Assembly: GCA_029243385.1 (NCBI GenBank)
Contig: JAQWSC010000015.1
Span: forward strand, 1-64,000
DNA: 64,000 nucleotides
Source of the DNA: Flavobacteriaceae bacterium
Lineage (GTDB): Bacteria > Bacteroidota > Bacteroidia > Flavobacteriales > Flavobacteriaceae
Direction of reading: 5' to 3'
Shown: one piece after another, positions 1 through 64,000 of the stretch
Numbering within the stretch: position 1 is the first letter of the stretch
Layout of the letters: each line of letters starts with the position of its first letter
Notes under the pieces: generated by a model
Databases searched by the model: none
What the model saw: the letters and a program-made list of their open reading frames with translations, nothing else
Told to the model about the DNA's origin: nothing
Program-made: the position numbers and the translations under genes

Positions 1-1
1 C

Positions 2-685
<684 letters not shown>

Positions 686-696
686 TTATTTGATTT

Positions 697-978
697 ATGT
701 ATTTAGAAATCGTTAGTCCAGAAGCTACATTGTTTAGCGGAGAAGTTACATCTGTTGCTGTTCCAGGAGTTGATGGCGCATTTCAAATGTTAAATATGCA
801 CGCCCCAATAGTTTCTATTTTAGATCAAGGAGTTGTTAAAATTCAAGGAGATTTTACCCTTGATCAAGATCATGCGTCTAAATTCAAAAAGGGAAACGAT
901 AACGAAACATTGTTAGAAATTCAATCCGGTGTTATTGAAATGCGGGACAACAAAGTAATTATCCTCGCCGACTCCTAA
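697..978 (+). CDS. atpC: ATP synthase F1 subunit epsilon (short form)
   Basis: This is the epsilon subunit of the F1 central stalk. At 93 residues it contains only the N-terminal beta-sandwich (MYLEIVSPEATLFSGEV, then GAFQMLNMHAPIVSIL). The C-terminal two-helix hairpin that lets epsilon inhibit the enzyme in many bacteria, where the protein is about 130-140 residues, is absent. Short epsilon subunits are familiar in Bacteroidota, so this is probably not a truncation. The gene follows atpD by 11 bp and must be cotranscribed with it. Confidence 0.93.
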   Translation: MYLEIVSPEATLFSGEVTSVAVPGVDGAFQMLNMHAPIVSILDQGVVKIQGDFTLDQDHASKFKKGNDNETLLEIQSGVIEMRDNKVIILADS

Positions 979-1042
979 GTTTCAAAGTAGTTTTTTGGCT
1001 TACTCAGTTTAAAACCTTTAATAAACCTAAAAACCTACAAAG

Positions 1043-2860
1043 ATGATTCTTCGATTATTATCATTTCTTTTATTTTTGGCACCTCTCCTTTGCAATGCTC
1101 AAAAAGAGGTTTCTGAAGAAGCTCTTAAGGAAGTTGTTATAACTTCAACCCGAATTGATATTCCTTTTTCCAAAAATTCAAGAACCATTGATGTTATTTC
1201 TGCTAACGACATTGAGCAAAGTACAGCAACGACTATTTCGGATGTTTTACAACAAATTACAGGAGTCGATATACGAAGAAGAGGAACAGGAGGGTCACAA
1301 GCCGATTTGTATCTTCGAGGCGGTGGCTTCGATCAAACACTCTTACTGATTGATGGAATCAAAGTAGAAGATCCTCAAACGGGACATCATAGCCTAAATG
1401 TTTTATTACCCATTGAAGTGGTAGAACGTATTGAAGTCGTGAAAGGACCAGCCGCTCGAATTTTTGGGCAAAATGCGTTTACAGGAGCAATCAATATTGT
1501 GACTAAAAAAAAGCTGTCAAACGGCGTGTCCTTTAAACTGCAAGCGGGCTCTTTCGACCAATACAGTCGATCAATAACTTTTGGAGCCAATTTCAAAAAG
1601 ACACATCATATCGTTCACTTTTCCCAAGCATCATCGGACGGATATCGGTATAATACCGATTACCAAAACACAAATGCGTTTATTAAAAGTACGTTTAACA
1701 AGCAAGCCACACCCATTGATGTTGTTGCATCGTTTTCTGCCCGAGATTTTGGAGCCAATGGTTTTTACGGTTCTTCTTCTGCAATAGATCAGTACGAAGA
1801 AACGCAAGCAAGCTTAGTAGGAGTTTCGACCGTTTTTAATTCGGGTAATTGGGTGTTTAAACCCAAACTATTTTGGAAACGAAACCAAGACATGTACCTT
1901 TTTGTAAGACACAACCCTTCGTTGTATCGAAACTTTCATATATCCAATAAACTAGGTGCAGAATTGAACGCCTCTTACACCTCAAAATTTGGAGTGTCAG
2001 GCCTTGGTGTTGATGTCAATAAAGTAACCATTTCGAGCAAAAATCTGGGAGACCGCAACCGTTCTTCCGCCACACTTTTCTTGGAACATAAATTGTTATT
2101 AGCCAACGATCAATTGGATATTACTCCTGGAGTTGCCGTCAATCATTTTTCTGATTTTGGAACACATATTTTTCCAGGGATTGATATAGGATGTCAATTC
2201 AATAAGGTGTTTAGGCTATATGCTAATGCGGGGATTACATATCGTGTTCCTACCTATACCGATTTGTATTATAGTTCGTCAACGACTGTGGGTGACGAAA
2301 ACTTACTGCCCGAATCAGCGATAGCACAAGAATTGGGAGGTGTTTTGCAATTTCAAAACATCAGATTTTCTATGGCTATTTTCAATCGCGATTCAGAGGA
2401 CTTGATTGATTATATAAAGGAAAACGAGGGCGATCGTTGGAAGGCAACTAATTTTGCAAAACTCAACTCTCAAGGAATAGAACTCAACACGCAATTCACC
2501 TTCTCGATGTTTAATTTGAATCAAAAACTCCATATGGGTTATACCTATATACAGGATGATATCAAGCAAGTGAATGTAAATTATTCCCGCTATTCAATCA
2601 ACTCCTTAAAACACCACTTTACAACAAATGCAAGCCTTAAAATACACCAGAAGATTCCTTTGAGTATAATATATAAGTTTGCTGAACGCAGTACAGGAGA
2701 TTCGTATTCGGTGGTTGATGCAGCGATTCGATACCAAACCAACCTCGTTTCTTTTTCGTTAATTGCCAACAACATTTTCAACGAAAGTTATTCCGAAACT
2801 AATTTAGTGCCCATGCCTAAAAGTAATTTTCTTTTGGGAATGAATTTTCACTTTTTCTAA
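1043..2860 (+). CDS. TonB-dependent outer-membrane receptor, BtuB-like
   Basis: A 605-residue TonB-dependent receptor that would import an unidentified ligand across the outer membrane. A signal peptide ends near residue 19 (LLCNAQ). The plug domain covers roughly residues 40-160 and has the expected core motifs (GVDIRRRG, LYLRGGG, LIDGIKVEDP, ERIEVVKGPAARIFG, GAINIVTK). A beta-barrel follows and ends in the aromatic NFHFF. Overall it looks closer to BtuB/vitamin receptors than to SusC. It starts 65 bp after atpC. I see no riboswitch in that gap, so the substrate cannot be read from regulation. Plug and barrel are complete. Confidence 0.88.
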   Translation: MILRLLSFLLFLAPLLCNAQKEVSEEALKEVVITSTRIDIPFSKNSRTIDVISANDIEQSTATTISDVLQQITGVDIRRRGTGGSQADLYLRGGGFDQTLLLIDGIKVEDPQTGHHSLNVLLPIEVVERIEVVKGPAARIFGQNAFTGAINIVTKKKLSNGVSFKLQAGSFDQYSRSITFGANFKKTHHIVHFSQASSDGYRYNTDYQNTNAFIKSTFNKQATPIDVVASFSARDFGANGFYGSSSAIDQYEETQASLVGVSTVFNSGNWVFKPKLFWKRNQDMYLFVRHNPSLYRNFHISNKLGAELNASYTSKFGVSGLGVDVNKVTISSKNLGDRNRSSATLFLEHKLLLANDQLDITPGVAVNHFSDFGTHIFPGIDIGCQFNKVFRLYANAGITYRVPTYTDLYYSSSTTVGDENLLPESAIAQELGGVLQFQNIRFSMAIFNRDSEDLIDYIKENEGDRWKATNFAKLNSQGIELNTQFTFSMFNLNQKLHMGYTYIQDDIKQVNVNYSRYSINSLKHHFTTNASLKIHQKIPLSIIYKFAERSTGDSYSVVDAAIRYQTNLVSFSLIANNIFNESYSETNLVPMPKSNFLLGMNFHFF

Positions 2861-2874
2861 GACAATAAGCTTTT

Positions 2875-3345
2875 TTAGAGTTTGAGTTGATTGATTTTGT
2901 CGAAAACCAAATGCGATTCCCAACCTCTATAAAACAAATAATCGGCGATTTTTTTCTTTACTTTTAGTGGATGCTTTTCGGAAATTTGAGCTTTTCTTTT
3001 CTTTATTAAATCATCAAGCGTAGTTAGGTATTCTTGCTCATCGATTTCACGGAGTGCCAATCGGATATTATATTCCGATATTTTTCGCATTTTCAATTCA
3101 TTAGTAATTCGAACTTTCCCCCATTTTTTAATTCGAAATTTTCCTCTAGCAAAGCTTTTTGAGAACCGAGTTTCGTTTAAAAATTCATCGGAGATAAGTC
3201 GTGCAACAATTTGGTCAATAGCACTAGGAATCATTTGCATTTGTTTGAGCTTTTGAACGACCTCATAATGACACCTGTCCTGATAGGAACAATATGCTTC
3301 TAGTTTTTGTTGGGCTTCCTGAATCGTGTATGATTTTGGATGGTA
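2875..3345 (-). CDS. recX: RecX family regulatory protein
   Basis: RecX binds RecA filaments and limits recombinase activity in the cytoplasm. The protein begins MYHPKSYTIQEAQQKLEAYCSY and carries the helical RecX repeats: CHYEVVQKL, then LISDEFLNETRFSKSFARGKFRIKKWGKVRI, then the ISEYNIRLALREID segment. At 156 residues it fits small RecX proteins. I chose the ATG at 3345 because the 11 codons upstream do not resemble the family. It is convergent with the TonB receptor (14 bp gap) and lies behind the rng terminator, so it is probably transcribed separately. Confidence 0.87.
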   Translation of the reverse strand, partial: YHPKSYTIQEAQQKLEAYCSYQDRCHYEVVQKLKQMQMIPSAIDQIVARLISDEFLNETRFSKSFARGKFRIKKWGKVRITNELKMRKISEYNIRLALREIDEQEYLTTLDDLIKKRKAQISEKHPLKVKKKIADYLFYRGWESHLVFDKINQLKL

Positions 3346-3376
3346 CATAGTACAAATAAAGGAAAAATTATGGCAC

Positions 3377-3402
3377 AAAAAAAGCGGCTCGAAAGCCGCT
3401 TT
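3377..3402 (-). terminator. Rho-independent terminator after rng
   Basis: A 9-bp perfect stem (AAAGCGGCT/AGCCGCTTT) with a 4-base loop lies immediately after the rng stop codon. On the minus strand it is followed by seven T residues, so it ends the rng transcript before recX. Confidence 0.9.
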
Positions 3403-3405
3403 AGT

Positions 3406-4956
3406 TTATACGTGAATCACTCTTTTTTTGTTGTCAAAAAAGCGATAATGTAAATAGGTGTAAGCATCTCGAGGGATAATCTTCACCCATTTCTTATGCT
3501 CAAAATACCATTTTGAACGAATGGATGGAAATCCCTTTGTTACATACGCCGCAATAAAAGGATGCAAATGCAAGGTGATTCCTTTTCCTGCGTGTTTTTT
3601 ATTTGTAACAATCTTCTCTAATTCGCCTGAAATTTTGTCAATCAAAACGATAGGAGCTTCTACCTCACCATTTAGGTTTGGGTTTTTCTCTTTGGTTTTG
3701 ATATCCATTTCAGGACGTACACGTTGCCGTGTCATTTGTATTAAACCAATTTTACTAGGCGGAAGTACTTTGTGCTTTGCGCGATCTGACTCCATTTCTT
3801 TTCGTAAATGATCGAAAAGTTTTTTGCGATTTTGAGGCTTTACCATGTCGATAAAATCAACTACAATAATTCCTCCCATATCTCGCAACCGAAGTTGCAA
3901 CGCAATTTCTGTTGCGGCAATCATATTTACTTCAAGCGCAGTATCTTCTTGATTTTTGGCTTTGTTAGATCGATTTCCGCTGTTGACGTCTATCACATGG
4001 AGTGCTTCGGTATGTTCTATAATTAAGTACGCACCTCGACTCATGGAGACGGTTCTTCCAAAGGATGTTTTGATTTGGCGATCAACGCCAAATTTTTCAA
4101 AAATCGGAAGATCAGCATTATAATATTTAGCAATCGATTTCTTGTCGGGAGCTATTTGATCCAAATAGTCCTTAACTTCTGTTAACATTGTTTGATCATC
4201 TACATGAATACCTGTAAAGGAATCGTCAAATACGTCTCGTAATATAGACGAAGCACGATTCATTTCACTAAGTACTTTGGTAGGGTGATCAGCATGTCGA
4301 ATTTTTTTGCACATGCCTGTCCAACGATCGAACAGGTTTTGCAAATCTTTATCCAATTCAGCGACTTTTTTGCCCTCTGCTACCGTCCGTACAATCACAC
4401 CAAACCCTTTGGGCCGGATACTTTGAACCAGTCGTTTGAGTCGGTTTTTTTCTTCGCGAGATCCTATTTTTTGTGAAATAGAAATCCGATCTGAAAAAGG
4501 AACCAAAACCAAATAACGACCTGCAAAAGAAAGCTCAGAACTAATTCTGGGTCCTTTTGTAGAAATGGGTTCTTTTATGATTTGTACAAGAATGGATTGA
4601 TTGGCTTTGATAGCGTCTAAAATGCTACCATCTTTATCAATCTCCGGTTCTAATGGAAATTTTTTTGGTGAAAAATCTTTCACCTTACCTGTGCTTACAC
4701 CTTTGATGAATTTTAAGAGTGTAGAAACCTTTGGGCCTAAGTCGTGGTAATGCAAAAAAGCATCTTTCTCATATCCTACGTTAACAAACGCAGCGTTGAG
4801 CCCCGAAACTGGCTTTTTGATTTTAGCAAGAAAAATGTCACCTACACTAAACTTGTTATTATCTACTTCTTTATGTAATTCAATCAATTTTCCATCCCTT
4901 AGCAGGGCAAAATCAACCGCGGAAGCATTGGAACGAATAATTAGTTCTTTACTCAC
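3406..4956 (-). CDS. rng: Ribonuclease E/G family endoribonuclease
   Basis: A 516-residue RNase G-type enzyme that cuts single-stranded AU-rich RNA during rRNA and mRNA maturation. The order is an N-terminal start strand (KELIIRSNASAVDFALL), an S1-like segment (residues about 35-120), a 5'-sensor/RNase H-like region and the catalytic core. The two metal-binding aspartates sit in HVIDVNSG and IIVVDFIDM. The Zn-link CPxC motif of enterobacterial RNase E/G is not visible, as is common in this phylum. No long C-terminal degradosome scaffold follows. Upstream lie an 18-bp palindrome and the small S22-type gene. Confidence 0.93.
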   Translation of the reverse strand: MSKELIIRSNASAVDFALLRDGKLIELHKEVDNNKFSVGDIFLAKIKKPVSGLNAAFVNVGYEKDAFLHYHDLGPKVSTLLKFIKGVSTGKVKDFSPKKFPLEPEIDKDGSILDAIKANQSILVQIIKEPISTKGPRISSELSFAGRYLVLVPFSDRISISQKIGSREEKNRLKRLVQSIRPKGFGVIVRTVAEGKKVAELDKDLQNLFDRWTGMCKKIRHADHPTKVLSEMNRASSILRDVFDDSFTGIHVDDQTMLTEVKDYLDQIAPDKKSIAKYYNADLPIFEKFGVDRQIKTSFGRTVSMSRGAYLIIEHTEALHVIDVNSGNRSNKAKNQEDTALEVNMIAATEIALQLRLRDMGGIIVVDFIDMVKPQNRKKLFDHLRKEMESDRAKHKVLPPSKIGLIQMTRQRVRPEMDIKTKEKNPNLNGEVEAPIVLIDKISGELEKIVTNKKHAGKGITLHLHPFIAAYVTKGFPSIRSKWYFEHKKWVKIIPRDAYTYLHYRFFDNKKRVIHV

Positions 4957-4973
4957 AATGATGATTTTGTATC

Positions 4974-4991
4974 TATACAGTAAACTGTATA
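4974..4991. promoter_or_regulatory. 18-bp perfect palindrome in the rng upstream region
   Basis: TATACAGT-AA-ACTGTATA is a perfect 8+2+8 palindrome, 18 bp upstream of the rng start codon. Its position and dyad symmetry suit an operator for a dimeric repressor. It could equally be the base of a leader hairpin in the rng mRNA, where RNase E family genes are often autoregulated. No factor is identified. Confidence 0.4.
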
Positions 4992-5117
4992 AATGGATTA
5001 ATAATAAATTTACACAGGATTTTTAAGGCCTGTCGAAATCTTAAAAATTACGAACGATAACTTAAAGACTTCATTTCAAAGAACGATGAATGTTGTTCCA
5101 AAAAAAATAAGTAGTTT

Positions 5118-5210
5118 CTACTTGTTCTTTTTGTGTCGATTTGCTCGACTTCTTTTTTTACGCTTGTGCGTAGCTACCTTGTGTCTTTTACGTTTTTTAC
5201 CACTTGGCAT
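5118..5210 (-). CDS. Small basic AURKAIP1/COX24-type (bS22-like) ribosomal protein
   Basis: A 30-codon gene: MPSGKKRKRHKVATHKRKK, then RSRANRHKKNK and TAG. Almost every residue is Lys, Arg or His. It matches my memory of the tiny bacterial COX24/AURKAIP1-domain proteins, relatives of mitochondrial mS38, which bind the small ribosomal subunit. They are common in Bacteroidota as proteins of about 30 residues. The ATG is clear, the frame is closed, and the gene sits between HU and rng, a neighbourhood that fits translation and nucleoid functions. It is easily overlooked because of its size. Confidence 0.75.
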   Translation of the reverse strand: MPSGKKRKRHKVATHKRKKRSRANRHKKNK

Positions 5211-5242
5211 AATGTAATTCGTTTAAATTAATGAAAGTCGCC

Positions 5243-5533
5243 TTATTTTACGGCAACGTTAGATTTTACACTTTCAACAAATACTTTAGCTGGCTTAAAT
5301 GCAGGAATGTTGTGTGCGGGTATTTTTATAGTTGTGTTTTTAGAAATATTTCTTCCCGTCTTTTCAGCTCTTGTCTTAACGATAAAGCTTCCAAAACCTC
5401 TCAAATATACATTTTCACCTCCCTCTAGGGATTCTTTAACTTCTTGCATAAAATGTTCAACAGTGGCAAGAACTTCATTTTTTTCAATCCCAAGATTTTC
5501 TGAAATTTTTGCTACAATTTCTGCTTTGGTCAT
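5243..5533 (-). CDS. HU/IHF family DNA-binding protein
   Basis: A 96-residue nucleoid protein that bends DNA as a dimer. It has the N-terminal helical body (MTKAEIVAKISENLGIEKNEV), then the beta arm including the family signature VYLRGFGSF and the arm-tip segment KTGRNISKNTTIKIPAHNIPAFKPAK with the conserved proline. A short C-terminal extension (ESVKSNVAVK) follows. The adjacent minus-strand genes are the bS22-like protein and rng. mutY is divergent, and about 130 AT-rich bases between the start codons should hold both promoters. Confidence 0.93.
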   Translation of the reverse strand: MTKAEIVAKISENLGIEKNEVLATVEHFMQEVKESLEGGENVYLRGFGSFIVKTRAEKTGRNISKNTTIKIPAHNIPAFKPAKVFVESVKSNVAVK

Positions 5534-5665
5534 AGCGCTGTATTTTTAGTTTTACTTTGTTTTTAAGGTTCGCAAATATATAAATTAAAATTGACAATCA
5601 CCCGATGCTAATCGGCTAATATTAAATGAGATATCATTATATTTCGTCCTGTTATAATTGAGAAC

Positions 5666-6706
5666 ATGAATTTTTCTAATCTATTGATAGACTGGTATTT
5701 GAAAAATAAACGGGACTTGCCTTGGAGGCAGCTCAAGAATCCGTATGCCATTTGGCTTTCAGAAATTATTTTACAACAAACTCGCGTAGCACAAGGATGG
5801 GCGTATTATGAAAAGTTTCTTGATCAGTTTCCCACGGTGTTTGATTTGGCAGCAGCTTCTGAGCAAGATGTTATAAAATGTTGGCAAGGATTGGGATATT
5901 ACAGTCGGGCTCGAAACCTTTACAAAGCCGCTCAAATTGTTGTTAAGGATTATCATGGAAATATGCCCAACACATATGATGAATTACTGCAATTACCTGG
6001 AATAGGAGACTATACAGCAAGTGCAATTGCTTCTATTTGTTTTGGTGAAAAAACGCCCGTCGTTGACGGGAACGTGTATCGATTTTTAGGACGTTATTTT
6101 GGTATTCAAACCCCGATTAATTCATCCAAAGGAGTTAAAGAATACAAAGAGTTGGCTTTTGAATTGATAGATTCAAAAGATCCTGCGACATTCAACCAGG
6201 CCATTATGGAATTTGGAGCCCTGCAGTGCAAACCTCAAAATCCAAATTGTTTTTCTTGCCCTTTTCAATCTAAGTGTGAAGCTTATGCTAAGAACACAAT
6301 AAAGTCACTGCCTGTAAAAATCAACAAGACCAAGATTAAAAAGCGATATTTCAATTACTTGGTTTTTGTTGGAAACGTATCGAACACCCTATTAGTACAA
6401 CGAACGGGTAAAGGAATATGGCAAAACCTGTATGAATTTCCGCTTCTTGAAAGCAACTCCCTAATAGGTGAAGAAGTATTAAAAGAGCACGCTAATTTCC
6501 CAAAATGGGCGCTTAATTCACTTGCCGAAATTTCACTTTATAATGATACTCCTATTGTACACAAGCTTTCTCATCAACATTTAATTACCCAATTTTGGAT
6601 TGTTGCTGCTCTTGATCTACCTGACAATAGTATTGCTATCGAAAAGCTTGAAAAATATCCTATTTCGGCGTTAACAGCTCGTTTTTTAAAAGACTTTCAT
6701 TTTTAG
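5666..6706 (+). CDS. mutY: A/G-specific adenine glycosylase
   Basis: MutY removes adenine mispaired with 8-oxoguanine. The 346-residue protein has the catalytic Glu of SEIILQQT (E33), the helix-hairpin-helix LPGIGDYTA (110-118), the catalytic Asp in VVDGNVYR (D134) and a complete 4Fe-4S loop, C-x6-C-x2-C-x5-C (C188, C195, C198, C204). The C-terminal third is the NUDIX-like domain that recognises 8-oxoG. ssb follows after 29 bp, so the two may share a transcript. A TACCTTTG box at the end of mutY could also give ssb its own promoter. Confidence 0.95.
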   Translation: MNFSNLLIDWYLKNKRDLPWRQLKNPYAIWLSEIILQQTRVAQGWAYYEKFLDQFPTVFDLAAASEQDVIKCWQGLGYYSRARNLYKAAQIVVKDYHGNMPNTYDELLQLPGIGDYTASAIASICFGEKTPVVDGNVYRFLGRYFGIQTPINSSKGVKEYKELAFELIDSKDPATFNQAIMEFGALQCKPQNPNCFSCPFQSKCEAYAKNTIKSLPVKINKTKIKKRYFNYLVFVGNVSNTLLVQRTGKGIWQNLYEFPLLESNSLIGEEVLKEHANFPKWALNSLAEISLYNDTPIVHKLSHQHLITQFWIVAALDLPDNSIAIEKLEKYPISALTARFLKDFHF

Positions 6707-6735
6707 TACCTTTGAAGTATTAATTCAAAAAAATC

Positions 6736-7182
6736 ATGAGCGGAACATTAAACAAAGTCATGCTAATAGGGCATTTAGGAGACGAAGTTAAAATGCATTA
6801 TTTTGAAGGCGGTGGCTCCATAGGAAGGTTTCCGTTAGCCACCAATGAAACCTACACCAACAAAGCAGGCGAAAAAGTATCTAATACCGAATGGCACAAT
6901 ATTGTCGTAAGAAACAAAGCCGCAGAGGTTTGTGAAAAGTATCTCAATAAAGGAGACAAAGTGTATATAGAAGGACGGATCAAAACACGGAAGTGGCAAG
7001 GAGAAGACGGTAATCCAAGATATTCAACTGAAATCAATGTAGATGAGTTTACTTTTCTAACTCCAAAAGGCGAAGCATCAGCTTCTACCAATCCTACTTC
7101 AGGGCAAGCTTCAGCACAATCAAGTGCACCAACCGCTGCTGCCTCGCAACCCAAAGAACCTTCAGACGACTTACCTTTTTAA
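6736..7182 (+). CDS. ssb: Single-stranded DNA-binding protein
   Basis: A 148-residue SSB. The OB-fold covers residues 1-110 (MSGTLNKVMLIGHLGDEV, EWHNIVVRNKAAEVCEKYL, KGDKVYIEGRIKTRKWQ). A Ser/Ala/Thr/Gln-rich linker then leads to the acidic tail DDLPF, which recruits repair and replication proteins. It sits between mutY and the gliding genes gldE-gldD, the usual flavobacterial order. The TTG start of gldE follows the stop codon by six bases, which suggests one operon. Confidence 0.95.
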   Translation: MSGTLNKVMLIGHLGDEVKMHYFEGGGSIGRFPLATNETYTNKAGEKVSNTEWHNIVVRNKAAEVCEKYLNKGDKVYIEGRIKTRKWQGEDGNPRYSTEINVDEFTFLTPKGEASASTNPTSGQASAQSSAPTAAASQPKEPSDDLPF

Positions 7183-7188
7183 ATCATT

Positions 7189-8511
7189 TTGGCAGTGGAC
7201 CCTGACCCCCATAGTATTGTTTTTTTAGCCACAACACTTGATGTTTTGTTGCTGCTTAAGCTCACGTTTATGGGTGTTTTGCTGTTTTTTTCTGCGATGA
7301 TTTCTGGTGCCGAAGTTGCTTTTTTCTCACTTTCACCATCAGATTTAACGACACTTTCCAAGTCAAAGAATAAGCGTCATCAGCTTGTTTTTACGCTACG
7401 AAAAAATCCTAAAAGATTATTAGCTGCCATACTTGTTGGAAACAACTTTATCAATATAGCTACCGTTTTGTTATTTGCTTCGATGTCCAACGTTTTGTTT
7501 TCGGGCATTAATTCAACTGTTCTTCGATTTGTTGTTGAGGTTGGACTCATTACGTTTCTTATTCTTTTGTTTGGAGAAATTCTTCCCAAAGTTTACGCCA
7601 ATAGAAATGCTATTTCTTTTGCAAAGCGAATGGCGATACCGATTAATTTTATGGATCGTTATATCTTTTTCTTTTTAACGGTCCCCATGAGCAAATTGAC
7701 TAATTTTTTACACAATTCGCTAGGGAAAACCCGCTCTAACATATCAGTTGATCAGCTTTCTAAAGCATTGGAACTAACTGATGAAAAGGACACTACAGAC
7801 GAAGAGCAACAAATTCTTCAGGGGATAGTTAGCTTTGGAAATATTGACACTAAACAAGTTATGCGTCCGCGTATTGATATGTTTGCTCTTTCAGAATCAC
7901 TCTCTTTTGAGGAAGTAACCAAACAAATCGTAGCTCACGGCTTTTCAAGAATTCCAGTATATAAAGAACAAATTGATACGGTCATAGGAGTGCTTTATAT
8001 CAAAGACTTATTGCCTTATTTGAACCAATCAACCTATGATTGGACCCAATTATTGCGTGACCCTTACTTTGTTCCTGAAAACAAAAAATTAGATGACTTA
8101 TTAATGGATTTTCAATCCATGAAAATGCATTTGGCGATAGTTGTGGATGAATACGGAGGCACTTCGGGACTGGTAACCTTGGAAGATATTATGGAAGAAA
8201 TTGTTGGTGAAATAAGCGACGAGTTTGACGACAACGACGTGATGTATTCTAAAATTGACAAAAACACTGTTGTATTTGAAGGAAAAACAAACCTCAAGGA
8301 TGTTTACCGCATTATGCAATTTGACGACGAATCTTCTTTTGAGGAACAAAAAGGCGAAGCAGAAACATTGGCGGGTTTTGTCTTGGAGCAAACAGGTGTA
8401 TTTCCAAGAAAAAATACTTCTATAGAATTCAACGGAGCTGTTTTTACGGTTGAAGCCGTTGACAAAAAGCGAATTCAACGAGTCAAGGTTCACAAAAAAC
8501 AGCTATCATGA
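7189..8511 (+). CDS. gldE: Gliding motility-associated protein GldE (DUF21/CBS family)
   Basis: GldE belongs to the CorC/HlyC family. It has an N-terminal DUF21 membrane domain (about four hydrophobic segments within residues 10-160), then a CBS pair (VMRPRIDMFALSES to LHLAIVVDEYGGTSG-like sequence near 310) and a C-terminal CorC_HlyC domain. In flavobacteria the homologue is needed for, or helps, gliding with GldD. The start is a TTG (MAVDPDPHSIVFL), the only start that gives the typical N-terminus. The gene overlaps gldD by four bases, which implies translational coupling. A second family member lies at 54623. Confidence 0.9.
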   Translation: MAVDPDPHSIVFLATTLDVLLLLKLTFMGVLLFFSAMISGAEVAFFSLSPSDLTTLSKSKNKRHQLVFTLRKNPKRLLAAILVGNNFINIATVLLFASMSNVLFSGINSTVLRFVVEVGLITFLILLFGEILPKVYANRNAISFAKRMAIPINFMDRYIFFFLTVPMSKLTNFLHNSLGKTRSNISVDQLSKALELTDEKDTTDEEQQILQGIVSFGNIDTKQVMRPRIDMFALSESLSFEEVTKQIVAHGFSRIPVYKEQIDTVIGVLYIKDLLPYLNQSTYDWTQLLRDPYFVPENKKLDDLLMDFQSMKMHLAIVVDEYGGTSGLVTLEDIMEEIVGEISDEFDDNDVMYSKIDKNTVVFEGKTNLKDVYRIMQFDDESSFEEQKGEAETLAGFVLEQTGVFPRKNTSIEFNGAVFTVEAVDKKRIQRVKVHKKQLS

Positions 8512-9062
8512 GAGCAGTTGTTACAGTTTTTGTGGGAGTACTATTTTCGTGTTCTCAGCCTGTTATGCCCAAGCCTCAGGGATTTTTGGCGTTGGAATAT
8601 CCAAAAGCTCAATACCAAAATTTTGAATCTCAATGCAGCTTTCAGTTTCAAGTCAATCGCTTGTCGACCATTCATTTTGCCCAAGGATGTGATTTAGAAA
8701 TTCAATATCCACACATGAAAGCCACCATTTTTTTGACGCACTTACCGGTAAAAAACAATTTAGATCGTCTGTACAAAGACGTTCAAAAGAAGTTGGATGA
8801 ACATTCTTTGGGAGCGACTAAGATACAGCAGAGTGCATTTGAGGATGCCGAACGAAACTTGATGGGAAGCCTGTTTACAATAGAAGCGAATGTGGCTTCC
8901 AACCTTCAGTTTTTTGTGACCGATCAACAAAGCAATTTCGTTTCGGGATCGATTTATTTAAAAACAAAACCCAATTACGATTCATTGCTTCCTGCTTTGG
9001 AATACCTCAAAAAAGATATCCGAAAACTAGTACAAACTTTTGAATGGAAGAAAATGCTTTAA
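8508..9062 (+). CDS. gldD: Gliding motility lipoprotein GldD
   Basis: A 184-residue lipoprotein with a signal peptide and lipobox (VLFSC, Cys near residue 15). The sequence after it (KPQGFLALEYPKAQYQNF) matches the GldD pattern. GldD is one of the envelope proteins required for type IX secretion-linked gliding in Flavobacterium. The start ATG overlaps the gldE stop, confirming the ssb-gldE-gldD operon. It is convergent with the Cys-rich lipoprotein gene, overlapping it by four bases at the 3' ends. Confidence 0.9.
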   Translation: MRAVVTVFVGVLFSCSQPVMPKPQGFLALEYPKAQYQNFESQCSFQFQVNRLSTIHFAQGCDLEIQYPHMKATIFLTHLPVKNNLDRLYKDVQKKLDEHSLGATKIQQSAFEDAERNLMGSLFTIEANVASNLQFFVTDQQSNFVSGSIYLKTKPNYDSLLPALEYLKKDIRKLVQTFEWKKML

Positions 9063-9535
9063 GCAGCTTCTTCTTTTTTAGTGCAACAAGCTTTTTTACA
9101 GTCTTTTTGACAAGCGGTTTTGTCTTTAGAACAACAAGGCTTTGTACATTCTTTTTTACAGCTTTTTACGGTAAATTCTTCAACAAGATTGACAGTTGTT
9201 ACCGAATAGCTTTTACCTGCTGAGGTAATTGCTGCAGTCAGTGCCTCAGGGTTTGTTAGAGAGCTGTCAAAAGAAACGCTTGCTTTTTTGTTGCTAAAGT
9301 CAACTTTAGCCGATTGGACTCCAGAAACCGCATTCAGTTTCTTTTCAATGGCAGATGCGCAGCCCATTTGACACGTCATTCCTTCAACACCAAATTCAGC
9401 ATTTGTAAGAACAGCACCGGAGGAAATTGTTGTAGTTTTTTCAGTTGAAATTGTTTTAACTTCAGGCTTGGTTGTAGTATTGCATGAAGTAGCCAAAATC
9501 AGTAAAACGATAAGTAATTGAACAGTATTTTTCAT
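9059..9535 (-). CDS. Heavy-metal-associated (HMA) domain lipoprotein with Cys-rich tail
   Basis: A 158-residue secreted lipoprotein (lipobox ATSC, Cys18). It carries one HMA ferredoxin-like domain (residues about 45-115) with the metal loop GMTCQMGC. That is C-x3-C, one residue longer than the usual CxxC. A 35-residue C-terminal tail follows (from about 124) with Cys-Cys pairs and Lys, such as SCKKECTKPCCSKDK. The tail looks like a small metallothionein-type metal sponge. I infer periplasmic copper or other soft-metal binding. No ATPase or regulator is adjacent, so the specific metal is unknown. Confidence 0.75.
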   Translation of the reverse strand: MKNTVQLLIVLLILATSCNTTTKPEVKTISTEKTTTISSGAVLTNAEFGVEGMTCQMGCASAIEKKLNAVSGVQSAKVDFSNKKASVSFDSSLTNPEALTAAITSAGKSYSVTTVNLVEEFTVKSCKKECTKPCCSKDKTACQKDCKKACCTKKEEAA

Positions 9536-9618
9536 AAGAGTTGAGTTTAATAGGCTAATTTACTTAAAAAAAATTAATTACTTAGAGATAATAGTTGCAA
9601 CTTCGCACAAATTTGTAT

Positions 9619-10518
9619 ATGACTGCAGTTCAGCAAAAAAAATGGACCTATTTAGTAATTCTAACTCTTATTTGGGGGAGTTCGTACATCCTAATCAAGA
9701 AAAGCTTGATAGGATTGAGTCCGTTACAACTAGGATCCATTCGTATTTTAATTTCAACGGTAATTTTATTGTTGATAGGATATTCTTCGCTAAAAGGACT
9801 ATCAAAAAAACAATGGAAGTGGATCGTAATAACGGGCTTTATTGGAACTTTTTTTCCGTCCTTTTTCTTTGCATTTGCTCAAACCCAAATAGATAGTGGA
9901 GTTGCAGCGGTTTTAAACTCCTTGACTCCATTAGCTACGCTTTTTTTTGGAATTTTCTTTTTTCAATTTTCGATTCAGAGACGTCAAATTTGGGGAGTGT
10001 TGTTGGGGCTCGTGGGGTCTATTTGGCTTGTGTTGGAAGACGCTTCGATTACTCCCAATCAAAACGGGTGGTATGTTGGGCTGATTTTTACATCTTCGGT
10101 TTGTTATGCACTTAATGTAAATATTCTGAAACGCTACTTGCAAGATGTTTCTGCCATGGCGATTACTTTAGGAAATTTTATTTTTATTTCCATTCCCGCT
10201 TTTATCATTCTTTGTTTCACAGGATTTTTTAAAACAGAAGTACTACATAGCTCGGAGGTATGGGAGTCTTTTAAATACATAGTACTGTTATCTATTTTTG
10301 GAACGGTTATCGGAAAAATTATGTTCAATAAGTTTATCCAATTTGCCTCTCCAGTTTTTGCTTCTTCAGTAACTTATACGCTTCCGATTGTTGCCATAGG
10401 ATGGGGAGTTTTGGATGGCGAAACAATTAGTTTTTGGCAGTTGGTAGCTGCGGGGCTCATTCTTTATGGGGTTTCGTTAGTCAACAAAAAAGCGCCTAAA
10501 CAAACTTCAATAGACTGA
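9619..10518 (+). CDS. EamA-family (DMT superfamily) transporter
   Basis: An inner-membrane protein of 299 residues with ten hydrophobic segments in two EamA repeats. The first repeat starts TYLVILTLIWGSSYILIKKSL and the second near FTSSVCYALNVNILKRYL. DMT proteins export or exchange metabolites, and the substrate cannot be predicted here. I chose the ATG at 9619 (MTAVQQKKW) because the eight codons upstream overlap the probable promoter. It is divergent from the HMA lipoprotein. Confidence 0.85.
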   Translation: MTAVQQKKWTYLVILTLIWGSSYILIKKSLIGLSPLQLGSIRILISTVILLLIGYSSLKGLSKKQWKWIVITGFIGTFFPSFFFAFAQTQIDSGVAAVLNSLTPLATLFFGIFFFQFSIQRRQIWGVLLGLVGSIWLVLEDASITPNQNGWYVGLIFTSSVCYALNVNILKRYLQDVSAMAITLGNFIFISIPAFIILCFTGFFKTEVLHSSEVWESFKYIVLLSIFGTVIGKIMFNKFIQFASPVFASSVTYTLPIVAIGWGVLDGETISFWQLVAAGLILYGVSLVNKKAPKQTSID

Positions 10519-10571
10519 TTTTTTTTGGAGTTGGGGGTTAAAATTAAAAAAAGCTAATATTAGGAAAAAGA

Positions 10572-10602
10572 TTGGTAGTTAGTGTGAGAACACTTATATT
10601 TG
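10572..10602 (+). promoter_or_regulatory. Bacteroidota-type promoter of rplU-rpmA
   Basis: TTG at 10572-10574, a 20-bp spacer and TATATTTG at 10595-10602 match the Bacteroidota consensus (TTG, 19-21 bp, TAnnTTTG) exactly. The rplU start lies 37 bp beyond the -7 box. Confidence 0.8.
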
Positions 10603-10638
10603 CAGACATTTTTAAACAAAAAAAACAAATTCAACGCT

Positions 10639-11163
10639 ATGTACGCAATTGTAGAAATAGCAGGGCAGCAATTTAAAGTTGCAAAAGACCAAAAGGTTTT
10701 TGTTCACCGACTGGACGCCAAAGCAGGATCAAAAGTTACTTTTGACAATGTTTTGATGTTGGCTAACGGAGAAAAAATTACCCTTGGCGCCCCGGCTATC
10801 ACTGGAGCTTCTGTTGAAGCAAAAGTAGTTAAGCATTTGAAAGACGATAAAGTAATCGTTTTCAAAAAGAAACGAAGAAAAGGATACCGTGTTAAAAACG
10901 GTCACCGTCAATCGTTGACCGAACTTTTAATTGAAGGAATTTCTGCTTCGGGCGGTGCTAAAAAAGCAGCTCCCAAAAAAGAAGCTGCCTCTGAACCTAA
11001 AGGAACCAAGCCCAAAGCTGCTAAGTCGTCCCCTAAAAAGGAAGTTACAGTTGACTTGAGTGGTAAAACCGTTGCTGAATTGAAGGCTTTAGCAAAAGAC
11101 AAAGGAATTTCAGGAATTTCTGCCATGAAAAAAGCAGATTTGATTGCTGCATTGAACGCATAA
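10639..11163 (+). CDS. rplU: 50S ribosomal protein L21 with C-terminal SAP/HeH-like extension
   Basis: Residues 1-100 are bL21 (MYAIVEIAGQQFKVAKDQ, KKKRRKGYRVKNGHRQ), a 23S rRNA-binding protein of the large subunit. The protein then continues for about 75 residues, beyond the usual 100-105. A Lys/Ala/Pro-rich linker leads to a short helical module (VAELKALAKDKGISGISAMKKADLIAAL) that resembles the SAP/HeH or Rho N-terminal nucleic-acid-binding fold. The start MYAIVEIAG is the family N-terminus; upstream codons are not used. rpmA follows after 23 bp. Confidence 0.93.
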   Translation: MYAIVEIAGQQFKVAKDQKVFVHRLDAKAGSKVTFDNVLMLANGEKITLGAPAITGASVEAKVVKHLKDDKVIVFKKKRRKGYRVKNGHRQSLTELLIEGISASGGAKKAAPKKEAASEPKGTKPKAAKSSPKKEVTVDLSGKTVAELKALAKDKGISGISAMKKADLIAALNA

Positions 11164-11186
11164 GTATAATTTAAAACACACACACA

Positions 11187-11447
11187 ATGGCTCACAAAAA
11201 AGGAGTTGGTAGTTCTAAAAACGGTAGAGAATCCGAATCGAAACGCTTAGGCGTTAAGATTTTTGGAGGACAAGCCGCTATTGCTGGAAATATCATCGTA
11301 CGTCAACGAGGCACTGCCCACAATCCTGGTGAAAATGTTTACGCCGGAAAAGATCATACTCTTCACGCTAAAGTGGATGGATTGGTAAAGTTTACCAAAA
11401 AGAAAAACAACAAATCGTACGTTTCTATCGTACCGTTTGATGCCTAA
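11187..11447 (+). CDS. rpmA: 50S ribosomal protein L27
   Basis: This is bL27, 86 residues, located near the peptidyl-transferase centre. The N-terminus [20 protein letters not shown] and the core [21 protein letters not shown] are standard. No N-terminal cleavage extension of the Firmicutes type is present. It lies in the conserved rplU-rpmA operon. A perfect hairpin terminator begins 21 bp after the stop. Confidence 0.96.
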
Positions 11448-11467
11448 ACAAAATTTATTTTGTAATT

Positions 11468-11497
11468 AAAAAAGCCTCGCAATTGCGAGGCTTTTTT
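11468..11497. terminator. Bidirectional terminator between rpmA and ahcY
   Basis: AAAAAAGCCTCGC, AATT and GCGAGGCTTTTTT form a perfect inverted repeat with U-tracts on either strand. It can end both rplU-rpmA and the convergent ahcY transcript. Confidence 0.92.
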
Positions 11498-11515
11498 ATA
11501 TAGAAATTATTGATT

Positions 11516-12831
11516 TTAATAACGGTAATAATCCGGTTTGTAGGGACCTTCAACCGTAACGCCTATGTACGAGGCTTGATCTTCACGTAGTTCTTCGAGC
11601 TCCACACCCATTCGTTCCAAATGAAGTTTAGCAACTTTCTCATCCAAATGTTTTGGCAACATATACACTTCATTATTATAATTGTCGGCATGCAACCACA
11701 GTTCTATTTGAGCCAATGTTTGATTAGTAAAAGAGTTGCTCATTACAAAACTCGGATGTCCAGTAGCACAGCCTAAGTTTACCAAGCGTCCTTCGGCTAA
11801 AACAATAATGTTTTTTCCTTCTACTGTGTACATATCTACTTGCGGTTTAATCTCGTCTTTGGAATCTCCATAAGCACTATTGAGCCACGCCATGTCTATT
11901 TCATTATCAAAGTGTCCAATATTACAAACAATGGCTTTGTCTTTCATAGCCCGAAAATGCTTTTCGGAGATAATGTCTTTGTTTCCTGTAGCGGTTACTA
12001 TCACATCGGCATTGCCAATGACCGTTTCCATTTTTTAACTTCAAACCCATCCATTGAGGCTTGTAATGCACAAATTGGATCGATTTCGGTAATAGTTACA
12101 ATACTGCCGGCACCTCTAAATGAAGCTGCTGTTCCTTTACCAACATCACCGTATCCAGCGACGACGACACGCTTTCCTGCCAACATCGTATCAGTGGCTC
12201 TTCGAACGGCGTCTACCGCACTTTCTTTACAACCGTATTTGTTGTCAAATTTAGATTTGGTAACCGAGTCATTAACGTTTATTGCAGGAATGGGCAAAGT
12301 TCCGTTTTTAACACGTTCATACAAACGGTGAACTCCTGTAGTAGTTTCTTCAGACAATCCTTTAATTTCGGACACTAACTCAGGGTAGTGATCCAAGACC
12401 AAATTGGTTAGGTCTCCACCATCATCCAAAATCATGTTTAAAGGCTTTCGATCTTCCCCAAAAAATACGGTTTGTTCTATACACCATTCAAACTCTTCTT
12501 CTGTCATTCCTTTCCAGGCATAAACAGGAATTCCGGCAGCTGCAATTGCTGCAGCGGCATGATCTTGAGTAGAAAAAATGTTACAAGAACTCCAAGTAAC
12601 GTCTGCCCCCAAATCAACTAAGGTTTCTATCAAAACCGCTGTTTGAATCGTCATATGCAAGCAGCCCGCAATACGCGCTCCTGCTAAAGGCTTTTGATTT
12701 TTGTACTCGTTACGCAGTGACATAAGTCCTGGCATTTCGGCCTCTGCTAACGTAATTTCTTTGCGTCCCCAATCGGCCAAAGAAATATCTTTGACTTTGT
12801 AGGCGGTGTAAGGAGTTGTTTTTGTTGACAT
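11516..12831 (-). pseudogene. ahcY: S-adenosylhomocysteinase, split by an apparent single-base frameshift
   Basis: This NAD-dependent enzyme hydrolyses S-adenosylhomocysteine to adenosine and homocysteine in the methyl cycle. The N-terminal part starts [22 protein letters not shown] at 12831 and carries the NAD-binding GYGDVGKG. It reads in frame to GFEVKK, then runs into a stop. The C-terminal part resumes in the -1 frame as [19 protein letters not shown] and runs to KPDYYRY. Joining them needs one extra base at the A6/T6 run at 12031-12036, which gives 438 residues, the normal length. All domains are otherwise intact. A sequencing or assembly error in the homopolymer is as likely as a real mutation. 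Confidence 0.9.
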
Positions 12832-12863
12832 AGTTGTATCTTTGTTATAGCAATTTTGATTTG

Positions 12864-12895
12864 CAAATTTACGACATAGAATGCCGATACACAAA
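12864..12895 (-). promoter_or_regulatory. Bacteroidota-type promoter of ahcY
   Basis: On the minus strand, TTTG (12895-12892), a 20-bp spacer and TAAATTTG (12871-12864) match the consensus. The ahcY ATG lies 33 bp downstream. The box overlaps the first codons of the divergent phosphopantetheinyl transferase gene. Confidence 0.75.
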
Positions 12896-13492
12896 CATTT
12901 AACTCCCAACGATACCACAACAATCTATTTGTGGGAACTTACTGAATCGGAAAAAGAATTACACAGCGGGATTGTTCTTACACCTCATTGTGAAAGTCGT
13001 CTGTCACAAATGCGCTCATCGATTCATCGGAAAGGATTTTTAGGAGTCAGACAGCTTCTTAAAAAAGCTGGCTATGCTCCGCATAACCTTTTGTACGACA
13101 CCATGGGAAAACCTTATTTATCGGATGAACGGTTCATATCCATTTCTCATTCTTTCAAATTTGTTGCCGTGGCTATTAGTACTCAAGAAGTGGGTATTGA
13201 TTTGGAAAAAGAACGGGCCAAAATTCAAATCATTGCGCCAAAGTTTTTACACCCCTCAGAATGTGCTCAACTTTCTTCGGATCGAACATTGACTACTTCG
13301 TGGTGTATCAAAGAGGCAGCGTATAAACTTATGGGTCAAAAAGGACTGAGCTTTTTAAATCATATTCGAATTGCCAATTGCCAATCCAACCATCCCATTA
13401 CTACCGTTCAAACTGGGGCGGAATTTGTAAAATTAAAAAACTGGGTGTATCATTGGCCTAACTATTCTTGCGCACTTGCACTAAAAAAATAA
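12881..13492 (+). CDS. 4'-phosphopantetheinyl transferase superfamily protein
   Basis: A 203-residue Sfp/AcpS-type enzyme that attaches the phosphopantetheine arm of CoA to carrier proteins. The Mg-binding signature is visible: GIDLE (D107, E109) and WCIKEAAYK (E155). The earlier SISHS motif that contacts CoA is at about 87-91. It is divergent from ahcY and starts a run of plus-strand genes; the thiamine-binding protein gene follows 6 bp after the stop. The carrier-protein substrate cannot be told from this context. Confidence 0.85.
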
Positions 13493-13498
13493 TCTCTT

Positions 13499-13759
13499 AT
13501 GGATATTTCTGTTGAACTTACGCTTACTCCACTTCAAGACCAATACGAAGCACCCATCATTAATTTTATCAAAGAACTCAGAGCTTCGGGTTGTAGGGTT
13601 CAAGAAACACCCCTAAGTACTCAAATTTATGGTGATTTCAATACAGTGATGTCTTTTGTGAATCGAGCCACTCAAAAGGCTTTTGAGCATTCAGAGCATA
13701 TTATTTTACACATGAAAATCGTCAAATCCAATCGCAGTGATTATGAACCCTTTTTTTGA
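13499..13759 (+). CDS. Thiamine-binding protein of the MTH1187/YkoF-like family
   Basis: An 86-residue ferredoxin-like protein (MDISVELTLTPLQDQYEAPI, IYGDFNTVMSFVNRATQKAFE) of the family formerly called DUF77, whose members bind thiamine or its precursors. It overlaps the next gene by 23 bases, so translation is coupled to the PnuT/PnuC-type transporter. A TPP riboswitch and TonB receptor lie downstream, and together these suggest thiamine uptake. The family call rests on fold-like pattern recognition and has moderate certainty. Confidence 0.75.
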   Translation: MDISVELTLTPLQDQYEAPIINFIKELRASGCRVQETPLSTQIYGDFNTVMSFVNRATQKAFEHSEHIILHMKIVKSNRSDYEPFF

Positions 13760-14375
13760 GATCCTTTTTGGACAATATGCCGGTTACGAATCGTTGGATA
13801 TTTTTTTAGAAATAACAGGAGTGATTTTCGGATTTTTGAGCGTGTGGTATGCCAAAAAAAATCACATTTGGGTATTCCCAACAGGGTTGATTTCTACTGC
13901 TATTTTTGTTTATTTGTTATGGAAATGGGAGCTGCTTGGTGATATGATGATCAATGCGTATTATTTTGTAATGAGTATTTATGGTTGGTATATTTGGACT
14001 CGCAAGTCGGATGGAGAATCACTCACTCCAATAAGTCGCACTTCAGCCTTTGAAAAGAAAACCGCTTGGGGGATTTTTATTGCAACCCTTGTGTTTGTTT
14101 TTGGAGTGTATCATTTTGCAGGAAAAGGATCATCATGGACTGCTTATGTTGACACAGTAACGACAGCTATTTTCTTTGTTGGAATGTGGCTAATGGCTCG
14201 TCGGAAAATTGAAAATTGGATTTTTTGGATTGTTGGAGATATCATTTCGGTTCCTCTTTATTTGTACAAAGGGCTTACTTTTACTAGTTTTCAATATCTA
14301 ATTTTTACCTTTGTAGCTATTGCTGGATATTATCTATGGAAAAAAACCTTGGACAAACCCCTTCTTCGTGCTTAA
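13737..14375 (+). CDS. PnuC-type vitamin transporter, probably PnuT (thiamine)
   Basis: A 212-residue membrane protein with seven hydrophobic segments. It has the Trp/Tyr-rich substrate region of the PnuC fold (YYFVMSIYGWYIWTRK near residue 77, and the IENWIFWIVGDIISVPLYLYKG segment near 160). PnuC takes up nicotinamide riboside; PnuT, the same fold, takes up thiamine. Its position after a thiamine-binding protein and before a TPP-riboswitch receptor makes thiamine the better guess. The NadR-like kinase behind it keeps nicotinamide riboside possible. Start codons at 13737 and 13743 are both possible. Confidence 0.8.
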   Translation: MIMNPFFEILFGQYAGYESLDIFLEITGVIFGFLSVWYAKKNHIWVFPTGLISTAIFVYLLWKWELLGDMMINAYYFVMSIYGWYIWTRKSDGESLTPISRTSAFEKKTAWGIFIATLVFVFGVYHFAGKGSSWTAYVDTVTTAIFFVGMWLMARRKIENWIFWIVGDIISVPLYLYKGLTFTSFQYLIFTFVAIAGYYLWKKTLDKPLLRA

Positions 14376-14914
14376 AAGTGGTATTGTTTGGTCCTGAATC
14401 AACAGGAAAAACAACGCTCTCAAAACAGCTAGCTCGACACTATGACTCGGTTTGGGTTCCTGAATTTGCCAGAGCATATCTTCAAGAAAAATGGAACAAT
14501 ACCAAAACAACTTGTGCCCCTGAAGACCTCATGCCCATTGCAGAAGGGCAAATAAATAGTGAAAACCACCTAGCGGAAAAAGCCAATAAAGTACTCATCT
14601 GTGATACGGATTTGTTAGAAACCAAAGTATACTCTGAGGCATATTATGTGGGTTCCTGTGATCCAATACTGGAAAAGTTTGCATTAAAAAACACCTACGA
14701 TATGTATTTTTTGACTTATATTGACGTGCCTTGGGAAGCCGATGACCTAAGAGATAAACCCACTGAAAGAAAAGAAATGTTTGATTTTTTCAAAAAAACA
14801 CTGATTGAGCACAACCGACCTTTTACCATTTTAAAAGGATCTTCCAAGGAACGACTAAAGCTAGCCACTCAAATTATTGACAACTTAATTTTAAAAAATG
14901 CCCCTATTCAATAA
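14336..14914 (+). CDS. NadR-like P-loop kinase (AAA family ATPase)
   Basis: A 192-residue P-loop protein with Walker A GPESTGKTT (19-27), the EFARAYLQ segment and DTDLLETKVYSE. The late WEADDLRDKPTERKEM region resembles the nicotinamide-riboside kinase domain of NadR. It overlaps the transporter gene by 40 bases, so it probably phosphorylates the imported vitamin and traps it. By homology this would be nicotinamide riboside; by context it may be thiamine or a thiamine precursor. Substrate assignment is inference. Confidence 0.75.
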   Translation: MEKNLGQTPSSCLKVVLFGPESTGKTTLSKQLARHYDSVWVPEFARAYLQEKWNNTKTTCAPEDLMPIAEGQINSENHLAEKANKVLICDTDLLETKVYSEAYYVGSCDPILEKFALKNTYDMYFLTYIDVPWEADDLRDKPTERKEMFDFFKKTLIEHNRPFTILKGSSKERLKLATQIIDNLILKNAPIQ

Positions 14915-16415
14915 TGATGACCTCGATTTAATCGAGCAAAAAGGATTAACCCCTGAAGAGGTCGCAAATCAAATCGATATTTTTAAAAAAGGCAATCAAT
15001 ATGTTCGCCTTGAATCTGCAGCCACACTCAACAAAGGGATATTGAAGCTTAGTAGTGAAGAGCAGCAAACACTAAAACAAAAGTACGATTTGGCCGTTGA
15101 CAACTTAAAGGTCGCCAAGTTTACTCCCGCATCCGGAATGGCTACAAGAATGTTTAAGTTTCTGTATTTTTTTCAAAAAGAATTTGATGCCAATAAAGAG
15201 TCTCTGAATGCCTATTTGAATAAAAAAAAGACACACAAACTTCGAGAGTTTATAGCAGGGATAGAAATTTTTCCTTTTTTTAAGGAGATTGATGACGAGT
15301 TACAGAAAAAAGAAATTCGAAAAACCCCCTTAAATAAGTACCGAATAGCATTTATTAATTTAGTTTTAGAACGATTTGGAGGGATTCCAAAAGGACTTGT
15401 TCCCTTTCACAACTATCAAGGGGAAGTTGTTACAGCTTTTGAAGAGCAAATTCATGAATCGCTCCATTATATAAAGTCGCGTCAATCCATAAAACTGCAC
15501 TTTACAATTGCTCCCGAAAACGCAACTATGATTAAGGAGTTTTTCGAGCCGATAGTGTCTAAAATTTCAAAGCAAACCAATGTAGTTATCGAAATTGAAT
15601 ATTCACACCAACATTCCAAAACCGACACGCTTGCCGTAGATGAAAATAACAATCCAGTTCGAAACGATCAAAGCCAATTGGTTTTTCGAAATGGCGGACA
15701 CGGATCGTTGCTTCACAACCTTAATGAGTTGGATGAAGATATCGTATTTATTAAAAATATTGACAATGTTTCTAAAAAAGACTGGCACGAAAAAAGATCA
15801 CTTCACAAAAAAATATTGGCAGGAAAGCTGCTTTTTGTTCAAGAGGAATGTTTTGAATGGCTTCTTAAAATAGATGACAAATCAGCCAATCGAAAAGAAT
15901 TGGAAATTTTTATTAAGGAAGAATTGAATCTGTCCCATTTGTTAGAATCCAGTGATCAACAGTTTTTTGAAGCCTGTAAAAAAGCATTGCATCGACCTAT
16001 TCGTGTCTGCGGAATGGTTAAAAATGAAGGAGAGCCAGGAGGAGGCCCTTTTTGGGTAAATAAAAAAGGCATTAACTTTCTTCAAATTGTGGAGTCTGCT
16101 CAGGTTGATATAAAAAACAAAAAACAAAAAAATATTTTTAAGTCTGGAAGTCATTTTAATCCTGTTGACTTAGTTTGTGGACTCAAAGATTACACAGGTC
16201 AAAAATTTGATTTGACACAATTTTCTGATCCCAACGCCTATTTTATTTCCAACAAATCGATGAGAGGAACTCCCGTAAAAGCTCTTGAACATCCAGGACT
16301 TTGGAATGGCTCGATGTCTTTATGGACTACTATTTTTGTGGAAGTACCCATTTTTACGTTTACTCCTGTTAAATCGTCAAACGAACTATTACGTCCAGGA
16401 CATCAAGTGTATTAA
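14898..16415 (+). CDS. DUF4301 family protein
   Basis: A 505-residue cytoplasmic protein of the Bacteroidota family DUF4301. The family core motif, a nucleotidyltransferase-like FTPASGMATRMFK, is at about 75. Other motifs include GGIPKGLVPFH (about 158) and a C-terminal GGPFWV region (about 380). The function is not known to me; the GxATRMFK-type motif suggests nucleotide-sugar or nucleotide binding. It overlaps the NadR-like gene by 17 bases and closes the operon just before the TPP riboswitch. Confidence 0.8.
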   Translation: MPLFNNDDLDLIEQKGLTPEEVANQIDIFKKGNQYVRLESAATLNKGILKLSSEEQQTLKQKYDLAVDNLKVAKFTPASGMATRMFKFLYFFQKEFDANKESLNAYLNKKKTHKLREFIAGIEIFPFFKEIDDELQKKEIRKTPLNKYRIAFINLVLERFGGIPKGLVPFHNYQGEVVTAFEEQIHESLHYIKSRQSIKLHFTIAPENATMIKEFFEPIVSKISKQTNVVIEIEYSHQHSKTDTLAVDENNNPVRNDQSQLVFRNGGHGSLLHNLNELDEDIVFIKNIDNVSKKDWHEKRSLHKKILAGKLLFVQEECFEWLLKIDDKSANRKELEIFIKEELNLSHLLESSDQQFFEACKKALHRPIRVCGMVKNEGEPGGGPFWVNKKGINFLQIVESAQVDIKNKKQKNIFKSGSHFNPVDLVCGLKDYTGQKFDLTQFSDPNAYFISNKSMRGTPVKALEHPGLWNGSMSLWTTIFVEVPIFTFTPVKSSNELLRPGHQVY

Positions 16416-16454
16416 GATTCATTTTTTTAATTTTATTTTTTTAAATTTGTACCA

Positions 16455-16532
16455 TCTCATAAGGGGTGCCCAACCAATCGGGCTGAGATCATACCCAATG
16501 AACCTGGGCGGATAATGCCGCCAAGGGATTTG
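16455..16532 (+). promoter_or_regulatory. TPP (THI-box) riboswitch
   Basis: The conserved TPP aptamer core is plain: GGGGTGCC, then GGGCTGAGAT, ATACCC, GAACCTG and the final GGATAATGCCG-CCAAGGGA. It lies about 65 bp upstream of the TonB receptor ATG. In Bacteroidota such elements usually shut down translation or transcription when thiamine pyrophosphate is plentiful. No clear terminator follows, so I infer translational control. Confidence 0.93.
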
Positions 16533-16598
16533 AAATTACGTTATTAATCTTTATACAGAATAATAACCCCTTTTATTTGTATTAATCTTTTTATACAA

Positions 16599-18770
16599 AT
16601 GAAAAATTCTTTTTTACTAACATTTTTAGTGACATCTGGCTGGATGTACGCACAAAGCACACCGACAGATTCTATTCAAAAACCAACCTTTGAGTTGGAA
16701 GAAGTAACGGTGGCTGCTGTTCGTGTTGACACCAATTCGCCAGTAACCTTTTCCAATTTATCCAAAAAAGAGTTGTCTCGACGAAATTTAGGTCAAGACA
16801 TTCCGATTTTGATGAAGTATCTTCCGGGTGTTGTAACGACTTCTGATGCCGGAGCAGGAGTCGGATACACAGGAATTCGTGTTCGTGGTAGTGATGCTAC
16901 CCGGGTCAACGTGACTTTAAATGGAATTCCACTTAATGATTCTGAATCTCATGGAGTGTGGTGGGTAAATATGCCCGATTTTGCATCTTCTACAGAGAGT
17001 CTACAACTGCAAAGAGGAGTCGGAACATCCACTAACGGTTCTGGAGCATTTGGAGCGAGCCTCAATCTACTTACCGATGCGGTGGCAACAAAGCCTGGAG
17101 TTGAATTGTCCAATTCTTTGGGAAGTTTTAATACGCTTAAATCTACGCTCAAATTTACAACCGGACTGCTTAACAATCGGATTGAATTTTCTGGCCGTCT
17201 GTCTTCCATTCAATCGGATGGATATATTGATAGAGCGACTTCAGATTTAAAATCGTTTTTTCTTCAAGCGGCTTATTTGGATGACAATACTTTAGTAAAA
17301 GCCTTGGCGTTTGGAGGACATGAAATTACCTATCAGTCTTGGAATGGTATCGAAGACAAAGAAATATTACGTACCCATCGAACCTATAATTCGGCAGGGC
17401 AATACACAAACGAGGACGGCAACGTTGAATTTTATGATAATGAAGTAGATAATTACAAACAAGATCATTTTCAATTGCATTGGAATCAAAAATGGAACGC
17501 CCTGATAAGCACTAACGTCGCATTACATTACACATATGGAAGAGGGTTTTATGAACAATACAAAGAAGATCAACCTTTTTCAGAATACAATTTGACTTCA
17601 ATTACGCTAGGTTCAACAGTTTTAAATACCACAGACTTGATCCGACGAAAATGGCTAGATAATGATTTTTATGGAGCTACTGTTTCGATGAATTATACCA
17701 CATCATTTGCTGATTGGACTTTGGGGGGCTCTTTAAACAGCTACAAAGGAGATCATTTTGGGCAAGTAATTTGGGCACGTAACGCTAGTAATAGTGAGAT
17801 TCGCCATCGATATTATGATAATTTTGGAAACAAAAAGGAGGTGAATACTTTTTCAAAACTTGAGTTTCAATTTGCGAGCCAGTGGCGCGGATTTTTGGAT
17901 CTCCAGTATCGTTGGGTAAACTACGAAGCGAATGGATTCAAAGATAAAGAGGTCGATAAGTCCTTTGATTTTTTCAACCCCAAAGCAGGAGTAACGTTTA
18001 ACTTAAATACGAACAACCATTTCTACGCATCCTATGCAAGTGCCCAAAGAGAGCCAAATCGAACGGATTACGAAAACGGAAATCCAGTATCTGAAACGCT
18101 GGATGATTTTGAATTGGGCTGGCGTTTTCAATCGGGTAGGTCTAGAATCAACACCAATGTGTATTACATGAAATACCAAGATCAATTGGTATTAACGGGA
18201 GCCATCGATGACGTTGGAGCTCCTATTCGTGCCAATGTTGGAGACAGCTTTCGACTGGGACTTGAAATAGACGCTCTGATTGCGCTTACAAATCAGTGGA
18301 CAATACATCCCACAGTAGCTGTGAGTAATAATAAAAACAAAAACTACGTTTTTAAGCGAGATGGTAAAATAGAGGCGTTGGGCGACACCCATATTTCGTT
18401 TTCTCCTGAAATTGTCGTTTCCAACGCAATTCAATATCAACCCTCCAATCCGTTGCAATTATCGTTTCTTACAAAATATGTTGGCGAGCAATATTTGGGC
18501 AATATAGACTCCAAAAATTCCGTTTTGGATGCCTATGCAATTAACGATCTGAGCGTTCAATATCGGTGGAATTTTGCTTCATTGATTGATAGTTTGGAGC
18601 TCAACCTTTTGGTCAATAACATTTTTGATGTAAACTATATTTCCAACGGATACTTTTATACATATGACGACAATTGGTCACAACCCAATGAAATTAAAAC
18701 TATTGAAGGTACAGGGTACTATCCACAAGCAGGGCGAAACTTTTTATTGGGGATTACGCTAAAAATTTAA
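16599..18770 (+). CDS. TonB-dependent receptor under TPP riboswitch control, probable thiamine receptor
   Basis: A 723-residue outer-membrane receptor. The signal peptide ends at SGWMYAQ (about 19). The plug is at about 35-160 with IRVRGSDATRVNVTLNGIP, VWWVNMPDFAS and LQLQRGVGTSTNGSGAFGASLN. A long barrel ends in the Phe/Leu-rich LLGITLKI. The TPP riboswitch directly upstream makes thiamine, or its phosphate or precursor, the likely ligand, consistent with the thiamine-type genes before it. The protein is complete. Its 3' end overlaps the convergent lipoprotein gene by four bases. Confidence 0.88.
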   Translation: MKNSFLLTFLVTSGWMYAQSTPTDSIQKPTFELEEVTVAAVRVDTNSPVTFSNLSKKELSRRNLGQDIPILMKYLPGVVTTSDAGAGVGYTGIRVRGSDATRVNVTLNGIPLNDSESHGVWWVNMPDFASSTESLQLQRGVGTSTNGSGAFGASLNLLTDAVATKPGVELSNSLGSFNTLKSTLKFTTGLLNNRIEFSGRLSSIQSDGYIDRATSDLKSFFLQAAYLDDNTLVKALAFGGHEITYQSWNGIEDKEILRTHRTYNSAGQYTNEDGNVEFYDNEVDNYKQDHFQLHWNQKWNALISTNVALHYTYGRGFYEQYKEDQPFSEYNLTSITLGSTVLNTTDLIRRKWLDNDFYGATVSMNYTTSFADWTLGGSLNSYKGDHFGQVIWARNASNSEIRHRYYDNFGNKKEVNTFSKLEFQFASQWRGFLDLQYRWVNYEANGFKDKEVDKSFDFFNPKAGVTFNLNTNNHFYASYASAQREPNRTDYENGNPVSETLDDFELGWRFQSGRSRINTNVYYMKYQDQLVLTGAIDDVGAPIRANVGDSFRLGLEIDALIALTNQWTIHPTVAVSNNKNKNYVFKRDGKIEALGDTHISFSPEIVVSNAIQYQPSNPLQLSFLTKYVGEQYLGNIDSKNSVLDAYAINDLSVQYRWNFASLIDSLELNLLVNNIFDVNYISNGYFYTYDDNWSQPNEIKTIEGTGYYPQAGRNFLLGITLKI

Positions 18771-19204
18771 TTAGAAATGATAATCGTATTTCCGTTTTTT
18801 CGAGTGCGGTAATTTAGTAAAGTATATAACTTGGTATCGGATGAGTTTTCAGTCAAAATTTGTCCGGTAGCAAGGCTGTACTCATAGTCTTCACAATTGC
18901 ACTGGCTCAACACACCGACTATTTCCATAGTTGAACAGCTGTTGGGAATATGATTGGGACAACTAGCTTCCCATGCCAAAAATTGATCATTCAAGTTAAA
19001 AATCATTAGCCCTCTTATTCCGCCTTGTGCAATATATTGCGTTCCTCCCGAAAACCGAAGATTGTCGTATTGTGGAAGGTTTAGATTGATGGGATATTCA
19101 AAAGAAATCTCTGTTAAATAAGGATTCCGCTCTACTGTGCTTTCATCGCAACTCAAAAGGAGTCCTGAAATCAGCAATAGAATGAATGGAATTGAAACTT
19201 TCAT
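18767..19204 (-). CDS. Lipoprotein with a Rieske-like fold lacking the usual cluster ligands
   Basis: A 145-residue lipoprotein (lipobox LLLSC, Cys19). The order of its segments resembles a Rieske ferredoxin domain: GIRGLMIFNLNDQFLAWEASCPNH, then CNCEDYEYSLATGQI. The cluster motifs should be CxH and CxxH; here they read CPNH (82-85) and CNCED (from 102). A normal 2Fe-2S site is therefore unlikely, though four Cys plus a His could still bind metal. I do not recognise a named family. It is convergent with the thiamine-type TonB receptor. Confidence 0.6.
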   Translation of the reverse strand: MKVSIPFILLLISGLLLSCDESTVERNPYLTEISFEYPINLNLPQYDNLRFSGGTQYIAQGGIRGLMIFNLNDQFLAWEASCPNHIPNSCSTMEIVGVLSQCNCEDYEYSLATGQILTENSSDTKLYTLLNYRTRKNGNTIIISN

Positions 19205-19311
19205 GAGATATTGGATTTACTAACAAAGTAACGTCAAAATTTAATTATTTCGTACATTTGTTTGAAATCCTGTTCGTTAGCGAGGGATTTTTGTGTTTAA
19301 AAACAGTCGTT

Positions 19312-19785
19312 ATGAGCAACATATCTTACTACACCGCAGAAGGACTTAAAAAATTAAGAGACGAACTTAATCATCTCAAAGACATTGAACGCCCCAAAGC
19401 ATCTCAAGCGATTGCTGAGGCAAGGGACAAAGGGGATTTGAGTGAAAACGCTGAATACGATGCTGCCAAAGAAGCTCAAGGTTTACTCGAACTCAAAATA
19501 GCCAAGCTGGAGGAAATTTATGCCGGCGCGCGGCTTATTGATGAATCACAATTGGACACCTCAAAAGCGTTGGTTCTTTCACAAGTTAAAATTAAAAACC
19601 TAAACAACGGAATGGAAATGTCCTATACGTTGGTTGCGGAAAGTGAAGCAGATTTGAAATCTGGAAAAATATCCGTGAATTCTCCTATTGGAAAAGGACT
19701 ACTCGGGAAATCTGTTGGCGAAATCGCTGAGGTTAAAGTTCCTAACGGAATCTTAAAATTTGAAATTCTCTCCATACAACGATAA
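19312..19785 (+). CDS. greA: Transcription elongation factor GreA
   Basis: GreA rescues backtracked RNA polymerase by stimulating transcript cleavage. The 157-residue protein has the N-terminal coiled coil (ISYYTAEGLKKLRDELNHLK) with the acidic tip DLSENAEYDAAKEAQG. The C-terminal FKBP-like domain follows (SPIGKGLLGKSVGEIAEV). I chose the ATG at 19312 because MSNISYYT is the family N-terminus; the 18 codons upstream are leader. The HIT-family gene follows after 3 bp. Confidence 0.95.
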   Translation: MSNISYYTAEGLKKLRDELNHLKDIERPKASQAIAEARDKGDLSENAEYDAAKEAQGLLELKIAKLEEIYAGARLIDESQLDTSKALVLSQVKIKNLNNGMEMSYTLVAESEADLKSGKISVNSPIGKGLLGKSVGEIAEVKVPNGILKFEILSIQR

Positions 19786-19788
19786 ATA

Positions 19789-20178
19789 ATGGCAACTGTT
19801 TTCACAAAGATTATTACAGGAGAAATACCCTGTTATAAAGTTCATGAAAATGAACACTTCATAGCGTTTTTAGACATCAACCCCAACGCCAAAGGACATA
19901 CTCTTTGTGTTCCCAAAAAAGAAACAAACAAACTTTTTGATCTCGACGCTTCAGAATATACCGCTCTAATGAATTTTTCAAGAGAAGTAGCTCTTGCACT
20001 TCGAAAAACCATACCCTGTTTGCGAATAGGAATGTCTGTAATTGGGCTAGAAGTTCCTCATGTTCACGTTCACTTGATTCCTCTTCACAGCATGGAAAAT
20101 GCAACTTTTCAACACAAAGTAGCACTTAACCCTGAAGAATTCGAAGAGTTAGCTATTCAGATTCGACAGCATCTTTAG
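19789..20178 (+). CDS. HIT family nucleotide hydrolase
   Basis: A 129-residue histidine-triad protein that acts on nucleotide phosphoramidates or dinucleoside polyphosphates. It has the N-terminal VFTKIITGEIPCYKVHE, FLDINPNAKGHTL and the triad HVHVHLIPL. It forms an operon with greA, an arrangement common in Bacteroidota. The last 26 bases overlap the 3' end of the convergent histidine kinase gene. Confidence 0.93.
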   Translation: MATVFTKIITGEIPCYKVHENEHFIAFLDINPNAKGHTLCVPKKETNKLFDLDASEYTALMNFSREVALALRKTIPCLRIGMSVIGLEVPHVHVHLIPLHSMENATFQHKVALNPEEFEELAIQIRQHL

Positions 20179-21343
20179 CCATTAATTTCAGCATAATTTC
20201 CATAGTAGTTCCCTTTTCTGGATGAGTTTCCTGAAGGCGTAAAAATCCGTTGTGATAATCTTCTACAATTCTTTTTGCTAATGACAATCCCAAACCCCAA
20301 CCTCTTTTTTTGTTGGTCACACCCGGAGAAAAAATGGCTTTTTGCAGGTGTTTAGGAATTCCAAATCCCGTATCGGAAATCATAATTTTAATGAAATGAT
20401 CTTGAACTTTGGTTCTAACCCGAATTGTACCTTCTCCTTGCATGGCGTCGATACCATTTTTAATCAAATTTTCAATTACCCAGCCGTACAAAGGGCTGCA
20501 AAGCGGAGTAAAATATTTTTGATCGGGAAGGTTGATTTCAAAGGATATTAAAGAAGAACTTCGTTCCATCAAATAGGTTACTACAGATTGAGTTTCTTGA
20601 ACAATATCTGTTGGAATAAGAGTTGGGTTTGAACCGATTTTTGAAAAACGATCTGTAATGGTCTCCAATCTTTCCAAATCTTTTTTCATAGAATTAAGGG
20701 CCTCTTTTGATATTTTTTCCGATTCCAGAAGTGTTATCCATCCCATTAAAGACGAAAGCGGTGTCCCAATTTGATGCGCAGTTTCTTTTGCCATTCCTGT
20801 CCATAATTTATTTTGAATGGCCACTCGAGAGGTTTTATAAAAGACAAATAAGATGGTTGCAAACACCAAAACAATCGAAAACAACGCAAGGGGGTACAAT
20901 CGAATTTTTTTTAGCAAAGCTGAATGTCCATAATACAGGGTTTGATCGACATCCGAACCGTATCGAATTCGAATAGGAGGATTTTCAACACGGATGCGTT
21001 TTAGTATTGATTTCAAATAAGTAGAATCGTTTTTTACGGCACGCTTTTCATCAATATTACTAAAACGAAGAATTTTCCCTTGTTCATCAACTAGGATCAT
21101 GGGATTTTTATTGTTCTCGGTCAAAATTTTGAAAGAGACTTCCCCAATGTTGGAATTTAAATCGGTGGTTTTTAGCAATTCTTTCTGAGCCAAAGCCCAC
21201 AATTCCATGCGTTGTCTTTCGTCTTCTTTACTAGAAGCAATCAGTCGGCTGGTATTCCATAGAATCAACCCAACAATCAGAATAGAACCTATGATAAGAA
21301 GCCCTCTCCATAAACTATCCGACGATTTTTGAAAGAATTTCAT
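20153..21343 (-). CDS. Membrane sensor histidine kinase
   Basis: A 396-residue kinase. TM1 is at about 14-36, then a periplasmic sensor of about 110 residues, TM2 at about 150-168, an HisKA-like H-box KETAHQIGTPLSSLMGW (His190) and an HATPase domain with N (ENLIKNGIDAM), DTGFGIP and GWGLGLSLAKRIV motifs. No response regulator is adjacent, so it is an orphan kinase here. The H-box spelling AHQIGTPLSSL is typical of a Bacteroidota kinase group. It is convergent with the HIT gene. Confidence 0.9.
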   Translation of the reverse strand: MKFFQKSSDSLWRGLLIIGSILIVGLILWNTSRLIASSKEDERQRMELWALAQKELLKTTDLNSNIGEVSFKILTENNKNPMILVDEQGKILRFSNIDEKRAVKNDSTYLKSILKRIRVENPPIRIRYGSDVDQTLYYGHSALLKKIRLYPLALFSIVLVFATILFVFYKTSRVAIQNKLWTGMAKETAHQIGTPLSSLMGWITLLESEKISKEALNSMKKDLERLETITDRFSKIGSNPTLIPTDIVQETQSVVTYLMERSSSLISFEINLPDQKYFTPLCSPLYGWVIENLIKNGIDAMQGEGTIRVRTKVQDHFIKIMISDTGFGIPKHLQKAIFSPGVTNKKRGWGLGLSLAKRIVEDYHNGFLRLQETHPEKGTTMEIMLKLMAKDAVESE

Positions 21344-21431
21344 ACGATTATTATTTGCTAATATAACAGAATTAAATTTAGTTAAGTGTTCTTAAAAAAA
21401 TGTATTTTTGTGTGCATCAATTATAATTACC

Positions 21432-21809
21432 ATGGAAATTACAGGCAAAATAAAACTCATTGACCAAACCAAAGAATACGGATCCAAAGGATTTAAAAAA
21501 CGTGAATTGGTTATCACCACAGAAGAACAATATCCTCAATCAATTTTGGTAGAATTTGTTCAAGACAAATGCGAATTACTCAATGCTTTTGCTGTGGGGC
21601 AATCGGTAAAAATAGGAATCAATTTACGTGGAAGAGAATGGGTAAACCCTCAGGGCGAAACCAAATATTTCAATTCCATTCAAGGATGGCGTATTGAAAA
21701 TATGGGAGCCCCTCAAGGCACCCCCGATTTACCACCAACTCCTCCTGCTGAAGCCTTTGAACCGGCTACAGACCTTAACAGCACTGAGCCCGACGACTTG
21801 CCGTTCTAA
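21432..21809 (+). CDS. DUF3127 protein with SSB-like acidic tail
   Basis: A 125-residue protein of the Bacteroidota family DUF3127. It is small and beta-rich, with an OB-like core (MEITGKIKLIDQTKEYGSKGF, INLRGREWVNPQGETKYFN). A Pro-rich linker then leads to the ending EPDDLPF. That C-terminus is the same as the protein-recruitment tail of the SSB encoded at 6736. This suggests single-strand DNA binding or recruitment to the same partners; that is inference. A TATTTTTG box 30 bp upstream is a likely promoter element. I chose the ATG at 21432. Confidence 0.85.
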   Translation: MEITGKIKLIDQTKEYGSKGFKKRELVITTEEQYPQSILVEFVQDKCELLNAFAVGQSVKIGINLRGREWVNPQGETKYFNSIQGWRIENMGAPQGTPDLPPTPPAEAFEPATDLNSTEPDDLPF

Positions 21810-21898
21810 TTGCTTTTCTGTTCTGATTTATATCTAGCGGAGTTCTTTTTTTGCAATCACCTCTATTTTAGGTAAATTAGAGGCAATTAATAACCCCT

Positions 21899-22534
21899 AT
21901 GTTTGAACTTTCAGAGCGTTTCGAATTTCCTTCTCCTAATTCAGCCGATTCACAAGGAATTGTAGCTGTGGGTGGCGACTTGAATCCAAAACGTGTTTTA
22001 TTAGCCTATCAACAGGGAATTTTTCCATGGTTTGAACAAGATGATTTTTTGATTTGGTGGAGCCCCGATCCAAGAATGGTTCTGTATTTAGAAAATCTAA
22101 AAATTTCCAAAAGCATGCGCCAGTTGCTTCGCAAAAACCCTTTTGAAGTAACTTTCAATAAAGCTTTTTCTGAGGTAGTTAAATCGTGTGCAAAAGTAAA
22201 ACGATTTGGCCAAACAGGGACATGGATTACCCCTGGATTGATGAACGCTTATCAAGAACTTCACGAACAAGGAGATGCTTTTTCTGTAGAGGTGTGGCAA
22301 CACGGAAACTTGGTTGGAGGATTGTACGGAATTGACGTAGATCCTGTTTTTTGTGGTGAAAGTATGTTTTCGAAGGTAAGCAACGCCAGTAAAGTAGCAT
22401 TGATTTATTTGGTTCGAGAACTCAAAAAACAACATTACAAACTTATAGATTGTCAAGTACCCACCGCTCATTTGGCAAGCATGGGAGCCGAAGCAATTTC
22501 CAGAGAGAAATTTTTAAGTTATCTCAACAACTAA
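21899..22534 (+). CDS. aat: Leucyl/phenylalanyl-tRNA-protein transferase
   Basis: Aat adds Leu or Phe to N-terminal Lys or Arg, marking proteins for ClpS/ClpAP (N-degron) breakdown. The 211-residue protein has GIVAVGGDLNPKRVLLAYQQGIFPWF, WWSPDPRMVL, FGQTGTWITPGLMNAY and the GGLYGIDVDPVFCGESMFS core, all typical. It is convergent with tag, overlapping by four bases. A 90-bp AT-rich leader separates it from the DUF3127 gene. Confidence 0.95.
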   Translation: MFELSERFEFPSPNSADSQGIVAVGGDLNPKRVLLAYQQGIFPWFEQDDFLIWWSPDPRMVLYLENLKISKSMRQLLRKNPFEVTFNKAFSEVVKSCAKVKRFGQTGTWITPGLMNAYQELHEQGDAFSVEVWQHGNLVGGLYGIDVDPVFCGESMFSKVSNASKVALIYLVRELKKQHYKLIDCQVPTAHLASMGAEAISREKFLSYLNN

Positions 22535-23094
22535 GTCAACTCTTGGTGTCGAAAACAACTGGTTAGGTGATCATTGACCATTCCCGTGGCTTGCATGTGT
22601 GCATACACTACCGTAGATCCAACAAATTTGAACCCTCGCTTTTTCAGGTCTTTACTTATGCGATCTGATAGGGCTGTGTTGGCAGGAACTTCTTCCATCT
22701 TCTTATACGTATTTTGAATCGGTTTTCCATGTACAAATCCCCAAATATAATTACTAAAACTTCCAAACTCTTTTTGAATATGGATAAAAGACTGTGCGTT
22801 TGTTACAGCGAATTTGATTTTGAGACGATTGCGAATAATATTGGCATTTTGTAGGAGTGCCTCTAATTTTGTAGTGTCGTAAAGCGCTATTTTTTGATAA
22901 TCAAAACCATCAAAAGCTTTTCGAAAATGTTCTCTTTTTCGCAAAATGGTAATCCAGCTTAATCCCGCTTGAAAGGTTTCAAGAATCAAAAATTCAAAAA
23001 GGGTAGCATCGTCATAAACAGGAGTGCCCCATTCCAAATCGTGGTAAGTTTCGTAGAGTGAGTCGCCTTCACACCACGAGCATCGTTGTTTCAT
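22531..23094 (-). CDS. tag: DNA-3-methyladenine glycosylase I
   Basis: Tag removes 3-methyladenine from alkylated DNA. The 187-residue protein has the N-terminal zinc-snap residues and active region RCSWCEGDSLYETYHDLEWGTP, FEFLILETFQAGLSWITIL, and the late HLTSCFRHQEL. It ends against aat. It may be transcribed alone: truB is 60 bp upstream of its own stop and on the same strand, but reads away behind it. Another alkylation-related gene, an Atl protein, lies at 40761. Confidence 0.94.
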   Translation of the reverse strand: MKQRCSWCEGDSLYETYHDLEWGTPVYDDATLFEFLILETFQAGLSWITILRKREHFRKAFDGFDYQKIALYDTTKLEALLQNANIIRNRLKIKFAVTNAQSFIHIQKEFGSFSNYIWGFVHGKPIQNTYKKMEEVPANTALSDRISKDLKKRGFKFVGSTVVYAHMQATGMVNDHLTSCFRHQELT

Positions 23095-23154
23095 CTCTTT
23101 TTATTTTGGGAATAGAAAGATACTAAATTTTTAAAACAGAAAATCGAATGATGA

Positions 23155-23856
23155 TTATACCCCTTCGTTTTTCAGATGCTTTTCAAAAGCTTCAAGCGTC
23201 ATAGCATCTTTTATATTATATGTGCCAATACGTGTTCTACGAAGTGCCGTAAGGTGCGCTCCAGAGTCTAGCGACTTACCAAAATCATGCGCCAAAGACC
23301 GAATGTACGTTCCTTTGCCGCAACAAATAGTAAGAGCAACTTCAGGAATATCAATTCGAGTAACATCCATAGATACAATCGAAACAGTTCTGGTAGGAAT
23401 CTCAACCGCTTCTTCTGCACGCGCATATTCATAAAGTCGTTTTCCGTCTTTTTTTAATGCCGAAAATATAGGGGGTTTCTGTTGAATATCTCCTATAAAA
23501 GTGGCTGCTACGTCTTTTATTTTTTGATTTGTAATATGATTGATTTCAAATGACTGATCGATCTTGGTTTCCAGATCGTATGAGGGTGTGGTAGCTCCCA
23601 AACAAAATGTTGCGTCGTATTCTTTTTCTTGTCCTTGAAGCTCTTGTATTTTTTTGGTAAACTTACCTGTACAAATCAAAAGTAATCCTGATGCTAACGG
23701 GTCGAGAGTTCCTGCGTGTCCCACTTTAATTTTTTTAAGTTGAAACTGTTGCCGAATGAGCCAACGAATTTTGTGAACCGCCTGAAAGGAGGTCCATTCA
23801 AGAGGTTTATCTATAAGCAGCAATTTGCCTTCCAAAAAATCTTCTTTTTGAAACAT
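23155..23856 (-). CDS. truB: tRNA pseudouridine(55) synthase
   Basis: TruB makes pseudouridine 55 in the tRNA T-loop. The 233-residue protein starts LEGKLLLIDKPLEWTSFQAV and has the catalytic motif GHAGTLDPLASGLL with its aspartate. KPPIFSALKKDGKRLYEYAR and the GTYIRSLAHDFG segment follow. The C-terminal PUA part is minimal. It is the last gene of a minus-strand operon ftsX-DUF3098-uppP-truB, starting 3 bp after uppP. Confidence 0.95.
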   Translation of the reverse strand: MFQKEDFLEGKLLLIDKPLEWTSFQAVHKIRWLIRQQFQLKKIKVGHAGTLDPLASGLLLICTGKFTKKIQELQGQEKEYDATFCLGATTPSYDLETKIDQSFEINHITNQKIKDVAATFIGDIQQKPPIFSALKKDGKRLYEYARAEEAVEIPTRTVSIVSMDVTRIDIPEVALTICCGKGTYIRSLAHDFGKSLDSGAHLTALRRTRIGTYNIKDAMTLEAFEKHLKNEGV

Positions 23857-23859
23857 TTT

Positions 23860-24651
23860 TTATACGATTGAAAAAATAATAGCAATGAGTCCTACCAATG
23901 CGCAGTACAACCCAAAATACCGTAAACTGCTTTTTTTAACCAGAAGAATCATCCATTTACAGGCAAGAACACCTGTTATAAAAGCAGCAATAAAACCCAC
24001 TAATAAGGGAATGAAAGCAGTTTCTTGCGTCGATAAATCGCCTTCCAAGAGCGATTTTGCAATACTTCCAAAGATAAGAGGAACGACCATTAAGAAGGAA
24101 AAACGCGCGGCTCGTTCTCTATCAATACCTAATAATACCGAAGTGGCAATCGTAGCACCGCTTCTAGAAATTCCAGGAAGAATAGCAACTGCTTGCGCAA
24201 TTCCAATTCCTAAGGCATGCATATTGGACACTTCTTTGACCGTTTTTTTAGCTCGATCTGCCACCATCAATAATGTTGCAGTGATGCACAACATCAAACC
24301 AATAAGCAATATATTTTCACTAAAAAGCTGTTCGATTTGACTTTCAAAAAACAGCCCGACCAATGTGGCAGGAATCATTGAAATTATAATATTAAGGGAA
24401 AATTTACTGGAATCGTTCCATTGAAAAGCAAACAATCCTAGTATAATTTCAGCGACTTCTTTTCGAAACACCACCAAGGTACTCAGTGCAGTAGCTCCGT
24501 GAACAAAAATAGTAAACATCAAACTGTCTTTAGGCAAAGATTCGTCACCCAAAAGGAATTTCACAATTTCTAAGTGACCGCTAGATGAAACTGGCAAAAA
24601 TTCAGTGAGCCCTTGAATAATGCCTAAGATTATTGCGTCAAGTGCGCTCAT
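23860..24651 (-). CDS. uppP: Undecaprenyl-diphosphatase
   Basis: UppP (BacA) recycles the lipid carrier undecaprenyl diphosphate for peptidoglycan and other polymers in the inner membrane. The 263-residue polytopic protein has the catalytic GLTEFLPVSSSGHLEIV (from about 15) and the PGISRSGATIATSVLLG motif (about 160). The gene overlaps DUF3098 by one base, so it is cotranscribed with ftsX and truB. Confidence 0.95.
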   Translation of the reverse strand: MSALDAIILGIIQGLTEFLPVSSSGHLEIVKFLLGDESLPKDSLMFTIFVHGATALSTLVVFRKEVAEIILGLFAFQWNDSSKFSLNIIISMIPATLVGLFFESQIEQLFSENILLIGLMLCITATLLMVADRAKKTVKEVSNMHALGIGIAQAVAILPGISRSGATIATSVLLGIDRERAARFSFLMVVPLIFGSIAKSLLEGDLSTQETAFIPLLVGFIAAFITGVLACKWMILLVKKSSLRYFGLYCALVGLIAIIFSIV

Positions 24652-24890
24652 TACTTGTTTTTAGGATTGAGAAGAATGGCATAAATTTCAATGGCAAAAC
24701 CAATCAATACTAGTGTTGGAGCCAATCGAATTCTTCTAGGACTAAAAATCTCAGGATTGAAAACATTGGGATCATCACTTCCCCCTCCAGCCATTAGTAG
24801 AAACCCGAGAGCGATAAAAAAGATACCAACAAACATCCATCGGTAATTTTTGGATTGAAACAGAAATTCTTTTTTGGGCTGTTTTTTCAT
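24651..24890 (-). CDS. DUF3098 family membrane protein
   Basis: A 79-residue protein with two hydrophobic segments (MFVGIFFIALGFLLMAGGGSD and IRLAPTLVLIGFAIEIYAILL) joined by a short loop containing FNPEIFSPRRI. This matches DUF3098, a Bacteroidota family always found between ftsX and uppP. Its function is unknown; its place points to cell-envelope or division work with FtsX. I chose the ATG at 24890; longer readings in this frame are only the shadow of ftsX. Confidence 0.88.
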   Translation of the reverse strand: MKKQPKKEFLFQSKNYRWMFVGIFFIALGFLLMAGGGSDDPNVFNPEIFSPRRIRLAPTLVLIGFAIEIYAILLNPKNK

Positions 24891-24895
24891 AAGAT

Positions 24896-25771
24896 TTAAT
24901 ATAAACGATCTGTCTTTAGATTCAGATAGCGTTGGGTTGCGAAAAAAGTACTGATGGCTGTTATAACAATGCCAATTAATAGTATCGATCCAAACAACAT
25001 TGCTAGCATGGGGTAATCGTATTTTAGGTCGAGCTGTGGAAAGAGACGACTTACATATTCGATCATTGCAACAATTCCTGCTATGGCCAAACACGCACCT
25101 AATATTCCCAGTTGCATGTGCGTCCAAACAAAAGGACGTCGAATGAAGCGTTTGGTTGCTCCAACCATTTGCATGGTCTTGATAATCATTCTTTTTGAAT
25201 AAATAGCAAGACGAATGGAGCTATTGATTAACAAGATAGAAATGACCAAAAACCCACTTGAAATGACCAATATCCAAAAACTAATTCTGCGAATATTATC
25301 GTTCAGCAAACTTATCAAAGGACGGTCATACGAGACACTTTCTACATAATTTTTGGAAGACAATTCGTTGCTAATAGCCTGAATCGATTCACTATCTACA
25401 TAGGAAGCATTCAAAAAGACATCGATCGAATTTTGAAGGGGATTGTATCCTAAAAAATCCATGTAATTTTCTCCAATTTCTTTGCTGTGTTGTTCTGCAG
25501 CCTCTTGTTTGGATACAAAAGCAGCGGACTTTGTGTATTCAGCCAAAGCCAATTTCTTTTGTAACTGAGTGATTTCAATTTCTTTGGCACTGTCTTTTAA
25601 ATATACGGTTAGTGCAATTTGTTCTTTGAAATGGTTGGCAACTTTTTGGGTGTTTAAAGCCAATAAACCAAACATGCCTAAAACAAACAACACCAGCGCG
25701 ATACTTATAGTAACCGACAGATAAGAGGTTATCAACCTTCGTTTTTGGTAACGTTCAAATGAGCTTGCCAT
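24896..25771 (-). CDS. ftsX: Cell division protein FtsX
   Basis: FtsX is the permease part of the FtsEX complex, which activates septal peptidoglycan hydrolases. The 291-residue protein starts MASSFERYQKRRLITSYLSV. It has TM1 at about 20-42, a large extracytoplasmic loop (about 45-165) with KEIEITQLQKKLA and YNPLQNSIDVFLN, and three C-terminal TM segments after ASMVGATKRFIRRPFVW-like sequence. ftsE is not in the window. It is the first gene of the operon with DUF3098, uppP and truB. Confidence 0.93.
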   Translation of the reverse strand: MASSFERYQKRRLITSYLSVTISIALVLFVLGMFGLLALNTQKVANHFKEQIALTVYLKDSAKEIEITQLQKKLALAEYTKSAAFVSKQEAAEQHSKEIGENYMDFLGYNPLQNSIDVFLNASYVDSESIQAISNELSSKNYVESVSYDRPLISLLNDNIRRISFWILVISSGFLVISILLINSSIRLAIYSKRMIIKTMQMVGATKRFIRRPFVWTHMQLGILGACLAIAGIVAMIEYVSRLFPQLDLKYDYPMLAMLFGSILLIGIVITAISTFFATQRYLNLKTDRLY

Positions 25772-25877
25772 GAATTGCAATTGAGATGTAAAAATAAGAA
25801 ACCATTTTGAAATGAGGACTCTCTTTTTTCATTCGTACAATTAAACGTATTTTTGCCTTCAAATATTTCAACGACAC

Positions 25878-28691
25878 ATGTCCTACGATTTTAAAAAAAT
25901 TGAAAATAATTGGCAGTCCTTTTGGTCCAAAAACCAAACATTTGCAGCCGAGAACAACAGCAAATTGCCCAAATATTATGTGTTGGATATGTTCCCATAT
26001 CCTTCCGGTGCGGGACTTCATGTGGGACATCCTTTAGGCTATATTGCCAGTGATATTGTGGCCAGATACAAGCGCCACAAAGGATTCAACGTGTTGCATC
26101 CGCAAGGATACGATTCGTTTGGATTGCCTGCCGAACAATATGCTATTCAAACAGGTCAACATCCTGCAATTACTACCGAAACCAATATCAATCGATACCG
26201 ACAACAGCTAGATCAACTAGGATTTTCATTTGATTGGAGTCGTGAAATTCGAACTTCCGATCCAAATTATTACAAGTGGACGCAGTGGATTTTTATTCAA
26301 TTGTTCAACGCTTGGTACGATATTTCATCAAACAAAGCCCGTTCAATTGCTACTTTGATCGAATTGTTTTCAGAGCAAGGCAATGAAAGCATAGCAGCCG
26401 TAAGTGATGACAACACCCCTCAATTTACTGCCCAGCAATGGAATGATTTTTCGGATATAGAACAACAAAAAATACTTTTGCAATACCGACTGGCTTATTT
26501 GTCGGATACAGAAGTCAATTGGTGCGCCGAGTTAGGAACTGTATTGGCAAATGACGAAATTGTTAATGGCGTTTCAGAACGAGGAGGTCACCCTGTAGTT
26601 CGCAAAAAAATGAAGCAATGGAGTATGCGCATTTCGGCCTATGCCGATCGATTGCTTCAGGGCCTTGATAAAATAGATTGGCCTGAGCCGTTAAAAGAAA
26701 TGCAACGTAACTGGATTGGAAAATCTGTTGGGGCTTCGGTAACCTTTCATGTAGTAGATCATGATGCAACGGTTGAAGTATTTACCACTCGACCCGACAC
26801 CTTGTATGGCGTTACATTTATGACATTAGCTCCCGAACACGAGTTGGTCGCTAAAATAACCACTCATGAACAAAGGGATGAGGTAAACGCTTATGTGGAA
26901 CAGACTTCCAAACGTAGCGAACGAGATCGTATGACCGATGTAAAATCCATCACAGGAGTTTTTACAGGAGCCTACGCCATTCATCCATTAACCAAACAAA
27001 AAACGCCTATTTGGATTGGAGATTATGTGTTGGCCGGTTATGGAACAGGAGCTGTAATGGCAGTTCCTTGTGGTGACCAACGCGATTATGATTTCGCAAC
27101 CCATTTTGACATTCCTATTGTCAACATTTTTAAAGATGTGGATATTTCAAAAGAAGCTTTTACAGATAAAGAAAATACCATAATTGCAAATTCTGACTTT
27201 TTGAATGGATTGTCATACGAAAAAGCTTCTCAAAAAGTCATTGCTTCACTGGAAGAAATAGGCGCTGGAAAAGGGACCATCAATTATCGATTGCGAGACG
27301 CTGTTTTTAGCCGACAGCGCTATTGGGGAGAACCCTTTCCTGTATATTATAAAGAAGGAATGCCTCAAATGATCGATCAATCGTATTTACCTATTGTACT
27401 TCCTAAAGTAGAAAAATACTTGCCGACTCAAGAAGGGGCACCGCCTTTGGGAAATTCTTCTCAATGGGCTTGGGATGAGCAAAACAAAGAGGTGGTTTCT
27501 AATAATAAAATAGACCATCAAACAGTATTTCCATTAGAATTAAACACCATGCCAGGATGGGCAGGAAGTTCTTGGTATTTTAATCGATACATGGATGCTC
27601 ACAACTCAGAAGAATTTGCTTCTCAAGAATCATTGCAATATTGGAAAGAAGTGGATTTGTATTTAGGAGGAAGTGAGCATGCTACAGGGCACTTGCTTTA
27701 CTCCCGTTTTTGGCAACACTTTTTGTACGACATGGAGCAAGTTCCTGTCGAAGAATACGCAAAAAAATTAATCAATCAGGGAATGATTTTAGGGACCAGT
27801 GCACTCGCTTACCGAGAAAGAGGCACTCAAACATTTCTATCCAAAGGATTGATTAAAGACAAACCTGTTGATCCCGTTCATGTGGATGTAAGTCTTGTTA
27901 ATAGTTCGGATGAATTGGATATTGAACAACTCAAAAAATGGCAACCCCAATTTTCGGAAGCTAGCTTTGAGTTGGAAGAAGGTGTGTTTAGAGTAGGACG
28001 TGAGATTGAAAAAATGTCAAAATCCAAATACAATGTTGTCAATCCCGATGATATATGCGAGCAATATGGCGCAGACACCCTGCGGATGTATGAAATGTTT
28101 TTGGGGCCGATCGAACAAGCAAAACCTTGGAATACAGCAGGAATTTCGGGAGTTCACTCCTTTTTAAGAAAATTATGGAAATTGTTTCATCTCAAAGGTT
28201 CATTTGAAATTTCGGAAGAAAAACCCTCTGGGGAATCCTTAAAAACACTTCATAAAACCATCAAGAAAGTAACGGAAGACATTGAAAATTTTTCTTTCAA
28301 CACATCGGTAAGTTCTTTTATGATTTGTGTGAACGAATTGACATCTCAACAATGCAATCAACGGCAGGTTTTAGAACCGCTTACGTGTTTAATTTCTCCT
28401 TTTGCTCCGCATATAGCGGAAGAATTATGGAAATTATTAGGGCATCGAGGGTCTATATCCAAAACACCTTATCCGTTGTACGAAGAAGCCTATTTGGTAG
28501 AAAGCACTAAAGAATATCCTATTTCTTTTAATGGAAAAATGAGGTTTACCAAAAAACTTTCCCTTTCACTATCACCAAAAGAGGTTGAAAGTGAAGTGCT
28601 CGCAGACGATCGAACACAACAACAGCTAAACGGTAGAACGCCTAAAAAAGTGATTGTTGTGCCTGGTAAAATTGTAAATATTGTAGGTTGA
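25878..28691 (+). CDS. leuS: Leucyl-tRNA synthetase
   Basis: A class I aminoacyl-tRNA synthetase charging tRNA-Leu. Of 937 residues, the HIGH box is HVGH (48-51). The CP1 editing domain follows in the middle (VFTTRPDTLYGVTFMTLAPEH, then TGAVMAVPCGDQRDYDFA). The KMSKS loop reads EKMSKSKYNVVNPDD near 712, and the anticodon-binding domain is C-terminal. Extra inserted segments make it longer than E. coli LeuRS (about 860), as is usual for Bacteroidota. A TATTTTTG box about 25 bp upstream is a probable promoter. It overlaps the SemiSWEET gene by four bases. Confidence 0.97.
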   Translation: MSYDFKKIENNWQSFWSKNQTFAAENNSKLPKYYVLDMFPYPSGAGLHVGHPLGYIASDIVARYKRHKGFNVLHPQGYDSFGLPAEQYAIQTGQHPAITTETNINRYRQQLDQLGFSFDWSREIRTSDPNYYKWTQWIFIQLFNAWYDISSNKARSIATLIELFSEQGNESIAAVSDDNTPQFTAQQWNDFSDIEQQKILLQYRLAYLSDTEVNWCAELGTVLANDEIVNGVSERGGHPVVRKKMKQWSMRISAYADRLLQGLDKIDWPEPLKEMQRNWIGKSVGASVTFHVVDHDATVEVFTTRPDTLYGVTFMTLAPEHELVAKITTHEQRDEVNAYVEQTSKRSERDRMTDVKSITGVFTGAYAIHPLTKQKTPIWIGDYVLAGYGTGAVMAVPCGDQRDYDFATHFDIPIVNIFKDVDISKEAFTDKENTIIANSDFLNGLSYEKASQKVIASLEEIGAGKGTINYRLRDAVFSRQRYWGEPFPVYYKEGMPQMIDQSYLPIVLPKVEKYLPTQEGAPPLGNSSQWAWDEQNKEVVSNNKIDHQTVFPLELNTMPGWAGSSWYFNRYMDAHNSEEFASQESLQYWKEVDLYLGGSEHATGHLLYSRFWQHFLYDMEQVPVEEYAKKLINQGMILGTSALAYRERGTQTFLSKGLIKDKPVDPVHVDVSLVNSSDELDIEQLKKWQPQFSEASFELEEGVFRVGREIEKMSKSKYNVVNPDDICEQYGADTLRMYEMFLGPIEQAKPWNTAGISGVHSFLRKLWKLFHLKGSFEISEEKPSGESLKTLHKTIKKVTEDIENFSFNTSVSSFMICVNELTSQQCNQRQVLEPLTCLISPFAPHIAEELWKLLGHRGSISKTPYPLYEEAYLVESTKEYPISFNGKMRFTKKLSLSLSPKEVESEVLADDRTQQQLNGRTPKKVIVVPGKIVNIVG

Positions 28692-28960
28692 TGGATATAT
28701 CTATTGAATGGATTGGATTTATAGCGGCCCTTTTAACAACAGGAGCGTTTGTTCCTCAAGTGTTCAAAACACTCAAAACCCAATCAACCGATGGGCTTTC
28801 ATTAACGATGTATATGAGCATGTTTGTAGGAATCATGTTGTGGCTGTTTTATGGGATCAAAATCCAAAGTCTTTCGATGATTGTGGCCAATGTGGTAACC
28901 GGAGGATTGACACTTTCTATGTTAGTAATGATTATTCGAAACAAAAAGAAAAATAAATAA
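28688..28960 (+). CDS. SemiSWEET-type sugar transporter
   Basis: A 90-residue protein with three transmembrane helices forming a single MtN3/PQ-loop unit. It has the motif GAFVPQVFKTLKTQSTDGLS and a second-helix MYMSMFVGIMLWLFYG. SemiSWEETs work as dimers that let sugars cross the membrane. Translation is coupled to leuS by a four-base overlap, which is probably incidental to function. The substrate is not predictable. Confidence 0.9.
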   Translation: MMDISIEWIGFIAALLTTGAFVPQVFKTLKTQSTDGLSLTMYMSMFVGIMLWLFYGIKIQSLSMIVANVVTGGLTLSMLVMIIRNKKKNK

Positions 28961-29004
28961 CGGATATTTCATAATTTTACAATTCAATCTCAAAAAACTT
29001 TTTT

Positions 29005-29697
29005 ATGACAGGGTATTATATTTTAGCGCTTGTTATCGGTGGAATCAGCATGCTTGTAAGCTCACAGTTGAAAAGTAAGTTTAAGAAATATTCAAAAGTG
29101 ACTTTGCGCAATGGAATGAGTGGAGCAGAAATTGCAGAAAAAATGCTCTCTGATCATGGAATTCGTGATGTAAAAGTTGTGTCCACTCCAGGAATGTTAA
29201 CCGATCATTACAATCCCAAAACCAAAACAGTAAACTTAAGCGAAGGAGTGTATTCCAAGCGAAACGCTTCTGCAGCAGCAGTGGCGGCACACGAGTGCGG
29301 TCATGCCGTTCAGCATGCCATCGGATATGAGTGGCTCCAAATGCGCTCTAAGCTGGTGCCTGTGGTAAGTGTGGCGGCAAACTATTCGATTTGGGTTATT
29401 ATTGCTGGTTTGTTTTTTTCAAGCAGCACGGCTTTCGGTTACGAATTGGCAATGATTGGAGTTGTCATGTTTGGCTTTGGAACCTTGTTTAGCTTTGTGA
29501 CACTTCCTGTTGAATACGATGCAAGCAACCGAGCCTTAGCCTGGCTAGAACGAAAAAACATGGTGTCTCAACAAGAACTTGTTGGCGCAAAAGATGCTCT
29601 TAAATGGGCAGCACGCACTTATGTAGTAGCAGCTATTGGATCTTTGGCAACGCTTATCTATTTATTGCTTCGAGTGAATTCTTCAAACAGAAATTAA
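29005..29697 (+). CDS. Membrane zinc metallopeptidase (YugP-like)
   Basis: A 230-residue inner-membrane protein of the neutral zinc metallopeptidase family (DUF2206/YugP type). It starts with a membrane helix (TGYYILALVIGGISMLVSSQ). The zinc motif HECGH (96-100, an HExxH) sits in AAVAAHECGHAVQHA. Two or three further hydrophobic helices follow (about 120-165, 205-225), and a conserved LPVEYDASNRALAWL probably supplies the third ligand. The substrate is unknown; membrane-protein quality control is a reasonable inference. It is convergent with the Lrp gene, with no gap. Confidence 0.87.
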   Translation: MTGYYILALVIGGISMLVSSQLKSKFKKYSKVTLRNGMSGAEIAEKMLSDHGIRDVKVVSTPGMLTDHYNPKTKTVNLSEGVYSKRNASAAAVAAHECGHAVQHAIGYEWLQMRSKLVPVVSVAANYSIWVIIAGLFFSSSTAFGYELAMIGVVMFGFGTLFSFVTLPVEYDASNRALAWLERKNMVSQQELVGAKDALKWAARTYVVAAIGSLATLIYLLLRVNSSNRN

Positions 29698-30168
29698 TTA
29701 CAACGCAATTTGACGATCTATTTGCTGTTCCAAAGAAATAAAAGTTTCGGTTCGGGAAATGCCTTCAATGGACTGAATTTCTTTGTTGAGTAAGCTCATT
29801 AAATGTTCGTTGTCTTTGCAGATGACTTTTATCAAAACACTCCAATTGCCTGTAGTATAATGACATTCCAAAACTTCAGGAATTTCTTTGAGTTTATTAA
29901 CAGCCTCGGGGTTACGCATAGCTTTGTCCAAATAAATCCCAATAAAAGCCATAGTAGTGTACCCTAAAATTTTTGGGTTTACTTTAAGATTGCTACTGGC
30001 TATAATTCCAGCACTTTCTAATTTTCGTAACCGCTGATGAATAGCTGCACCCGAAATTCCCACACTGCGTGAAATTTCTAAAATGGGTCGTCGGGCGTCT
30101 TCCATCAAAGCGCGCAGCAATTGCTTGTCAATACCGTCGATAATTACCTGTTGATCAATACGCTTCAT
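29698..30168 (-). CDS. Lrp/AsnC family transcriptional regulator
   Basis: A 156-residue regulator. The N-terminal winged helix-turn-helix (DGIDKQLLRALMEDARRPILEISRSVGISGAAIHQRLRKLESAGII) binds DNA. The C-terminal RAM domain (YTTMAFIGIYLDKAM, ECHYTTGNWSVLIKVICKD) binds amino acids. It is encoded against the metallopeptidase and faces a 170-bp AT-rich divergent region before the DUF423 gene, where autoregulatory sites would be expected. Its regulon is unknown. Confidence 0.92.
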   Translation of the reverse strand: MKRIDQQVIIDGIDKQLLRALMEDARRPILEISRSVGISGAAIHQRLRKLESAGIIASSNLKVNPKILGYTTMAFIGIYLDKAMRNPEAVNKLKEIPEVLECHYTTGNWSVLIKVICKDNEHLMSLLNKEIQSIEGISRTETFISLEQQIDRQIAL

Positions 30169-30342
30169 TAGTTTCTATTTATAATTAATTGTTGTAATAA
30201 AATTAAATATTTCAATTCAATTTTTTAAAATCCTGCGTAAATGTAATGTAATAAATTGATTTGGATATGCTTTATAAACGATTCTAACTCCTTCGGCAAC
30301 CAAGATAAATGAGTACATTTGTAGTGTACTTAAATTGTTGGA

Positions 30343-30738
30343 ATGAATACTAAGTTGGTTTTTTGGGCGTGTTTTTTCGGACTAACGTCCGTTGTCTTTG
30401 GCGCTTTTGGCGCACATATTTTGGAAAATTACCTAACTTTTGATGAACTACAATCTTTTGAAACCGCTACATCGTATCAGCTTCTTCATAGCCTATTGTT
30501 GCTTATAGTGGCTTCTTCAACTTTTTTTTCAATCCAAACAGTTCAGTGGGCGGGTCGATTCTTGGTGGTAGGAATTTTCCTTTTTTCATTTTCTATTTAC
30601 GCGCTAACTCTTGATCACCTAATGGGAATTCATTTAGGATTTTTAGGCCCCGTAACACCTCTTGGAGGAATGTGTCTTATAGTGTCTTGGGGGATTTTAA
30701 TGACAGCGACTGTTAAGAAATTAAAAACGCATCGGTAA
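30343..30738 (+). CDS. DUF423 family small membrane protein
   Basis: A 131-residue inner-membrane protein with four hydrophobic helices. It has the family pattern GLTSVVFGAFGAHILENYLT (residues 14-33), ATSYQLLHSLLLL and LGFLGPVTPLGGMCLI. E. coli YgdD is a relative of unknown role. A TACATTTG box 40 bp upstream is a likely promoter. About 97 bases separate it from hemD; they hold a 7-bp hairpin (30743-30763) without a T-tract and nothing else I can name. Confidence 0.88.
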   Translation: MNTKLVFWACFFGLTSVVFGAFGAHILENYLTFDELQSFETATSYQLLHSLLLLIVASSTFFSIQTVQWAGRFLVVGIFLFSFSIYALTLDHLMGIHLGFLGPVTPLGGMCLIVSWGILMTATVKKLKTHR

Positions 30739-30835
30739 TCGGCTACTGTGTATAGGACAGTAGATAAAAGATCGTTCAAATTGCGATGATTGCCAATTAA
30801 AAATACCTGCTTCGGTATGGAGGTGGAATTTAAAA

Positions 30836-31582
30836 CTATCTTTTGTTTGCCTCTCGAATGTAAGAGTCCAACGCCATAGTCATTGATGGAGTTTTTGGCG
30901 AGGGCGCTTCGATATCAATACGCAACCCCGCTTCTTTGGCAGCTTTTACTGTAGTATTTCCAAAAACTGCAATCCGAGTATTATTTTGCTCAAAATCAGG
31001 AAAGTTTTTGAATAAAGAATCGATACCAGAGGGGCTGAAAAACACCAACACATCGTAATACACATCTCTCAAATCAGAAAGATCACTTACAACTGTCTTG
31101 TAAAACACGCCTTGAGTCCAATTAATATTTAACTCATTAAGCTGAGCAGGAATACTGGGCTTTAGCATATCTGAACAAGGAAGCAAAAAAGTTTCGTCTT
31201 TGTATTTTTTGATGAGCGAAACAATATCTTCAAATTTTCGTTGACCCACATAGATCTTTCGCTTTCTATACACTACATATTTTTGCAAATAATAGGCAAC
31301 GGCTTCCGATTGACAAAAATACTTGAGAGAGTTTGGAATGGTATAACGCATTTCTTCGGCCACTCTAAAAAAGTGATCAACCGCATTTCTACTGGTCAAT
31401 ATAATGGCAGAGTATTTTGTTAAATCTATTTTTTGATGGCGAATTTCCTTTGCGGGAACTCCTTCAACATGAATAAAGGGGCGAAAGTCAATATTCACCT
31501 TAAGGTTTTCTTTCAATTGAATGTAAGGAGAATTTTCAATGGTAGGTTGTGGCTGAGAAACCAAAATCGTTTTTACTTTCAT
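30836..31582 (-). CDS. hemD: Uroporphyrinogen-III synthase
   Basis: HemD closes hydroxymethylbilane to uroporphyrinogen III in haem synthesis. The 248-residue protein has the two-domain alternating pattern of this poorly conserved family: KVKTILVSQPQP, YSAIILTSRNAVDHFF, EDIVSLIKKYKDETFLLPCSDM and VLVFFSPSGIDSLFKNF. The C-terminal RIAVFGNTTVKAAKEAGLR is the best match. It follows the DUF4271 gene by 11 bp, and this pairing is usual in flavobacteria. Confidence 0.88.
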   Translation of the reverse strand: MKVKTILVSQPQPTIENSPYIQLKENLKVNIDFRPFIHVEGVPAKEIRHQKIDLTKYSAIILTSRNAVDHFFRVAEEMRYTIPNSLKYFCQSEAVAYYLQKYVVYRKRKIYVGQRKFEDIVSLIKKYKDETFLLPCSDMLKPSIPAQLNELNINWTQGVFYKTVVSDLSDLRDVYYDVLVFFSPSGIDSLFKNFPDFEQNNTRIAVFGNTTVKAAKEAGLRIDIEAPSPKTPSMTMALDSYIREANKR

Positions 31583-31593
31583 AAAATTGTTGT

Positions 31594-32253
31594 TTAACCC
31601 TCAATAAAAACCTTTATTAAAATCAATAAGGGTATGATTTCAAAGGCGCAAAGATACAAAATAAAATAGAGATAATGGCTTTTAATGAGGCTTCTGTTTG
31701 TATAAATAAAAACTCCCAGGATACCCATTTGCAGCAAGCAATAAAGCAACGTAATTATATAAAGAATGGAGGTCTTAAAATGTGGAGTGTAAGCCAATAT
31801 ACACAAGGAAATGAATAAAATAACGGCCATTAAATTGCGAAGACTAATTCGCAAAAAAAGATTTTTTTGGAACAATTTCTCCGAATGAAACGCAAATGCT
31901 AAAAGGCGCTCAATTAAAAATCGACCTCCCCAATAGGCTGTAAAAAACAAAAAAAACATCCAAAAAAACTTTGGAGACGTTGAAATTAATTTAAAGTGCG
32001 AACACAAAATCACTACAAAAATGGAAAATATAGCTTGACGAATTCCAAAAAAACAACAATTCAATTTATTGAAAATAGGGGAATTTGAGCGACTGTAAAT
32101 CCCCAAATATTTATCAAATTCAAACACCCTTATAAAATAGGAAAACTGAATAGGCGCAATGATTTTTGAAACGCAAAGTAAAGTCAATACACAAAAAAAC
32201 ACCCAGTTTACCCAGGTCAATGTATTTGCAACAATTTCGATAGCAAAACCCAT
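31594..32253 (-). CDS. DUF4271 family membrane protein
   Basis: A 219-residue polytopic protein with six or seven hydrophobic segments (for example TWVNWVFFCVLTLLCVSKI, FFWMFFLFFTAYWGG, LMAVILFISLCILAY). It matches the Bacteroidota family DUF4271, typically encoded just before hemD. I know of no function. The 11-bp spacing suggests cotranscription with hemD. Codon use is AT-rich like its neighbours. Confidence 0.8.
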   Translation of the reverse strand: MGFAIEIVANTLTWVNWVFFCVLTLLCVSKIIAPIQFSYFIRVFEFDKYLGIYSRSNSPIFNKLNCCFFGIRQAIFSIFVVILCSHFKLISTSPKFFWMFFLFFTAYWGGRFLIERLLAFAFHSEKLFQKNLFLRISLRNLMAVILFISLCILAYTPHFKTSILYIITLLYCLLQMGILGVFIYTNRSLIKSHYLYFILYLCAFEIIPLLILIKVFIEG

Positions 32254-32337
32254 GATACAAAAATACTATTAATCTCTGGTTTATCATTCACCAAAAAAAC
32301 ATGAAATAAATATGTATTTTTGTGAGGAATAAAAATC

Positions 32338-33078
32338 ATGTCAAAGGCACTCGTCATAATCCCTACTTTCAATGAGGCTGAAAACATTGTGTTAATGTTA
32401 GAAGCTATTATGAATCTTCCTGAATATTTTTCTGTTTTGGTGGTAGATGACAATTCCCCAGACGGAACGGCTGTACTGGTTGAAAACTTTATGAAATCGT
32501 ATTCCGATCGAATTTTTATTGTAAAAAGAGCGAAAAAAGAAGGATTGGGTGTTGCTTATATAGCCGGTTTTCGATGGGCGCTACAGCGAGCCTATTCTTT
32601 TATTTTTGAAATGGACGCCGACTTCTCCCACAACCCCAAAGACTTGTCTCGATTGTTAGCTCCTTTGAGTGCCAATCAAACAGATATGGTAGTTGGATCG
32701 CGATACGCCAAAGGAATTCATGTTGTAAATTGGCCTTTGTTGCGTATTTTGATTTCCTATGGCGCCTCTGTATATGCCCGACTTGTCACAGGAATCCCTA
32801 TTAAAGATACCACCTCGGGTTTTGTTGGCTATCGAAGAGAAGTGCTAGAAGCTCTCAACTTTGATAAAATTCAATTTGTAGGGTATGCGTTCCAAATTGA
32901 ATTAAAATTTAAAACATGGAAAAAGCAGTTTCGTTTTGTTGAAATTCCAATTATTTTTACTGATCGGGTTCGTGGAGACTCCAAAATGAATACTTCCATA
33001 ATTTCTGAAGCTGTTTTTGGAATTATTGAGATGAAAATCAGAAGCTTTTTTAACAAAAATGACCGAGCATCATCCTGA
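32338..33078 (+). CDS. Polyprenol monophosphomannose synthase (GT2 glycosyltransferase)
   Basis: A 246-residue GT2 enzyme of the dolichyl-phosphate-mannose synthase type. It has ALVIIPTFNEAENI, VLVVDDNSPDGTA, the catalytic EMDADFSHNPKDL and VVGSRYAKGIHVVNWP, then KDTTSGFVGYRREVL. It lacks the C-terminal membrane anchor of some relatives. It would transfer mannose or another sugar from a nucleotide donor to a polyprenyl phosphate on the inner face of the membrane. Alone here, it has no glycosylation operon beside it; pyrC follows after 40 bp. Confidence 0.9.
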   Translation: MSKALVIIPTFNEAENIVLMLEAIMNLPEYFSVLVVDDNSPDGTAVLVENFMKSYSDRIFIVKRAKKEGLGVAYIAGFRWALQRAYSFIFEMDADFSHNPKDLSRLLAPLSANQTDMVVGSRYAKGIHVVNWPLLRILISYGASVYARLVTGIPIKDTTSGFVGYRREVLEALNFDKIQFVGYAFQIELKFKTWKKQFRFVEIPIIFTDRVRGDSKMNTSIISEAVFGIIEMKIRSFFNKNDRASS

Positions 33079-33118
33079 TTTAAATTCATTACTTTTGTGA
33101 ACTAATTCCAATGCCATC

Positions 33119-34456
33119 ATGCCAAAAACACTTATCACTCGTGCCAAAATTGTTAATGAAGGAACCGTTTCTGATCAAGACATCCTTATTGATGGGCAGT
33201 ATATAAAACGCATTGCTGACTCTATTCCACCTACTGAGGATATGGAGGTAATTGACGCAAAGGGTGCTTTTTTGTTACCCGGTGTTATTGACGATCAGGT
33301 GCATTTTAGAGAGCCTGGACTTACCCATAAAGCGACTATTGGCTCCGAATCTAAGGCAGCCGTAGCAGGAGGAATTACTTCTTTTATAGAAATGCCAAAC
33401 ACTGTTCCTCAAGCTACAACACTCGAAAAGTTAGAAGCAAAATTTGACATTGCCTCCAACGATTCTTGGGCAAATTATTCGTTCATGTTTGGAGGCACCA
33501 ATGACAATTTTGATCAAATCATGAGTGTCGACCCCAAACAGGTGGCAGGATTGAAACTTTTTTTAGGATCATCAACAGGAAATATGCTTGTCGATGACCC
33601 GCAAACATTAAAGAAGATTTTTTCAAACACGCCTTTACTTATTTCGGTGCATTGTGAAGACGAAACAACGATTCGAAAAAATCTAAAAGCGCATCAAGAA
33701 CAATACGGAGAAGATATTCCAATACATTGTCATCCGGTTATTCGAAGCGCAGAAGCCTGTTATCTTTCCTCTTCCAAAGCCATTGAATTGGCCAAAGAAA
33801 CAGGAGCTAGATTGCATGTATTTCATCTTTCTACCGAAAAAGAAACACATTTGTTTGACAATACCATTCCGCTTGAACAGAAGAAAATTACGGCCGAAGT
33901 ATGCGTTCATCACTTGACTTTTTCAGACAAAGATTATTTGGAAAAAGGAACTCATATTAAGTGGAATCCTGCCGTAAAAACAGAAAGTGATCGTGCAGGA
34001 TTGTGGAAAGCACTCTTGGATGATCGTATTGATGTGATTGCTACTGATCACGCTCCACATACTTTAGAAGAAAAAAACAATATATACACCAAAGCACCTT
34101 CGGGAGGACCTTTGGTTCAACACGCCTTGGTAGCAATGATGGATGCCGTAAGTGAGGGCAAAATTACCATTGAAATAATGGTTGAAAAAATGTGTCACAA
34201 TCCTGCCATTTTGTTTGAAATCGAAAAACGCGGCTTTGTAAGAGAAGGTTATTATGCGGACTTGGTTCTGCTGCAACCCAACCAACCTTGGCATGTTGAC
34301 AAAAGCAATATTTTGTATCAATGCGGATGGTCTCCTTTTGAAGGACATGAATTTCAGTCATCGGTAACCCACACTTTTATCAACGGTCACTTGGCTTATA
34401 ATAACGGAGCTTTTTCTCCCCTTAAAAAGGCAAAACGTCTTACCTTTAATCGATGA
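33119..34456 (+). CDS. pyrC: Dihydroorotase
   Basis: This zinc enzyme cyclises carbamoyl-aspartate to dihydroorotate in pyrimidine synthesis. The 445-residue class I protein has DDQVHFREPGLTHKATIGSE, with the metal site spelled QVHFRE instead of DxHxH. FLGSSTGNMLV supplies the region of the bridging ligand, with later HCED, HLSTEKE and IATDHAPHT metal-site motifs. The AIA-like substitution in the first motif (QVHFR) is usual in this phylum. It overlaps the DUF4296 gene by four bases. Confidence 0.9.
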   Translation: MPKTLITRAKIVNEGTVSDQDILIDGQYIKRIADSIPPTEDMEVIDAKGAFLLPGVIDDQVHFREPGLTHKATIGSESKAAVAGGITSFIEMPNTVPQATTLEKLEAKFDIASNDSWANYSFMFGGTNDNFDQIMSVDPKQVAGLKLFLGSSTGNMLVDDPQTLKKIFSNTPLLISVHCEDETTIRKNLKAHQEQYGEDIPIHCHPVIRSAEACYLSSSKAIELAKETGARLHVFHLSTEKETHLFDNTIPLEQKKITAEVCVHHLTFSDKDYLEKGTHIKWNPAVKTESDRAGLWKALLDDRIDVIATDHAPHTLEEKNNIYTKAPSGGPLVQHALVAMMDAVSEGKITIEIMVEKMCHNPAILFEIEKRGFVREGYYADLVLLQPNQPWHVDKSNILYQCGWSPFEGHEFQSSVTHTFINGHLAYNNGAFSPLKKAKRLTFNR

Positions 34457-34818
34457 AAAAAATAGCTTTTCTTTGTTTGTTTCTCTTTTCGTGTTCTCCC
34501 AAAGAACGCGTTCAAAAGCCCGAAAACCTAATGTCACCCGATCAAATGGTAGCATTTTTGATTGATATCAATATCATCAATGCTTCTAGAGGTTATCGAA
34601 ACCAAGACGGCCTTTCGTATGTTAGTATAAACGACACTATCATTTATAAAATTCATCAAATTGACAGTCTTCAATTTGTTAACAGCAACGCCTATTACGC
34701 ATCCAAACCCAAGGAATATCTGAAAATATATGAGTTGGTAGAAGAAAAAATAGATCATTTAAAGGACAGTTTAAACACCAGAGCGGAAGAAGAAAAGAAA
34801 TCCAATAATAAAAATTAG
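34453..34818 (+). CDS. DUF4296 lipoprotein
   Basis: A 121-residue lipoprotein (signal peptide MKKIAFLCLFLFSC, Cys14). It has a small helical domain of the DUF4296 type (MSPDQMVAFLIDINIINASRG, YASKPKEYLKIYELVEEKID) and a charged Glu/Lys/Asn tail. DUF4296 genes regularly follow pyrC in flavobacteria. Their function is unknown to me. It is convergent with the epimerase gene and shares four bases at the ends. Confidence 0.82.
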   Translation: MKKIAFLCLFLFSCSPKERVQKPENLMSPDQMVAFLIDINIINASRGYRNQDGLSYVSINDTIIYKIHQIDSLQFVNSNAYYASKPKEYLKIYELVEEKIDHLKDSLNTRAEEEKKSNNKN

Positions 34819-35819
34819 GGTTTCGGATATTTGGCACAAGTAGAAACAATAGAATCTTCAATTGTTTTGAAGGTAAAATCCAATTCTTCGATTATTTTTT
34901 TGTTAGAATAATTTTGAATTTTCACACTTGTTTTGGCAAGATTTTTTGTCAGTTTTCTTTTTTTACCAGTAATTTTACTGGAAAGCCAATCCACTCGCCA
35001 TCCAATTTCAAGAAGCCATTTACCTGCCTTTTTTTGGGGAGCTTTAACGCCAAACTCACCAGCTACCCGATGGATGAAATCTTTTAAAAACCAATTTTCA
35101 GCAATCACAATATACCGTTCGCCAAAAATATTTTTTTCCATAAGTTGAACCATAATCGAAACTACATCTTCAACATCTACATAAGCTGTTTTCCCATCGG
35201 TAAAATACTTCATTCCTTTGTGAATCATTTTAAAAAACAAGCCACTTCCACTTCTCCAAAATCCACCTCCCAAAATCAGACCTGGGTTGACAATAGTCGC
35301 CTGAAGTCCTTCATTAATTCCTCTAAAAACTTCCATTTCTGCTGCATGCTTGGTAAAGGCATATACACTTACTTCTTCGGTATGATTCCACGGAGTGTTT
35401 TCTGAAACTTTTGTGCCTTCAGTAGGCGTGCTTAGTGTAGCAATCGAACTCACGTAGCAAAATTTTTCAACCTTATGGGATAAACTAAAATTTACCATAT
35501 TGGCGGTTCCCTCTACATTGCTTTTTGTTAAAACTTGTAGATCGCTGGGATCAAACGAAATGAGCGCAGCACAATGATAGACTTGGGTTACTTGATCAAA
35601 TGCTTTTTCCAAGCAGTCCAAATCAGTTAAACTCCCTTCGATCCATTCAATTTTGTTGAACAACACCTCCACATAGTCGGTAAAATAACCAAACACTGTT
35701 TTGACGCGATCCAACCTACTGGTTGAACGATGCAATACGCGCACCTTGTCTTCTTTTTGTAAAAGATCGAACAACAAATGCGATCCTACTAACCCTGTGC
35801 CACCTGTAACTAATATCAT
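34815..35819 (-). CDS. NAD-dependent epimerase/dehydratase (extended SDR)
   Basis: A 334-residue extended short-chain dehydrogenase. The Rossmann motif is MILVTGGTGLVGSHLLFDLL and the catalytic pattern is SVYAFTKHAAEM (YxxxK). DVEDVV follows in the substrate domain. It resembles dihydroflavonol-4-reductase-like SDRs more than nucleotide-sugar epimerases. The substrate is not known. I chose the ATG at 35819 because MILVTGGTG is the family start. It is divergent from tyrS with a 77-bp gap. Confidence 0.87.
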   Translation of the reverse strand: MILVTGGTGLVGSHLLFDLLQKEDKVRVLHRSTSRLDRVKTVFGYFTDYVEVLFNKIEWIEGSLTDLDCLEKAFDQVTQVYHCAALISFDPSDLQVLTKSNVEGTANMVNFSLSHKVEKFCYVSSIATLSTPTEGTKVSENTPWNHTEEVSVYAFTKHAAEMEVFRGINEGLQATIVNPGLILGGGFWRSGSGLFFKMIHKGMKYFTDGKTAYVDVEDVVSIMVQLMEKNIFGERYIVIAENWFLKDFIHRVAGEFGVKAPQKKAGKWLLEIGWRVDWLSSKITGKKRKLTKNLAKTSVKIQNYSNKKIIEELDFTFKTIEDSIVSTCAKYPKP

Positions 35820-35896
35820 GTTGGTAAAAGTAGTATTTTTTAAATTACCTTTTTTGTTTTGAGTCAACCCTATATCTTTGTAGAAACCAACAGCAA

Positions 35897-37192
35897 ATGA
35901 ATCATAATTTTGTAGAAGAGCTAAGAAATAGAGGCATGTTGCACGACATTATGCCTGAAACGGAAGCTGAATTAATGAAATCTTCCCACTCGGGATACAT
36001 TGGATTTGATCCTACTGCCGATTCATTGCACATAGGAAGCCTGGTGCAAATTATGATTTTAATGCATTTTCAACGTGCAGGTCATCAACCCATTGCCCTT
36101 GTAGGTGGTGCGACAGGAATGATTGGAGATCCTTCTGGAAAATCGGCTGAAAGAAACTTACTCGACGAAGAAAGTCTTGCTAAAAATGCGCAAGGAATCG
36201 AAAGTCAATTGCGGCGATTTTTGGATTTTGATTCTCAAGAAACCAATGCGGCCAAGTTGGTCAACAATTACGATTGGATGAAGAAATTTTCGCTAATCGA
36301 ATTTGTGAGAGACATCGGAAAACATTTGACGGTAAATTATATGATGTCTAAAGATTCTGTGAGAAAACGTTTGGGCAAAGAAGCCAAAGAAGGGATGTCT
36401 TTTACAGAATTTACTTACCAGCTCATTCAAGGATATGATTTTTTGCATTTGTATCAACATCACAATTGTAAATTGCAAATGGGCGGTAGCGATCAATGGG
36501 GAAATATTACCACAGGAACCGAGCTGATTCGTCGAAAGGCGAGTGGAAAAGCCTATGCACTGACATGCCCTTTGATTACCAAAGCCGACGGCTCAAAATT
36601 TGGAAAAACAGAAAGTGGAAATATATGGCTCGATCGAAACCGAACCTCTCCGTATAAATTTTATCAATATTGGCTCAACGCATCGGATGTGGACGCTGAA
36701 AATTACATCAAAATCTTTACATTTCTTTCGATGGAAGAAATTGCGGCTTGTATTGCCACCCATAAAGAAGCACCTCATTTACGACACCTACAAAAAACAG
36801 TGGCCAATGAGGTAACTCAAATGGTTCACAGTGAAGAAGATCTACAAAATGCCATCAAAGCCAGTCAAATTTTGTTCGGAAAATCCACCTCAGAAGATCT
36901 TAAAGTACTCGACGAACAAACCTTTTTAGATGTGTTTGAAGGGGTTCCTCAAAGCACGATTTCCAAAAAAATAATAGCCAATGGTTGCGATATTATTCAG
37001 GCATTAGCTTCTGAGTCAGGATTTTTATCCTCCAATGGAGAAGCTCGTAGGGCTTTGAAAGAAAACTCTATTTCTGTTAACAAAGAAAAAGTTAAAGACG
37101 ATTACCAACTTTCATTATCAGATTTGATTTGTGAACGCTATATTTTGTTACAAAGAGGTAAGAAAAACTACTTTTTATTGGTAGTTAGCTAA
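35897..37192 (+). CDS. tyrS: Tyrosyl-tRNA synthetase
   Basis: A class I synthetase charging tRNA-Tyr. The 431-residue protein has [19 protein letters not shown] (HIGH box as HIGS), [10 protein letters not shown] and [12 protein letters not shown] (KMSKS box as KFGKT). A C-terminal S4 RNA-binding domain follows ([19 protein letters not shown]). A TATCTTTG box about 20 bp upstream of the ATG is a likely promoter. It is convergent with the LuxE-like gene, overlapping by four bases. Confidence 0.96.
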
Positions 37193-38151
37193 TTTACCAT
37201 AAGATTGCACCCGCGAACATCTGAGTGGTCAAAACGACCGTTTACAGTAAAAACACCCGACTCAAAAACGGTTCCCAAATCCTGAGTGGCAAGAAATGCA
37301 CACGAATTGTGATTGGCAAGATCGATGATATTCAAACCACCCGATCCAATCTGATTGACTTCGAGAGGATTTTCGGTATTTCGAACCAGCACTTTCATCC
37401 ATTTTGGGCATTCAAACAAACCTTCTCCTTGGGAGTAAGCTTGTGAAAAAAGCTCTGTCATTCCATATTCCGAATGAATGTGGTTTGTTCCAAACCCCTT
37501 TTTCAAACGACTGTGCAATTCAGATCGAATCAGTTCTTTTCTTCGCCCTTTCATTCCGCCCGTTTCCATCACGATGGTGTGCTGAAGGTTCATTTGAAAG
37601 CGTTCAACAAAATCCAACAAGGCAAAACTCACTCCAATCAATAAGGTTTTTTGACCTCTTTGTTCCAAAGCGGTTAAAAGATCGAACAGTTCTTGTTGGT
37701 TGTCTAGATAAAATCCACTTTGGGAGTGCGAAGATTGCTGTATAAAATCATGTACCATATAAACCAGCGAAGAACCACTACGTTCAAGATACGAAGGCAA
37801 CAACCCCAAAATCACATAATCGGATACAGCACCGTAATTGTTTTCAAAATTGGTTCGAAAACTACGTTCGTAATCCTCCAAATGAGAAACAAAATGTTGG
37901 CTGGGCTTTCCGCCCGTTCCACTGCTTGTAAAAACAGTTGAAATTTCTGGATTTCCTGTCAAAACCCGATGCGATTTAAAAAATTGAATCGGCAAAAAGG
38001 GAATTTGTGTTACGCAACTCACATCACTAGGATGTACATACAACAAATCACAGAACGAACGATAAATAGGGTTGTTTTCAAATTGATGACCAAAAACCTT
38101 TAACGCTTCGGTATTAAAATCAGTATCAGTTTGAATAGTTGTTGGATGCAT
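37189..38151 (-). CDS. LuxE/PaaK-family acyl-protein synthetase
   Basis: A 320-residue adenylate-forming enzyme of the LuxE group. It has [18 protein letters not shown] (the Ser/Thr/Gly P-loop), a middle [13 protein letters not shown] segment, [15 protein letters not shown] and [15 protein letters not shown] (the ExGMTE motif). Family members activate fatty acids and pass them to a protein or carrier. There are no lux genes nearby; it is alone and its partner is unknown. Divergent spacing of 123 bp separates it from the response regulator gene. Confidence 0.85.
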
Positions 38152-38274
38152 ATATTTTGTTAAAGGACAAAAATAATGAAAATAATGACCTTAGTTCCAA
38201 TATTAAATCATTGTTAAGAAAACACAAAGCTTCTTTTTTTTAGTTATTTTTGAAAAGTTTGAACACCAAAATTT

Positions 38275-38958
38275 ATGGACAACCACCAATTTAAAATTCT
38301 TCTTGTAGATGACGAACCGGACATTTTGGAGATTTTAGGATACAACCTTTCAGCACAAGGCTACGAAATACATTCGGCTACCAACGGAATTCAGGCACTA
38401 AAAAAAGCCAACAAAGTACTTCCAGATTTAATAGTTTTGGACGTAATGATGCCCGAGATGGACGGTATAGAAGCCTGCGAAAAGATTCGCCAAATTGACG
38501 CTCTAAAAGACGTTTTGGTGGTGTTTTTGTCGGCACGAGGTGAAGAGTATTCGCAGGTTGCTGGACTGGAAGCGGGTGCCGATGACTATATCACAAAACC
38601 AATTAAGCCCAAATTATTGGTAAGCAAAGTCAAATCATTGCTTCGAAGAAAAAAAGAATCTACAGAAACCGCCCAAGTGATTGAATTCGGTACGATTGTA
38701 ATCAACAGAGAAGCTTATAAAGTCGAAAAAGATGGCAAAGACATCAACCTTCCGCGCAAAGAATTCGAATTGCTTGCCTTACTAGCTTCCAAGCCTGGAA
38801 AAGTGTTTTTAAGAGAAGAAATCTTAAACAATGTTTGGGGTGTAGATGTGATTGTGGGAGGAAGAACTATTGATGTTCACATTCGAAAACTCCGAGAAAA
38901 AATCGGAGATCAGCATTTCAAGACAGTAAAAGGGGTAGGCTACAAATTTGTATCTTAG
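38275..38958 (+). CDS. OmpR/PhoB-family response regulator
   Basis: A 227-residue two-domain regulator. The receiver (residues 1-120) has VDDEPD, the phospho-acceptor Asp56 in LIVLDVMMPEMDG and TKPIKPK with the conserved Lys. The winged-helix output domain is C-terminal (FGTIVINREAYKVEKDG, RTIDVHIRKLREKIG). The histidine kinase gene follows 5 bp after the stop, so this is a complete two-component system. In flavobacteria this pair is the PhoB/PhoR-like one; the signal is not shown by the context. Confidence 0.93.
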   Translation: MDNHQFKILLVDDEPDILEILGYNLSAQGYEIHSATNGIQALKKANKVLPDLIVLDVMMPEMDGIEACEKIRQIDALKDVLVVFLSARGEEYSQVAGLEAGADDYITKPIKPKLLVSKVKSLLRRKKESTETAQVIEFGTIVINREAYKVEKDGKDINLPRKEFELLALLASKPGKVFLREEILNNVWGVDVIVGGRTIDVHIRKLREKIGDQHFKTVKGVGYKFVS

Positions 38959-38963
38959 CCTCC

Positions 38964-40031
38964 ATGTCAAACGCACCTAAAAAATCAATTTCGATTGCTA
39001 TTTTGTTGTCATTAACCCTAGCGGTTGTGTCAACCCTTTTATTGTTGGTAACTGTTTGGTGGTGGCTCGATTATCAAACGTTTGAAACACTTCCTGTTCG
39101 CTATGTTTGTGTCTTTTTCGTATCCATTTTTGGAATAGGATACGTATTGATTTATTATTGGGTAAAAAGATACACCTATCGCAGAGTCAAAAAAATCTAC
39201 GACGATCTTTCGAGTTTGGAAGCTTCTTCCATCCAAGAAAGTATGATTACCACTGACATGGAAACTTTAACTCAAAAAGTTCAAAAATACGCCACAGACA
39301 AGCGCTTGGAAATAGAAACATTAAAGGGACAAGAGGCTTTTCGAAAAGAGTTTTTAGGAAATGTCGCTCATGAAATCAAAACGCCTTTGTTTACCATTCA
39401 AGGCTATATTCTTACACTGCTTGACGGTGCTTTGGAAGACAAAGCTGTTCGAAAAAAATACCTGCAACGCGCCAGCAAAGGTGTAGATCGACTGCTTTAT
39501 GTTGTCAAGGATTTGGATATGATTACAAAGCTCGAAACGGGCGGTGGTAAGCTTGAATTGGAAAAATTTGACTTGGTTGATTTGATCCAAAACGTATTTG
39601 AGTTTATGGAACTGCGCGCTTCCAAACTCAAAATAACCCTTGAATTTGATGTAGATTATAACCATCCCATCTATGTTTTTGCCGATCGTGATAAAATTCA
39701 ACAAGTATTGAGCAATTTGATTGAAAATTCATTGAAATACGGAAAACAAAACGGAACAACGGAGATAAGCATTCAAGATTTGGTGGAAAACAAATTGCTA
39801 GTACGCATTACCGACAACGGAGAAGGTGTTCCCTCGGAACAAATTCCGCGCTTGTTTGAACGGTTTTACCGAGTTGACAAAAGTGGCAGTCGGGAAGAGG
39901 GCGGCTCTGGACTGGGCTTGTCCATAGTTAAGCACATTATTGAGGCTCATCAAGAAAAAATATTCGTAGAAAGTGATTTTGGAGTTGGGTCAGAATTTTC
40001 ATTTACCCTAGAAAAATCCACTGACTCATAA
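38964..40031 (+). CDS. PhoR-like sensor histidine kinase
   Basis: A 355-residue kinase paired with the regulator just upstream. TM helices are at about 9-34 and 45-66, with only a short periplasmic loop. A HAMP-like coiled linker follows, then the H-box LGNVAHEIKTPLFTIQGYI (His136) and the HATPase domain with NLIENSLKYG, ITDNGEGVP and GGSGLGLSIVKHIIEAH. The lack of a real external sensor domain suggests that it senses through the membrane or a partner, as PhoR does. Confidence 0.92.
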   Translation: MSNAPKKSISIAILLSLTLAVVSTLLLLVTVWWWLDYQTFETLPVRYVCVFFVSIFGIGYVLIYYWVKRYTYRRVKKIYDDLSSLEASSIQESMITTDMETLTQKVQKYATDKRLEIETLKGQEAFRKEFLGNVAHEIKTPLFTIQGYILTLLDGALEDKAVRKKYLQRASKGVDRLLYVVKDLDMITKLETGGGKLELEKFDLVDLIQNVFEFMELRASKLKITLEFDVDYNHPIYVFADRDKIQQVLSNLIENSLKYGKQNGTTEISIQDLVENKLLVRITDNGEGVPSEQIPRLFERFYRVDKSGSREEGGSGLGLSIVKHIIEAHQEKIFVESDFGVGSEFSFTLEKSTDS

Positions 40032-40083
40032 TTCGTCCAATCGATAAAGTTTTCTGTAATTTAGCAAGCTAAACAACACTGTT

Positions 40084-40758
40084 TTGGGAAGTAAAAACAA
40101 ATTAAAACGTTTTAAGGAAAACGAGACTTTTTCCAACGTCATTCAACCGCCACGTGCGTTGTTGGAAGCCGAAAATTTTGAATGGAAAGGAAAGTGGAAA
40201 AAAGAATATTTTAAAAACGAAAACCCCATTGTTTTGGAGTTGGGATGTGGTAAAGGCGAATATTCTTTGGGATTGGCGCAAAAGTATCCTGACAAAAACT
40301 TTATTGGAATTGATATCAAGGGGGCTCGTTTTTGGAGAGGAGCAAAAACCGCTCTGGAAGAAAAAATCCCCAACGTAGCCTTTGTTAGAACACAAATAGA
40401 ATTGATAGAATCTCTTTTTGAAGTCAACGAAGTTGATGAAATCTGGATTACCTTTCCCGACCCACAAATCAAATTCAAACGCACCAAACACAGACTGACC
40501 AATCCTTCTTTTTTAAAAAAATACCAAACCGTTCTCTCTCCCTCCGGTTGTATTCATCTCAAAACCGATAGCGAGTTTTTACACGGCTATACGTTAGGCC
40601 TTTTGCAAGGAATGGGAATTGAGCCTCAAAAAGCGCATCACGATGTATATCGCGATGTTCATGCTCCCGAAGAGGTCGTTTCTATCCAAACATTTTATGA
40701 GCAACAATATTTAGCCCAACAAAAACCCATTACCTATATTCGTTTTCAATTCCCCTAA
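40084..40758 (+). CDS. trmB: tRNA (guanine-N7)-methyltransferase
   Basis: TrmB methylates G46 of tRNA with S-adenosylmethionine. The 224-residue protein has the SAM loop ELGCGKGEYSLGLA, FIGIDIKGARFWRGAK, the family core ITFPDPQIKFKRTKHRLTNPSFL and LKTDSEFLHGYTL. The start is a TTG (MGSKNKLKRFKENETF), which gives the family N-terminus. It follows the kinase gene by 52 bp; the Atl-type gene begins 2 bp after its stop. Confidence 0.94.
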   Translation: MGSKNKLKRFKENETFSNVIQPPRALLEAENFEWKGKWKKEYFKNENPIVLELGCGKGEYSLGLAQKYPDKNFIGIDIKGARFWRGAKTALEEKIPNVAFVRTQIELIESLFEVNEVDEIWITFPDPQIKFKRTKHRLTNPSFLKKYQTVLSPSGCIHLKTDSEFLHGYTLGLLQGMGIEPQKAHHDVYRDVHAPEEVVSIQTFYEQQYLAQQKPITYIRFQFP

Positions 40759-40760
40759 CA

Positions 40761-41093
40761 ATGAAACCTACTCATGACAACTTTTTTCAACGTGTATATC
40801 AAGTCGTTCAACAAATCCCAGAAGGACGCATAACTTCTTACGGAGCCATTGCCCGTTATTTGGGCAGTGCCAAAAGCGCACGAATGGTTGGCTGGGCAAT
40901 GAATGCTTCTCACAGCATGGACAATATTCCTGCACATCGCGTAGTCAACCGATTGGGAATGCTTACCGGCAAACATCATTTTCCAGGGATGAACCTTATG
41001 GAGCAACTGCTTGAGAATGAGGGAATCCGTGTAAAAAACCTGCAAATCATTGATTTTGAAAAACACTTTTGGGATCCGAATCAAGAACTTTAG
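40761..41093 (+). CDS. Alkyltransferase-like (Atl/MGMT-fold) protein lacking the acceptor cysteine
   Basis: A 110-residue protein with the DNA-binding half of O6-alkylguanine-DNA alkyltransferase: FFQRVYQVVQQIPEGRITSYG, then SAKSARMVGWAMNAS. The active-site motif PCHRV is PAHRV here (Ala58), so it cannot take up an alkyl group. Atl proteins bind O6-alkylguanine and flag it for nucleotide-excision repair. Characterised Atl proteins usually have Trp at this position; Ala is another non-nucleophilic form. It is closely linked to trmB. Confidence 0.88.
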   Translation: MKPTHDNFFQRVYQVVQQIPEGRITSYGAIARYLGSAKSARMVGWAMNASHSMDNIPAHRVVNRLGMLTGKHHFPGMNLMEQLLENEGIRVKNLQIIDFEKHFWDPNQEL

Positions 41094-41156
41094 TTTTCAA
41101 AGGATTCCCCGTATATTTGCCATTTAGAATTAATTTAAATTAAAATAAAAAGCTTC

Positions 41157-42287
41157 ATGAAGTTGCGCAAAGAAGATATTCAGAATGCTCTTAAAAAAAT
41201 AACCGTTCCTGGTGAGGGTCAAAACATGATTGATAGCAAGGCGGTAACCAATATCGTTACTTTTGGCGATGAGGTTGTTATTGACATAACCATTAACAAT
41301 CCGAGTTTGCAAGCGCGAAAAAAAGCGGAAGTCGAAATTCTAAAAATCATACACCAAGAAGTGTATGAAAAAGCAAAAATTAAAATCAATGTTACCGTTA
41401 ATACTCCAGAAAAAAAACCTGTAATTAAGGGCAAGCCCATTCCAGGAATACAACACATTGTGGCCGTTGCCTCCGGAAAAGGAGGCGTCGGAAAATCGAC
41501 GGTAACCTCCAATTTTGCAGCTACATTGGCCAAAATGGGATTCAAAGTAGGCGTTTTGGATGCTGATATTTACGGACCGTCTATTCCTATCATGTTTGAC
41601 GTTGCTAACGAGCGCCCTTTGGCCGTTACGGTGGATGGAAAATCGAAAATGAAACCTGTCGAAAATCATGGAGTAAAAGTATTGTCTATTGGATTTTTTA
41701 CCCAACCCAATCAGGCGGTTATATGGCGTGGACCCATGGCAGCCAAAGCACTCAATCAAATGATTTTTGATGCCGATTGGGGAACCCTTGATTTTTTATT
41801 AATTGATCTTCCTCCAGGAACCGGAGACATTCATCTAAGTATTATGCAATCGCTCCCCATTACTGGAGCTGTGGTGGTAAGTACTCCGCAGCCGATTGCT
41901 TTGGCAGATGCCCAAAAAGGAGTAGCCATGTTCCAGCAAGAAAGCATCAATGTACCCGTTTTGGGAGTCGTCGAGAATATGGCATATTTTACACCCAAAG
42001 AATTGCCCGACAACAAGTATTATATTTTTGGAAAAGAAGGCGCTAAAAATTTGGCTACGGATCTTTCCATTCCATTTTTGGGAGAAGTTCCTTTGGTGCA
42101 AAGTCTCCGAGAAGCGGCAGATTTGGGTCGTCCTGCATCGCTACAAGATAGCACACCCATTGCCAACGCTTTCGAAAAACTAACACAAAATATGGTTTCG
42201 GAAGTGGTCATGAGAAACGAAGACTTACCGCCCACCGAGGCTATTAAAATAACGACTATGGCAGGCTGTTCTGCTGTTAAAAAATAA
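41157..42287 (+). CDS. Mrp/ApbC-type Fe-S carrier P-loop ATPase
   Basis: A 376-residue scaffold or carrier for iron-sulfur clusters. An N-terminal DUF59/MIP18 domain (residues 1-85) precedes the deviant Walker A ASGKGGVGKSTVTSNFA. DADIYGPSIPIMF and LLIDLPPGTGDIHLS follow. The CxxC pair that binds the cluster in many Mrp proteins is absent from the expected VENMAYFTPKELPDNKY region; a lone Cys sits near the C-terminus (MAGCSAV). The NifU-like gene follows after 4 bp, which supports a role in cluster delivery. Confidence 0.92.
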   Translation: MKLRKEDIQNALKKITVPGEGQNMIDSKAVTNIVTFGDEVVIDITINNPSLQARKKAEVEILKIIHQEVYEKAKIKINVTVNTPEKKPVIKGKPIPGIQHIVAVASGKGGVGKSTVTSNFAATLAKMGFKVGVLDADIYGPSIPIMFDVANERPLAVTVDGKSKMKPVENHGVKVLSIGFFTQPNQAVIWRGPMAAKALNQMIFDADWGTLDFLLIDLPPGTGDIHLSIMQSLPITGAVVVSTPQPIALADAQKGVAMFQQESINVPVLGVVENMAYFTPKELPDNKYYIFGKEGAKNLATDLSIPFLGEVPLVQSLREAADLGRPASLQDSTPIANAFEKLTQNMVSEVVMRNEDLPPTEAIKITTMAGCSAVKK

Positions 42288-42291
42288 TCGT

Positions 42292-42531
42292 ATGGAAGCT
42301 ATTGAATTGCAACAAAATGTAGAAAAAGCATTGGCAGAAATCCGTCCTTTTTTAGAGTCCGATGGCGGCGATATTTCGTTGATTGCTATTGAAAACAACA
42401 TCGTAAAAGTACAGCTTCACGGGGCTTGTGTAGGGTGTTCGGTCAATCAAATGACCCTAAAGTCGGGAGTAGAAATGACGATTAAAAAATACGCACCTCA
42501 AATTACGGAAGTAATCAATATAGATGCATGA
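42292..42531 (+). CDS. NifU-like C-terminal domain protein
   Basis: A 79-residue NifU C-terminal-domain protein (NfuA core). It has IRPFLESDGGDISLIAIEN and the cluster-binding GACVGCSVNQMTLKSGVE with CxxC. It would carry 4Fe-4S clusters to apoproteins, probably together with the Mrp ATPase encoded just upstream. It overlaps the ferredoxin-NADP reductase gene by four bases, forming a three-gene iron-sulfur/redox operon. Confidence 0.94.
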   Translation: MEAIELQQNVEKALAEIRPFLESDGGDISLIAIENNIVKVQLHGACVGCSVNQMTLKSGVEMTIKKYAPQITEVINIDA

Positions 42532-43580
42532 TACACACAGATATTCTAATTATTGGAGCGGGTCCTACGGGGCTTTTTACGGTATTCGAAGCAGGGCTTT
42601 TAAAACTCAAATGCCATTTGATTGATGCTTTGCCACAACCCGGCGGGCAATGTTCTGAGATTTATCCCAAAAAACCCATTTACGATATCCCGGCATATCC
42701 CGAAATTTTGGCAGGTGATTTGACACAAAAATTAATGGATCAAATTGCACCCTTTCAACCTGGATTTACATTGGGAGAACGTGCTGATACTCTCGAAAAA
42801 AAAGACGACGGAACGTTTGTAGTTACTACCAATAAAGGCACTCAACACAAGGCTCCAATTGTTGCCATAGCAGGTGGATTGGGAAGTTTTGAGCCGCGAA
42901 AACCGATGCTTGACAACCTTTCGTTTTACGAAGACAAAGGCGTGCAATACATCATCAAAGATCCTGAGGTGTATCGAGGTCGGCGAGTAGCAATAGCAGG
43001 AGGTGGCGATTCGGCTTTAGATTGGGCTATATTTTTGGCCGATGTAGCTAGCGAAGTGACATTGATTCATCGAAGAAAAGAATTCCGAGGGGCTTTGGAT
43101 TCGGTCGAAAAAGTACAAGATCTTTCAAACGCTAATAAAATCAATTTGATTACTCCAGCGGAGGTAGTTGCTTTGGAAGGAACGGATAGCTTGGAAGCTA
43201 TTTCCCTTCAAAAAGAAAACGAGTCCTTTCGCCTAGAAGTGGATGATTTTATTCCACTCTTTGGCTTGAGTCCCAAATTAGGACCGATTGCCTACTGGGG
43301 ATTGGAAATCGAAAAAAATGCCATCAAAGTGGATAATAGCTTGGATTACCAAACCAATATTCCAGGGGTTTATGCAATCGGAGATGTGAATACCTATCCG
43401 GGCAAACTCAAACTTATTTTGTGTGGATTTCACGAGGCAACTTTGATGTGTCAAAGTGCCTATCAACGTATTTTTCCCGACAAGAAAAATGTGTTAAAAT
43501 ATACAACGGTTTCAGGGATCAGCGGTTTTGACGGCTCGCGAAAAGAAGCCGAAAAGGCAGTTATTAAGAGCATTCAATAA
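42528..43580 (+). CDS. Ferredoxin-NADP reductase of the thioredoxin-reductase-like type
   Basis: A 350-residue FAD/NAD(P)H enzyme of the YumC/TrxR-like FNR family. It has an FAD motif IIGAGPTGLFTVFEAGLL, QPGGQCSEIYPKKPIYDIP, a second dinucleotide motif AIAGGGDSALDWAI and the C-terminal GVYAIGDVNTYPGKLKLILCGFHEA. The redox CxxC of thioredoxin reductase is absent, as expected. It may supply electrons for iron-sulfur cluster assembly or ferredoxin-dependent enzymes. It ends in a strong terminator. Confidence 0.92.
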   Translation: MIHTDILIIGAGPTGLFTVFEAGLLKLKCHLIDALPQPGGQCSEIYPKKPIYDIPAYPEILAGDLTQKLMDQIAPFQPGFTLGERADTLEKKDDGTFVVTTNKGTQHKAPIVAIAGGLGSFEPRKPMLDNLSFYEDKGVQYIIKDPEVYRGRRVAIAGGGDSALDWAIFLADVASEVTLIHRRKEFRGALDSVEKVQDLSNANKINLITPAEVVALEGTDSLEAISLQKENESFRLEVDDFIPLFGLSPKLGPIAYWGLEIEKNAIKVDNSLDYQTNIPGVYAIGDVNTYPGKLKLILCGFHEATLMCQSAYQRIFPDKKNVLKYTTVSGISGFDGSRKEAEKAVIKSIQ

Positions 43581-43607
43581 AAAAAGAGGCGCGAAGCCTC
43601 TTTTTTT
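43581..43607. terminator. Terminator after the mrp-nifU-FNR operon
   Basis: AAAAAGAGGC, loop GCGAA and GCCTCTTTTTTT form a 10-bp stem with U-tracts on either strand. It starts directly at the stop codon of the reductase gene and can also serve the convergent membrane-protein gene. Confidence 0.92.
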
Positions 43608-43625
43608 GATTCATTGATTTTGTAT

Positions 43626-44051
43626 TTAGGAAGTCTTGCGATAAATAAGCGAAACGATCCCTCCTGTAATTCCATACCATACAATCCACCAAACACCATC
43701 GACGATGTGTCCAGTAAGACTCATCATATCGCTAGTAGCATACATGATAAGCCCAACAGCCAAGCCGCCCAGTACTCCAAGCCAAGCGCCAAATTCAAAC
43801 CCTTGACTAAAACTATGAGCCCCGCGCGCCCATTTGGAATAGAGCGTTGAAAATGCATAGGCTAGAATCAGGCATCCTACAGCTAGGATGATTAGATCCA
43901 TTTGGTCATCGGGACGCATAACGTTTTCACCTGCCAATGTTCTGTGATTTTCGAAGAAACCTTTAGCGATAAACGTGTAAAAAAGCCAGGGGCCAAAAAA
44001 AATGAAGATAAAGCCGCCCAGCGTTGATAAAATTCTTGATTTTGAAAGCAT
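43626..44051 (-). CDS. Hypothetical four-helix membrane protein
   Basis: A 141-residue protein with four clear hydrophobic segments: about 8-30, 53-72, 86-105 and 114-135. The last is Trp-rich, GVWWIVWYGITGGIVSLIY. I do not recognise the family. The Trp-rich helices and size recall the TspO protein encoded next to it, but the sequences do not align by eye. It is transcribed in the same direction as tspO, 98 bp downstream of it. Confidence 0.65.
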   Translation of the reverse strand: MLSKSRILSTLGGFIFIFFGPWLFYTFIAKGFFENHRTLAGENVMRPDDQMDLIILAVGCLILAYAFSTLYSKWARGAHSFSQGFEFGAWLGVLGGLAVGLIMYATSDMMSLTGHIVDGVWWIVWYGITGGIVSLIYRKTS

Positions 44052-44149
44052 AATAAATTGTTTTTTAGGTTAATACGTTTTCAATGTACCTAAAAAAGAA
44101 TGCATTTTCAAAAAAATTCGTTGAAGCCCTAAAATTTTTCGATGAATGT

Positions 44150-44623
44150 CTAATTCAATATCCAAATACTGAAATTCAGGTAAGTAGCAAAACTTACCCA
44201 AGCCAAGTAAGGATACAACAGATAGGCGGCTTGTTTGGAAACCACTCGAAACCATTTGATGGTTCGTAAAATAAGAATCCAAAGCGCTATAATGACCAAA
44301 AGTCCAAACAATGGATTTTGGAACCCAAAAAACACAATAGACCACAAACCGTTTAGAATCAATTGGAATCCAAAATGATACAAGGCAGTTTTGACCCATT
44401 TGTGATGAAAACCCCTTGACCAAACGATCCCAGCCGACAAGCCCATCAGCAGGTAGAGTACCGTCCAGACCGGTCCAAAAATCCAGTTGGGCGGGTTCAA
44501 AAAAGGCTTTGTTAAATCCCCGTACCAATCCCCCACAGCGCTTTGTGTGGCAAAGCCTGACAAGAAGCCCACTAAAAGACAGATGCCGATGGAAAGCGCT
44601 ATTTTAGAATACGATTTTTTCAT
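44150..44623 (-). CDS. tspO: TspO/MBR family tryptophan-rich sensory protein
   Basis: A 157-residue five-helix membrane protein. It has FLSGFATQSAVGDWYGDLTKPFLNPPNWIFGPVWTVLYLLMG and LNGLWSIVFFGFQNPLFGLLVI, both strong TspO signatures, and an ending of YLAWVSFATYLNFSIWILN. TspO binds porphyrins and related ligands and is linked to stress and pigment regulation. It is divergent from the mevalonate genes, and the 195-bp gap should hold both promoters (a TATCTTTG box at 44797 serves the plus strand). Confidence 0.93.
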   Translation of the reverse strand: MKKSYSKIALSIGICLLVGFLSGFATQSAVGDWYGDLTKPFLNPPNWIFGPVWTVLYLLMGLSAGIVWSRGFHHKWVKTALYHFGFQLILNGLWSIVFFGFQNPLFGLLVIIALWILILRTIKWFRVVSKQAAYLLYPYLAWVSFATYLNFSIWILN

Positions 44624-44818
44624 CAGTTACGATTAATTTTTTTTCATTGTTAAAAAGGAACATTCTTGATCATTATATCTGTATGAAATTGCAGAGTACT
44701 GATGGATGCTCCTTAAAAAGCAATGCTTCGTGTAAATGTAATCAATAATTTTTTCAATGCATTGCTTTTCATTAAGATTACTTTCCCACGAAGCCGTATC
44801 TTTGCACTTTACAAACGT

Positions 44819-45901
44819 ATGAGCGAGCAACAGTTTATTCCTTCCGATTTTTCAATCCTTACCCAACCTGTAAGCGTGGGCTGGCAATCGCCGAGCAATA
44901 TTGCGTTGGTTAAATATTGGGGGAAAACCGATGTTCAAATTCCCAAAAATGCGTCTTTGAGTTTTACGTTGAGTGCCTGCACCACCCAAACAACGATCGA
45001 TTTTTTGCCTTTGTCAAAACCTTCCAGTTCGGTAGATTTTGAATTGTTTTTTGAGGGAAAAAAGAACGCGGATTTTCGTCCCAAGATCATTGATTTTTTC
45101 AAAAGAATTGCTGCGTACTGCCCGTATTTGAGACACTATCAACTTACGATTCGTTCTTCCAATTCGTTCCCTCACAGTAGTGGAATTGCATCTTCGGCTT
45201 CTGCAATGAGTGCGTTGGCGATGTGTATTATGGAATTGGAACAACACCAACAGCCTGAAATAACGGATTTGTTTTTCAAACAAAAAGCATCTTTTTTGGC
45301 CCGATTGGGATCGGGAAGTGCCTGCCGAAGTATTGAAGGACCGCTTGTTGGTTGGGGAACACATCCTCGAATTCCAAACAGCTCCGATTTGTATGGAGTG
45401 GTTCTTTCCGATTCAGTGCATCCAATTTTTACAAGCTATCGCGATACCGTCTTGTTGGTAGATCGAGGACAAAAAGAAGTCAGTAGCACTGTGGGACACA
45501 ACCTAATGAACGGTCATTCTTTTTCGGATCAACGATTTCTTCAGGCTCAAGAGAACATGGCAGGTTTGATAGAAGTATTGGCAAAAGGAGATGTCGGTGG
45601 TTTTGTTCGCATTGTGGAGCTCGAAGCCCTTTCCTTGCATGCTATGATGATGACCTCCGACCCCTCTTTTGTATTGATGAAACCCAACACTTTGCAAATC
45701 ATTCAAGCCGTTAGAGCGTATCGTAAAGAGACTGGAATCCCTGTATGTTTTACACTCGATGCAGGAGCCAATGTACACTTGTTATATCCAGACGAAAGTG
45801 CTGAGAAAGTCATGGAGTGGATCGAAAACGAACTGGCGTTGTATTGCCAAAATCAGCAATATATCCACGATCGTGTTGGTAGTGGTGCAAAAAAAATGTA
45901 A
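44819..45901 (+). CDS. mvaD: Diphosphomevalonate decarboxylase
   Basis: This GHMP-fold enzyme converts diphosphomevalonate to isopentenyl diphosphate. The 360-residue protein has WQSPSNIALVKYWGKTDVQIPKNASLSFTLS (the family N-terminal signature) and NSFPHSSGIASSASAMSALAMC, the ATP loop. RLGSGSACRSIEGPLVGWG and the C-terminal FTLDAGANVHLLYP follow. I chose the ATG at 44819 (MSEQQFIPSDF) because the 32 codons upstream contain the promoter. Mevalonate kinase follows 9 bp later. Confidence 0.94.
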   Translation: MSEQQFIPSDFSILTQPVSVGWQSPSNIALVKYWGKTDVQIPKNASLSFTLSACTTQTTIDFLPLSKPSSSVDFELFFEGKKNADFRPKIIDFFKRIAAYCPYLRHYQLTIRSSNSFPHSSGIASSASAMSALAMCIMELEQHQQPEITDLFFKQKASFLARLGSGSACRSIEGPLVGWGTHPRIPNSSDLYGVVLSDSVHPIFTSYRDTVLLVDRGQKEVSSTVGHNLMNGHSFSDQRFLQAQENMAGLIEVLAKGDVGGFVRIVELEALSLHAMMMTSDPSFVLMKPNTLQIIQAVRAYRKETGIPVCFTLDAGANVHLLYPDESAEKVMEWIENELALYCQNQQYIHDRVGSGAKKM

Positions 45902-45910
45902 TTTTAGATC

Positions 45911-46840
45911 ATGAAAGGACCGCTATTTTACTCAAAAATACTGTTGTTTGGAGAGTATGGAATCATCAAAGATTCCAAGGGTCTTTCTATTCCCTACAAC
46001 TTTTATAACGGTGCGTTGAAACTAACCGATGTCGATTCGGAAGCCGCACAACGTTCCCATCAACACCTTTGCGATTTTACCGATTATCTGGGTCAGTTGG
46101 ATGCCGATTTGGTTTCATTTGATTTTCAACACATCCAAAAAGATTTGACAGCTGGGATGTATTTTGATAGCAGCATTCCGCAAGGATATGGCGTAGGCAG
46201 TAGTGGCGCATTGGTAGCAGCGATGTACGATCGTTATGCGGTTGATAAAATCACGGTTTTGGAAAATCTTACCCGTGACAAACTGCTCAAACTCAAAGCT
46301 ATTTTTTCGGCCATGGAATCTTTTTTTCACGGTAAATCTTCGGGCTTGGATCCGTTGAATAGCTATTTGAGCCTTCCGATTTTGATTCATTCGCACAACC
46401 ATATAGAGCCTACGGGAATTCCTTCGCAACCCAAAGAGGGCAAAGGAGCCGTATTTTTGTTGGACAGTGGTGCCAGTGGCGAAACAGCTCCCATGGTGTC
46501 GGTATTTATGAAGCAAATGGAACAGGTGGCTTTTCAGAAAGTAATGAAAGAAAAGTTTGTCAAATACACCGATGCTTGCGTGGACCATTTTTTAAAGGGC
46601 AACGTAAATGCATTGTTTTCGGATCTTAAAAAACTTTCTGGGGTGGTGCTAACGCATTTTAAACCCATGATTCCTTCCAAATTTCACCAACTTTGGCAAC
46701 AAGGAATTGACAGCAACGACTACTATCTCAAACTTTGTGGTTCGGGAGGCGGTGGCTATATTTTGGGCTTTACAGAAGATTTTCAAAAAGCACAAAAAGC
46801 CCTCAAAGGGTTCTCTTTGGAAGTTGTGTATACGTTTTAA
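45911..46840 (+). CDS. mvk: Mevalonate kinase (GHMP family)
   Basis: A 309-residue GHMP kinase with KILLFGEYGIIKDSKGLSIP, the ATP loop PQGYGVGSSGALVAAMYDRY, a catalytic-region FFHGKSSGLDPLNSYLSLPI and the C-terminal KLCGSGGGGYILGFT. With mvaD upstream it belongs to the mevalonate route to isoprenoids, the route used by flavobacteria. Phosphomevalonate kinase is also a GHMP enzyme, but the sequence and order favour mevalonate kinase. Confidence 0.87.
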   Translation: MKGPLFYSKILLFGEYGIIKDSKGLSIPYNFYNGALKLTDVDSEAAQRSHQHLCDFTDYLGQLDADLVSFDFQHIQKDLTAGMYFDSSIPQGYGVGSSGALVAAMYDRYAVDKITVLENLTRDKLLKLKAIFSAMESFFHGKSSGLDPLNSYLSLPILIHSHNHIEPTGIPSQPKEGKGAVFLLDSGASGETAPMVSVFMKQMEQVAFQKVMKEKFVKYTDACVDHFLKGNVNALFSDLKKLSGVVLTHFKPMIPSKFHQLWQQGIDSNDYYLKLCGSGGGGYILGFTEDFQKAQKALKGFSLEVVYTF

Positions 46841-46849
46841 CGTATCCTC

Positions 46850-47734
46850 ATGAAAATTTCTCCCCAACAACAATCGCTTTTGTACAAATTGTTCAGTCTT
46901 TTTTCTGTGGTAAGAGGCTACAATCTTGCTGTTATTGTATTGGCACAGCTGCTTTCGGCCGTGTTTATTTTCGCGCCTGAGTTTGCTCCGATGCAAACGC
47001 TTTCGCAAACTACTCTGTGGTTGTTGGTGTTTGCTTCAGTAGCCTGTGTGGCAGCAGGGTATATCATCAATAATTTTTTTGATACCGAAAAAGACCTTAT
47101 CAATCGTCCCCAAAAAACCCTGTTGGAACAGCACATTTCTCCTACAACCAAATTGGGGGTCTATTTTGTTTTAAATACGCTGATGGCGGTAATGGCTTTT
47201 TGGGTGTCTGTGCGAGCTGCCTTGTTTTTTGTGTTTTATGCGCTGCTTATTGCCTTGTATTCGTACAAAATCGAACGTATGTTGTTTTTGAGAAACTTGC
47301 TTTCTGCTTTTTTGGCCATCGCACCTTTTTTGGCCATTGCTTTGTATTTTAGGAATTTTTCTGCGTTGGTCTTGGTATTTGCGAGCTATTTGTTTTTGAT
47401 GATTTTTATACGTGAATTGGTCAAAGATTTGGAGAATCTACAAGGCGATTTGACATTGAATTACAAAACCCTTCCAGTGGTGTATGGCAGGGTACCTACC
47501 CAGCTTTTTATCTCGTTTTTGACCCTTGTTTTGTTGGGCAACCTATGGGTTTTGCTGCAACGTTTTGATCTGGGAGTCATGCAGTACTATTTTTGGATTT
47601 CATTGCCCGTATGGCTGCTTTTTTTGGGTTTGCTGTGGAAAGCAACACAAAAAAAACACTACCTCAGCCTCCATATCCTATTAAAGGGACTTATCTTGTG
47701 CGGGATTGTAAGTATTGTTTTGTTGAAAGTGTAG
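46850..47734 (+). CDS. UbiA-family prenyltransferase (geranylgeranylglycerol-phosphate GGTase-like)
   Basis: A 294-residue membrane enzyme with eight or nine helices. It has the first Asp motif AGYIINNFFDTEKDLINRPQKTL (NxxxD-x3-D) and a second acidic motif VKDLENLQGDLTLNYKTLPVVYG. The nearest annotation I know for this flavobacterial group is geranylgeranylglycerol-phosphate geranylgeranyltransferase. The true acceptor may be a quinone or pigment precursor. Position directly after two mevalonate genes supports an isoprenoid substrate. Confidence 0.87.
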   Translation: MKISPQQQSLLYKLFSLFSVVRGYNLAVIVLAQLLSAVFIFAPEFAPMQTLSQTTLWLLVFASVACVAAGYIINNFFDTEKDLINRPQKTLLEQHISPTTKLGVYFVLNTLMAVMAFWVSVRAALFFVFYALLIALYSYKIERMLFLRNLLSAFLAIAPFLAIALYFRNFSALVLVFASYLFLMIFIRELVKDLENLQGDLTLNYKTLPVVYGRVPTQLFISFLTLVLLGNLWVLLQRFDLGVMQYYFWISLPVWLLFLGLLWKATQKKHYLSLHILLKGLILCGIVSIVLLKV

Positions 47735-47817
47735 GGATTTAATAAGCTTTCCAAAAACAAAGGTTTGGAGGCTCTTTTTATCTGCAAACAAATAGTACCT
47801 TTGCAAAAAGAAGTTGC

Positions 47818-48600
47818 ATGAAACCGTCTCGGAACAAAAAATCGCATTCAAAAAAACCTTCTCATAAACCCGCTTCATCGGGTAAGCCAGAAGCAGGGAT
47901 TCGACTGAATAAGTACATTGCCAATTCGGGACTGTGTTCGCGTCGGGAAGCCGATATGCATATTTCTTTGGGAACGGTGCGTGTCAATGGAAAAATTGTC
48001 ACCGAAATGGGCGTTAAGGTGATGCCTGGCGATCGGGTACAGTTTGACGATCAACCCGTTAATCCCGAAAAAAACATTTACGTACTGCTCAACAAGCCCA
48101 AAGGGTTTGCTACGCTCAAGGAAGGGGAACGCGGCCAAAAAACGGTTGCGGATTTGGTGGCCAATGCAACTCCGTTTAAAATCGCTCCCGTAGGGCGACT
48201 AGACCGGCAGTTCATGGGCTTGTTGCTTTTTACCAACGATGCTACAATGGCCAAAAAGCTAACCTCAGCCAAAACCCGTGCTCAAAAAATATTTCATGTC
48301 GTGGTGGATAAAAACGTCAGTCGAAAACAATTGGATGACATGCAAAAGGGTGTCGAAATCGACAAAGTACTTATTCAGCCTAGTGAAGTGCGCTACGTTC
48401 AGGGAGCAAGCAAACGCGAATTGGGAATTCAAATCGCCATCAACGACAACAGAGCCATAAAGCGTTTGTTGGAACATTTTAACTTTGAACTGGTTTCGTT
48501 GGATTTGGTTTCCTTTGCCGGATTGACCAAAAAAGATTTGCCTCGAGGTCATTGGCGTATTCTAAATGAAAAAGACTTGGTAGCGTTGAATATGCTATAA
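47818..48600 (+). CDS. Pseudouridine synthase of the RsuA/RluB/RluE/RluF family
   Basis: A 260-residue RNA-modifying enzyme. A basic N-terminal tail (SRNKKSHSKKPSHKP) is followed by an S4 domain (IRLNKYIANSGLCSRREADMHI, VRVNGKIVTEMG). The catalytic motif is PVGRLDRQFMGLLLFTND with its Asp; the usual GRLDxxTxGLLL is altered to RQFMGLLL. By length and tail it is RluB-like, which modifies 23S rRNA. A TACCTTTG box about 20 bp upstream gives a promoter. Confidence 0.9.
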   Translation: MKPSRNKKSHSKKPSHKPASSGKPEAGIRLNKYIANSGLCSRREADMHISLGTVRVNGKIVTEMGVKVMPGDRVQFDDQPVNPEKNIYVLLNKPKGFATLKEGERGQKTVADLVANATPFKIAPVGRLDRQFMGLLLFTNDATMAKKLTSAKTRAQKIFHVVVDKNVSRKQLDDMQKGVEIDKVLIQPSEVRYVQGASKRELGIQIAINDNRAIKRLLEHFNFELVSLDLVSFAGLTKKDLPRGHWRILNEKDLVALNML

Positions 48601-48615
48601 GGCTCACAGTATTTT

Positions 48616-50136
48616 TTAGATGCGTCTGCGAACCGAAGAATAAAAGATAAATCCAAATCCCAAGCACAGAATTAGGTGAAACGGAAACAGTCCGAAGTCT
48701 CCTTCATTGCCTACCACAAAAGCGCTGTACATTCCAAACAAAAAATACAAACACAAGACCGCTTCAAAAATCATGTTTTTGTTTGGCTTTTTCCCTTTCA
48801 GGTATTTGTTAGATTTTAGGGTATTGACCATATTGCGGAGATTGAATTTGGGCGTTCGCACAAAATCGCTTCGCTTCCTTCTGTGTCCCTCAATGACTGC
48901 CAATGAGTTGTGAAGTGAAAAGCCCATAGCAATGGTGTAAAAAGTGCAAAACATCTTTACAAATTCGATAAACTTGAAAATCCCTCCACCGTGAATGCGT
49001 TTGTAGGTAAACCAATAGCATATAAAAAAGATGACAGTACTAATGATAAACAAGCTCGTAACGTTGAAATACCAAATCAGATGTCCCCATTCGTTTTTGA
49101 TATAGAGCATAGGAATACTCAGTAAGGCGACAATCAATACGTTCAAAAACATGGTGCTATTGAGCAAATGCATACCCGCATGCAATCGGGTTTTCAAAGG
49201 GATGTGTTTGGAACTAAAAACGCGTTTGATCATTTTTTGGAAATTCTCAGCTCCGCCTTTGTTCCATCGAAATTGCTGGGAGCGTATAGCACTGATTACC
49301 ACGGGAAGTTCGGCGGGGGTTTCGACTTCCTCCAAGTACTTGAATTTCCAGTTTTTTAACTGCGCACGATAGCTTAAATCCAAATCTTCAGTCAACGTAT
49401 CTCCCTCCCAGTTTCCAGCGTCCAAAATACATTCCTTGCGCCAAATTCCAGCCGTTCCGTTAAAATTGATAAAGTGTTCTTTGCTGTTTCTTCCGACTTG
49501 TTCTAAGGTGAAATGTGCGTCCAGCGCAAAAGCTTGCACACGAGTCAACACGGAATAATCACGATTGATATGCCCCCAACGGGTTTGTACCACACCAATT
49601 TCAGGATTTTTAAAATAAGGAACCGTTTTTTGAAGCCAGTCTTTTTCGGGTAAAAAATCAGCATCAAAAATAGCGATGTACTCGCCCTTGGCCAACGTCA
49701 ACCCGAATTTGAGGGCTCCTGCCTTAAAACCTTCTCGGGTATCTCTAAAAACGTGAACAATATCGAGTCCTTGTTCGGAAAGTTCCTTAATTTTTTTAGC
49801 AGTAATTTCCACCGACTCGTCGTTGGAGTCGTCCAAGACTTGAATTTCCAATCGGTCTTTAGGGTATTCGATGTTACTGACGCTTTCCAACAAGCGTTCC
49901 ATCACATACAATTCGTTGAAAACAGGGAGTTGTATGGTGACGTAGGGAACTTGCTTGGGGTCGTTTAAATCAAATACAGGTTCGTTTTTTTTAGGTTTGG
50001 AACGAAAAGAAAGATAATTGAAAAGCAAATTCAATTGCGAAAGACTATACAACAAAATCAACACCAAGGCTGTTGAGTATATTACCATCAAAAAAATTGA
50101 TAACGGCAGCATGATTGTATCCCAGTCAAATCCCAT
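48616..50136 (-). CDS. Large membrane GT2 glycosyltransferase (cellulose-synthase-like)
   Basis: A 506-residue enzyme with an N-terminal membrane helix (about 8-38), a cytoplasmic GT2 domain and a C-terminal helix bundle. Motifs are VTIQLPVFNELYVMERLL, QVLDDSNDES, the catalytic YIAIFDADFLPEKDWL, TEDLDLSYRAQL and the processive-enzyme QQFRWNKGG (QxxRW). Proteins of this type make glucomannan-like polysaccharides or add long sugar chains. No polysaccharide-export genes flank it. It is convergent with the pseudouridine synthase. Confidence 0.9.
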   Translation of the reverse strand: MGFDWDTIMLPLSIFLMVIYSTALVLILLYSLSQLNLLFNYLSFRSKPKKNEPVFDLNDPKQVPYVTIQLPVFNELYVMERLLESVSNIEYPKDRLEIQVLDDSNDESVEITAKKIKELSEQGLDIVHVFRDTREGFKAGALKFGLTLAKGEYIAIFDADFLPEKDWLQKTVPYFKNPEIGVVQTRWGHINRDYSVLTRVQAFALDAHFTLEQVGRNSKEHFINFNGTAGIWRKECILDAGNWEGDTLTEDLDLSYRAQLKNWKFKYLEEVETPAELPVVISAIRSQQFRWNKGGAENFQKMIKRVFSSKHIPLKTRLHAGMHLLNSTMFLNVLIVALLSIPMLYIKNEWGHLIWYFNVTSLFIISTVIFFICYWFTYKRIHGGGIFKFIEFVKMFCTFYTIAMGFSLHNSLAVIEGHRRKRSDFVRTPKFNLRNMVNTLKSNKYLKGKKPNKNMIFEAVLCLYFLFGMYSAFVVGNEGDFGLFPFHLILCLGFGFIFYSSVRRRI

Positions 50137-50252
50137 TTGTGTGTTCCCCTTTTTGTTAAAAATTCAACAAAGAATTTTAATTGCCGCAAATATACTATCT
50201 TTTATTGTACTAAAGAGTTTTTAGGGACTGTACATCAAAGCTACACGACAGC

Positions 50253-50282
50253 AAAAAAAAAGCCGCAGTTTGTGCGGCTTTT
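50253..50282 (-). terminator. Rho-independent terminator after tRNA-Phe
   Basis: On the minus strand the stem AGCCGCA/TGCGGCT, with loop CAAAC, is followed by nine T residues. It begins just past the 3' end of the tRNA and stops the transcript 110 bp before the glycosyltransferase start. Confidence 0.9.
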
Positions 50283-50286
50283 GATG

Positions 50287-50359
50287 TGGTACCTCCAGGA
50301 ATCGAACCAGGGACACAAGGATTTTCAGTCCTTTGCTCTACCAACTGAGCTAAGGTACC
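50287..50359 (-). tRNA. tRNA-Phe (anticodon GAA)
   Basis: A 73-base cloverleaf on the minus strand. The acceptor arms GGTACCT/AGGTACC pair perfectly. The D-arm reads TAGCTCAGTTGGTAGAGCA, the anticodon loop CTGAAAA carries GAA within a GGA/TCC-flanked stem, and the T-arm is CCTGGTTCGATTCCTGG. The discriminator base is A and no CCA is encoded. It is a single tRNA gene followed by its own terminator. Confidence 0.97.
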
Positions 50360-50455
50360 TCCAAAATTGGAATGGCAAATATAACGTGCTTTTCCAAAAT
50401 GTACAATGATTCATATAAAAAATGTTCAGTACTTTAGCGGGGCAATTAAAATCGA

Positions 50456-51181
50456 ATGAATTTAGTTATTGATATCGGAAACACCCGAAGCAAGTTGGCA
50501 GTATTTGAAAACCATAGGCTCGTATTCCAAGAAACAGCTGATTCTCAGGTTTTGAATGCCGTTCGAAAAGTGATGGATACGTATGCTATTCGCCATGCAA
50601 TTGTTTGCAATGTTTCGCAATTTCAACCCGAATTGATGACGGTTTTAGAAGCTGAAATTTCAGTATTTCAATTGACTTGGGAGTCCAAAGTTCCTTTTCA
50701 AAACGCGTATCAAACTCCCAAAACCTTGGGTGTCGATCGTATGGCGTTGGTAAGCGGGGCGGTAGCCCAATTTCCCAATCAAGCGGTATTGGTCATAGAC
50801 GCAGGAAGTTGTATTACCTATGATTTCAAAACAGCTGATGAGGTGTATGCAGGCGGTGCAATTTCTCCAGGAATTCAAATGCGGTATGCAGCTTTGGCAA
50901 ATCAAACACAAAACCTTCCTCATTTGAAAAAAGAAATTCCAGCGACTGCTTATGGAACTTCGACTTCCAGTTCTATTCACTCGGGGATTGTTCATGGAGT
51001 TTATCACGAAATCAATGGATTTATAAATTATTACCGTCGTCAATCAGAAAATTTAACAGTTATTTTAACAGGAGGGGACGCAGATTTTTTGTCAAAAACC
51101 ATAAAAAATGGCATATTTGCGGATTCCAATCTATTACTGAAAGGATTAAATACAATTTTAGCACTTAATTTAACCGAATGA
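50456..51181 (+). CDS. coaX: Type III pantothenate kinase
   Basis: CoaX makes 4'-phosphopantothenate, the first step to coenzyme A. The 241-residue protein of the ASKHA fold has MNLVIDIGNTRSKLAVFE (phosphate 1), TLGVDRMALVSGAVA, VIDAGSCITYDF, the AGGAISPGIQMRYAAL loop and ILTGGDADFL. It begins a long plus-strand operon of envelope genes and overlaps the next gene by four bases, the usual flavobacterial order. Confidence 0.95.
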   Translation: MNLVIDIGNTRSKLAVFENHRLVFQETADSQVLNAVRKVMDTYAIRHAIVCNVSQFQPELMTVLEAEISVFQLTWESKVPFQNAYQTPKTLGVDRMALVSGAVAQFPNQAVLVIDAGSCITYDFKTADEVYAGGAISPGIQMRYAALANQTQNLPHLKKEIPATAYGTSTSSSIHSGIVHGVYHEINGFINYYRRQSENLTVILTGGDADFLSKTIKNGIFADSNLLLKGLNTILALNLTE

Positions 51182-52434
51182 TACAAAAAATCACTACCCT
51201 TTCTTTCTTGTTTTTTGCAGTAGTTGCAATGGCTCAAAAAGGAAGTCTTTCCCCGTATTCTTTTTATGGTATTGGAGAAAACACATTCAAAGGAACCGCT
51301 GAAAATAAAATGATGGGTGGATTGAGTTCGTACTCGGACAGTATTCATTTGAATCTTCAAAACCCTGCAGGATACGCTTCCTTACAGTTGGTAAACTATT
51401 CTGTTGGAGTAAGTTATGTGGATACGGATCTAAAAAGTTCGGAAGGCAATTCAAAAAACACCACTTCGGGGATCGATTATTTGGCTGTTGGAATTCCTAC
51501 CAAGCATTTTAATTTTGGTTTTGGAATCATACCCAAAAGTGCGGTGGGGTATCGTCTGTTGACTGAAGACACGACCGTTGAACCCAATCAATCGACTCAA
51601 TTTGAGGGTTCGGGAGGGGTTAACCAGGTGTTTTTTAGTCTTGGAAAAAAAGTTTTTAACGATTTTGGAGTCGGTTTTACAGCCAACTATAATTTTGGCT
51701 CGTTGAACCATACCAGCACCCTTATTATTCAGGATATTGAACTAGCCACCATTTTGAATAATGAATCTTCTTTGCGAGGATTTACCTTCACATTGGGGTT
51801 GGATTATCACAAACGACTTTTCTCGAAATGGGACCTACAAGCCAATTATCAATTTTCCCCCAAAGGCTCATTAAATTCTAGCAATACTAAAGTGATAGTG
51901 ACACGACCGCGCCTCAGCAATAGCGGAGGAGATGAGTTGGTCGTTGACTTGGCTGCTACTGGCCTTGATAAAACCACGATTACAATTCCCACAACTCATT
52001 CGCTAGGATTTAGTTTTGGAGAGAAGAAAAAATGGTCAGCAGGAGCGCAATATACTTTTTCGACGAGTGGTGGATACGAAAACCAACTTTTTTCAATGAG
52101 TGATGTAACCTATAAAAGTGCTTCGCAGCTTTCAGTGGGTGGATTTTATATTCCAAAATACAATTCATTTACCAGTTATTTTAGCCGGATTGTATATCGG
52201 GCAGGTGTTCGTATCGAAAAGACAGGATTGCACATTCAAAATCAGTCGATTGACGAACTTGGCATATCTTTTGGATTGGGATTGCCGTTGAATGGATTGT
52301 CGAGTGCCAATATTGGAGTTGAGTTTGGAAAACGAGGCACTTTGAGCGAAGGATTGGTTGAGGAGAATTTTGTAGCCATTCGAATCGGGTTTTCGCTGAA
52401 CGATCGTTGGTTTATCAAAAGAAAATACAATTAA
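51178..52434 (+). CDS. Putative outer-membrane beta-barrel protein
   Basis: A 418-residue exported protein. A signal peptide ends at about VVAMAQ (19-20), then an N-terminal KGSLSPYSFYGIGENTF that is usual for barrels of the FadL/PorV-like group. Alternating hydrophobic strands run through to RIGFSLNDRWFIKRKYN. No specific ligand is visible. It is translationally coupled to coaX and followed 22 bp later by the TPR protein, in the cluster leading to lptC, which suggests envelope assembly or transport. Confidence 0.75.
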   Translation: MIQKITTLSFLFFAVVAMAQKGSLSPYSFYGIGENTFKGTAENKMMGGLSSYSDSIHLNLQNPAGYASLQLVNYSVGVSYVDTDLKSSEGNSKNTTSGIDYLAVGIPTKHFNFGFGIIPKSAVGYRLLTEDTTVEPNQSTQFEGSGGVNQVFFSLGKKVFNDFGVGFTANYNFGSLNHTSTLIIQDIELATILNNESSLRGFTFTLGLDYHKRLFSKWDLQANYQFSPKGSLNSSNTKVIVTRPRLSNSGGDELVVDLAATGLDKTTITIPTTHSLGFSFGEKKKWSAGAQYTFSTSGGYENQLFSMSDVTYKSASQLSVGGFYIPKYNSFTSYFSRIVYRAGVRIEKTGLHIQNQSIDELGISFGLGLPLNGLSSANIGVEFGKRGTLSEGLVEENFVAIRIGFSLNDRWFIKRKYN

Positions 52435-52456
52435 GATTAATAAAAACAACAACATT

Positions 52457-53857
52457 ATGAACTTAAAGATTCAAAAATCGATAACCGTATGGATGGTTCT
52501 TTTAGGGGCATTTACAATGCTAAGTGGACAAATGAATAGCGACTGTCCAACAAACTTATCCATTTTTGCAGAATATGCAAAAGTCAAAAATTACGATGCG
52601 GCCTACGAGCCTTGGAAAAAAGTTAATACAGAATGTCCTGAGCTTAATGTAGCTACGTTTAAGTATGGAAAAAAAATAGTAGCCCACAAAATCAAAAACG
52701 CTACGGGTGACGAAAAACAAGCCTATGTTTCTGAGTTGATGCAGCTATACGATGATTGGTTGACTCACTTTCCTAAAAGTAAAAGCGGCGTGAGCGAAGT
52801 TGGGAAAATTATTGCAGACAAAGCCCAATCCATGTTGGACTATAAAGTAGGTTCTCAAAAAGAAGTTTTCGAAATATTTGATAAAGCGTTTACAGAAGAC
52901 GCAGCAAGCTTTACGTATCCAAAAGGATTGTATAATTATTTCAAAACGATGTATCAGCTTTACAAGTCGGGAGAGCCTTCGGTAACGATCGAAGCCTTGT
53001 TTGATAAATACGAAGACGTTTCTGAAAAGTTTGAGCTTGAAAACACCAAATTGGCTAAAAAATTAGATGTTATCCTCAAAAAAGAGGACAACGGAACTGC
53101 TTTGACTTCGCGGGAAACGCGAAACAAGCGCGTGTATGAAATCAACTCAGTTGCTAATACAACCTATGCCAACAATTTGGATGCGATTATTGCAAAAGAA
53201 TCGACTTGTGAAAACCTAATTCCTTTGTATCGAAAGAATTTTGATCAAAATAAAACCAACGAAGTTTGGTTGAATCGTGCAGCGGGAAGAATGGACGGAA
53301 AAGAGTGTACAGACGATCCGTTGTTTGTGGAATTGGTAGAGGCTTTGCATGCGCTCAATCCTTCAGCAAACTCAGCGTATTATTTGGGCTTATTGAACGA
53401 CAAAAAGAACAACAGCTCGGAGGCACTTCGTTATTACGAAGAATCGTTGACCTTGGAGACAGATCCTTATAAAAAAGCAAAAACACTTTATAAAATTGCT
53501 GTAAAGTTTAAAAAACGTGGACAAAAAAGTTCCGCCCGATCGTATGCCAACAAAGCCTTGTCCTATCAACCTTCATTGGGGCGTGCTTATTTGTTGATTG
53601 CTAGTCTATATACAAGCAGTGCCAACGCCTGTGGAAATACACAATTCGAAAAAAGAGCGGTGTACTGGTTGGCAGCTCAAACTGCCAAAAAAGCCGGACG
53701 CGTTGATGCTTCTCTTAAAAAAGCCGCCGCCAAAACCGCGGCAAGTTACGAGGGTAGAGCGCCTAGTAAAACCGATATTTTTACTGAAGGAATGGCAGGA
53801 AAAACAGTAACTTTTGATTGTTGGATCAAAGCCAGCGTTAAAGTGCCTACCTTGTAG
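52457..53857 (+). CDS. Exported TPR-repeat protein
   Basis: A 466-residue protein with a signal peptide (cleavage near LSGQ, about 25). It is alpha-helical throughout. Clear tetratricopeptide units are in the C-terminal half (about 290-385): NSAYYLGLLNDKKNNSSEALRYYEESL, KAKTLYKIAVKFKKRGQKSSARSYANKAL and GRAYLLIASLYTSSANAC. It is probably a periplasmic scaffold. Its place before lptC in flavobacterial genomes is conserved, but I know no assigned function. Confidence 0.85.
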   Translation: MNLKIQKSITVWMVLLGAFTMLSGQMNSDCPTNLSIFAEYAKVKNYDAAYEPWKKVNTECPELNVATFKYGKKIVAHKIKNATGDEKQAYVSELMQLYDDWLTHFPKSKSGVSEVGKIIADKAQSMLDYKVGSQKEVFEIFDKAFTEDAASFTYPKGLYNYFKTMYQLYKSGEPSVTIEALFDKYEDVSEKFELENTKLAKKLDVILKKEDNGTALTSRETRNKRVYEINSVANTTYANNLDAIIAKESTCENLIPLYRKNFDQNKTNEVWLNRAAGRMDGKECTDDPLFVELVEALHALNPSANSAYYLGLLNDKKNNSSEALRYYEESLTLETDPYKKAKTLYKIAVKFKKRGQKSSARSYANKALSYQPSLGRAYLLIASLYTSSANACGNTQFEKRAVYWLAAQTAKKAGRVDASLKKAAAKTAASYEGRAPSKTDIFTEGMAGKTVTFDCWIKASVKVPTL

Positions 53858-53859
53858 GA

Positions 53860-54426
53860 ATGGTCATATTGCTAAAAAACATAACCAAAACCATCATGGG
53901 AGCCATACTTCTCATGATGGTTTTTTCATGTCAAGATAACTACAAGGAAATACAAAAAATCAATCAATTCAATTACATCCCCGTTGGAATTGCCGAAACC
54001 ATGCGATTGGTTTATACAGATTCCTCCAAAACGAAAGCCGTTTTAACAGCGCCTATAAATAAGGATTTTACCAATCAAAAATTTCCTTTTTCAGAGTTTC
54101 CAGATGGATTAAAGGTTGTTTTTTATGACCAAGATATGAATGCCACTGAAGTGACTTCGGATTATGGGATTTTGTATAACAAAACCCAAATTATTGATTT
54201 GCAAGGTCATGTAGTGATTCAAACCCACGATGGAGCCGTTTTAAAAACATCGCAATTGTATTGGGATCCTGATCAAGAGTGGCTTTTTACTGAAAAAAAC
54301 TTTACATTTACCAGTGATGATTACGACATCAATGCGGTGCGGTTGGATGCTAGCCGAAATTTTACCGTTTTTAGAACGGGTGCATTGAAAGGAACCATCG
54401 CAGTAGAAGAAGAAAACACACCCTAA
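53860..54426 (+). CDS. lptC: LPS export protein LptC
   Basis: LptC forms part of the bridge that carries lipopolysaccharide from the inner to the outer membrane. The 188-residue protein has an N-terminal lipoprotein-like signal (LLMMVFSC, Cys near 24) and the LptC beta-jellyroll pattern (DYGILYNKTQIIDLQGHVVIQTHDGAVLKTSQLYWD). In Bacteroidota LptC is often a lipoprotein instead of having a TM anchor, which fits here. The ATG at residue 13 is an alternative start. Confidence 0.85.
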   Translation: MVILLKNITKTIMGAILLMMVFSCQDNYKEIQKINQFNYIPVGIAETMRLVYTDSSKTKAVLTAPINKDFTNQKFPFSEFPDGLKVVFYDQDMNATEVTSDYGILYNKTQIIDLQGHVVIQTHDGAVLKTSQLYWDPDQEWLFTEKNFTFTSDDYDINAVRLDASRNFTVFRTGALKGTIAVEEENTP

Positions 54427-54431
54427 TAATT

Positions 54432-54626
54432 ATGAAATATTTTAAAATATCCGAATTTCTCTATGTATTCCTAGCGTTCTTTTTCTTGTATATTGGAGTT
54501 TCTGAGTGGAATACAGATCCTAGTCGAGCATACTTATCATTGTTTTTTATGATATTGGCCGTAGGGATGTATTTTTTTAGAAGACATTATAGAAGGAAAA
54601 TAGATCAACGAAATTCTCAAAAATGA
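54432..54626 (+). CDS. Small hypothetical membrane protein
   Basis: A 64-residue protein with two hydrophobic helices (EFLYVFLAFFFLYIGVSEW and YLSLFFMILAVGMYFF) and a basic tail (RRHYRRKIDQRNSQK). It is placed between lptC and the corC-like gene and overlaps the latter by four bases. Homologues of this size at this spot are usual in flavobacteria, but I know of no function. Confidence 0.75.
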   Translation: MKYFKISEFLYVFLAFFFLYIGVSEWNTDPSRAYLSLFFMILAVGMYFFRRHYRRKIDQRNSQK

Positions 54627-55897
54627 TTGACACCGAAAGTATAGTCATCATCGGGAGTCTATTGCTTTCAGCTTTTTTTTCGGGAATGGAAATTGCTTTT
54701 GTCTCTTCCAACAAAATTTATCTGGAGCTAGAAAAGAAAAAGCAAGGAATTGTTCCTAGAGTACTGACTCATATTACGGAATCCCCCTCTAAATTTATCG
54801 CTACCATGCTTGTGGGAAACAACATCTCTATGGTCGTGTATGGGATCTTTATGGGAGAAATGATTCTGAAAATGCTGTTTCCAAGTTACCTCAATCATCA
54901 AAGCCTTCCTTTGTTGTTGGTTTTTTACCAATCGTTGATTTCTACAGCCATTATTTTACTGACTGCCGAATTTTTGCCCAAAGTATTGTTTCAGATATAC
55001 TCCAATACGGTGTTTAAAGCCTTGGTTTTGCCGGCGTTTTTATTTCACATTATTTTTTCGCCCATTACCAAAGTGGTAATGTGGATTTCAAACGCTGTTT
55101 TGAGTCGCTTTCTGAAAACTCAAGGCGATGAAGTATCCGCTGTTTTTAGTAAAATAGAACTCGGGAATTATATTACAGAACAAATCGAATCTGCCGAACA
55201 TCAAGAAACCCTAGACAGTGAAATCCAAATTTTTCAAAATGCGTTGGATTTTTCAAATGTAAAAGCGCGCGAAGTCATGGTTCCTAGAGCTGAAATTACT
55301 TCTGTAGAACGCTACGAAAGCCTTCAAACTGTCCAAGAATTGTTTGTAAAAACAGGCTATTCCAAAATTTTAATTTATCAAGGAAATATCGACAATATTA
55401 TTGGGTATGTTCATTCGTTTGATTTTTTTAAAAAACCCAAATCCCTTCGTTCAATTATACTTCCCGTTGAATACATTCCAGAAACAATTTTAGCCAAAGA
55501 CGTATTGAATATACTTACCAAAAAACACAAAAGTATAGCCGTTGTTTTGGATGAATATGGAGGTACGGCTGGAATGATTACAGTAGAAGATATTGTTGAG
55601 GAGTTGTTTGGCGAAATCGAAGATGAACACGATACCCAACAAATGGTAGAAGAAAAGGTTGACGAAAACACCTTTCTTTTTTCGGCGCGATTGGAAATCG
55701 ATTACCTGAATGACACCTACCGATTGGATCTTCCAGAAAGCGATCAATACGAGACATTAGGAGGGCTAATCGTTCACAACACCCAAGAGATACCCAATCA
55801 AGGAGACCTAGTTCAAATAGAGGCTTTTGACATATTTATTAAAGAAGTTTCGAACACCAAAATCAATTTGATTGAATTAAAAACACCAAAGACTTAA
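54623..55897 (+). CDS. CorC/HlyC-family (DUF21-CBS) membrane protein
   Basis: A 424-residue protein with a DUF21 membrane domain (SLLLSAFFSGMEIAFVSSNKIYLELEKKK, TMLVGNNISMVVYGIFMG). Two CBS domains follow (REVMVPRAEITSVE, IAVVLDEYGGTAGMITVEDI), then a C-terminal CorC_HlyC domain (ETLGGLIVHNTQEIPNQGD). Relatives are linked to Mg or Co efflux. It is a paralogue of GldE at 7189, with the same architecture and the shared VVDEYGGT-type motif, but placed in the lptC operon. Confidence 0.9.
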   Translation: MIDTESIVIIGSLLLSAFFSGMEIAFVSSNKIYLELEKKKQGIVPRVLTHITESPSKFIATMLVGNNISMVVYGIFMGEMILKMLFPSYLNHQSLPLLLVFYQSLISTAIILLTAEFLPKVLFQIYSNTVFKALVLPAFLFHIIFSPITKVVMWISNAVLSRFLKTQGDEVSAVFSKIELGNYITEQIESAEHQETLDSEIQIFQNALDFSNVKAREVMVPRAEITSVERYESLQTVQELFVKTGYSKILIYQGNIDNIIGYVHSFDFFKKPKSLRSIILPVEYIPETILAKDVLNILTKKHKSIAVVLDEYGGTAGMITVEDIVEELFGEIEDEHDTQQMVEEKVDENTFLFSARLEIDYLNDTYRLDLPESDQYETLGGLIVHNTQEIPNQGDLVQIEAFDIFIKEVSNTKINLIELKTPKT

Positions 55898-55986
55898 TTG
55901 GTTTTACATTATCTGCAATGGGTCTTTTATAATTGATAAGGAAATTGTATTTTCGCCTACTGTTTTCAACCAAATAAACAATAAAT

Positions 55987-58104
55987 ATGGCAATTTTAGG
56001 AAAAATTAGAGAACGTTCTATATTTTTAATTCTGGTAATCGGGATGGCATTATTTGCCTTTGTGATATCAGGTGTTTTTGACGGAGGGAGTGGATCAGGA
56101 TTCGAAACAAGAGCTCCCATAGGAGAAGTTGATGGCGAAGAGCTTTCAATTGCTGAATTTCGCAATCAAGTCGATTTTTCAGAAAGAAACTTTAATATGA
56201 CTTCCAGTCAAGCGGTTGAAAATGTGTGGAATCAAATGCTCCGCTCTACTATTTTACAACAAGAGTTTGAAGCTCTTGGCTTGGGCGTTGGAAAATCAGC
56301 AATCGAATTGGTTTTAAGTGAAAATCCAAATTTCAATTCCGACACTCGATTTCAAAATGAAATCGGTCAGTTTGACGTTCAAAAATTCATCGATTTTTTA
56401 GCCGAACTAAAAGCTACGAACCCCATTGCTTTTGAACAATGGAGCAATCAGGAGGAGTCGCTCAAAAATTCATACCGCCAAACTGTTTATCAAAATTTAT
56501 TGAAAGCCGGTTTAAATGCAACTGAAAAAGATGGAGAATATGCATTTTATTCCGAAGGCAATACTGTGAATATTCAGTACGTTCAAATTCCTTATTCCAG
56601 TATTCCCGATAGTTTGGTATCTGTAACCAAAAAAGACATAAAAAATTATATAGAAGAGCATCCTTCAGATTTTGAAGTTGAAGCTTCTCGCGACATTCAA
56701 TACGTTTTATTTGAAGAATCTCCGTCATTGGAAGATGAAAATGCTATCAAAAGTAGCCTTGAAGAATTGTTGCAAGAAAAAGAAGCTTACAACGATGTTT
56801 CCAAATTGACAGAAACTCTTCCTAGTATCAAATCGACGAAAAACATTTCGGAGTTTATTAATGAGTATTCAGACATTAAATTTGACTCGATATATATTGC
56901 TAAAGGCGCCTTGCCAACTGCGGCAGCCAACACATTGTTTGCTTTGCCTGAAGGAGAAGTTTTTGGACCGTATTTAGACAACGGCTATTACAAGTTGTCT
57001 CGAATGTTGGATCGCAAAAAAGGAGGTTCTGTTCGAGCCAGCCATATTTTGGTTTCCTATCAAGGAGCTTCTAATGCAGCTTCTGATATTACAAGAAGCA
57101 AAGCAGCAGCCAAAGCGGAGGCACAACGCTTGTTACGAAAAGCTAGAAACAATCCGAGTACTTTTTCAGACTTGGCAAAAGAATTTTCGGACGGTCCTTC
57201 CAAAACCAAAGGAGGCGACTTGGGCTTTTTTCAAGAAGGAGCTATGGTTCCGAACTTTAATGATTTTGTGTTTTCAAACCGCAACGGTAAAATAGGGATG
57301 GTTGAAACGGACTTTGGATTCCACGTGATTCAAATTACAGGAAAAGAAGATGTCGTTCTGTTAGCCACCGTAGCTCGCAAGTTAGTTCCCTCTGAAGAAA
57401 CTAGCAACTTGGTGTTTAACCAAGCTACAAAATTTGAGATAGCCGCCCAAAAAGAGGTCGATTTTGTTCAGGTAGCTGAAGAAAACAAGTATTCGGTTCG
57501 ACCGGTTAAAAACCTTAAAGTTTTGGACAATAACCTTCCAGGGCTTGAAAATCAAAGACGTTTGGTGCAATGGGCCTTTTCTGAAGAAGCTCAAGTAGGA
57601 GATATCAAGCGTTTTAATGTCAACTCAGGAGGCTATGTGGTAGCTCAATTAACGAACGCAGTTGAAGAAGGTCTTTCTCCTGTAGAAGAGGCTTCGGCTC
57701 GTGTAACTCCTATTTTAAGAAACCAGCAAAAAGCAGCATACATTTTAGATAACTATTCAGACAATGATACGCTAGAAGCATTTGCTTCGGCAAACAATGT
57801 AACGGTTAACTCAGCAGCTGCGCTCAACACTCAGGCTGGAACGCTTTCAGGAGCAGGAAGAGAGCCTCTTATTGTCGGAACTGCCTTTTCAATGTCAGAG
57901 AATGAAGTTTCTGAACTGTTGAAAGGTCAAAACGGTGTTTACAAGATCAAGATTACTCAATCTTCCAAAGCAGCACCGATCGAAAATTACACGTTTTTCA
58001 TCAATCAAGAACAAGAAAAATATCGCAGCAATATTTTGTCGAAAGTTTTCACAGCGTTGAAAGATTCAAAAGAAGTAATTGACAACCGAGCGGAGTACTA
58101 CTAA
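55987..58104 (+). CDS. PpiD-like periplasmic peptidyl-prolyl isomerase/chaperone
   Basis: A 705-residue membrane-anchored foldase. An N-terminal TM helix (RSIFLILVIGMALFAFVISGVF, about 10-32) is followed by a SurA_N-like helical domain. A central parvulin domain (about 340-450) carries RASHILVSY, FSDLAKEFSDGPSKTKGGDLGFF and FGFHVIQITG. A long helical C-terminal domain follows. It helps newly exported proteins fold near SecYEG. It is the last gene of the coaX-lptC region and has a strong terminator 28 bp after the stop codon. Confidence 0.93.
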   Translation: MAILGKIRERSIFLILVIGMALFAFVISGVFDGGSGSGFETRAPIGEVDGEELSIAEFRNQVDFSERNFNMTSSQAVENVWNQMLRSTILQQEFEALGLGVGKSAIELVLSENPNFNSDTRFQNEIGQFDVQKFIDFLAELKATNPIAFEQWSNQEESLKNSYRQTVYQNLLKAGLNATEKDGEYAFYSEGNTVNIQYVQIPYSSIPDSLVSVTKKDIKNYIEEHPSDFEVEASRDIQYVLFEESPSLEDENAIKSSLEELLQEKEAYNDVSKLTETLPSIKSTKNISEFINEYSDIKFDSIYIAKGALPTAAANTLFALPEGEVFGPYLDNGYYKLSRMLDRKKGGSVRASHILVSYQGASNAASDITRSKAAAKAEAQRLLRKARNNPSTFSDLAKEFSDGPSKTKGGDLGFFQEGAMVPNFNDFVFSNRNGKIGMVETDFGFHVIQITGKEDVVLLATVARKLVPSEETSNLVFNQATKFEIAAQKEVDFVQVAEENKYSVRPVKNLKVLDNNLPGLENQRRLVQWAFSEEAQVGDIKRFNVNSGGYVVAQLTNAVEEGLSPVEEASARVTPILRNQQKAAYILDNYSDNDTLEAFASANNVTVNSAAALNTQAGTLSGAGREPLIVGTAFSMSENEVSELLKGQNGVYKIKITQSSKAAPIENYTFFINQEQEKYRSNILSKVFTALKDSKEVIDNRAEYY

Positions 58105-58131
58105 ATAGAACCATATATACAGTTATAATTC

Positions 58132-58159
58132 AACCCTTGCCTTTTGGCGAGGGTTTTTT
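58132..58159 (+). terminator. Rho-independent terminator after ppiD
   Basis: AACCCTTGCC, TTTT and GGCGAGGGTT form a 10-bp stem with one G-U pair, followed by six T residues. It insulates the Cas9-like locus from the upstream operon. The flanking 9-mers TATACAGTT (58116-58124) and AACTGTATA (58177-58185) form a wider inverted repeat around it. Confidence 0.92.
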
Positions 58160-58324
58160 GTACAAAAAAAACCTACAACTGTATAAGTATAAGATTACAT
58201 CTTAAAAAGGTTAAATATTTAATTTTTCAAACCATATCGTTCAATTTTTTCGAAAAAAGTAAGAACACATCTTCTGGAGTTATAATAGGGGTTTTTTTAT
58301 GAAAATTTGGGATATGAATAAAAG

Positions 58325-58474
58325 TTATTGAAATGATAAAAAATTCAGTAACTGCCTTTTTTGTCACAATAAAGTGCTGCGAAAATTTAGCAGTATGATT
58401 TTGAATCTTAACCTAAACCTACAAATGAAGAACTCTCTTGATTTTTTTAAAACAAAAATTAAGGGAGTTTTTTT
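58325..58474 (+). ncRNA. Candidate second antirepeat-bearing small RNA
   Basis: A plus-strand transcript ending at the 58431-58474 terminator must start between the ppiD terminator and about 58360. It contains TCACAATAA (58364-58372), the same 9-mer as the antirepeat core of the divergent tracrRNA. A 7-bp hairpin follows at once (58374-58380 with 58390-58396, 9-base loop), in the place of a tracrRNA nexus. Then come an unstructured linker and the terminator. Its bases 58364-58373 pair perfectly with the first downstream repeat. Promoter signals are weak (TATAAT at 58281, AAAATTTG at 58302), so the 5' end is uncertain. It could instead be a minus-strand repeat remnant. Confidence 0.4.
58431..58474 (+). 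terminator. Strong plus-strand terminator upstream of the Cas9-like gene
   Basis: A 16-bp stem (58431-58446 with 58454-58469, two G-U pairs) with a 7-base loop is followed by a T-tract at 58468-58474. There is no T-tract on the other strand. As ppiD already has its own terminator, this one implies a separate small plus-strand transcript. Confidence 0.85.
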
Positions 58475-58486
58475 ATGAAGGGGCTC

Positions 58487-58572
58487 AAAAAAAAAGTCCC
58501 ACCGAGGCAGGACAAAAGATTTTCATCTGCGGCATATAGCCTTATTGTGATAAGAATGATTTAACTAAAAAT
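58487..58572 (-). ncRNA. tracrRNA-like RNA of the Cas9-like locus
   Basis: Reading the minus strand from about 58572, every part of a type II tracrRNA appears in order. The antirepeat (about 58572-58542) ends ATTCTTATCACAATAAG. The nexus hairpin GGC-TATAT-GCC is at 58541-58531. A hairpin AGAT-GAAA-ATCT lies at 58528-58517. The terminator stem GTCCTGC/GTGGGAC with a CTCG loop (58513-58496) is followed by nine T residues (58495-58487). The CACAATAAGGC junction is what I expect for Bacteroidota II-C tracrRNAs. It is divergent from the Cas9-like gene and pairs with the repeats at 62112 and 62200. Size is about 86 bases. The call rests on architecture; expression is not shown. Confidence 0.8.
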
Positions 58573-58577
58573 CATGT

Positions 58578-58608
58578 CAAAGGTATTTAATTTTTTTTAA
58601 ACACCCAA
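58578..58608 (-). promoter_or_regulatory. Canonical Bacteroidota promoter of the tracrRNA-like gene
   Basis: On the minus strand, TTG (58608-58606), a 20-bp spacer and TACCTTTG (58585-58578) match the consensus exactly and place the transcription start near 58572. On the plus strand a weaker match, TTT (58586-58588), 20 bp, TTAGTTTG (58609-58616), could serve the Cas9-like gene. The two promoters would then be interleaved. Confidence 0.8.
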
Positions 58609-58628
58609 TTAGTTTGAATAAAACGCAA

Positions 58629-61600
58629 ATGAAAACATTAGGAATATCTTTAGGTGTTGATTCAATAGGATGGTCGGTAATAGACTCCAATCATAAAATT
58701 GAGGGAATGGGTGTGCGTGTTTTTTCTCCTGGTGCTCAGAACCTAGGAATGGGCGAGCGCGAAATTTCAAATAAGGCTTCAAAACGTGAGGCGCGTTTGG
58801 TTAGAAAGGGACACTTTAGAACCCGTCTTAGAAAGCAAAAATTACTACACTTTTTAATAGACCACAATATGTGTCCCTTATCACATAGCGACGTGGTGGT
58901 TTGGGAAAATCAAAAAATAGCTCCTATTGATAAAAGCAAAGAGTGGTTTGCAATGAACCCTTACAAGCTTCGAAGTAAAGCTGTTAGTGAAAAAATATCC
59001 TTACACGAATTTGGAAGAGTTTTGTATCACATGGCTCAGCGGAGAGGGTTCTCATCGATTCATTCGCAATACAATCCCATATTGAGTACATTGAAATTGG
59101 GCAACCCCGAAAAAAAAACGGTTGGAATTAAAGAAACCAAAAGAAAAATAAAGAATACTACATTGGGGGAATACTTGCATTCCATTCAACCCGAAGAGAA
59201 TACAACTTATCAGAACAAACCTGCTAGAATTCGAAATCGATATACAGAAAGATCTATGTATATTCATGAATTCAACGTGTTGTTTGACTCTCAAAAACAG
59301 TATCACCCAGGGTTGACCAATGCGATAAAAAACAAATTGGGCGTTGGGTTGGAAGAAGAAAATACAGCCAAAGGACTTTTGTTTTTTCAGCGTCCTTTGA
59401 AGTCCAAAAAATATTTGGTTGGAAATTGCCCTTTTGAACGCAACAAGACAAAAGCTCCTTCCAGTTGTCCAGAATTTGAAATGATGAAAATTTACAAATG
59501 GGTTAATTCAATTCGGTACAATAATTTACCACTGTCTGAAGAACAAAAAGAACAAGCGATTCAAGTGGCACTTAAGTTTTCGCGATTTTCGTTTTTGAAA
59601 GTGAGAAAAGCACTCAACAAAACAAGTTCCTCGGATTCATTTAATTATCATGATAACGATATTCAAATCATATCCCATACTCTTGTAACACTTTGTAAGC
59701 CAAAGTTTTTTGGAAAGGATTGGTTTGAATTTACCGAAAAAGAGCAAGAAGATATTTGGCATGTGCTGTATTTTTTTAACGATAAAAAGAAATTGATCCA
59801 ATATGCAGTATCTCATTGGGGATTTTCGCTGAGCAGTGCAAAGGAACTTTCAAAAATTTCTTTGAAAACAGATTATGCAGACTTGAGCCGAAAAGCCATT
59901 CGAAATATTATGTTTTTTCTCAAACGATCAATAAGTTATGAATTGGCGGTCATTTTAGGAGGAATTAAATCATCGCTCGGAAAAAACTGGACGCGCTTGG
60001 GTGAGGGTGATATTGATGCCCTTGTTTATTCAGTAACATCTCTATATGAAGAAAATGAATTGTATGGTTTTATTCCAGCTCTTCAAGCTCATTTGAAAGA
60101 CGAATTCCAATTTTCAGAAAAACAGATACGAGGGCTTTACGGAATTGCCTCACAAATTATAAATTACGAATCTTCAAAGTTTTTACCAACCAATGCTAAA
60201 GAAGATAAGGAAATCATTGCTCTTAAAAAACCGTTGCTAATAACAACAATTTTTCAATTGAGAAAAGTAGTCAATCAAATTATTAAAAAATACGGCTCCG
60301 TGGATCAAATAAAAGTAACCCTTTTACCCGAATTAAAAGCCAGCCGCCCTCAACGAAGAATCATTTACTCTGAACGAAAAAGACGCAAAGAAAATTCACT
60401 GAATATCCAACAAAAAGTAATTGATCTTGGTAAAAACCCTACTTTTTTAAACATAACCAAACTTGATTTGTGGGAAGAATCCAAAGGGTTTTGCCCTTAT
60501 ACAGGAACTCCCATTGCAATAGAGGATCTTTTTACAAACAAAGTCTCGGTAGTTTACATTCGCCCTTGGGATCGTTTTATTAATGATTCTAATTTGAACC
60601 GAACCCTTTGCAAAACGTATTTTAAAAAACATATTGAAGGGCAAACTCCTTACGAATTTTTTTCTTCCGACATAAAATACAATTGGGACGATATTAAAAA
60701 AAGAACCGCTAAGATTTTTTCTGACTCTAAAACACATCCCAATAGCTATGAGAAATTCAAACACTTTGTTCTTGTTGGAAAACAAGATGCAAACTATTTG
60801 ACAGAAATCAACGATCAGCACCATTTGAGTTTGGAGGTACAATGCTATTTGAATAAAATTTGCTCCAATGTAATAATGAGTTCAGGCTTTGTAAACAATC
60901 GACTTAGAAAAAAATGGAATCTTGATTTACCAGATGACAAGCAACGAAAAACGCTTTTAGATGACCATAGACTCCATGCTATGCACGCATTAACAACCGC
61001 CTGTTGTGAAATTAAATTTTTAAATGCTTTGGCTCATCACAATCGTTTTGAAATTACAAATAACCCTTCGTTATTTCCAATGCCATGGGCTGGTTTTGAT
61101 AAAGATGCTAAGGAGGCCTTGGATAAAATTATTGTGAGCCACCAATTCAAAGATACCATACTCACAAGTACGCACTATAAAACTCGAAAGAAAGGAGTTT
61201 TGTATAGAAACAAAGGGGTAGCGGCTCGAGGGAGCTTACACAGAGAAACCTATTACGGGAAACGAACAACCCAAAGTGGCGAAGCCTACCATCTTAGAAA
61301 ACCACTGGGAACCATTACCACTCTTAAACAAATCAACCGAATAGTAGACCCTGTGATTAAAAAATTAATTTTTAATCGCATTCAATCTTTGGGTGGTTTT
61401 GATAAAGGAAAAGTTCCTAAAAAAGCCTTTTTCAGCAAAACCAAGACCGGGAAAACAATCCCCAAAATATTTTTACCCAACCGAAATGGCGACCCAGTTC
61501 CTGTGTTGAAAGTTCGTGTTAGAAATCAAGTAGGTAATGCGGTTCAGATAAAGTCACAAGGAAATAAATATGTAAATCCTAGAAACAATCATCACGTTCT

Positions 61601-62060
61601 TATTTACGAAGACTTAATGGGAAATTTACAACAAGAGATCGTTACATTTTGGGAAGTTGTTGAACGAAAGCGAAACGGGAAACCTGTGATTCAGATGCCT
61701 GACGATGGAAAAAAAATTATAACAACTCTTCAAATCAATGATTGCTTTATCTTAGGAATGGATGACAAGGCAATCCACTGGAATCGTTTGGATTACAAAA
61801 CAATTAAAGATCACGTTTATCGTGTTCAGCGATTGTCTTCGTGTTTCTATGAATTTAGAAGAGTATTTGATGCAAATATTACCAAATCAATCTATCCTAA
61901 CTATGTGAGAATTCTAAATTTTGGGAATCACAAAACGGGATGGATGACGTACAATCCTATAAAAATAAAAGTTAATGCCATTGGAGAAATTTCAAAACAT
62001 GAAATCTCCTCAAACAGTTCTTTACATATTGACTCATCCAATGTTGTTTTAAACGTATAA
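58629..62060 (+). CDS. Orphan nuclease-dead Cas9 homologue (type II-C-like)
   Basis: A 1143-residue Cas9 homologue, counted from the ATG at 58629 (a TTG at 58614 would add five residues). RuvC-I reads LGISLGVDSIGWSVI: Ser7 replaces the catalytic Asp. The Arg-rich bridge helix (about 49-77) and the REC segment NPYKLRSKAVSEKISLHEFG (from 110) are well kept. RuvC-II reads IKVTLLPELK (Thr564 for Glu). The HNH segment keeps CPYTGTPI (from 622) but reads VSVVYIRP (Val642-Tyr643 for Asp/Glu-His), with Phe665 at the later Asn. RuvC-III reads DHRLHAMHA (His786 for Asp; His783 kept). All catalytic metal ligands but one His are lost, yet the frame is intact, so DNA binding without cleavage is likely. 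Relatives of this type are, from memory, about 1400 residues. No cas1 or cas2 is nearby. Probable role: RNA-guided repression or silencing. Confidence 0.95.
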   Translation: MKTLGISLGVDSIGWSVIDSNHKIEGMGVRVFSPGAQNLGMGEREISNKASKREARLVRKGHFRTRLRKQKLLHFLIDHNMCPLSHSDVVVWENQKIAPIDKSKEWFAMNPYKLRSKAVSEKISLHEFGRVLYHMAQRRGFSSIHSQYNPILSTLKLGNPEKKTVGIKETKRKIKNTTLGEYLHSIQPEENTTYQNKPARIRNRYTERSMYIHEFNVLFDSQKQYHPGLTNAIKNKLGVGLEEENTAKGLLFFQRPLKSKKYLVGNCPFERNKTKAPSSCPEFEMMKIYKWVNSIRYNNLPLSEEQKEQAIQVALKFSRFSFLKVRKALNKTSSSDSFNYHDNDIQIISHTLVTLCKPKFFGKDWFEFTEKEQEDIWHVLYFFNDKKKLIQYAVSHWGFSLSSAKELSKISLKTDYADLSRKAIRNIMFFLKRSISYELAVILGGIKSSLGKNWTRLGEGDIDALVYSVTSLYEENELYGFIPALQAHLKDEFQFSEKQIRGLYGIASQIINYESSKFLPTNAKEDKEIIALKKPLLITTIFQLRKVVNQIIKKYGSVDQIKVTLLPELKASRPQRRIIYSERKRRKENSLNIQQKVIDLGKNPTFLNITKLDLWEESKGFCPYTGTPIAIEDLFTNKVSVVYIRPWDRFINDSNLNRTLCKTYFKKHIEGQTPYEFFSSDIKYNWDDIKKRTAKIFSDSKTHPNSYEKFKHFVLVGKQDANYLTEINDQHHLSLEVQCYLNKICSNVIMSSGFVNNRLRKKWNLDLPDDKQRKTLLDDHRLHAMHALTTACCEIKFLNALAHHNRFEITNNPSLFPMPWAGFDKDAKEALDKIIVSHQFKDTILTSTHYKTRKKGVLYRNKGVAARGSLHRETYYGKRTTQSGEAYHLRKPLGTITTLKQINRIVDPVIKKLIFNRIQSLGGFDKGKVPKKAFFSKTKTGKTIPKIFLPNRNGDPVPVLKVRVRNQVGNAVQIKSQGNKYVNPRNNHHVLIYEDLMGNLQQEIVTFWEVVERKRNGKPVIQMPDDGKKIITTLQINDCFILGMDDKAIHWNRLDYKTIKDHVYRVQRLSSCFYEFRRVFDANITKSIYPNYVRILNFGNHKTGWMTYNPIKIKVNAIGEISKHEISSNSSLHIDSSNVVLNV

Positions 62061-62111
62061 TCCTGTCTTTCATCAGTTGGGCAGGAATGACCTTATTTCG
62101 AGAAGTTAAAA

Positions 62112-62150
62112 TTTATTGTGATTTGATTTTTTAAAAGGTCATCAACGAAC
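62112..62150 (+). repeat. Degenerate CRISPR-repeat-like unit R1
   Basis: This unit starts 52 bp after the Cas9-like stop codon. It begins TTTATTGTGATTTGATTTT, close to the GTTGTGGTTTGATT-type start I associate with Flavobacterium II-C repeats. Against the minus-strand tracrRNA it gives a 10-bp lower stem (TTATTGTGAT with ATCACAATAA), an asymmetric bulge and a 6-bp upper stem (TGATTT with AAATCA), the usual Cas9 repeat:antirepeat shape. The 30 bases before it (62082-62111) would be the guide. Flanking ATGACCTT (62088) and AAGGTCAT (62135) form an 8-bp inverted repeat. The 3' boundary is approximate. Confidence 0.55.
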
Positions 62151-62199
62151 AATGATCACTAAATAGTGAGCGTTTACTGAATTTAAAAAAATGAGAATA

Positions 62200-62237
62200 G
62201 TATTGTGGTTTGATTTTAATTCAAACGACGTTGGATG
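62200..62237 (+). repeat. Degenerate CRISPR-repeat-like unit R2
   Basis: TATTGTGGTTTGATTTT (from 62201) matches R1 at 16 of the first 17 bases, with an offset of 87 bp. It pairs with the tracrRNA antirepeat through 9 bp (one G-U), the same bulge and the same TGATTT/AAATCA upper stem. Inside it is GTTTGA-TTTTAAT-TCAAAC, a 6-bp hairpin. Bases 62170-62199 would be its guide. It ends two bases before the convergent DUF456 stop codon. The offset is longer than the roughly 66-77 bp of ordinary II-C arrays, so the array is decayed or remodelled. Confidence 0.55.
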
Positions 62238-62239
62238 TG

Positions 62240-62740
62240 TCAAAAAAGAAGCTCGGATTTATAGTCCCAGGCTTTGAGTACAAAAAGTACAAGAAAGACA
62301 ACAGCAGTTCCGAGTTTTAAAAAAGTACCTGTCAAAAACCCAATAAATGAGCCCAGTGCTGCTCGAAAAGCCTTTTTAGAATCTTTATTTTTACTCATTT
62401 CTCCTGCAAAAGCACCTATAAAAGGGCCGATAATGATTCCAAAAGGAGGGAAAAACAATACTCCTAAAATAAGTCCAATAGTTGTTCCAATCATTCCCGA
62501 CTTTGTGCCTCCAAATTTTTTGGTTCCTAACAGAGGAATCACATAATCTAGCAGAAAAATCGCGATAGCCACAGCCAAGGTAATCCCTAAGAAACGCCAG
62601 TTGTCAGGAACAGCCTTTGTTGCGTGGAGCGCCCACAAGCCAAACCAACCAGTTAGGGGGCCTGGAAGCACAGGAAGAAAACTTCCGACTACTCCCAACA
62701 TCACTAACAAAATGCCCACAAAAAACAATAGTGTATCCAT
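62240..62740 (-). CDS. DUF456 family membrane protein
   Basis: A 166-residue protein with five or six hydrophobic, Gly-rich helices. It has GVVGSFLPVLPGPLTGWFGLWAL (about 14-36), GTKKFGGTKSGMIGTTIGLILGVLFFPPFGIIIGPFIGAFAGE and a final GTFLKLGTAVVFLVLFVL. This matches DUF456, of unknown function, whose Gly-zipper-like repeats resemble those of small pore or stress proteins. I chose the ATG at 62740 (MDTLLFFVGILL) as the family start. It is convergent with the Cas9-like locus and looks unrelated to it. Confidence 0.87.
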   Translation of the reverse strand: MDTLLFFVGILLVMLGVVGSFLPVLPGPLTGWFGLWALHATKAVPDNWRFLGITLAVAIAIFLLDYVIPLLGTKKFGGTKSGMIGTTIGLILGVLFFPPFGIIIGPFIGAFAGEMSKNKDSKKAFRAALGSFIGFLTGTFLKLGTAVVFLVLFVLKAWDYKSELLF

Positions 62741-62821
62741 TGAATGCATATTTATGCCATAAAAATACGAGATAGAATTGAAAATCATCAAACAAACCTC
62801 AAATTTTCGTAATTTTCACAA

Positions 62822-63286
62822 ATGAATAAGTGGCTTCTATTACTAAGCGTTACACTCGTTTTTTTTTCGTGTAAACAATCATCACCTGAAAAACATTCGA
62901 TTTCTTACGAATGGACTTTTTCAGACGAAAGCCCTTCTTTTTCTCACTGCGATTCACTTCAAACTTATAAAGAGCAATATCAGTGCTTTCAAAAAGAATT
63001 GAGTCGTTTGTTATCCAATCAGATCAACCAATACCGACTGCAGCCCAACAACCCACTCAATGACACTCTTGTACTTACTTTATTGATAGATCAAAAAGGC
63101 AAGATATCCATTAAAAATAGAAGCACTAACACGAATATCGATACCGAATTTCCTTTTATAGACAGTCTTTTACAACTGTCGGTATCCAAGATGCCCAATG
63201 TGTTGCCAGCAACCAAGACTAATGTTGGACTTCCTGTAAAATCCACGATTGACTTGCCTCTTATTTTTAAAACGACACCTCAATAA
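62822..63286 (+). CDS. Hypothetical lipoprotein with a TonB-C-like domain
   Basis: A 154-residue lipoprotein (signal MNKWLLLLSVTLVFFSC, Cys17). After a polar stretch it has TLVLTLLIDQKGKISIKNRST and a final LPVKSTIDLPLIF, a strand pattern like the small C-terminal domain of TonB-type energy transducers. There is no membrane anchor or Pro-rich stalk, so it is not a functional TonB. The role is unknown. It is divergent from DUF456 and 20 bp upstream of ruvC. Confidence 0.65.
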   Translation: MNKWLLLLSVTLVFFSCKQSSPEKHSISYEWTFSDESPSFSHCDSLQTYKEQYQCFQKELSRLLSNQINQYRLQPNNPLNDTLVLTLLIDQKGKISIKNRSTNTNIDTEFPFIDSLLQLSVSKMPNVLPATKTNVGLPVKSTIDLPLIFKTTPQ

Positions 63287-63306
63287 TATTTCAGTAGCTT
63301 TGTATA

Positions 63307-63879
63307 ATGAGTCAAAATCAATCCCCTTCTTCAGAACGTATTATTTTAGGGATCGATCCTGGGACAACCATCATGGGTTTTGGATTGATTAAGGTGGTTG
63401 GAAAAAAAATGGATTTTCTTCAACTCAACGAGTTAAAATTGAATAAATTAGATGATCATTACGTTCGTCTTAAGCTTATTTTTGAACGCACCATTGAGCT
63501 GATTGACTCATTTCACCCGGATGAAATTGCGATTGAAGCTCCTTTTTTTGGTAAAAACGTGCAATCCATGCTCAAATTGGGGCGCGCTCAAGGAGTTGCC
63601 ATGGCGGCTGGACTATCAAGAGGCATTCCCATCACGGAGTATTCTCCTAAAAAAATAAAAATGGCCATCACGGGCAGTGGAAATGCAAGCAAAGAACAGG
63701 TTGCCAAAATGCTTCAAAGCGTTTTGGGGCTAAAAACACTTCCTAAAAATTTAGATTCAACCGACGGTTTGGCAGCGGCAGTATGCCATTTTTATAACGC
63801 TGGAAATCAACAATCTAACAAAAAATTTTCTGGCTGGGCTTCTTTTGTAAAACAAGAGGCACACCGCGTTAAAAAATAA
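63307..63879 (+). CDS. ruvC: Holliday junction endonuclease RuvC
   Basis: RuvC resolves Holliday junctions as a dimer. The 190-residue protein has RIILGIDPGTTIMGFGLI with the first catalytic Asp, EIAIEAPFFGKNVQSMLKLGRAQGV with the catalytic Glu and LDSTDGLAAAVCHFY with the final acidic site. All catalytic residues are present, in contrast with the RuvC domain of the Cas9 homologue 1.2 kb upstream. hemW follows after 4 bp. Confidence 0.96.
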   Translation: MSQNQSPSSERIILGIDPGTTIMGFGLIKVVGKKMDFLQLNELKLNKLDDHYVRLKLIFERTIELIDSFHPDEIAIEAPFFGKNVQSMLKLGRAQGVAMAAGLSRGIPITEYSPKKIKMAITGSGNASKEQVAKMLQSVLGLKTLPKNLDSTDGLAAAVCHFYNAGNQQSNKKFSGWASFVKQEAHRVKK

Positions 63880-63883
63880 AGGT

Positions 63884-64000
63884 TTGGCAGGAGTTTATAT
63901 TCATATTCCATTTTGTAAACAAGCTTGTCACTACTGTGACTTTCATTTTTCAACACAGTTGAATCACAAGACTGCCATGCTCAGTGCTATCAAGAAAGAA
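63884..64000 (+). CDS. hemW: HemW-like radical SAM protein, N-terminal part (3' end outside window)
   Basis: Only 39 codons are present. They read MAGVYIHIPFCKQACHYCDFHF from a TTG start. CKQACHYC is the radical SAM CxxxCxxC motif, with the HIPFC start typical of HemW, a haem chaperone once annotated as an oxygen-independent coproporphyrinogen oxidase. It lies 4 bp after ruvC, an order common in flavobacteria. The rest is beyond the window edge. Confidence 0.9.
   Translation, partial: MAGVYIHIPFCKQACHYCDFHFSTQLNHKTAMLSAIKKE

Follow-up and report, generated by a model that had tools for sequence, protein, structure and literature searches.

A conserved, structured plus-strand element beside a naturally nuclease-dead Cas9 in marine Flavobacteriaceae

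Positions 58323–58474 on the plus strand of the window (the whole 64,000-nucleotide stretch analysed) hold an element that is conserved, folded and oriented on the plus strand, and that lies between a ppiD gene and the tracrRNA of a naturally nuclease-dead Cas9. Judged by comparison of related loci, it is probably a regulatory RNA limited to the dead-Cas9 loci of two genera. In its most specific form, to which we give about an even chance, the element is an independent small regulatory RNA of ∼120–150 nt that belongs to the dead-Cas9 locus, has its own terminator and is not a component of a guide. Its left neighbour, ppiD (55987–58104, plus strand; a PpiD/SurA-like peptidyl-prolyl isomerase by Pfam), holds the same place in clade B of the dead-Cas9 loci, likewise in the sister genome of the same genus (G001) and in genus g189 (17 genomes).

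The element begins with hairpin 1 (58323–58354), a 10-bp stem formed by AGUUAUUGAA and UUCAGUAACU (fold −7.8 kcal/mol, z −5.5), followed by the motif CCTTTTTTG (58355–58363; P 0.01 in shuffles), the 9-mer TCACAATAA (58364–58372) and hairpin 2 (58374–58396), a 7-bp stem, GTGCTGC/GCAGTAT, with two G-U pairs. The 9-mer and the 7-bp hairpin after it had been pointed out in the initial annotation, and both are present. An unpaired linker (TTTTGAATCTTAACCTAAACC..., 58397–58430) leads into a Rho-independent terminator (58427–58474), which had been placed ∼35 nt on with its T-tract ending at 58474; that position is correct, and the stem, first given as 16 bp, has 19 pairs in the fold. The fold of the element beats shuffles (z −5.5). 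Its end (58474) and the T-run of the tracrRNA (∼58487) meet tail to tail across 12–13 bases, in agreement with the 12 bases first given.

The entire arrangement is present in G001, and a DNA search with the element returned this sister only, the other matches being short AT-rich or terminator stretches; the exact version of the element thus far covers two close species, the window genome and G001. Identity between the two is 82% at the ppiD 3′ end and 71% in the upstream intergenic sequence (the neutral flank), compared with 100% in CCTTTTTTG (10/10 in one tally), 88% in hairpin 2, 97% in the linker, 89% in the terminator and 95% in the tracrRNA. Hairpin 1 of G001 carries a compensatory G-C to U-A change within a stem of 11 perfect pairs, and it dominates the fold in both species (P 0.84 in the window with more 5′ context, 0.994 in G001). 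Hairpin 2 of G001 retains its pairing despite an altered left arm (ATACTGT/GCAGTAT), and the terminator is kept. This conservation, together with G-U pairs that can pair on the plus strand only, supports the predicted plus-strand RNA ending at 58474. We consider it unlikely that the region holds nothing functional past a terminator and is an intergenic leftover between ppiD and the tracrRNA. It is AT-rich, and the terminator supplies much of the folding energy (58364–58439 folded alone gives z −1.65), but the unpaired linker exceeds the neutral flank in identity by 97% to 71%, and the element has ordered motifs in common with g189.

The g189 genomes carry a counterpart RNA between ppiD and the tracrRNA. 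It comprises CCTTTTTTGCC, a GGTTC..GAACC hairpin with a U-tract, a GTAGC/GCTAC pairing, a near-invariant TTTGCTTTGATTGTTATGCTAC and a covarying 3′ hairpin. Besides both-sided changes, its helices contain G-U pairs when read on the plus strand; because the minus strand would have A-C at these places, they argue for plus-strand orientation. The core motif is confined to dead-Cas9 loci in seven of eight genomes, and in the eighth (G444) cas9 has been deleted between the tracrRNA and the guide. There is one copy per genome, except in G445, where it occurs at two contig ends. The motif CCTTTTTTG of the window is identical in G001 and in 8/8 g189 upstream RNAs; in the window it is followed, with the order kept, by TTTGAATCTTAACCTAA (12 of 17 shared), and by alignment the linker is the counterpart of the g189 motif TTTGATTGTTATGCTAC. 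The combination of CCTTTTTTG and then TTTGAxTxTTAxxCTA within 70 nt appeared in 0 of 4000 shuffles, the motifs having been picked after alignment.

A model of the g189 RNA gave the element as its best match in the 6.5-kb locus, on the same strand (17.5 bits, E 0.003), and the equivalent element as its best match in G001 (E 0.011). Five matches elsewhere, in 635 kb used as control, equal or exceed the score of the element, which puts it at background level, and the match at 11434 is a plain terminator. Between ppiD and the tracrRNA, the g189 layout runs CCUUUUUUG, structured region, UUUGAUUGUUAUGCUAC, and the element shares position, strand and motif order with it while its model score stays at background over the 635 kb. 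Because position, strand and motifs agree, homology of the element to the g189 upstream RNA is likely, though not proven.

The g189 loci also bear on a cis-acting reading, which we regard as somewhat unlikely. Here the element would be a leader or attenuator: plus-strand transcription from upstream would cross it, run antisense through the tracrRNA gene and reach cas9, and its terminator and hairpins would adjust the expression of dead Cas9 or tracrRNA, either by ending transcription early or through collision. The spacing between tracrRNA and cas9 in g189 is only ∼25–45 nt, with no separate cas9 promoter box seen there by eye, and hairpin A of the g189 RNA with its U-tract and the GTAGC/GCTAC pairing look like a terminator for which a second pairing partner is available; the tail-to-tail placement of element and tracrRNA also favours it. 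In the window, however, a strong terminator closes the plus-strand RNA at 58474 and the promoter-like TTAGTTTG stands directly before cas9. G001, moreover, has retained the element although cas9 codons 1–878 are missing. That loss may be strain variation and possibly recent; the contig ends of G001 overlap by exactly 141 bases, so the gap looks like an assembly-graph break.

As an independent small regulatory RNA, the element would be transcribed and would base-pair through its exposed, nearly invariant linker (58397–58430), which hairpins and a U-tailed terminator would frame as in trans-acting sRNAs, and the RNA may control how the dead-Cas9 locus or its regulon is expressed. It is like trans-acting bacterial sRNAs with Rho-independent terminators in its size, its exposed conserved linker and its terminal hairpin with U-tract; unlike them, it scores below the Rfam gathering score for every family and is tied to a dead-Cas9 locus. 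A Bacteroidota-type TAnnTTTG promoter was not found for it on the plus strand, and duplex energies of the linker against 59 gene starts in the window single out none.

The 9-mer had initially been taken as an antirepeat signal, from which a second tracrRNA, a natural fused guide, a relic repeat or a competitor RNA was proposed. When the 383-bp intergenic region is dinucleotide-shuffled, 4% (plus strand) to 7% (both strands) of the shuffles contain a 9-mer in common with the antirepeat/nexus core, and 68% share some 9-mer with the tracrRNA. The same position reads TCACTATAA in G001, and CCCATATAA, CCCACTTAG and others in the equivalent g189 RNA. The match to the antirepeat is near chance and probably coincidental. 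Its lack of conservation in G001 and g189 equally undermines a competitor RNA that would work through the 9-mer; a regulatory RNA acting otherwise is plausible.

A covariance model (R1) built from 20 tracrRNAs, from active and dead loci, upheld the annotated minus-strand tracrRNA (88.5 bits, E 4.5e-20 at 58560–58492) but rated the element as noise (9.0 bits, E 0.59). We rejected a second tracrRNA on this score, on an antirepeat match that is not conserved among relatives, and on the absence from the element of the nexus GGC..GCC and the tracr fold. In g189 loci, R1 finds one strong tracrRNA per locus and no second. Scarcely credible, and already largely refuted, is pairing of the element with the crRNA-like repeat TTATTGTGA in the role of an antirepeat decoy or of a second, degenerate tracrRNA. 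The element does have nine bases complementary to the repeat at 62113–62121, but its R1 score is that of noise, the 9-mer is near chance, and it is lost in the sister and g189 whereas the adjoining tracrRNA antirepeat is almost invariant.

We think it very unlikely that the element is a natural fused guide, in which 58325–58372 would fold as repeat, loop and antirepeat (UUAUUG..CAAUAA, UGAUAAAAAA/UUUUUUGUCA), continue into a nexus-like hairpin and load into the dead Cas9. This repeat-antirepeat pairing is the minimum-energy structure of 58323–58472, and the order of antirepeat, AA and hairpin resembles that of the tracrRNA, but with extra 5′ sequence it falls to P 0.10 against 0.84 for hairpin 1. 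In constrained folds, the repeat:antirepeat hairpin of a natural single-guide RNA, a candidate we rejected, has P 0.10 in the window and 0.000 in G001. The 9-mer is not conserved, the element is without the nexus GGC..GCC that is invariant in the 20 tracrRNAs, and R1 sees noise. A relic repeat on the minus strand was likewise rejected: against the repeat GTTGTGGTTTGATTAAAGATTAG, only TTATTGTGA matches, with TTATAGTGA in the sister, and the genuine degenerate repeats are located at 62113 and 62200.

The tracrRNA itself (58487–58575, minus strand) consists of antirepeat, nexus, hairpin 2 and terminator, and the −7 box TACCTTTG lies at 58585 on the minus strand. Over the 20 loci compared, 5 of its 14 pairs show both-sided changes, through which the helices are maintained.

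The neighbouring cas9 (58629–62060, plus strand) encodes a naturally nuclease-dead, type II-C-like Cas9 of 1143 aa (TIGR01865, 416 bits). Relative to active homologues, catalytic residues are replaced in RuvC-I (D to S), RuvC-II (E to T), HNH (H to Y) and RuvC-III (D to H), while the remaining protein is conserved; the RuvC-I, RuvC-II and HNH losses were rechecked against the solved Cas9 9ar4. Among close dead-Cas9 pairs dN/dS is 0.08–0.11, much like the 0.08–0.09 between active Cas9s, which marks the dead Cas9s as working proteins. Loss of the catalytic residues under persisting selection suggests that a CRISPR protein has left defence and been retained for a different role, which is probably gene regulation. 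No Cas1 was found in the window genome (G000), with control genomes positive, and the locus has two degenerate repeats only rather than an array; on both counts, adaptation gene and array, it falls outside type II CRISPR-Cas immune systems.

Our survey of 84,980 species genomes and 397 family genomes yielded about 20 loci; a single-protein scan of genome contigs gave no confirmed relative, but an alignment scan did find relatives. Dead-Cas9 loci of the clade are those of the window, L002, L061, L062, L063, L066, L067, L146, L155, L158, L159, L172, L179, L181, L183 and L184. In the tree, fifteen dead-Cas9 loci fall into two blocks: block A, where a small LuxR/GerE-type HTH gene lies upstream (of four tested, two pass the PF00196 cutoff), and block B with ppiD and the plus-strand RNA upstream of the dead Cas9. 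The branch that parts all fifteen from the active rows has an SH-aLRT of 100. By these comparisons, the dead Cas9s of marine Flavobacteriaceae form a clade under purifying selection, with its monophyly dependent on rooting since the tree is midpoint-rooted. The loci occupy one chromosomal site, beside DUF456, a lipoprotein gene and ruvC, and this common site supports one origin.

Several loci show variations of their own. The HTH gene stands directly before the tracrRNA and dead cas9 at L146, L155, L158, L159, L183, L002 and L063, and in clade A it is possibly in one operon with cas9. At L066 (G447), the RuvC-I Asp is present (GLDIGTESIGW), with the HNH His and other RuvC residues lost. L153 is a separate Cas9 inactivation whose antirepeat is full-length and of the active type; it comes from a probably mis-binned MAG that carries the label Rhizobium sp. 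The dead cas9 has also been wholly or partly lost, repeatedly and independently, at L019/L004 (G001), L078 (G444), L071 (G443), L072 (G450), L089 (G441) and L086 (G436), where guide or tracrRNA remnants are intact.

Past cas9, degenerate repeats replace the array, one in clade A and two in clade B, each flanked by a fixed guide. In the window, guide-like RNA 1 (62087–62142, plus strand) is a hairpin with guide AAGTTAAAA and degenerate repeat TTATTGTGATTTGA (62113–62126), kept in G001 and g189. Guide-like RNA 2 (62171–62229, plus strand) has guide AAAATGAGAATA and degenerate repeat GTATTGTGGTTTGA (62200–62213), is enclosed by CGTTT.GAATT/AATTCAAACG and is ∼98% conserved in G001; relatives of its guide are AATAAGTATA in g189 and AATAAATATA in clade A. 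The guide TTCATTAAATAAATATA is identical in eight clade-A loci and has diverged to CATTTTAATAAATATA at L063 (G224), and TTTTGTTTAGTTAAAA is found throughout g189. Each guide-like RNA of the dead-Cas9 loci can be enclosed in a stem. The guide seed of g189 and of the window is able to pair with the 3′ portion of its repeat, and structure may thus account for some of the guide conservation. The dead Cas9 would most likely bind DNA without cutting, guided by these fixed downstream RNAs, and act as a regulator.

Searching locally for sites that the guides might target turned up no convincing candidate. The 13-nt clade-A seed returned itself and scattered sites; two of these, both in near relatives, lie 3′ of a glutamine-synthetase gene and are a lead only. 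Guide near-matches were seen before the amt start and after glnK at L087, L100 and L102, and 3′ of the glutamine-synthetase gene at L088, L106, L191 and L203; such near-matches by nitrogen-assimilation genes are no more numerous than those of the reversed-pattern control, and the one at the amt site overlaps conserved glnK codons. Distinctly unlikely, in our estimate, is a reading in which the element is an RNA dedicated to and bound by the dead Cas9 (a fused guide or a modulator of guides), as part of a natural transcription regulator that derives from Cas9, has hard-wired guides and occurs across marine Flavobacteriaceae.

The dead locus resembles Flavobacteriaceae type II-C CRISPR-Cas9 in full-length Cas9 homology (TIGR01865, ∼41–46% identity to active Cas9s), in tracrRNA sequence and fold, and in the repeat 5′ half GTTGTGRTTTGA. 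It differs in the lost catalytic residues, the lack of Cas1 in the genome and of an array, the loss of the long upper repeat-antirepeat stem, and the fixed guide-like RNAs. The nearest mechanism is the non-cutting, short-guide regulation that Cas9 is reported to carry out with tracr-L (type II-A) and scaRNA (Francisella Cas9); those Cas9s are active nucleases, unlike the dead Cas9, and the element is not a form of tracrRNA. TldRs, which are TnpB-like nuclease-dead repressors (PMC13418256), also count among the nearest mechanisms. Like them, the dead Cas9 has an inactivated nuclease domain with RNA- and DNA-binding parts that appear kept, and it may be a domesticated RNA-guided regulator; unlike them, it derives from Cas9 rather than TnpB, is chromosomal rather than on a phage or transposon, and gave no targets in our searches. 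No report of naturally dead Cas9 homologues was found in the literature covered, which takes in only a minority of subscription papers and preprints, so novelty is not proven.

Engineers have turned Cas9 into dCas9 as a tool for regulating genes. If our interpretation is true, this is a clade in which evolution made its own dCas9, keeping the tracrRNA with compensatory changes, discarding the array and fixing one or two guide-like RNAs, and domestication can make a stable host protein of a Cas9. In that case the element would be an extra RNA of the dead-Cas9 locus and a handle on how the locus is regulated, and the clade would supply ready-made, naturally selected non-cutting Cas9 proteins.

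What the first reader, a model, noticed from the sequence alone, without database searches (positions are those of the whole stretch)
58629..62060. Intact orphan Cas9 homologue with both nuclease sites erased
Seen: a single 1143-codon frame without stops or frameshifts aligns by motif with type II-C Cas9. The catalytic residues are replaced at every site I can place: RuvC Asp to Ser7, Glu to Thr564, Asp to His786; HNH Asp/Glu-His to Val642-Tyr643, and the late Asn to Phe665. RuvC His783 survives. The bridge helix, REC motifs, the CPYTG of the HNH domain and a C-terminal PAM-interacting-sized region are kept. Known: engineered dCas9 binds DNA without cutting, and natural nuclease-dead TnpB relatives act as RNA-guided repressors. 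Inference: a naturally domesticated dead Cas9, kept under selection for binding. Loss at both nuclease sites while the frame stays open argues against simple decay.
Basis: partly seen in the sequence, partly recalled or inferred. Interest (0 to 1): 0.97.

Follow-up and report, generated by a model that had tools for sequence, protein, structure and literature searches.

The report
Natural nuclease-dead Cas9 under selection
A Flavobacteriaceae genome carries an intact Cas9 gene whose two DNA-cutting sites are both gone, and relatives in three other genera share the same dead gene at the same chromosomal place, kept intact by natural selection beside its helper RNA, so nature appears to have made its own 'dCas9', probably as an RNA-guided binding protein whose target is still unknown.

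Summary
The frame is real: 1143 codons, 58629-62060, full-length match to the Cas9 family (TIGR01865, E 4e-124). Aligned with 11 catalytic Cas9s from the same family, all catalytic positions are replaced (S7, T564, V642, Y643, K666, H786); only His783 and the non-catalytic Asn657 remain. It is not a one-off. The same dead gene lies at the same locus (upstream of DUF456-lipoprotein-ruvC-hemN) in four Flavobacteriaceae genera; seven copies are intact full-length frames. In a tree without catalytic columns the dead proteins form one clade (SH-aLRT 91). dN/dS within the clade is 0.03-0.12 where measurable, so selection acted after inactivation. None of 12 genomes holding the gene or a remnant has Cas1 or the ancestral CRISPR repeat; three catalytic controls have both. 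A tracrRNA body with covarying hairpins is kept antisense beside the gene. The C-terminal PAM-reading region is the best conserved part and RuvC-III the worst. A second conserved noncoding block upstream may encode the guide, but pairing and target are not shown. Best reading: a domesticated, naturally dead Cas9 acting as an RNA-guided binder or regulator. Copies are also being lost: a sister species keeps only the last 264 codons.

The parts
58629..62060 (+). nuclease-dead cas9 (1143 aa); replaced catalytic codons: S7 58647-58649, T564 60318-60320, V642-Y643 60552-60557, K666 60624-60626, H786 60984-60986
   Evidence: ORF, TIGR01865 E 4.3e-124, alignments
58487..58571 (-). tracrRNA-like RNA: CTTATCACAATAAGGC nexus, stem 2 and intrinsic terminator GTCCTGCCTCGGTGGGACTTTTTTTTT; the anti-repeat is replaced by a self-hairpin ATGATTT/AAATCAT. 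The 5' end is estimated from the promoter motif
   Evidence: core near-identical to the tracrRNA of catalytic relatives; covarying stems in 15 dead-locus copies
58578..58585 (-). Bacteroidota-type -7 box TACCTTTG (TAnnTTTG) for the tracrRNA-like RNA
   Evidence: sequence; motif from general knowledge
58355..58478 (+). second conserved noncoding element: CCTTTTTTG (58355-58363), 47-nt block identical in the sister species (58383-58429), intrinsic-terminator-like hairpin (58431-58478); candidate crRNA/scaRNA-like guide RNA, unproven
   Evidence: conservation against G001; fold z -5.1 for 58384-58580; analogous conserved block in genus g190
55987..58104 (+). ppiD/SurA-like chaperone, conserved upstream neighbour in the window genus and g190
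   Evidence: Pfam, synteny
62240..62791 (-). DUF456 protein, conserved downstream neighbour
   Evidence: Pfam PF04306, synteny
62822..63286 (+). small lipoprotein-like gene, conserved downstream neighbour
   Evidence: synteny; no Pfam match
63307..63879 (+). ruvC, conserved downstream neighbour
   Evidence: Pfam PF02075, synteny

Best explanation
A type II-C Cas9 lost its CRISPR array, adaptation genes and both nuclease sites in an ancestor of several Flavobacteriaceae genera. It was then kept as an ordinary chromosomal gene: a natural dCas9. Shown: erased catalytic sites, evidence for a single origin at one locus, purifying selection after inactivation, loss of Cas1 and repeats, retention of a structured tracrRNA body. 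Inferred: the protein binds this RNA, is given a fixed guide by a small RNA (in this genus possibly the conserved element at 58355-58478), and sits without cutting on a chromosomal target or transcript, acting as a regulator. Neither guide nor target has been identified.
For: Residue table over dead and catalytic homologues: HNH His is Tyr in every dead protein with a readable residue there except G225 (Met) and G460a (stop codon), pointing to one ancestral HNH loss. Dead proteins form one clade, SH-aLRT 91, catalytic columns removed. Same downstream synteny in four genera. dN/dS 0.07/0.115 (window against G001 C-terminus, dS 1.5/1.0), 0.10/0.105 (G460 against G455, dS 0.54/0.61), 0.08-0.105 (G205 against G447); neighbours of the window pair: ppiD 0.053, ruvC 0.037. 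No Cas1 or repeat in 12 genomes, present in 3 controls. tracrRNA body: 99.5% of cells paired, 20 two-sided compensatory cells against 0-1 when slid. Between genera the C-terminal PAM-reading region is most conserved (51%) and RuvC-III least (23%); in catalytic relatives RuvC-III 74%, C-terminus 70%. Cas9 and its neighbouring RNA or HTH gene are lost together in G445, G452, G459 and G470.
Against: No guide:target pair was found: nothing convincing outside the AT-rich terminator in G000/G001, no convincing target in genus g190. The anti-repeat that binds a crRNA is deleted or replaced in dead loci, and predicted pairing of the upstream RNA with the tracrRNA is weak and inconsistent. Many copies are broken or reduced to a C-terminal stub, so the function is dispensable in some lineages. 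No expression data.
Confidence: 0.62

Rival explanations
1. The dead Cas9 is kept as an RNA-binding protein that uses only the tracrRNA-like RNA (autoregulation, RNA stabilisation or a scaffold) and has no DNA-targeting guide.
For: Anti-repeat lost or replaced in dead loci; no target found; the tracrRNA body is the one RNA element present at all dead loci with a readable upstream region.
Against: The PAM-reading C-terminus is the most conserved region, which an RNA-only role would not obviously need; a second conserved noncoding block exists in two genera.
Confidence: 0.2
2. A decaying pseudogene: an orphan Cas9 losing function, caught while some frames are still open.
For: Stops or frameshifts in G463, G460, G455, G450, G447 and G444; stubs in G001, G445, G452, G459 and G470; many genomes in these genera have no copy.
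Against: dN/dS 0.03-0.12 after the shared inactivation; seven intact frames in deeply diverged lineages, while neutral drift of 0.05 per site would give about 10 stops; compensatory changes in the tracrRNA stems.
Confidence: 0.1
3. A fixed-guide, CRISPRi-like defence against one mobile element by binding without cutting.
For: Cas9 ancestry; presence/absence pattern inside genera.
Against: No array, no Cas1; fixed chromosomal locus among housekeeping genes; no copy found by pattern scans of viral contigs and only distant ordinary Cas9s on plasmids.
Confidence: 0.06
4. Residual or altered nuclease activity with non-canonical metal ligands.
For: RuvC-II Glu is kept in the G021 lineage, RuvC-I Asp in G449, RuvC-III Asp in G460b.
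Against: Every dead protein resolved at the sites lacks at least two of three RuvC acids as well as the HNH Glu-His pair; replacements differ by lineage, as expected of released sites.
Confidence: 0.02

Closest known systems
Type II-C Cas9 (catalytic Flavobacteriaceae relatives)
   Same: Full-length homology (40-45% identity to the window protein), tracrRNA body and its antisense position next to cas9
   Different: Both nuclease sites erased, no array, no Cas1, anti-repeat lost or replaced, fixed chromosomal locus
TldR (TnpB-like nuclease-dead repressors; Wiegand et al. 2024, described in PMC13418256)
   Same: RNA-guided nuclease family that lost its active site and is kept by selection, apparently as an RNA-guided binder
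   Different: Derived from Cas9 rather than TnpB; two nuclease domains lost; tracrRNA-type RNA; chromosomal; guide and target not identified here
scaRNA-Cas9 regulation in Francisella novicida (PMC8730458) and the type II-C scaRNA of Neisseria meningitidis (PMC13431127)
   Same: Cas9 plus tracrRNA plus a locus-encoded small RNA used for gene regulation
   Different: Those Cas9 proteins remain nucleases in CRISPR loci; here the nuclease is gone, and a scaRNA-like RNA is only a candidate
Engineered dCas9 / CRISPRi
   Same: Cas9 without nuclease activity
   Different: Natural, evolutionarily old, several different replacements, more sites lost than the usual two engineered substitutions

Membership tests
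Cas9 protein family (TIGR01865) | Full-length homology | tested here: met
   E 4.3e-124, residues 3-1085
Cas9 nuclease (type II effector) | RuvC acidic triad | tested here: not met
   S7, T564, H786
Cas9 nuclease (type II effector) | HNH catalytic Asp/Glu-His and late Asn | tested here: not met
   V642, Y643, K666
Type II CRISPR-Cas system | CRISPR array with the ancestral repeat | tested here: not met
   none with up to 3 mismatches in 12 genomes; present in 3 controls. A repeat of different sequence elsewhere in the genome was not excluded
Type II CRISPR-Cas system | Cas1 adaptation gene | tested here: not met
Type II CRISPR-Cas system | tracrRNA body (nexus, terminator) | tested here: met
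Type II CRISPR-Cas system | anti-repeat complementary to a crRNA | tested here: inconclusive
   upper part deleted in most dead loci and a self-hairpin in the window; duplex with the upstream RNA weak
Domesticated nuclease-dead RNA-guided regulator (TldR-like in function) | purifying selection after loss of nuclease | tested here: met
Domesticated nuclease-dead RNA-guided regulator (TldR-like in function) | guide matching a chromosomal target | tested here: inconclusive
Domesticated nuclease-dead RNA-guided regulator (TldR-like in function) | RNA-guided DNA binding or repression | not testable with these tools
   needs RIP-seq, ChIP-seq and reporter assays
Pseudogene | relaxed selection (dN/dS near 1), stops | tested here: not met
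   window frame intact; dN/dS far below 1. Other lineages do hold broken copies

The most novel reading that the evidence does not exclude
The first known family of naturally nuclease-dead Cas9, ancestral to at least four Flavobacteriaceae genera, working as an RNA-guided chromosomal regulator with a reduced tracrRNA and a fixed guide encoded beside it: a natural CRISPRi made from Cas9.
Probability: 0.5. Interest if true: 0.95.

Novelty: new variant of a known kind. Interest (0 to 1): 0.9.

Why it matters
Dead TnpB relatives (TldR) have been described as natural RNA-guided regulators, but in the papers searched here no natural dead Cas9 family was found (most subscription papers and preprints are not held). 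This clade would show that evolution made dCas9 by itself, give a naturally tuned binder with a shortened tracrRNA, and make the question of what a Cas9 is for without cutting directly testable. The series of intact, broken and stub copies in sister species also allows the path of domestication and loss to be followed.

Tried and rejected
Guide:target search: BLAST of the upstream RNA against G000/G001 gave mainly AT-rich terminator matches. The 12-nt TTTTTTGCTTTG of genus g190 occurs in tpiA of four genomes, but inside a conserved coding motif, so it is taken as coincidence. A 2-3-mismatch match of the 19-nt block at the fusA start in G445 and G205 is not above chance, and G445 has lost the RNA. 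crRNA:tracrRNA duplex prediction: weak and inconsistent. The first duplex scan of the window was invalid because its region overlapped the tracr tail. Rfam: no named RNA family at the locus. Structure prediction with the three admissible sequences failed (pLDDT 37), so no fold search was run. Pattern scans: no relative in genome contigs from the window protein alone, and from the two-member alignment only G021's own record and a distant Dysgonomonas Cas9; no close relative in viral contigs. Order-wide search of 396 genomes: all further good matches checked are catalytic Cas9s.

Full report
THE GENE. Positions 58629-62060 (+) hold one open frame of 1143 codons. It matches the NCBIfam Cas9 model TIGR01865 over almost its whole length (E 4.3e-124), and its best solved relatives are Cas9s. 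The window lies in a 1.69-Mb, 99% complete genome in which this is the only Cas9 found with the window protein as query.

ACTIVE SITES. In an alignment with 11 same-family Cas9s that keep every catalytic residue, the window protein has Ser at RuvC-I Asp (7), Thr at RuvC-II Glu (564), Val-Tyr at the HNH Glu-His (642-643), Lys at the late HNH Asn (666) and His at RuvC-III Asp (786). RuvC-III His783 and Asn657 remain. Motifs around each site align without gaps, so shifted ligands are unlikely; the structure model was too poor to test this.

A CLADE, NOT A CASE. Searches of relatives found orthologues with the same losses. Full-length intact frames: G021 (public MAG CPBay_Spr15L08_85), G225, G205, G381, G449, G451 and the window. 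Copies with one or more stops or a frameshift: G463, G460, G455, G450, G447, G444. C-terminal stubs: G001, G445, G452, G459, G470. HNH His is Tyr in every dead protein with a readable residue there except G225 (Met) and G460a (stop codon), and the HNH Glu is Val, Ile or Leu throughout; the RuvC replacements differ between lineages. This fits one ancestral HNH loss followed by release of RuvC. In a tree without the catalytic columns the dead proteins form one clade (SH-aLRT 91; G225 and the outgroup are long branches, and this was a quick search without bootstrap). The gene sits at one orthologous place, upstream of DUF456, a small lipoprotein-like gene, ruvC and hemN, in four genera. On the other side lie ppiD and corC (window genus and g190), or an HTH gene followed by an nramp gene, with a sigma-factor gene between them in g21 (g21 and G225). 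An order-wide sample of 396 genomes had no further dead member among the matches checked, so the clade looks narrow.

ORPHAN. None of 12 genomes holding the gene or its remnant has Cas1 or the ancestral 24-nt repeat core within 3 mismatches; three catalytic controls have both.

SELECTION. Pairwise codon-model dN/dS within the dead clade is about 0.03-0.12 where dS is estimable: window against G001 C-terminus 0.07 and 0.115 (dS 1.5 and 1.0), G460 against G455 0.10 and 0.105 (dS 0.54 and 0.61), G205 against G447 0.105 and 0.08. Omega = 1 is rejected in every pair. Several more distant pairs have saturated dS, so their very low omega values are not to be taken as numbers. Neighbour genes in the window pair: ppiD 0.053, ruvC 0.037, DUF456 0.033, lipoprotein 0.19. 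Neutral drift of the window gene by 0.05 substitutions per site gives about 10 stops and 0.5 gives about 57. Because the HNH inactivation is shared, this selection acted on a protein already impaired. It acted unevenly: between genera the C-terminal region is 51% identical and RuvC-III 23%, while catalytic relatives show 70% and 74% (domain borders are approximate). I read this as keeping PAM/DNA and RNA contacts while dropping catalysis (inference). For the window lineage itself, the only close comparison covers the last ~264 codons.

THE RNAs. In catalytic relatives the tracrRNA is antisense to and just upstream of cas9, with anti-repeat TCTAATCTTTAAT, nexus and terminator. In dead loci the body is kept almost letter for letter (CTTATCACAATAAGGC...GGTGGGAC-T-run), with compensatory changes in stems 2 and 3 (15 sequences, 99.5% of cells paired, 20 two-sided changes against 0-1 when slid). 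The anti-repeat upper part is missing in most dead loci, where the promoter motif TAnnTTTG moves next to the body, and is a self-hairpin in the window. Upstream on the plus strand is a second conserved element: 47 nt identical between the window and G001 where the surrounding intergenic DNA is far less conserved, and in genus g190 an invariant GCTTTGATTGTTATGCTAC plus GTAGC in seven species, in intergenic DNA that is otherwise hardly alignable. It is absent from G445 and G452, which lost cas9. It is the natural candidate for a scaRNA- or crRNA-like guide, but pairing with the tracrRNA was weak and no target emerged. Genus g21 and G225 have instead a LuxR-like HTH gene (weak GerE match in G021), which is gone where cas9 is gone in G459 and G470.

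INTERPRETATION. Shown: natural loss of both nuclease sites, evidence for one origin, selection after it, loss of the CRISPR context, retention of a structured tracrRNA body. Inferred: Cas9:RNA complex formation and RNA-guided binding used for regulation. Unknown: guide and target. The closest mechanism is TldR (Wiegand et al. 2024, as described in PMC13418256) and, for the RNA arrangement, scaRNA-Cas9 regulation (PMC8730458; PMC13431127). No paper on a natural dead Cas9 family was found in the library, which lacks most subscription journals and preprints, so priority cannot be asserted.

CAUTIONS. Most genomes here are draft assemblies or MAGs, so single stops and frameshifts may be sequencing errors. 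The sister species G001 really lacks residues 1-878: one contig runs from ppiD through the RNA block into the C-terminal remnant. The gene is dispensable in many relatives.

Noticed in passing
L026/L007 (G001), L078 (G445), L079 (G452), L090 (G459), L091 (G470): Five genomes keep only the C-terminal ~110-264 codons of the dead cas9 at the locus; most of these stubs are open and several still show dN/dS of 0.03-0.12 (G470 has an in-frame stop). Recent deletions, or a separately useful C-terminal piece.
   Followed up: partly
L037:12815-13207, L060:11462-11791: A LuxR-like HTH gene sits between the tracrRNA terminator and the upstream neighbour in genus g21 and G225, and is missing where cas9 is reduced to a stub: a possible partner regulator.
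   Followed up: partly
L085 (G460 contig C45): A second, different dead-type Cas9 (one stop, RuvC-III Asp kept) beside ppiD and a tracrRNA in the G460 assembly; possibly a contaminating contig of another species.
   Followed up: partly
L036:10981-14367 (G037): A catalytic-type cas9 with array and cas1 is interrupted by a single in-frame TGA; sequencing error or fresh loss.
   Followed up: no
L164, L176 (fusA start region): 17 of 19 and 16 of 19 matches to the g190 conserved RNA block at the fusA start codon in G445 and G205; not above chance.
   Followed up: partly
window 16452-16545: TPP riboswitch just above the Rfam cut-off.
   Followed up: no
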